Source of the DNA: an uncultured Desulfovibrio sp.
Lineage (GTDB): Bacteria; Desulfobacterota; Desulfovibrionia; Desulfovibrionales; Desulfovibrionaceae
NCBI GenBank assembly: GCA_900541395.1
Contig: UQJT01000053.1
Location: forward strand, 1-13,758
Reading direction: 5' to 3'
DNA: 13,758 nucleotides
The position numbers were made by a program, and so were the translations under genes. Shown here piece after piece: positions 1 through 13,758 of this stretch (its first letter is position 1; each line of letters starts with the position of its first letter). The notes under the pieces were generated by a model. The model worked only from the letters and a program-made list of their open reading frames with translations. It was not told the DNA's origin and did not search any database.

Positions 1-24
1 TGATTTTCGGGATTTCCGACTCCG

Positions 25-876
25 TCAGAAATCCAAAAGACGCTGTTCCACAGCGTCAATAATGCTTTTCGGCGTGGATGCGCCGGCCGTTAGCCCTACC
101 ACGGAAACAGAGGAAAAAAAAGCGGGCTCAAGTTCGTCTCCGGTTTCCACCAGCAAGGCGGGCACCCCCCGTCCGGCCGCGATGTCGGCCAGACGCCGGG
201 TATTGCCGCTGGCGCGGCCGCCCACCACCACAAGAGCATCCACCTGATCGGCCAGAATCAGGGTTTCCTGCTGCCGCCTCCGGGTGGCGTCGCAGATGGT
301 ATCCAACACAATCAGCCTGTTATCCATAGCCGCAACCAAATCTTTGCGCAAGGCGTCGAACATGGGGCGATCCTGCGTGGTCTGGGCCGCCAGCACGGCC
401 CTGCCGTCCGGCGACAGGGCGTCGCGCAGACGGGCCGCCTCCGCGCCCGTGGCGAATACTCGCTTAGGGCCGGACGCATAGGACAAAAGGCCGCGCACCT
501 CGGGATGCTCGGCATCGCCGTACAACCACAGTTCCGCCCCGTTCGCCGTAGCCTCGGCGATGGAAATCTGCGCTTTTTTGACTCTGGGGCAGGTGGCGTC
601 CACCACCGCGGCCCCAATCGCCGACAACCGGGCCTCATCCTTACGGGGTATGCCGTGGGCCCGCACCACCACGGTCATATCGGGCTCCGCCTCGTCGGCC
701 GAATGCAGCACGCGCACCCCTTTGGCGGCGTACTCCGCCAACACCTGGGGATTATGGATGATGGCCCCGAGCGTGGCCACCCGGCCGGGAGCGGCGGCCA
801 CAGCCTCGTCCAACTTGTGCAGGGCCAGGGCCACCCCCATACAAAAACCCGCGTTGCGGGCCCGCATCACACGCAT
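25..876 (-). CDS. ispH: 4-hydroxy-3-methylbut-2-enyl diphosphate reductase IspH
   Basis: Last enzyme of the non-mevalonate (MEP) isoprenoid pathway: a cytosolic [4Fe-4S] enzyme that reduces HMBPP to IPP and DMAPP. The 283-aa product has the three cluster cysteines at C12 (AGFCMGV), C96 (VDATCPRV) and C195 (TICDATRRR). It also has H41 (IHNPQV), H74 (RAHGIP), H124 and E126 (GDAEHPEVRG), T166/T167 (AQTT) and the S-x-N substrate motif (SGNT, about 222-225), all in the positions expected from E. coli IspH. Start chosen at 876 because AAGGAG lies 6 bases upstream; an in-frame extension to 1002 lacks family similarity. The gene lies 231 bases downstream of the murJ-like gene on the same strand, so co-transcription is possible but not shown. 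I see no convincing terminator or promoter between them. Identity is secure. Confidence 0.96.
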   Translation of the reverse strand: MRVMRARNAGFCMGVALALHKLDEAVAAAPGRVATLGAIIHNPQVLAEYAAKGVRVLHSADEAEPDMTVVVRAHGIPRKDEARLSAIGAAVVDATCPRVKKAQISIAEATANGAELWLYGDAEHPEVRGLLSYASGPKRVFATGAEAARLRDALSPDGRAVLAAQTTQDRPMFDALRKDLVAAMDNRLIVLDTICDATRRRQQETLILADQVDALVVVGGRASGNTRRLADIAAGRGVPALLVETGDELEPAFFSSVSVVGLTAGASTPKSIIDAVEQRLLDF

Positions 877-1107
877 GTCCGGCTCCTTCTTGCGACCCCT
901 TTGCCGAAAAGAGTGACAATCCCCGCCAGCTCCCGAAAGCGCCATCGGGACGCCGACAAGTTTCCGACAGGACAGTATGGCGCAAGCACGCCCCAATCTC
1001 AAGCGGCGCCGTCCCCGGTTCGCTTTTGTTCGCGGAACATCCCGATACGTTCGCCACCCACACCGCTGCGCCGCTATGCGGACACAAGAAGGCGTTTTTA
1101 CCCGGAC

Positions 1108-2694
1108 TCAGGCTCGCGTTGTCCGTCGCCGCAATCGTCGCAGCACGGGCTCGAACAGCACAGTCAGAAAATCCGGAGCAAAGCGTCGGGCCAACAGGAC
1201 GTAGACGACCAGGAACAGACAAGAGCCCGCGGCCAACTCCAAAAATTGCCGGGCCAGGAGGGGCAGTCCCGGCCCCCAGACGGGCAGGAAACGAACCAGA
1301 ACCCAGGTGGGCAGCACCGACGGCAACACCAGGGCCAAGCCTCGCCACGTCGTGCCGCCCAACCCCGCAAATGCGTCGCCCCCCCAGCGCCGCCGGGCGA
1401 TGACCAGCAGGGCCGAAGCATACAGAAACAAGGACAGACAAGTGACCAAGGCCACGCCGGGCGCCCCCCAGCGCGGGGCCAGCCCCAAATATACGGGTAC
1501 GGTCAACAATGAGGCCAGAGTACCCACCACGGCCGGAGTCAGAGTATCCTGACGGGCGTAGAAGGCGCGGCCCGTCACCTGTTGAAGGGACCAAAAGGGC
1601 ACGGCCAACAGCATGATCTGAAGCAGGGGCGTGGTGGCCGCGGTGTCGACGGCGCTGAAGCTGCCCCCCTCGAAGATGAACCCCAGAATGGGGCCGGACG
1701 CAACGATAAGCCAGGCCGTGACCGGGATGACCACGATCAGGCTGTTGCGCAAGGCGGTATTCAGAGTGCGATCAAACTCCCGCGCGTCTCCTTTGGCAGC
1801 CAGCGAGGCCAAAAAGGGAAATGAAGCCACGCCCGCCGCCTGGGCCACCACGCCCACAGGCACCATCATGATCCGCCGGGCGTAGTTGAGCAGACTCACC
1901 GCGCCTTCTCCGGCCATACTGCCGAACACGCGCACGAACTGTTCATCCAGCACCACCACGGACTGTCCGATCATAAAGGGCAGGGCCAGTAGCAAAAAAC
2001 GCACGAAAAGCGGGTGGCGCAGCCCCGGCATCAGGCGCAGGCCGTCCGCCCGCACAGCCAACCAGGGCAGGACAAAGGAACCGACGGCCGCTCCGGCCAG
2101 CACCCCCCAGCAAAATCCCTCCATGCCCGAGGCCACGCCCATCCGGGGCAGCACCACCCCGCCCAGCAGAATACATCCGTTGTAGACCAGGGGGGTGAGG
2201 GCGGGCACGGCAAACTGCCGCCGAATATACAACACGGCGGACAGGCAGGCTCCCGGCAAAAAAAAGACCTGCGCGGGCAGCACAATGCGCAGAAAAGTCG
2301 TCAACCGTTCCCGCTGCCAGGAATCAAAACCGGGTGCCACCAGACCGGACAACCAGGGGGCGGCGAGCCAGGCCAGCAGAGTCAGCACGGTGATGGCCAG
2401 GGCGGCCCAACAGAACACCGTGCCGAAAAAACGCCAGCCGTCTTCTTCGTCTCGCTCGAAGCAGCCCGCCAGAAGCGGGATGAGAGTAATGGAGATGTAG
2501 CCGCCCGCCAACAGATAATTGAGAAAATCGGGCACCACGAAGGCGGAAAAATAAATATCCGTCTCGCCTCCCGCCCCGAACTGCCACGAAATAACCTTAT
2601 CGCGCAGCAGCCCCATAAGCCGTGAAAGCAGCACGCTGAAGGCCATAATCAGGGCGGCCGCGCCCATTTTCTGCCGAGAGGTCAAAAGCGGCAT
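1108..2694 (-). CDS. murJ: MurJ/MviN-family lipid II flippase-like membrane protein
   Basis: Polytopic inner-membrane protein of the MOP superfamily (MurJ/MviN), which flips the peptidoglycan precursor lipid II across the membrane. At 528 aa it has the usual family length (E. coli MurJ is about 511), with roughly 13-14 hydrophobic segments and a basic C-terminus. Seen: the N-terminal S-R-x-x-G-x-x-R-D signature (R25, R31, D32), FGAGGETD (D46) and NYARRIMMVP (R274, matching E. coli R270). Odd: where E. coli has P-N-L-L-R-R-I-F-A-E-G, this protein has P-D-F-L-N-Y-L-L-A-G-G, so R52, R53 and E57 are replaced by N59, Y60 and G64. It could be a divergent MurJ or a paralogue moving another polyprenyl-linked glycan. 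The start at 2694 has only a weak GGTAAG-like ribosome site. It begins 27 bases after the stop of the peptidase-like gene, so the two probably share a transcript. Confidence 0.88.
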   Translation of the reverse strand: MPLLTSRQKMGAAALIMAFSVLLSRLMGLLRDKVISWQFGAGGETDIYFSAFVVPDFLNYLLAGGYISITLIPLLAGCFERDEEDGWRFFGTVFCWAALAITVLTLLAWLAAPWLSGLVAPGFDSWQRERLTTFLRIVLPAQVFFLPGACLSAVLYIRRQFAVPALTPLVYNGCILLGGVVLPRMGVASGMEGFCWGVLAGAAVGSFVLPWLAVRADGLRLMPGLRHPLFVRFLLLALPFMIGQSVVVLDEQFVRVFGSMAGEGAVSLLNYARRIMMVPVGVVAQAAGVASFPFLASLAAKGDAREFDRTLNTALRNSLIVVIPVTAWLIVASGPILGFIFEGGSFSAVDTAATTPLLQIMLLAVPFWSLQQVTGRAFYARQDTLTPAVVGTLASLLTVPVYLGLAPRWGAPGVALVTCLSLFLYASALLVIARRRWGGDAFAGLGGTTWRGLALVLPSVLPTWVLVRFLPVWGPGLPLLARQFLELAAGSCLFLVVYVLLARRFAPDFLTVLFEPVLRRLRRRTTRA

Positions 2695-2721
2695 GACGGC
2701 TTACCGGGTTGGAGGGGCTTG

Positions 2722-3276
2722 TCAGGGCAAAGACAGCAGGCGCACGCACTCGGGCGGAATCACGAAATACTCGTGAGGGCGCAACGCCGCCTGATCGGCC
2801 AGCTCTCCGCCGCGCAGGCAGTACACCCCGCCGGGTTCCAGACTGGAATCGAACAGGTGAAGACCGCTTTTGTCCACATCTCGAGCGGTGGTCCAATGGT
2901 CCACCACGGGCGTATCCCGTAAAGGCACGTAACGAAGAAAACGGAATACGCCGGTGCGTCGCCGTTCGGGCGCGGCATATTCGACCAGGGCGTTCCATAC
3001 CTCGGCGTGGGGTGTGCCGGAGGCGAACGGCGCGCGTATTATTAAAGGATAACGGGGTCGCACGGCTTCCAGCATCTGATCCACCAGGTCCACGTAATCC
3101 GTGCGATGGGCGAGCACGTCCCGAAACCGGACTTCGTTGCGTGATTCGCGCACCAGCACTTCGTTAAACAGTTCGCGGGCCTGGGCGGGAGTGATGCCGT
3201 GCAAAATTTGAAGAGCGTTGAGCACCGCGTACACGGCGCAAAAGGTATCGATTTTCCCCTGGTAGAAAGGCTGCAT
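2722..3276 (-). CDS. papain-like (C39-type?) cysteine peptidase-fold protein, function unknown
   Basis: A 184-aa soluble protein with no signal peptide or membrane segment. I do not recognise a named family with certainty. The layout resembles papain-fold and C39-like cysteine peptidases. A catalytic-type Cys sits near the N-terminus in a helix-start context (IDTFCAVYAVLNAL, C13). A His-Trp comes later (VVDHWTT, H127), followed by an Asp on the next strand (LHLFDSS, D143). A Cys-His-Asp triad is therefore plausible by inference. Start at 3276 is chosen because the protein-like pattern begins there; the ribosome site is weak (AAAGAG, 3 bases away), and an upstream in-frame extension to 3534 reads into the divergent panC gene. 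It lies just upstream of the murJ-like gene on the same strand, which would fit an envelope role, but this is only context. Confidence 0.7.
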   Translation of the reverse strand: MQPFYQGKIDTFCAVYAVLNALQILHGITPAQARELFNEVLVRESRNEVRFRDVLAHRTDYVDLVDQMLEAVRPRYPLIIRAPFASGTPHAEVWNALVEYAAPERRRTGVFRFLRYVPLRDTPVVDHWTTARDVDKSGLHLFDSSLEPGGVYCLRGGELADQAALRPHEYFVIPPECVRLLSLP

Positions 3277-3382
3277 AAACTCTTTTCGCCGCCCGGGCGG
3301 ACGCGGAATAGGGCCGCCGGAACGCGGCACGTGAACAGGGACTTTTGTTGCATAGCCCCCGCCCCTCCGCCCGTCAAGGTGC

Positions 3383-3411
3383 TGGACAGAACAGGACGGA
3401 ACGTGTATAGA
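3383..3411 (+). promoter_or_regulatory. candidate sigma-70 promoter for panC-metK
   Basis: TGGACA (3383-3388) and TATAGA (3406-3411) are separated by exactly 17 bases and would start a transcript near 3418, about 28 bases before the panC ATG. The -35 matches consensus at 5 of 6 positions and the -10 at 4 of 6. It sits in the divergent gap between the minus-strand peptidase-like gene and panC. No strong Shine-Dalgarno precedes the panC ATG. Confidence 0.4.
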
Positions 3412-3445
3412 TGGGCCTTCATCAACTATATTCCCATAACTTGAT

Positions 3446-4297
3446 ATGCAGATACTAACCACACTTCCCAGTCTGACGGCCCAGGCCGAACAGTGGCGGA
3501 CCGAGGGGCAACGAATCGCGCTGGTTCCTACCATGGGCTATTTTCATGAAGGCCATCTCAGCCTTATGCGCCGTGCCCGCTCCCTGGCCGATCGGGTAGT
3601 GGTAAGCCGCTTCGTCAACCCCACTCAGTTCGGTCCCACCGAAGATCTGGACTCCTACCCGCGCGACGCCGAGCGCGACATCGCCCTGGCCGGGGCCGAA
3701 GGCGTGGACGCCCTGTTTCAGCCCGCGCCCGAGTCCATGTACGCGCCGGACCACGCCACCTGGGTGGAAGTGCCCGCCTTGTCTTCGGTATTGTGCGGCG
3801 CCAGCCGCCCTATCCACTTCCGGGGAGTGTGCACGGTGGTGCTCAAGCTGTTTCACCTGGCCCGGCCCCATGTGGCCGTGTTCGGCGAAAAGGACTGGCA
3901 GCAGCTGACCGTGATCCGCCGCATGGTGCGCGACCTCAATGTGGGCGTTGATATAGTGGGACACCCCATCGTGCGCGAAGCCGACGGGCTGGCCCTCAGT
4001 TCGCGCAACGCCTACCTGACCGCTGAAGAGCGCGCTCAGGCGCCGAACATATACAAGGGACTGCTGGCCGTGGCCGAAAGCGTGCGCCAGGGCGAACGCG
4101 ACGCAACCACGCTTCTGGACGATTTCAAGGAACGCCTGAAACGCGAAGTTCCCCTGGGCGAACCGGATTACCTGTCCATCGTGCATCCCGACACGCTGCA
4201 AAACCTGACCAAGCTGACCGACGCGGCTCTGATCGCCGTAGCGGTCCGCCTCGGCCGGGCCCGACTTATCGACAACTTGCGCTTGCTTCCCCTGTAA
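3446..4297 (+). CDS. panC: pantoate--beta-alanine ligase (pantothenate synthetase)
   Basis: Cytosolic ATP-dependent ligase joining pantoate and beta-alanine to make pantothenate, the coenzyme A precursor. The 283-aa product has the normal family length and all signatures in order: [13 protein letters not shown] (HIGH-like nucleotide motif, about residues 28-40), FVNPTQFGP, the GEKDWQQL loop, and LSSRNAYL (the KMSKS-equivalent region). The ATG at 3446 matches the family start, though no clear Shine-Dalgarno precedes it, so initiation may be weak or depend on a short leader. It is followed after 37 bases by metK on the same strand, with no terminator between, so a panC-metK operon is likely. 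It is divergent from the peptidase-like gene. Confidence 0.96.
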
Positions 4298-4334
4298 CCC
4301 GCCCGCTCCGGCGCGGCGACAAGGAGACTCTCCC

Positions 4335-5510
4335 ATGAATCTTCCCAAGGGCAAATATTACTTTACGTCCGAATCCGTCACCGAGGGGCATCCCGACAAA
4401 GTGGCGGACCAGATTTCCGACGCCGTACTCGACACCCTGCTGGCTCAGGACCCTGATTCCCACGTGGCCTGTGAAACGCTGGTCACCACGGGCATGGCCG
4501 TCATCGCCGGCGAAATCACCACCAAGGGCTACGCCGACCTGCCCCATGTGGTTCGCGAAACCATCCGCAATATCGGCTACAACAGCTCCGATATGGGCTT
4601 CGACTGGCAAACCTGCGCCGTGCTGTCGTCCATTGACAAACAGTCCCCCGACATTGCCCAGGGCGTCAACCGCGAGGCCCCCGAAGAACAGGGCGCGGGC
4701 GACCAGGGCATGATGTTCGGCTTTGCCTGCAACGAAACGGATACCCTGATGCCCGCTCCCATTTACTGGGCGCATCAGCTTTCCCTGCAACTGGCCCGGG
4801 TGCGCAAGGACGGCGTGGTCGACTTCTTCCGGCCCGACGGCAAGACTCAAGTGTCGTTCGAATACGTGGACGGCAAACCCGTACGCATATCCAACGTGGT
4901 GGTCGCCACCCAGCACGCGCCCCAGGTCAGTCAGGACGATCTGATCGAAGCCGTCAAACGCGAAGTGATCCGCCCCGTGTTGGAACCCACCGGCATGTTT
5001 GATGAAAAAAACTGCGACATATTCATCAACACTACCGGGCGCTTTGTGGTGGGCGGCCCCATGGGCGACTGCGGCCTGACCGGCCGCAAGCTCATTCAGG
5101 ACTCTTACGGCGGCATGGGCAGCCACGGCGGCGGCGCTTTCTCGGGCAAAGACCCTTCCAAGGTGGACCGTTCCGCCGCGTATATGGCCCGTTATGTGGC
5201 CAAGAACGTGGTGGCCGCCGGTCTGGCTCCGCACTGCGAAGTGCAGGTGGCCTACTGCATCGGCGTGGCCGACCCCGTGTCCGTTCTGGTTTCCTCGCAA
5301 GGCAGCGGCGAAGTGCCTGACGAAATCCTGACCAAGGCCGTACGCGAGGTGTTCGACCTGCGCCCCTACCACATCATCAAACGCCTGGACCTCAAACGCC
5401 CCATCTTCCAGAAGACGGCCTGCTATGGCCATTTTGGGCGCGAACTGCCCGAATTCACCTGGGAAAAAACCGACGCCGTGCAGGATCTGCTGACCGCCGC
5501 CAAAGTGTAG
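4335..5510 (+). CDS. metK: S-adenosylmethionine synthetase (methionine adenosyltransferase)
   Basis: Makes S-adenosylmethionine from ATP and methionine; a cytosolic homotetramer in known members. The 391-aa product has normal length. Signatures visible in order: [20 protein letters not shown] near the N-terminus (His and Asp for ATP and Mg), [16 protein letters not shown] (the hexapeptide GAGDQG, methionine/ATP loop), [16 protein letters not shown], and [19 protein letters not shown] (phosphate-binding GGGAFSGKD). AAGGAG at 4321-4326 lies 8 bases before the ATG and fixes the start. It lies 37 bases after panC and is followed by a strong intrinsic terminator, so it ends the operon. The gap before it is too short for a SAM riboswitch, and none is seen. 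Confidence 0.98.
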
Positions 5511-5535
5511 TTCCGGCAAAACCCGCCGTTTTCTT

Positions 5536-5569
5536 CCGCCCCGCGCCGCCGCGCGGGGCGGATTTTTTT
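5536..5569 (+). terminator. intrinsic terminator after metK
   Basis: Perfect 10-bp GC stem (CCGCCCCGCG, 5536-5545, pairing with CGCGGGGCGG, 5552-5561) around a 6-base loop, followed directly by seven T (5563-5569). It starts 26 bases after the metK stop and should end the panC-metK transcript. Confidence 0.93.
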
Positions 5570-5946
5570 ATGCCGCGTTCACCGCAATCCAGAGCGTTTT
5601 GCCCTTGAAAATATCCGCCAAGCCACTGCGTTCCGTCCCGCGGGTTTCATGCCTCCATCGGCGCCATACGCCGCACACGAATTACGGCTGTTCCGATGTC
5701 GCGGCAGAGTTTCGCTTCGCCCAACTCCTGGAGCATTTTCCCATTAAAAATGTTCCAGGCCCCGTATGGGCCCCCTTTCCCGGCGAACATGCGCGACCTC
5801 GACGTTTCGGATAAAGCGGAGCCGCTTTGCCTGGAACGCGATTTTTTTGGCGAAAAATAAATCAACCCCTTGTCGATACAGCACAATACACTGTTTTTAT
5901 TACTATTATTTTTTTAATAATTTTTTTCCCAAAATAAAAGATTTTG
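5570..5946. other. intergenic stretch without genes; AT-rich upstream element
   Basis: Apart from the palindromic motifs at 5591-5759 and a small hairpin (AAAGCGG/CCGCTTT, 5813-5828), nothing coding is seen here. From about 5845 composition shifts abruptly from GC-rich to very AT-rich, with A and T tracts at 5889-5946 directly before the TTGACA box. Such tracts resemble an UP element that strengthens RNA polymerase binding; this is an inference from composition and position. Confidence 0.45.
5591..5759. repeat. pair of related palindromic motifs in the metK-flavoprotein gap
   Basis: A near-perfect inverted repeat at 5727-5759 pairs CCTGGAGCATTTT with AAAATGTTCCAGG (13 bp, one G-U wobble, 7-base loop). 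A related, more degenerate copy of its core (GAGCGTTTTGCCCTTGAAAATATCC-like) lies at 5591-5616. The two share the order GAGC-TTTT-CCC-T-AAAAT-CC. They could be ends or halves of a short palindromic repeat family (REP- or MITE-like). No coding potential is believable between them, and copies elsewhere cannot be checked here. Confidence 0.35.
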
Positions 5947-5947
5947 C

Positions 5948-5980
5948 TTGACAGCCAACCCCAGACGAGTATGGTATACT
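5948..5980 (+). promoter_or_regulatory. likely strong promoter of the AprA-like/ferredoxin operon
   Basis: Consensus -35 TTGACA at 5948-5953. Two overlapping -10 candidates follow: TATGGT (5970-5975, spacer 16) and TATACT (5975-5980, spacer 21). The first has the better spacing, the second the better sequence. A/T tracts lie immediately upstream. A start near 5982-5988 would give a leader of about 340 bases before the flavoprotein ATG. Confidence 0.5.
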
Positions 5981-5981
5981 T

Positions 5982-6328
5982 GACCGGGACTCAATCCGAA
6001 AGAAACCAAACTCCACAAAGACTTCATTTCCTCTCAAAACTTCTTCAACATCTCCCTGACCACACCTTCAACCAACCATAAAACCAGGAGGGTATATCTT
6101 TAGACACATTCTATAAAACCCCATTCTTTCTTTTCTGCTATCTTGAAACGAGTGTTTATACATATCGAATCTGTACTATTACCATTTTGAAATCTTTACA
6201 ACAATTTTCATTTATTTTTTCTTGTTTTTAACAGAGGTAAAACTAGCCGTAACATTGGCACAGGAGGAAACTATAGAAAAAATTTTTCCGCTTATCAACC
6301 CCTTATTTTTCTACTAGTGAGGATTGTC
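5982..6328 (+). promoter_or_regulatory. long AT-rich, G-poor 5' leader of the flavoprotein operon
   Basis: No standard-start gene is visible in this 350-base stretch. From 6001 to 6085 there are 32 C but only 3 G in 85 bases, the kind of unstructured C-rich RNA that Rho binds. Two perfect Shine-Dalgarno sequences, AGGAGG at 6086-6091 and 6262-6267, have no ATG, GTG or TTG at usable distance. They could act as ribosome-binding stabilisers of the mRNA, as described for STAB-SD leaders, or could serve unusual start codons. The true ribosome site of the flavoprotein is GTGAGG (6317-6322). Confidence 0.45.
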
Positions 6329-8188
6329 ATGAGTGTAAAAAAGATTGAAGCGGATGTCATAGTTCTGGGCGGCGGCAGCGCCGGCACCTTTGCGGCCATC
6401 AAGGCCAAGGAAACCAACCCTAACTGTCGTGTCGTCGTGGTCGACAAGGGCCCCATCGAAACCTCGGGCGCCATCGGCCGAGGCATGGACGCCCTCAATA
6501 TCGTCTCCGTCCCCGGATATGGAACTCCGGAAGACGTGGTCGAGGCGCTGACCAAGGTCACTGAAGGCATCATCGACCAGGAATGCGCCTATGTCCTCGG
6601 CAGAGACTCCCTTGCCGTCATCAAGGACCTGGAAAAATACACCGACCGCAAGCCCGGCGACCTTTTCCCCCTGGATAAAAACGGCAACTACAAATGCAGC
6701 TACCTGCACCCCACCAACAAGGCCCTGTACCTCGCCATGGACGGCGAAGACATCAAACGCGGGCTCGCCCGTGAAGTCCGCCGACTCGGCTGTACCGTCC
6801 TCGACCGCACTCCCGCCTGTCGTCTGCTTACCGACGACAACGGCAAAATCGCCGGCGTCTTCGCCTTCAACATGCGCAGCGGCGATTACTATCAGATAGA
6901 AGCCCCGGCCGTGATCATCACCGCCGGCTGCGTCGGCAAGTTCGGCATGCCCCGCGACGGTTACCTGAGCGGTATTTACGAGTTCCCCGGCAATACCGGC
7001 GACGGCTTCGCCATGGCTTACCATGCCGGCGCGGAAATGGTGAACATGGAGTGCTTCCAGACCAACCTGCTTATGAAGGACTTCAACGGCCCCGCCTGCG
7101 GCTACGTGGTCATCCCCCGCGGCGGATACGGCGTCAACGCCTACGGTCAGAAATACTGGTCCCACGGCTACTGGTCCGGCGACATGTTCCTGGCCGTGTG
7201 GCGCGAGTTCATGGAAGGACGCGGCCCCGTGTATCTCAAACTCGACCACCTGCCCGAGGAAACCCTCAAGGGGCTGGAAAAAATCCTGTGGGGCACCGAG
7301 CGCACCGTGCGCGGCCAGTTCCACAAACAGCGCAACGAAGACTACCACTGCTGGGACTCCGTGGAACAGGGCATGGAAGAAATCACCCTGTGTTCCGGCC
7401 ACAGCGACTCCGGCATCCTGGTCAACAAAGACACCGAAACCACCGTGCCCGGCCTGTTCGCGGCCGGCGACTGCGCCGCAGTGCCCCAGCAGTACCTGAC
7501 CGGCGCTTTTGTGTTCGGCTCCATCGCCGGACGTATGGCCGCCGAATACGCCGCCAAGGCCGGAAAAATCGGCTCCACCAAGGACCCCGAACAAACCTGG
7601 CAGGAAGTAAGCGCCCCGCTCCGCCTGGAAAAGGGCTTGCCCGTGGAACAGGTGGAAACCAAGATCCGCACCAAGATCAGCCACTACCTTACCCCGCCCA
7701 AGAGCGACCCGCTCATGAACAAGATGCTGTGGTGGGTGGACCGCATTCGCCGCGAAGACCTGCCCCAAGTCAAGGTGTGCGACTACCATGACCTCATCCG
7801 GGCCACGGAAGTCACCAGCATCACCGACTGCGCCGAAATGGCGGCCCGCGCCTCGCTGTTCCGCGACGAAAGCCGCTGGGGCCTGAGCCACTATCGTCTG
7901 GCCTGCCCCGAACGCAAGGCCGAATGGGATCGGCAGTACGTTATCGTGAAAAAGAACATGACCAGCGGCGAAATGGAATGCGAAAAGCGGGAAGTGCCCG
8001 CCTACAAGTGGGACTATCCGACCCGGCTTGAATACGAATACCCGAAAATCAACCTGAATATCGGCAAGGGCTTCGTGCATCCGGACAACGACTTCACGGA
8101 CCCGTGGATCGTGGAGAAGTTCGAACGCGAAGGCATGGACATCCCCCAGCGCATATTCCCGAAGATGAGCCACAAGAGGGAGGCATAG
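6329..8188 (+). CDS. AprA-like FAD flavoprotein (fumarate reductase/APS reductase alpha family), substrate unknown
   Basis: A 619-aa cytoplasmic flavoprotein with no Tat or Sec signal. It has the N-terminal FAD dinucleotide fold (VIVLGGGSAG, 10-19), SGAIGRGMDALN (46-57), the second FAD segment TTVPGLFAAGDCA (371-383), and an AprA-type C-terminal domain (RATEVTSITDCAEM, then FRDESRWGLSHYR). Against Archaeoglobus AprA (sequence recalled), N57 matches Asn74 and H358 matches His398. The positions equivalent to the APS-binding Trp234 and Arg265 are Y217 and L248, so APS is probably not the substrate. Canonical AprA is usually somewhat longer. Start at 6329 follows GAGG at 6 bases; an in-frame GTG at 6317 overlaps that site. 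The ferredoxin gene follows after 2 bases. No sat or qmo genes are nearby. It may reduce or oxidise an oxyanion, sulfonate or organic acid. Confidence 0.9.
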   Translation: MSVKKIEADVIVLGGGSAGTFAAIKAKETNPNCRVVVVDKGPIETSGAIGRGMDALNIVSVPGYGTPEDVVEALTKVTEGIIDQECAYVLGRDSLAVIKDLEKYTDRKPGDLFPLDKNGNYKCSYLHPTNKALYLAMDGEDIKRGLAREVRRLGCTVLDRTPACRLLTDDNGKIAGVFAFNMRSGDYYQIEAPAVIITAGCVGKFGMPRDGYLSGIYEFPGNTGDGFAMAYHAGAEMVNMECFQTNLLMKDFNGPACGYVVIPRGGYGVNAYGQKYWSHGYWSGDMFLAVWREFMEGRGPVYLKLDHLPEETLKGLEKILWGTERTVRGQFHKQRNEDYHCWDSVEQGMEEITLCSGHSDSGILVNKDTETTVPGLFAAGDCAAVPQQYLTGAFVFGSIAGRMAAEYAAKAGKIGSTKDPEQTWQEVSAPLRLEKGLPVEQVETKIRTKISHYLTPPKSDPLMNKMLWWVDRIRREDLPQVKVCDYHDLIRATEVTSITDCAEMAARASLFRDESRWGLSHYRLACPERKAEWDRQYVIVKKNMTSGEMECEKREVPAYKWDYPTRLEYEYPKINLNIGKGFVHPDNDFTDPWIVEKFEREGMDIPQRIFPKMSHKREA

Positions 8189-8190
8189 TC

Positions 8191-8418
8191 ATGGAACGGA
8201 CCGACTGCGGTAAATACGAATGGGTCGTGGTGGACAAGGACAAGTGCGTCAGCTGCGGCTACTGTGTGGAATACTGTCCGCGCGACGTGCTGCGCCTTGA
8301 TGATGAAGGACATCCCTATATGGCCTACCGGGACGACTGCTGGTACTGCGATGTATGCAAATTCGTCTGCAAAGCCAAGGCCATCGAACTTGAAACCGTC
8401 CCCTATCTGATCCGTTGA
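8191..8418 (+). CDS. AprB-like ferredoxin with two [4Fe-4S] clusters, electron partner of the flavoprotein
   Basis: A 75-aa ferredoxin. Cluster motif one is C19-x2-C22-x2-C25-x3-C29-P; motif two is C50-x2-C53-x2-C56-x3-C60, with Lys instead of Pro after the last Cys. The DDCWYC segment aligns with AprB's DMCWEC, so W51 corresponds to the Trp (B48 in Archaeoglobus) placed between a cluster and FAD. This supports a direct partnership with the preceding flavoprotein. Unlike AprB (about 150 aa), the first motif has ordinary ferredoxin spacing and the long C-terminal tail that clasps AprA is absent. The start at 8191 is set by GAGGGAGG at 8176-8183, inside the end of the upstream gene; only 2 bases separate the genes, implying translational coupling. 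Confidence 0.92.
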   Translation: MERTDCGKYEWVVVDKDKCVSCGYCVEYCPRDVLRLDDEGHPYMAYRDDCWYCDVCKFVCKAKAIELETVPYLIR

Positions 8419-8468
8419 AAACCCGTAGCGGTCCGCGCCACGGCACGGCGCGGACCGCGCGAGGGTTT
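8419..8468 (+). terminator. long GC hairpin just after the ferredoxin gene
   Basis: A perfect 12-bp stem (GCGGTCCGCGCC, 8428-8439, with GGCGCGGACCGC, 8447-8458) is nested inside a 6-bp AAACCC/GGGTTT stem (8419-8424 and 8463-8468). It begins right at the ferredoxin stop codon. There is no long T run, so it may act as a 3'-end stabiliser or inefficient terminator. A second hairpin follows at 8476-8501. Confidence 0.6.
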
Positions 8469-8475
8469 CACCATA

Positions 8476-8501
8476 GAAGGGGGGAGGGCAATCCCCCCTT
8501 C
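8476..8501 (+). terminator. second hairpin in the ferredoxin-transporter gap
   Basis: Stem GAAGGGGGG (8476-8484) pairs with CCCCCCTTC (8493-8501) around an 8-base loop whose ends can add an A-T pair. No T run follows. Together with the preceding hairpin it probably marks the 3' end of the flavoprotein-ferredoxin transcript. Confidence 0.4.
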
Positions 8502-8678
8502 CCAGAAGCCCGGGGTTCACAACAGGAATATCCCGCCGCACCGGGGAACGGGCCGCCCATCAATGAGGCTCCGTCCCATCAGATGAGGAGATGGAATGCA
8601 CCTGTGATCAGACGCCATGCTTCTTGCGTATCCGCCGAAAGACCCTCTCCTTTCGCCGGACGACTCTCCGAAAGACGC

Positions 8679-8753
8679 CGCGCATCCGTCGGGCCTCTCC
8701 CCTTGATTGAATGCCTTTCGCTCAAGGGGGTCTGCGGATGCGCGCGCTCTTTT
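8679..8753 (+). promoter_or_regulatory. two-tier structured RNA element upstream of the transporter gene
   Basis: Outer 10-bp stem CGCGCATCCG (8679-8688) with CGGATGCGCG (8735-8744), and inner 8-bp stem CCCCTTGA (8699-8706) with TCAAGGGG (8722-8729). A short pyrimidine-rich stretch with TTTT (about 8748-8753) follows the outer stem. It could be an attenuator, a small RNA, or a terminator. It matches no riboswitch class I can name. The rest of the gap (8502-8678 and 8754-9040) holds no believable gene. Confidence 0.4.
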
Positions 8754-8835
8754 CTCCACCCGGCAGGGACCGGGGGAAACATGCGGCACAAGCTTTATAT
8801 CAAAAGCCTATTTCGGAAGAAAAGTCCAGCTTTTC

Positions 8836-8853
8836 TTGTGAAAAAGGTCCCAC
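8836..8853. promoter_or_regulatory. possible CRP/FNR-family (HcpR-like) operator
   Basis: TTGTGA, six bases, then TCCCAC, against the HcpR/CRP-type consensus TTGTGA-N6-TCACAA: 10 of 12 positions fit. It lies about 200 bases before the transporter start, near an 8-bp hairpin (AAGAAAAG/CTTTTCTT, 8817-8837). HcpR-type regulators are known in Desulfovibrio. A single imperfect site is weak evidence. Confidence 0.25.
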
Positions 8854-9052
8854 GACTTTCCCCCGATGAGATACGCGCATCAGGCGCCTTCTTTCCACCT
8901 CCTTTCCTTATGACGGCTCCCCCATCTCATGACGGCTTCGATACCCGTTGTGGAGTCCGGTTTCGGCCGACAATTCCACACGAAGGACCGACGCGCGCGA
9001 CGCGCGACGGCTCCCTGACGGCCTTTTCCGCCGTCCGCCCATGGAGATGTTT

Positions 9053-10657
9053 ATGTCAGCTCAAGACTACGATGTCGACAAGGGAGTGCCTCAGGAATCA
9101 TCCCTCCTCACCTCTTCTGCCCCCCGGACCGACGCGACGCCCCAGGCCGCGGCTCCGGAATTTCCGGCTGTTTACAAGGAAAGCCGCTGGCCGCTGATTG
9201 CCGTTCTGATCGGACCTGCCATTTACCTGGCTTTTCTGCTTGTTCCCTTCGCCGACAGCACCGTCACTCAGCGCGGCGGCCTGGCCATCATTCTGGTGGC
9301 CGCCTGGTACTGGGGCACGGGCTGTATTCCCTCGGGCTATGTGATGGCCGTGCCCGTGTTCGGCACCGCCTTTCTGCCCGGCATGAAATTCGGCGAAATT
9401 CTGCAAACTCTCATCCACCCCAGCCTGCCCATGCTGCTGGGTCCGGCCCTTATCGTCTGTATGTGGAGCCGCTGGGGCTTTACCCGGCGCATGGCCCTGT
9501 TTGTCCTGGGCAAGGTGGGCACCTCGGTGCGCGTGCAGGCGGTCACCTGGCTGCTTTTAGCCACGTGCATCAGTTTTGTGGCCGCCAACGTGGTCATCGC
9601 CATCGCCCTTACGCCCATCGTGTTGGAAATGCTGAAGGCCGTGGGCTATGACTCGCCCTCCAAGCTGCTTAAATCCAAATCGGCCATGCTGATTATCATC
9701 GCCGTGGGCATCGGCGCCAGCTTGGGCGGCTTTCTCACGCCTATGGCGGGAGGCCAGGCGGCCATCACCTGGACCCAGTTGTGCACCACCTTGGGGTATA
9801 CCGTGCCCATGGCCCCCTTCGCCGCGCGCCTGGCGCTGCCGGTATTTCTGTCCATCATTCCCGTAGCGCTGTTGTTCGGCATGTTCTTTCCCTCCGACGT
9901 CAAACGCTTTGAAGGCTCCGAAGACTATTTCCTTGACGAGTTGAAGCGTATGGGCCCCCTGTCCCGCGCGGAGCTGTGGGGCGTGGTGATCTTCCTGTTC
10001 GCCATCATTCTGCCCTTCACCCAGCCTCTGTGGCAGCCCATCGTCCCGCAAGGCATCGACATCAACCCCAACATCATTTTCGCCACCATTACCTGCCTTC
10101 TCGCTCTCATCCCCGCCCCGGACAAAGGCGCCGCCGTCAAGCCCTCGGAATATCAAAAGGGCGAGCGCCTGCTGGGCATGAATTCGATCAAGATTCTGCC
10201 GCTTCAGGCCTTTTTGATCTGGCCCACGGCCATGAGTATTTCCATCCTGGTCAACAAAACCGGAGCCAGCGATCTCATGGTGCCGCTGCTGGGCCAGTAC
10301 TGGAACCTGCCGCCTTATGTGGGCACGGGACTTTTCGCCATGTTCTGCGTGGCGCTCGGCAACGTCGCCTCGGACACCGGCGCGGCGGGCATGTTGGCTC
10401 CGGTCGTGGCGTCGGCCACCATGGCCGCCGGTGAAAATCCCATCCCGTGGCTGCTCATGATGGGCTATACGGTCAACTTTTCGTTCATGGTGCCCAGCGC
10501 CACCGGCACTATGGCCCTGCCCATCGCTCTGGGCGGCAAGGCGTCCTGGCGTCTGCCGGTATACGGATTCTTTGTGGCCGTAGCTTGCGGCGTGGTATCC
10601 TGGCTGTTCTGGGGAACGGTTCAGGCCCTGGATCTTCAGTTCTGGCTCACGGTGTAA
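9053..10657 (+). CDS. SLC13/DASS-type anion transporter, substrate unknown
   Basis: A 534-aa inner-membrane permease of the divalent-anion:Na+ symporter (SLC13/DASS) type; known members import dicarboxylates, citrate or sulfate. A hydrophilic N-terminus (1-45) precedes about 11-12 membrane segments. In place of the two family Ser-Asn-Thr motifs it has A178-N179-V180 (SFVAANVVIAIALTPIV) and S440-D441-T442 (NVASDTGAAGML), both at the right place before an Ala/Gly-rich helix. The altered motifs suggest an unusual substrate. Start at 9053 is chosen because GGAG (9043-9046) lies 6 bases upstream; an in-frame ATG at 9041 overlaps that site. It is 634 bases downstream of the ferredoxin on the same strand, behind hairpins, so probably separately transcribed. 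A shared pathway with the AprA-like pair is inference. Confidence 0.85.
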   Translation: MSAQDYDVDKGVPQESSLLTSSAPRTDATPQAAAPEFPAVYKESRWPLIAVLIGPAIYLAFLLVPFADSTVTQRGGLAIILVAAWYWGTGCIPSGYVMAVPVFGTAFLPGMKFGEILQTLIHPSLPMLLGPALIVCMWSRWGFTRRMALFVLGKVGTSVRVQAVTWLLLATCISFVAANVVIAIALTPIVLEMLKAVGYDSPSKLLKSKSAMLIIIAVGIGASLGGFLTPMAGGQAAITWTQLCTTLGYTVPMAPFAARLALPVFLSIIPVALLFGMFFPSDVKRFEGSEDYFLDELKRMGPLSRAELWGVVIFLFAIILPFTQPLWQPIVPQGIDINPNIIFATITCLLALIPAPDKGAAVKPSEYQKGERLLGMNSIKILPLQAFLIWPTAMSISILVNKTGASDLMVPLLGQYWNLPPYVGTGLFAMFCVALGNVASDTGAAGMLAPVVASATMAAGENPIPWLLMMGYTVNFSFMVPSATGTMALPIALGGKASWRLPVYGFFVAVACGVVSWLFWGTVQALDLQFWLTV

Positions 10658-10668
10658 TCGGACACCTA

Positions 10669-10700
10669 TTCCCCGGCGGCTCCGCCGTCGGGGAACTTTT
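10669..10700 (+). terminator. intrinsic terminator after the transporter gene
   Basis: A 12-bp stem with one G-U wobble (TTCCCCGGCGGC, 10669-10680, with GCCGTCGGGGAA, 10684-10695) around a 3-base loop, followed by CTTTT. It starts 12 bases after the stop and isolates the transporter from the next gene. Confidence 0.8.
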
Positions 10701-10711
10701 CATCCCCGGCA

Positions 10712-10739
10712 GCGGCATATATAGAAAAAGATATGCCGC
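10712..10739. promoter_or_regulatory. 9-bp inverted repeat before the 144-aa unknown gene
   Basis: GCGGCATAT (10712-10720) and ATATGCCGC (10731-10739) form a perfect inverted repeat with a 10-base A-rich spacer. It ends about 32 bases before the next start codon. It could be an operator for a dimeric regulator or a leader hairpin; there is no T run after it. Confidence 0.35.
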
Positions 10740-10771
10740 CCGGAGAGTCATTTTGATGAACGGAGATCATG

Positions 10772-11206
10772 ATGCGGAATTTTTTCGCACAACGCATGGA
10801 TATGGGCCGTTATCCCGACGACACCAGGCGGGACCTGTTCGTGTTCAATCGCCGGTATTTCGATCAGGTTCTGCACAACAACCATAAATTCCGGCATGAA
10901 TACGCCGAGGCCTACCGACAATGGGCGGCGAATCAGGGGGTTGACCGACTCAACCGTCATACCCTTTTGCTGCCGCGTATCGAAACGGCCATTGAGCTGA
11001 TGGGAGAAAACGAATTGACAACACTGTTCCGCCGCCTGCTGGACGCCCTGGGAAACGAAGTTCCGCTCGCGGATCTCCACTACCGCGATACGTTGCCCGG
11101 CGGGCGTTGCGACATCGACCCGGCCTGCGCCGCGTTTATGGAGCCCGTGCGCCGCTTCTGGCTGCGCCTTGCCCTGCCCGACGTATGGGAGGAAGACGAG
11201 CTCTGA
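10772..11206 (+). CDS. hypothetical protein, soluble, mostly helical
   Basis: I do not recognise this 144-aa protein. It has no signal peptide, membrane segment or metal-binding motif. It is rich in Arg, Asp, Glu and aromatic residues (LFVFNRRYFDQVLHNNHKFRHEY, split here only to describe: basic-aromatic in its N-terminal third), has a helical-looking middle, and ends in an acidic tail (DVWEEDEL). GGAG at 10762-10765 sits 6 bases before the ATG at 10772; an adjacent ATG at 10769 would add one Met. Codon use is like its neighbours, so it is probably a real gene. It lies between a terminator and another small unknown gene, 162 bases apart, and context gives no function. Confidence 0.7.
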   Translation: MRNFFAQRMDMGRYPDDTRRDLFVFNRRYFDQVLHNNHKFRHEYAEAYRQWAANQGVDRLNRHTLLLPRIETAIELMGENELTTLFRRLLDALGNEVPLADLHYRDTLPGGRCDIDPACAAFMEPVRRFWLRLALPDVWEEDEL

Positions 11207-11368
11207 GCTCATGACGCGACGGTCGGGGAAAATCATTCTTGCCAATCGACCGAACGCACACATCATATTTCTGTCTTCCATCCAACGAAGGGACGCCGGA
11301 TCCGGTGCGCTTCCGCCCGCCGTTCCTTCCCGACCTCATCAGGCGCAAGCCATAGCAAGGAGACCCTT

Positions 11369-11590
11369 ATGGGCGAATTTCTCGACGACGTGGTCAACAA
11401 TGAAACTCCGGAGGAAACCCGGGCCCGGGAACGCGTGCGCATGGTCGACTGGATGCGCGGAGTCATCGCGGAAAAGCCGGGCCGGGCCGAACGCAAAGCC
11501 TTTATGAACAAAGTGCAGGCGTCCGCCGCCTATCACGGCATTACCCTGGAGGAACTGGAACAGGGTCTGCCGGACGGGACGGAACGATAA
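11369..11590 (+). CDS. small hypothetical protein (73 aa), charged and helical
   Basis: I do not recognise this protein. It is 73 aa, strongly charged and probably all-helical (GEFLDDVVNNETPEETRARE at the N-terminus, ITLEELEQGLPDGTER at the C-terminus), without cysteines, a signal peptide or a membrane segment. A very good ribosome site, AAGGAG at 11357-11362, lies 6 bases before the ATG and supports a real, well-translated gene. It follows the 144-aa unknown gene by 162 bases on the same strand; that gap has no clear terminator, so they may share a transcript. Confidence 0.72.
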   Translation: MGEFLDDVVNNETPEETRARERVRMVDWMRGVIAEKPGRAERKAFMNKVQASAAYHGITLEELEQGLPDGTER

Positions 11591-11876
11591 CGCCCTCCTT
11601 CATGTCTTCCCTCCGTAAAAATCTCTTCAGCCTGTCGGTAAGGCGGGATTCCGCCGGGCATCATCCGGAACGCCTCGGAAATTATCGACACATAAAAGCG
11701 ATGATCCGTTTCGCTTTCCGTTTGCCCCGCTTCGCGACAAGAAAAATACCCGGCTGCGCCGGGCGCCCGCTCTCAGGCAGACGTCGAGAAAGGCCGAGGG
11801 GACGAACTGCCCCGGCAGGGACTTTTTAAGCAGCCTGGCCGGGGCGTCCGGCGGCGCTCCTTCCGGGGCTGCATCT
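11591..11876. other. gene-free gap before the flagellar genes
   Basis: No believable gene is seen. The stretch holds small hairpins: GGCGG/CCGCC at 11642-11655, AAAGCGA/TCGCTTT at 11695-11717, and an 8-bp stem GCCCCGGC/GCCGGGGC at 11809-11845 with a T-rich loop. Read on the minus strand, the stem CCCGGC/GCCGGG (11749-11763) is followed by TATTTTTC, a terminator-like layout, although no minus-strand gene lies nearby. Confidence 0.4.
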
Positions 11877-11892
11877 TGGCCCGATCTTTGCT
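11877..11892 (+). promoter_or_regulatory. sigma-54 (-24/-12) promoter for fliJ-motE
   Basis: TGGCCCGATCTTTGCT matches the sigma-54 consensus TGGCAC-N5-TTGC at all but one position (A to C). The invariant GG (11878-11879) and GC (11890-11891) are exactly 12 bases apart. Transcription would start near 11903, about 54 bases before the fliJ ATG. Sigma-54 control of flagellar operons is well established. Confidence 0.7.
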
Positions 11893-11956
11893 ATATTCCG
11901 GGCTGCGGCATCCGCATATCATATTTTTGACGGAATCTCTCCAACAGGTAGTCGAC

Positions 11957-12394
11957 ATGCCCCCTTTCCGCTTTTCCCTCGAACAGGTGCTGAACTACCG
12001 CACCCAGTTGGAGCAGCAGGCCAAGGTCGAACTGGCCCGAGTGGAGCAGGAGCGTCTGCGCGAGCAGCAACGAGCCGATACCCTACGCGCCATGTTGGAC
12101 GAGCAGGAACGCGCCCTGGCCGCCCTGACCCCGGATAAAACGGGCGAACGCTGGCTGGCGGAAAATTTCATCAAGGGGCTGCGCGCGGACCTGAGCGTTA
12201 CCGTACAACGCGTACGCAACTGGACTATGGCGGCTGAAGCCGCCCGCACGGAACTCATCAGCCGCTCCAAGGACAAAAAAACCTTGGAAAAACTCAAAGC
12301 CACACAGGCGGAAAACCATGCACGGGAAGAACAGCTCCGCGAGCAGCACGAATACGACGAAACCGCGTCCCTTCGCTACAAGGCTTCGTATTAG
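11957..12394 (+). CDS. fliJ: flagellar export chaperone/stalk protein FliJ
   Basis: A 145-aa protein, the usual FliJ length, that is coiled coil from end to end. It opens with the family-typical FRFSLEQVLNYRTQLEQQAK, followed by long Glu/Gln/Arg/Leu-rich heptads and a charged C-terminus (REEQLREQHEYDE). FliJ works in the cytoplasm in the flagellar type III export gate, with the ATPase FliI and FlhA. The start at 11957 gives the typical MPPFRFSLEQ beginning, with AGGT about 7 bases before it. A sigma-54 promoter lies about 65 bases upstream, and the MotE-like gene follows at once, an arrangement that supports the call despite low sequence conservation in the family. Confidence 0.88.
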   Translation: MPPFRFSLEQVLNYRTQLEQQAKVELARVEQERLREQQRADTLRAMLDEQERALAALTPDKTGERWLAENFIKGLRADLSVTVQRVRNWTMAAEAARTELISRSKDKKTLEKLKATQAENHAREEQLREQHEYDETASLRYKASY

Positions 12395-12413
12395 CCGCAT
12401 CTGTCGTCTGGTC

Positions 12414-13292
12414 ATGATGCTGGCGGCGGTAAAAATCACCTTTTTGGCCGGATTGGCGCTGACCGGTTTCGATTCGGTTCCCACTGCCGACGGCGAGCCC
12501 CGGATCGCAGCCGCCGTCGATGTTCAGAACATCACCCCCGCCCCGGGGCCGCTCATTCAGGAAGCCGCGCTCCCGACGGAGCCGAACCCGCCCTCCGCGT
12601 CTCCGACTCTCGTCTCCGTCGCCGCTCCCTCCGCTCCGCTTCCCGAACGCGCGGACGACGTTTCCCCGGCGCGTACCGATATTGTCGCTGAAGCCTCCGG
12701 AGCCGACGATCTCCAGGCCGCTCTGAGTCAGGCTTCCTCCCGCTCGGCCCTGTCCGTACACCATGTATTCGGCACATCCGTGGCCCGGGCGGCCGATCTG
12801 CCTCCCGTGCCCGAAGTGGCGGCTCCGGCCCCCAACGTTCGCCCCATGACGTCGCCCGTAGCCCCGGAGCGCGTGGTTCGCCCCGACGAAATCACGCCCC
12901 AGGCTCCGCCCGCCCCTACGGTGGGTCCCTTTGTCTCGCCCGATTCCGCCGCCCGCAAACAGGCCGAACTCAATCGGCGCGAACAGGAATTGCTGGCCCT
13001 TCAACAGCAGATGGAAAACCGCATGAACGAGCTGCATGGCCTGGAAAACCGTCTTCAGGGCATGTTGCAGGACGCCAATACCGCCCAGGAATCCAAATTT
13101 AAACAACTGGTGGATATGTACGCCAATATGAAGCCTCGTCAGGCGGCTCAAGCCCTGACCAATATGGATGAAAGCATTGCCGTCAAAATTCTGACCGGCA
13201 TGAAAAGCAAGCAGTCCGGTGAAATTTTGTCTTATATGGAGCCCACGCACGCCGCGCGCCTGTCGGAAGTGATGAGCAAAATGCAGATGTAG
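12414..13292 (+). CDS. MotE-like periplasmic flagellar protein (MgtE-N-like domain)
   Basis: A 292-aa protein with an N-terminal hydrophobic anchor or signal segment (MMLAAVKITFLAGLALTGF). It has a long Pro/Ala/Ser-rich, low-complexity linker (about 20-180), a coiled coil (about 181-225, LNRREQELLALQQQMENRM), and a C-terminal MotE/MgtE-N-like helical domain (about 228-292; MYANMKPRQAAQALTNMD, then ILSYMEPTHAARLSEVM). MotE-type proteins are membrane-anchored and assist flagellar motor function; the linker should span the periplasm. Start is uncertain. The ATG at 12414 gives a 19-base gap from fliJ but no good ribosome site. An in-frame ATG at 12318 overlaps fliJ by 77 bases, has AGGCGG upstream, and would add a basic segment before the anchor. 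Family role is known; exact function here is inferred. Confidence 0.8.
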   Translation: MMLAAVKITFLAGLALTGFDSVPTADGEPRIAAAVDVQNITPAPGPLIQEAALPTEPNPPSASPTLVSVAAPSAPLPERADDVSPARTDIVAEASGADDLQAALSQASSRSALSVHHVFGTSVARAADLPPVPEVAAPAPNVRPMTSPVAPERVVRPDEITPQAPPAPTVGPFVSPDSAARKQAELNRREQELLALQQQMENRMNELHGLENRLQGMLQDANTAQESKFKQLVDMYANMKPRQAAQALTNMDESIAVKILTGMKSKQSGEILSYMEPTHAARLSEVMSKMQM

Positions 13293-13374
13293 ACGCAACG
13301 GCGCGGGAATAAAGGCCGGGGCGGGCCTGACGGGCTCCCCCCCCCGCCATGCCGTTGATTGATGCTGTGGAAAA

Positions 13375-13553
13375 GGCGCCCCGATTGAAATCGGGGCGCC
13401 TCAGTCTGGATGACAAACCCCGCGTTGCGGGGTTTGCGCCGTCTAAGCCGCAAAGCGGCTTGACGGAAAGGCACAAAAATCAGTCGATTACGGCGCGGCA
13501 GAGCCGCGACCTACTCCTGATTTTTGGGGCTGCCGACTTTATCGGCAGCCTCA
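13375..13553. repeat. hairpin-array tandem repeat, unit 1 (179 bases)
   Basis: Five inverted repeats in fixed order. A: GGCGCCCCGATT/AATCGGGGCGCC (13375-13400). B: AAACCCCGC/GCGGGGTTT (13415-13435). C: AAGCCGC/GCGGCTT, extended by CCGTC/GACGG (13439-13466). D: AAAAATCAG/CTGATTTTT (13475-13525) enclosing CGCGGC/GCCGCG. E: GGCTGCCGA/TCGGCAGCC (13528-13550). Hairpin D, with A tract and T tract, would work as a terminator in both directions. No other terminator is seen after the MotE-like gene. Confidence 0.93.
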
Positions 13554-13731
13554 GGCGCCCCGATTGAAATCGGGGCGCCTCAGACTGATGACAAACCCCG
13601 CGTTGCGGGGTTTGCGCCGTCTAAGCCGCAAAGCGGCTTGACGGAAAGGCACAAAAATCAGTCGATTACGGCGCGGCAGAGCCGCGACCTACTCCTGATT
13701 TTTGGGGCTGCCGACTTTATCGGCAGCCTCA
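13554..13731. repeat. hairpin-array tandem repeat, unit 2 (178 bases)
   Basis: The same five hairpins in the same order. It differs from unit 1 only by one substitution and one deleted base in the short linker after hairpin A (TCAGTCTGGATGAC in unit 1, TCAGACTGATGAC here). Near identity points to recent duplication or ongoing homogenisation. Confidence 0.93.
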
Positions 13732-13758
13732 GGCGCCCCGATTGAAATCGGGGCGCCT
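13732..13758. repeat. hairpin-array tandem repeat, unit 3 (partial, cut by window end)
   Basis: A third complete copy of hairpin A (13732-13757) followed by one T, after which the window ends. The array probably continues. Confidence 0.85.

Follow-up and report, generated by a model that had tools for sequence, protein, structure and literature searches.

The question raised by this locus is which reaction an AprA-like flavoprotein catalyzes when it is encoded beside a short ferredoxin and away from sat and qmo genes. The locus was found in a 13,758-nucleotide stretch of DNA, hereafter the window, from an uncultured Desulfovibrio sp. (assembly GCA_900541395.1, contig UQJT01000053.1), probably a sulfate-reducing bacterium. 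An earlier note on this DNA had read the flavoprotein as a distinct oxidoreductase that had lost its APS-binding residues and acts on another substrate.

Organization of the Locus

The features of the locus are listed in Table 1. The open reading frame reported earlier for the flavoprotein proved to be real: full-length relatives with 66–87% identity were found, and both family domains, FAD_binding_2 and Succ_DH_flav_C, were present in the protein. Its ATG start was common to relatives, and the dedicated short ferredoxin of the earlier description was also there, beginning directly after the stop codon. The reported lack of sat and qmo genes nearby was confirmed: a family scan of 11 window ORFs turned up no sat, AprB, or qmo gene, nor is ispH, named by eye, one of these.

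The genes ispH, murJ, panC, and metK were located 5′ of the locus, and the terminator-like hairpin sets the flavoprotein locus apart from these upstream housekeeping genes. On the 3′ side, a gene for FliJ protein and a weak MgtE_N match were present. The leader in front of the flavoprotein gene (5880–6328, ~450 nt) had a G+C content of 34%, with ~61% in its surroundings, and gave no Rfam matches. This AT-rich leader may contain another regulatory element. The DASS/CitMHS importer, separated by a gap of 0.6 kb, is the probable partner of the flavoprotein–ferredoxin pair. A horizontal-island artefact was ruled out: the GC3 value of the flavoprotein gene, 0.81, fits those of the neighbours panC (0.77) and metK (0.79). 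At the end of the window, an exact direct repeat of 172 bases was observed (13409–13580 and 13587–13758), the second copy of which ends at the last base; it may reflect an assembly edge, not biology.

Table 1. Features of the flavoprotein locus and its surroundings, numbered from the first base of the window.
Feature	Position	Strand	Basis
Terminator-like hairpin after metK, strong	5535..5569 (stem part 5535–5562, then T run)	+	12-pair stem, 11 G–C
Sigma-70-like promoter, head of AT-rich leader	5948..5975	+	TTGACA-16-TATGGT, 10/12; consensus match only
AprA/FrdA-fold FAD protein, alpha subunit	6329..8188	+	Intact 619-codon ORF; family, alignment, tree, model
2x[4Fe-4S] ferredoxin, presumed beta subunit, 75 aa	8191..8418	+	8 Cys; AprB-type CW.C Trp
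Divergent DASS/CitMHS organic-anion importer	9041..10657	+	PF03600 and PF00939 above cut-offs; NCBIfam dass below cut-off
sm1, conserved protein, 145 aa, family unassigned	10769..11206	+	Pfam: no match
sm2, conserved protein, 73 aa, family unassigned	11369..11590	+	Pfam: no match

Fold and Family of the Flavoprotein

The predicted model of the window flavoprotein (pLDDT 91) had the AprA/FrdA fold. The best solved match by sequence was the alpha chain of the Methanothermococcus PAPS reductase (8a8o, 3.4e-55), followed by AprA of Archaeoglobus fulgidus (1jnr, 2.7e-22); the protein had been correctly recognized as AprA-like. Structure comparison also gave 8a8o as the nearest solved protein (29% identity), and many of the solved relatives in the Foldseek and VIA lists were fumarate-reductase-like C=C reductases.

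The protein passed the cut-off of family PRK08275 (NF006131; 625.6 vs. 587 bits) and remained below those of the models for dissimilatory AprA (TIGR02061; 107.6 vs. 641.75 bits), assimilatory-type AprA and MtPAPSR (PRK06854, NF005331; 232.9 vs. 557 bits), and fumarate reductase (TIGR01176; 88.2 vs. 932.7 bits). PRK08275 is an already catalogued family, uncharacterized as far as we found, and the window protein is a divergent branch of it. In literature searches on topics such as AprA-like flavoproteins and anaerobic desulfonation, nothing on this gene family was recognized among the titles and abstract openings listed (at most 20 papers per search). Being far below the TIGR02061 cut-off and outside AprA in the tree described below, the window flavoprotein is not a canonical AprA and is likely a distinct oxidoreductase, as the earlier note had proposed. 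The second half of that proposal, action on another substrate, is likely and fits the gene neighbourhoods; the identity of this substrate we only infer.

Phylogeny and Distribution

The alignment comprised 63 rows: 19 from the tight clade of the window protein (defined by at least 66% identity), 10 from MAG relatives (~50% identity), 11 of PRK08275, 7 from the class of the related Desulfovibrionaceae MAG G001, 2 further relatives, 6 non-dissimilatory AprA-like proteins, 4 canonical AprA, AsfA, and 3 outgroup flavoproteins. In the tree, the clade formed one branch (97/99) next to the MAG group (100/100), and PRK08275 rows came next. The clade with the window protein, the MAG group, PRK08275, and two further groups, together 49 rows (96/83), were separated from the 10 AprA-type rows (100/99). 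Comparison with canonical AprA by phylogeny, suggested earlier as a check, thus placed the window protein outside both dissimilatory and assimilatory-type AprA. The root of the tree was not fixed, the outgroup branches being very long and flagged by the program.

At least 46 full-length relatives shared 67–100% identity with the window protein, followed by a gap to 53% (best 120 of 1134 matches; 7997 candidates scored out of 5.8 billion proteins). Names among the matches listed were Desulfovibrio, Desulfosporosinus, Desulforamulus, Desulfobacterales, Sporomusa, Selenomonas, Clostridium pasteurianum (71% identity), C. kluyveri (70%), and uncultured Megasphaera. The clade is patchy in anaerobes. 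It was rare in genome samples (1/297 in the class of G001, 2/300, 2/82, and 1/391), these frequencies being rough, with the seeds G001, G002, G004, G005, and G006 included and few candidates scored per genome; only G632 was newly found. In the 297-genome sample from the class of G001, the second-best match, from G268, had 49% identity over its piece and belongs elsewhere, and the other 11 genomes were far lower.

Another check named in the earlier note was a separate canonical aprBA–qmo locus in the genome; a separate canonical AprA was found in the related Desulfovibrionaceae MAGs G001 and G007 (1137 and 1107 bits, respectively, plus Sat). AprA above the cut-off was encoded in five of the ten clade genomes (G001, G003, G007, G008, G009), and the same five encoded Sat. 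In G001, aprBA occurred with qmoABC; QmoC passed its model, and QmoA and QmoB were named by position, their HdrA-model matches being below the cut-off. A non-dissimilatory AprA-type protein was encoded in 6/10 clade genomes (G002–G006, G010), and the one scanned, L048, passed PRK06854. Assignment of the window protein to the assimilatory APS reductase of clostridia was rejected: a separate protein of this kind is encoded in these six genomes, and the Trp/Arg pair discussed below is missing.

Residues of the Substrate Pocket

We take Trp234 and Arg265 to hold APS in AprA, with Arg265 at its sulfonyl end. Their reported replacement by Tyr217 and Leu248 was confirmed in all 19 clade rows vs. Trp and Arg in all ten AprA-type rows; the single-sequence HMMER (phmmer) alignment puts Trp234 on Glu218, and multiple alignments favour Tyr217. 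Additionally, AprA Tyr235 was replaced by Glu218 in 19/19 clade rows (Tyr in 10/10 AprA-type rows), and Gln145, on the adenine side, by Tyr134 in the window protein. The AprA residues coordinating APS are invariable, and Gln145 has a role in APS binding, according to PMC10322725. Asn74 and His398 of AprA, described earlier as kept in the form of Asn57 and His358, were present in 59 rows, the exceptions being AsfA and the three outgroups.

At the same time, the statement that the APS-binding residues were lost is too strong, because the root, and hence the direction of change, is not fixed by the tree. The other 30 non-AprA relatives, those not in the clade, likewise lacked Trp and Arg at these two columns; judging from the alignment, AprA may have gained this pair. 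Glu324, Arg325, Arg335, and Cys355 were identical in 49/49 non-AprA relatives.

The dicarboxylate ligands of FrdA are presumably His232, Thr244, Glu245, Arg287, and Arg390. In comparison with E. coli FrdA, the first three correspond to Asn246, Gly258, and Tyr259; Arg390 is in a stretch missing here, and the alignment of Arg287 is unsure. His358 seems to match the FrdA active-site His, one column off in the FrdA alignment. The residue comparison with both enzymes suggests that the pocket fits neither AprA nor FrdA.

Ferredoxin, Hydrogenase, and Regulation

Fifteen clade loci were compared (the window, L001–L013, and L067). A ferredoxin gene followed the flavoprotein gene in all 14 that were long enough (the window and 13 relatives); in L003, the contig stops with the flavoprotein gene. 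The motif CWYCD.C was common to the 14 clade ferredoxins, with CWYCDVC in the window. AprB of G001 consists of 157 residues with the motif CWECYSC.

A [NiFe] hydrogenase (PF00374 and PF01058) was encoded directly downstream in 4/15 loci (L004, L005, L011, L067); its best NCBIfam names were VhuA and VhuG, with scores below the cut-offs. HycI protease, HypF, and HypD were also encoded in L005. To our knowledge, an AprA-like flavoprotein, a ferredoxin, and a [NiFe] hydrogenase in one gene row have no counterpart in described systems. The adjacency of the hydrogenase would equally fit H2 production.

Sigma-54 boxes (at least 10/12) preceded the flavoprotein gene in 7/13 relatives (L001, L002, L003, L005, L007, L011, L012), each matched by 0–4 of 500 single-base shuffles, L005 and L011 being near-copies. 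No box of at least 10/12 was found before the window gene or in L004, L006, L008, L009, L010, and L013. Sigma-54 activators were encoded in L001, L012, and L002, and PrpR_N sensors in L001 and L012.

Importers and Other Neighbouring Genes

The importer near the pair varied: DASS in the window, L001, and L012; LctP-type permease in L005, L011, and L067; MFS carrier in L002 and L007; and NitT/SsuA-type ABC genes in L004, L006, L008, L009, L010, and L013 (the calls for L010, L011, L001, and L012 rest on clustering with scanned relatives). In the wider family, one Desulforamulus relative was located beside a TRAP transporter. Among five binding proteins scanned, one passed the SsuA_fam cut-off and four were below it; this model is not sulfonate-specific. 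In the Sporomusa locus L008, and with the same genes in L010, HpsG sulfopropanediol dehydratase and the activase HpsH were encoded upstream on the same strand; their adjacency may be chance. In L071, the locus of a less closely related flavoprotein, another glycyl radical enzyme, hydroxyproline dehydratase, was encoded nearby. SsuD was not found in any of the ten clade genomes searched; it was detected in 8/14 control genomes including E. coli and B. subtilis.

The sm1 gene was present in six loci (the window, L001, L002, L005, L011, L012), and sm2 followed it in L002, L005, L011, and L012, as well as in the genomes G177 and G632. In G632, sm1 was 16 kb from the flavoprotein, and its neighbours there were sm2 and genes for a TauE/SafE exporter and for HypB-type and HypF proteins. 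We failed to find sm1 in 7/12 genomes searched (G004, G005, G006, G008, G009, G010, G268), and in the class of G001 it was present in 2/297 genomes (G001, G177). The window copies had low identity with aligned relatives (33–46% for sm1, 29–48% for sm2), indicating fast evolution. Both genes occur with flavoprotein, DASS, or hydrogenase loci and possibly encode maturation or assembly factors. G177 contained DASS–sm1–sm2, and the clade flavoprotein was not found in it (best match 30%); the start of its contig is only ~0.5 kb upstream of DASS, and the gene may be absent or may lie in a gap. The same 3.7-Mb genome had 24 strong matches to the flavoprotein superfamily, a large group that may be anaerobic reductases.

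P-II regulators were also observed: a pair in L009 (12113–12819; the second by eye), Amt with P-II around L006 (8045–9811), and an ammonium transporter with P-II near the flavoprotein locus of an Aquabacterium plasmid, L035 (14966–16749).

Plasmid-Borne and Other Distant Relatives

Plasmid-borne relatives had 40.8–46.1% identity (40 of 51 records listed), and the loci of 14 of the 51 records were read, with flanks of 7–8 kb unless the record was shorter. A short ferredoxin was encoded in 14/14, adjacent to the flavoprotein in 12, the exceptions being Nostoc and Tsukamurella. A full ABC set was found in 13 (Nostoc had binding proteins only), and a HEAT-repeat protein was separate in 13 and fused in Tsukamurella. 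Mrp was encoded in four loci and DUF971-type genes in six. TauE/SafE and/or YeiH-type exporters occurred in four of the 14, two of which are from Pseudanabaena, with none in the stretches of the other ten. Two plasmid binding proteins were scanned, and their SsuA_fam matches were below the cut-off.

In the class of G001, relatives adjoined TctA in L019, L028, and L073, with TctB and TctC also in L073. This is a second AprA-fold group beside tripartite tricarboxylate transporters, seen by eye also in L023 and L025–L027. L073 encoded a ferredoxin/NAD(P)-oxidoreductase fusion alongside TctC, TctB, and TctA.

Proposed Role of the Pair

The flavoprotein and the ferredoxin probably form a reductase that is fed through the ferredoxin and acts on an organic anion taken up by the cell. 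They would be in contact as a soluble two-subunit (alpha–beta) reductase of the AprAB build. The importer (DASS here; LctP, MFS, or SsuA-type ABC in relatives) would take up the anion; low-potential electrons would enter at the ferredoxin with its two [4Fe-4S] clusters and reach the FAD of the alpha subunit through the Trp that follows the first Cys of the second cluster, and the reduced flavin would then reduce the anion. In four relatives, the downstream [NiFe] hydrogenase would supply electrons from H2. An FAD reductase of this kind would account for the fold, the fixed ferredoxin, the varying importer, and the hydrogenase.

The leading substrate would be an organosulfonate cleaved reductively to sulfite, which would enter Dsr respiration in sulfate reducers and assimilation in fermenters. 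Even within the organic-anion reductase reading, a sulfonate is a tentative choice, our leading guess and the least-supported step. It is favoured by the SsuA-type ABC systems, the HpsGH neighbours, the TauE/YeiH exporters, and the absence of SsuD from hits in all ten clade genomes; organic-acid-type importers (DASS, LctP, TctABC, TRAP, MFS), the replacement of Arg265, the four binding proteins below the SsuA_fam cut-off, and the lack of TauE/YeiH in the stretches of ten of the 14 plasmid loci point against it. The proposed role is also weakened by the Amt and P-II genes at L006, the P-II pair at L009, and DASS–sm1–sm2 in G177, where no clade flavoprotein was found. AprA-style sulfite chemistry is not preserved, because Arg265 is Leu, and, as far as the alignment tells, the invariant Arg264 or Arg325 might stand in for it. 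We know of no close precedent for flavin-driven reductive C–S cleavage of unactivated sulfonates. Anaerobic use of sulfonate sulfur by C. pasteurianum has reportedly been observed, with no gene known; in our search of the literature on sulfonate use by Clostridium, no paper on this use by C. pasteurianum was found. A new oxygen-independent desulfonase, that is, an AprAB-like FAD/[4Fe-4S] pair splitting the C–S bond of an organosulfonate to sulfite with electrons from ferredoxin or from H2 via [NiFe] hydrogenase, is put forward as an unlikely candidate; if true, sulfate reducers would respire sulfonates without ATP activation, and C. pasteurianum and C. kluyveri would gain a sulfur source.

The general part of this explanation is shared by a possible, if rather doubtful, alternative that differs in substrate and chemistry: fumarate-reductase-like C=C reduction, in which a carboxylate, unsaturated or aromatic, is imported and reduced by ferredoxin or H2 to dispose of electrons under anaerobic conditions. 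Reductases of this type are common among the solved relatives, organic acids are the typical cargo of the same importers (DASS, LctP, TctABC, TRAP, MFS), and His358 seems equivalent to the FrdA active-site His; however, four FrdA dicarboxylate ligands are replaced or absent by alignment, with Arg287 unsure, and sulfonate-type ABC systems and sulfite exporters fit it poorly.

The pair could also work in reverse, oxidizing the imported anion and passing electrons through ferredoxin to hydrogenase or other acceptors, which is improbable. AprAB works both ways, and the hydrogenase in 4/15 loci and the ferredoxin partner agree with such a direction; ferredoxin, however, is a poor acceptor for most oxidations of this type, and reduction is favoured by the contexts, which are anaerobic and in part linked to sulfur.

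It is very unlikely that the pair is a pure electron-transfer module feeding a separate desulfonating enzyme, similar to the role proposed for AsfAB. No such enzyme emerged from the comparison: SsuD was not found, as stated above, and among the ORF groups common to at least three of 14 loci there was no oxidoreductase besides the hydrogenase. The precedent is the reductase–ferredoxin pair AsfA/AsfB with its ABC system, for which mutation of asfA abolishes the use of aromatic sulfonates (PMC4267179); however, the presumed AsfA of Cupriavidus metallidurans was only ~30% identical over residues 5–398. Finally, an APS or PAPS reductase with a nucleotide site rebuilt by other residues is extremely unlikely: the closest solved structure is indeed the PAPS reductase 8a8o, which likewise has altered APS-binding residues (PMC10322725), but Trp and Arg are kept in 8a8o and 10/10 AprA-type rows vs. 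Tyr and Leu in the clade, the clade genomes encode separate non-dissimilatory (6/10) or canonical (5/10) AprA, and no sat or cysC was recognized beside the pair in the loci listed (by eye, part scanned).

If the role as an organic-anion reductase is confirmed, strict anaerobes, including some with canonical AprAB, would be shown to use the AprAB architecture for a chemistry different from sulfate activation. A testable gene pair would be at hand, accompanied by its importer and in some species by a hydrogenase of its own, and so would a function for a large family named fumarate reductase in public databases without active-site support.

Comparison with Known Systems

E. coli FrdA differs from the window protein in its dicarboxylate ligands, which are missing here, and the window lacks an FrdB-type partner. 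AsfAB of Pseudomonas putida S-313 and C. metallidurans CH34 is likewise a flavoprotein with a ferredoxin and ABC genes, and has been linked to sulfonate use (PMC4267179, PMC2864759). AsfA differs in sequence (E 4.8e-16), in the Asn57 and His358 columns, which are not kept, and in its very long branch; for C. metallidurans, the ORF was inferred to be Rmet_4334 from the adjoining ferredoxin. AsfAB is a separate, similar arrangement and, by sequence, apparently not a close relative. The equation of PRK08275 with AsfA was rejected: in C. metallidurans CHR2, a strain with reported asfRAB genes, the match next to a ferredoxin reached no more than 30% identity.

Dissimilatory AprAB shares with the window pair the fold, the FAD protein with a two-cluster ferredoxin, Asn74/His398, and the CW.C motif. 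It differs in Trp234, Tyr235, Arg265, and Gln145 vs. Tyr217, Glu218, Leu248, and Tyr134; the window ferredoxin is without the long tail of G001 AprB, and the pair, unlike AprAB, does not occur with sat/qmo. MtPAPSR of Methanothermococcus thermolithotrophicus (8a8o) is, like the window pair, an FAD alpha subunit with a short ferredoxin beta subunit (104 aa); it acts on PAPS, and a Trp has been proposed for its electron transfer (PMC10322725). It differs from the window protein in having kept the AprA Trp and Arg.

The clade proteins are longer (611–622 aa) than the plasmid-borne PRK08275 members P0098–P0121 (559–584 aa). Plasmid members are accompanied by a HEAT-repeat protein, Mrp or DUF971-type genes, and ABC genes; the HEAT-repeat protein was absent among the 11 window ORFs scanned, and many loci of the window clade, unlike theirs, include sm1/sm2, DASS, LctP, or a hydrogenase. 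PRK08275 (NF006131) is nevertheless arranged like the window pair, as a flavoprotein with a short ferredoxin and importer genes nearby, and its 11 rows had the same residues as the window protein at Tyr217, Glu218, Arg325, Arg335, Cys355, and His358.
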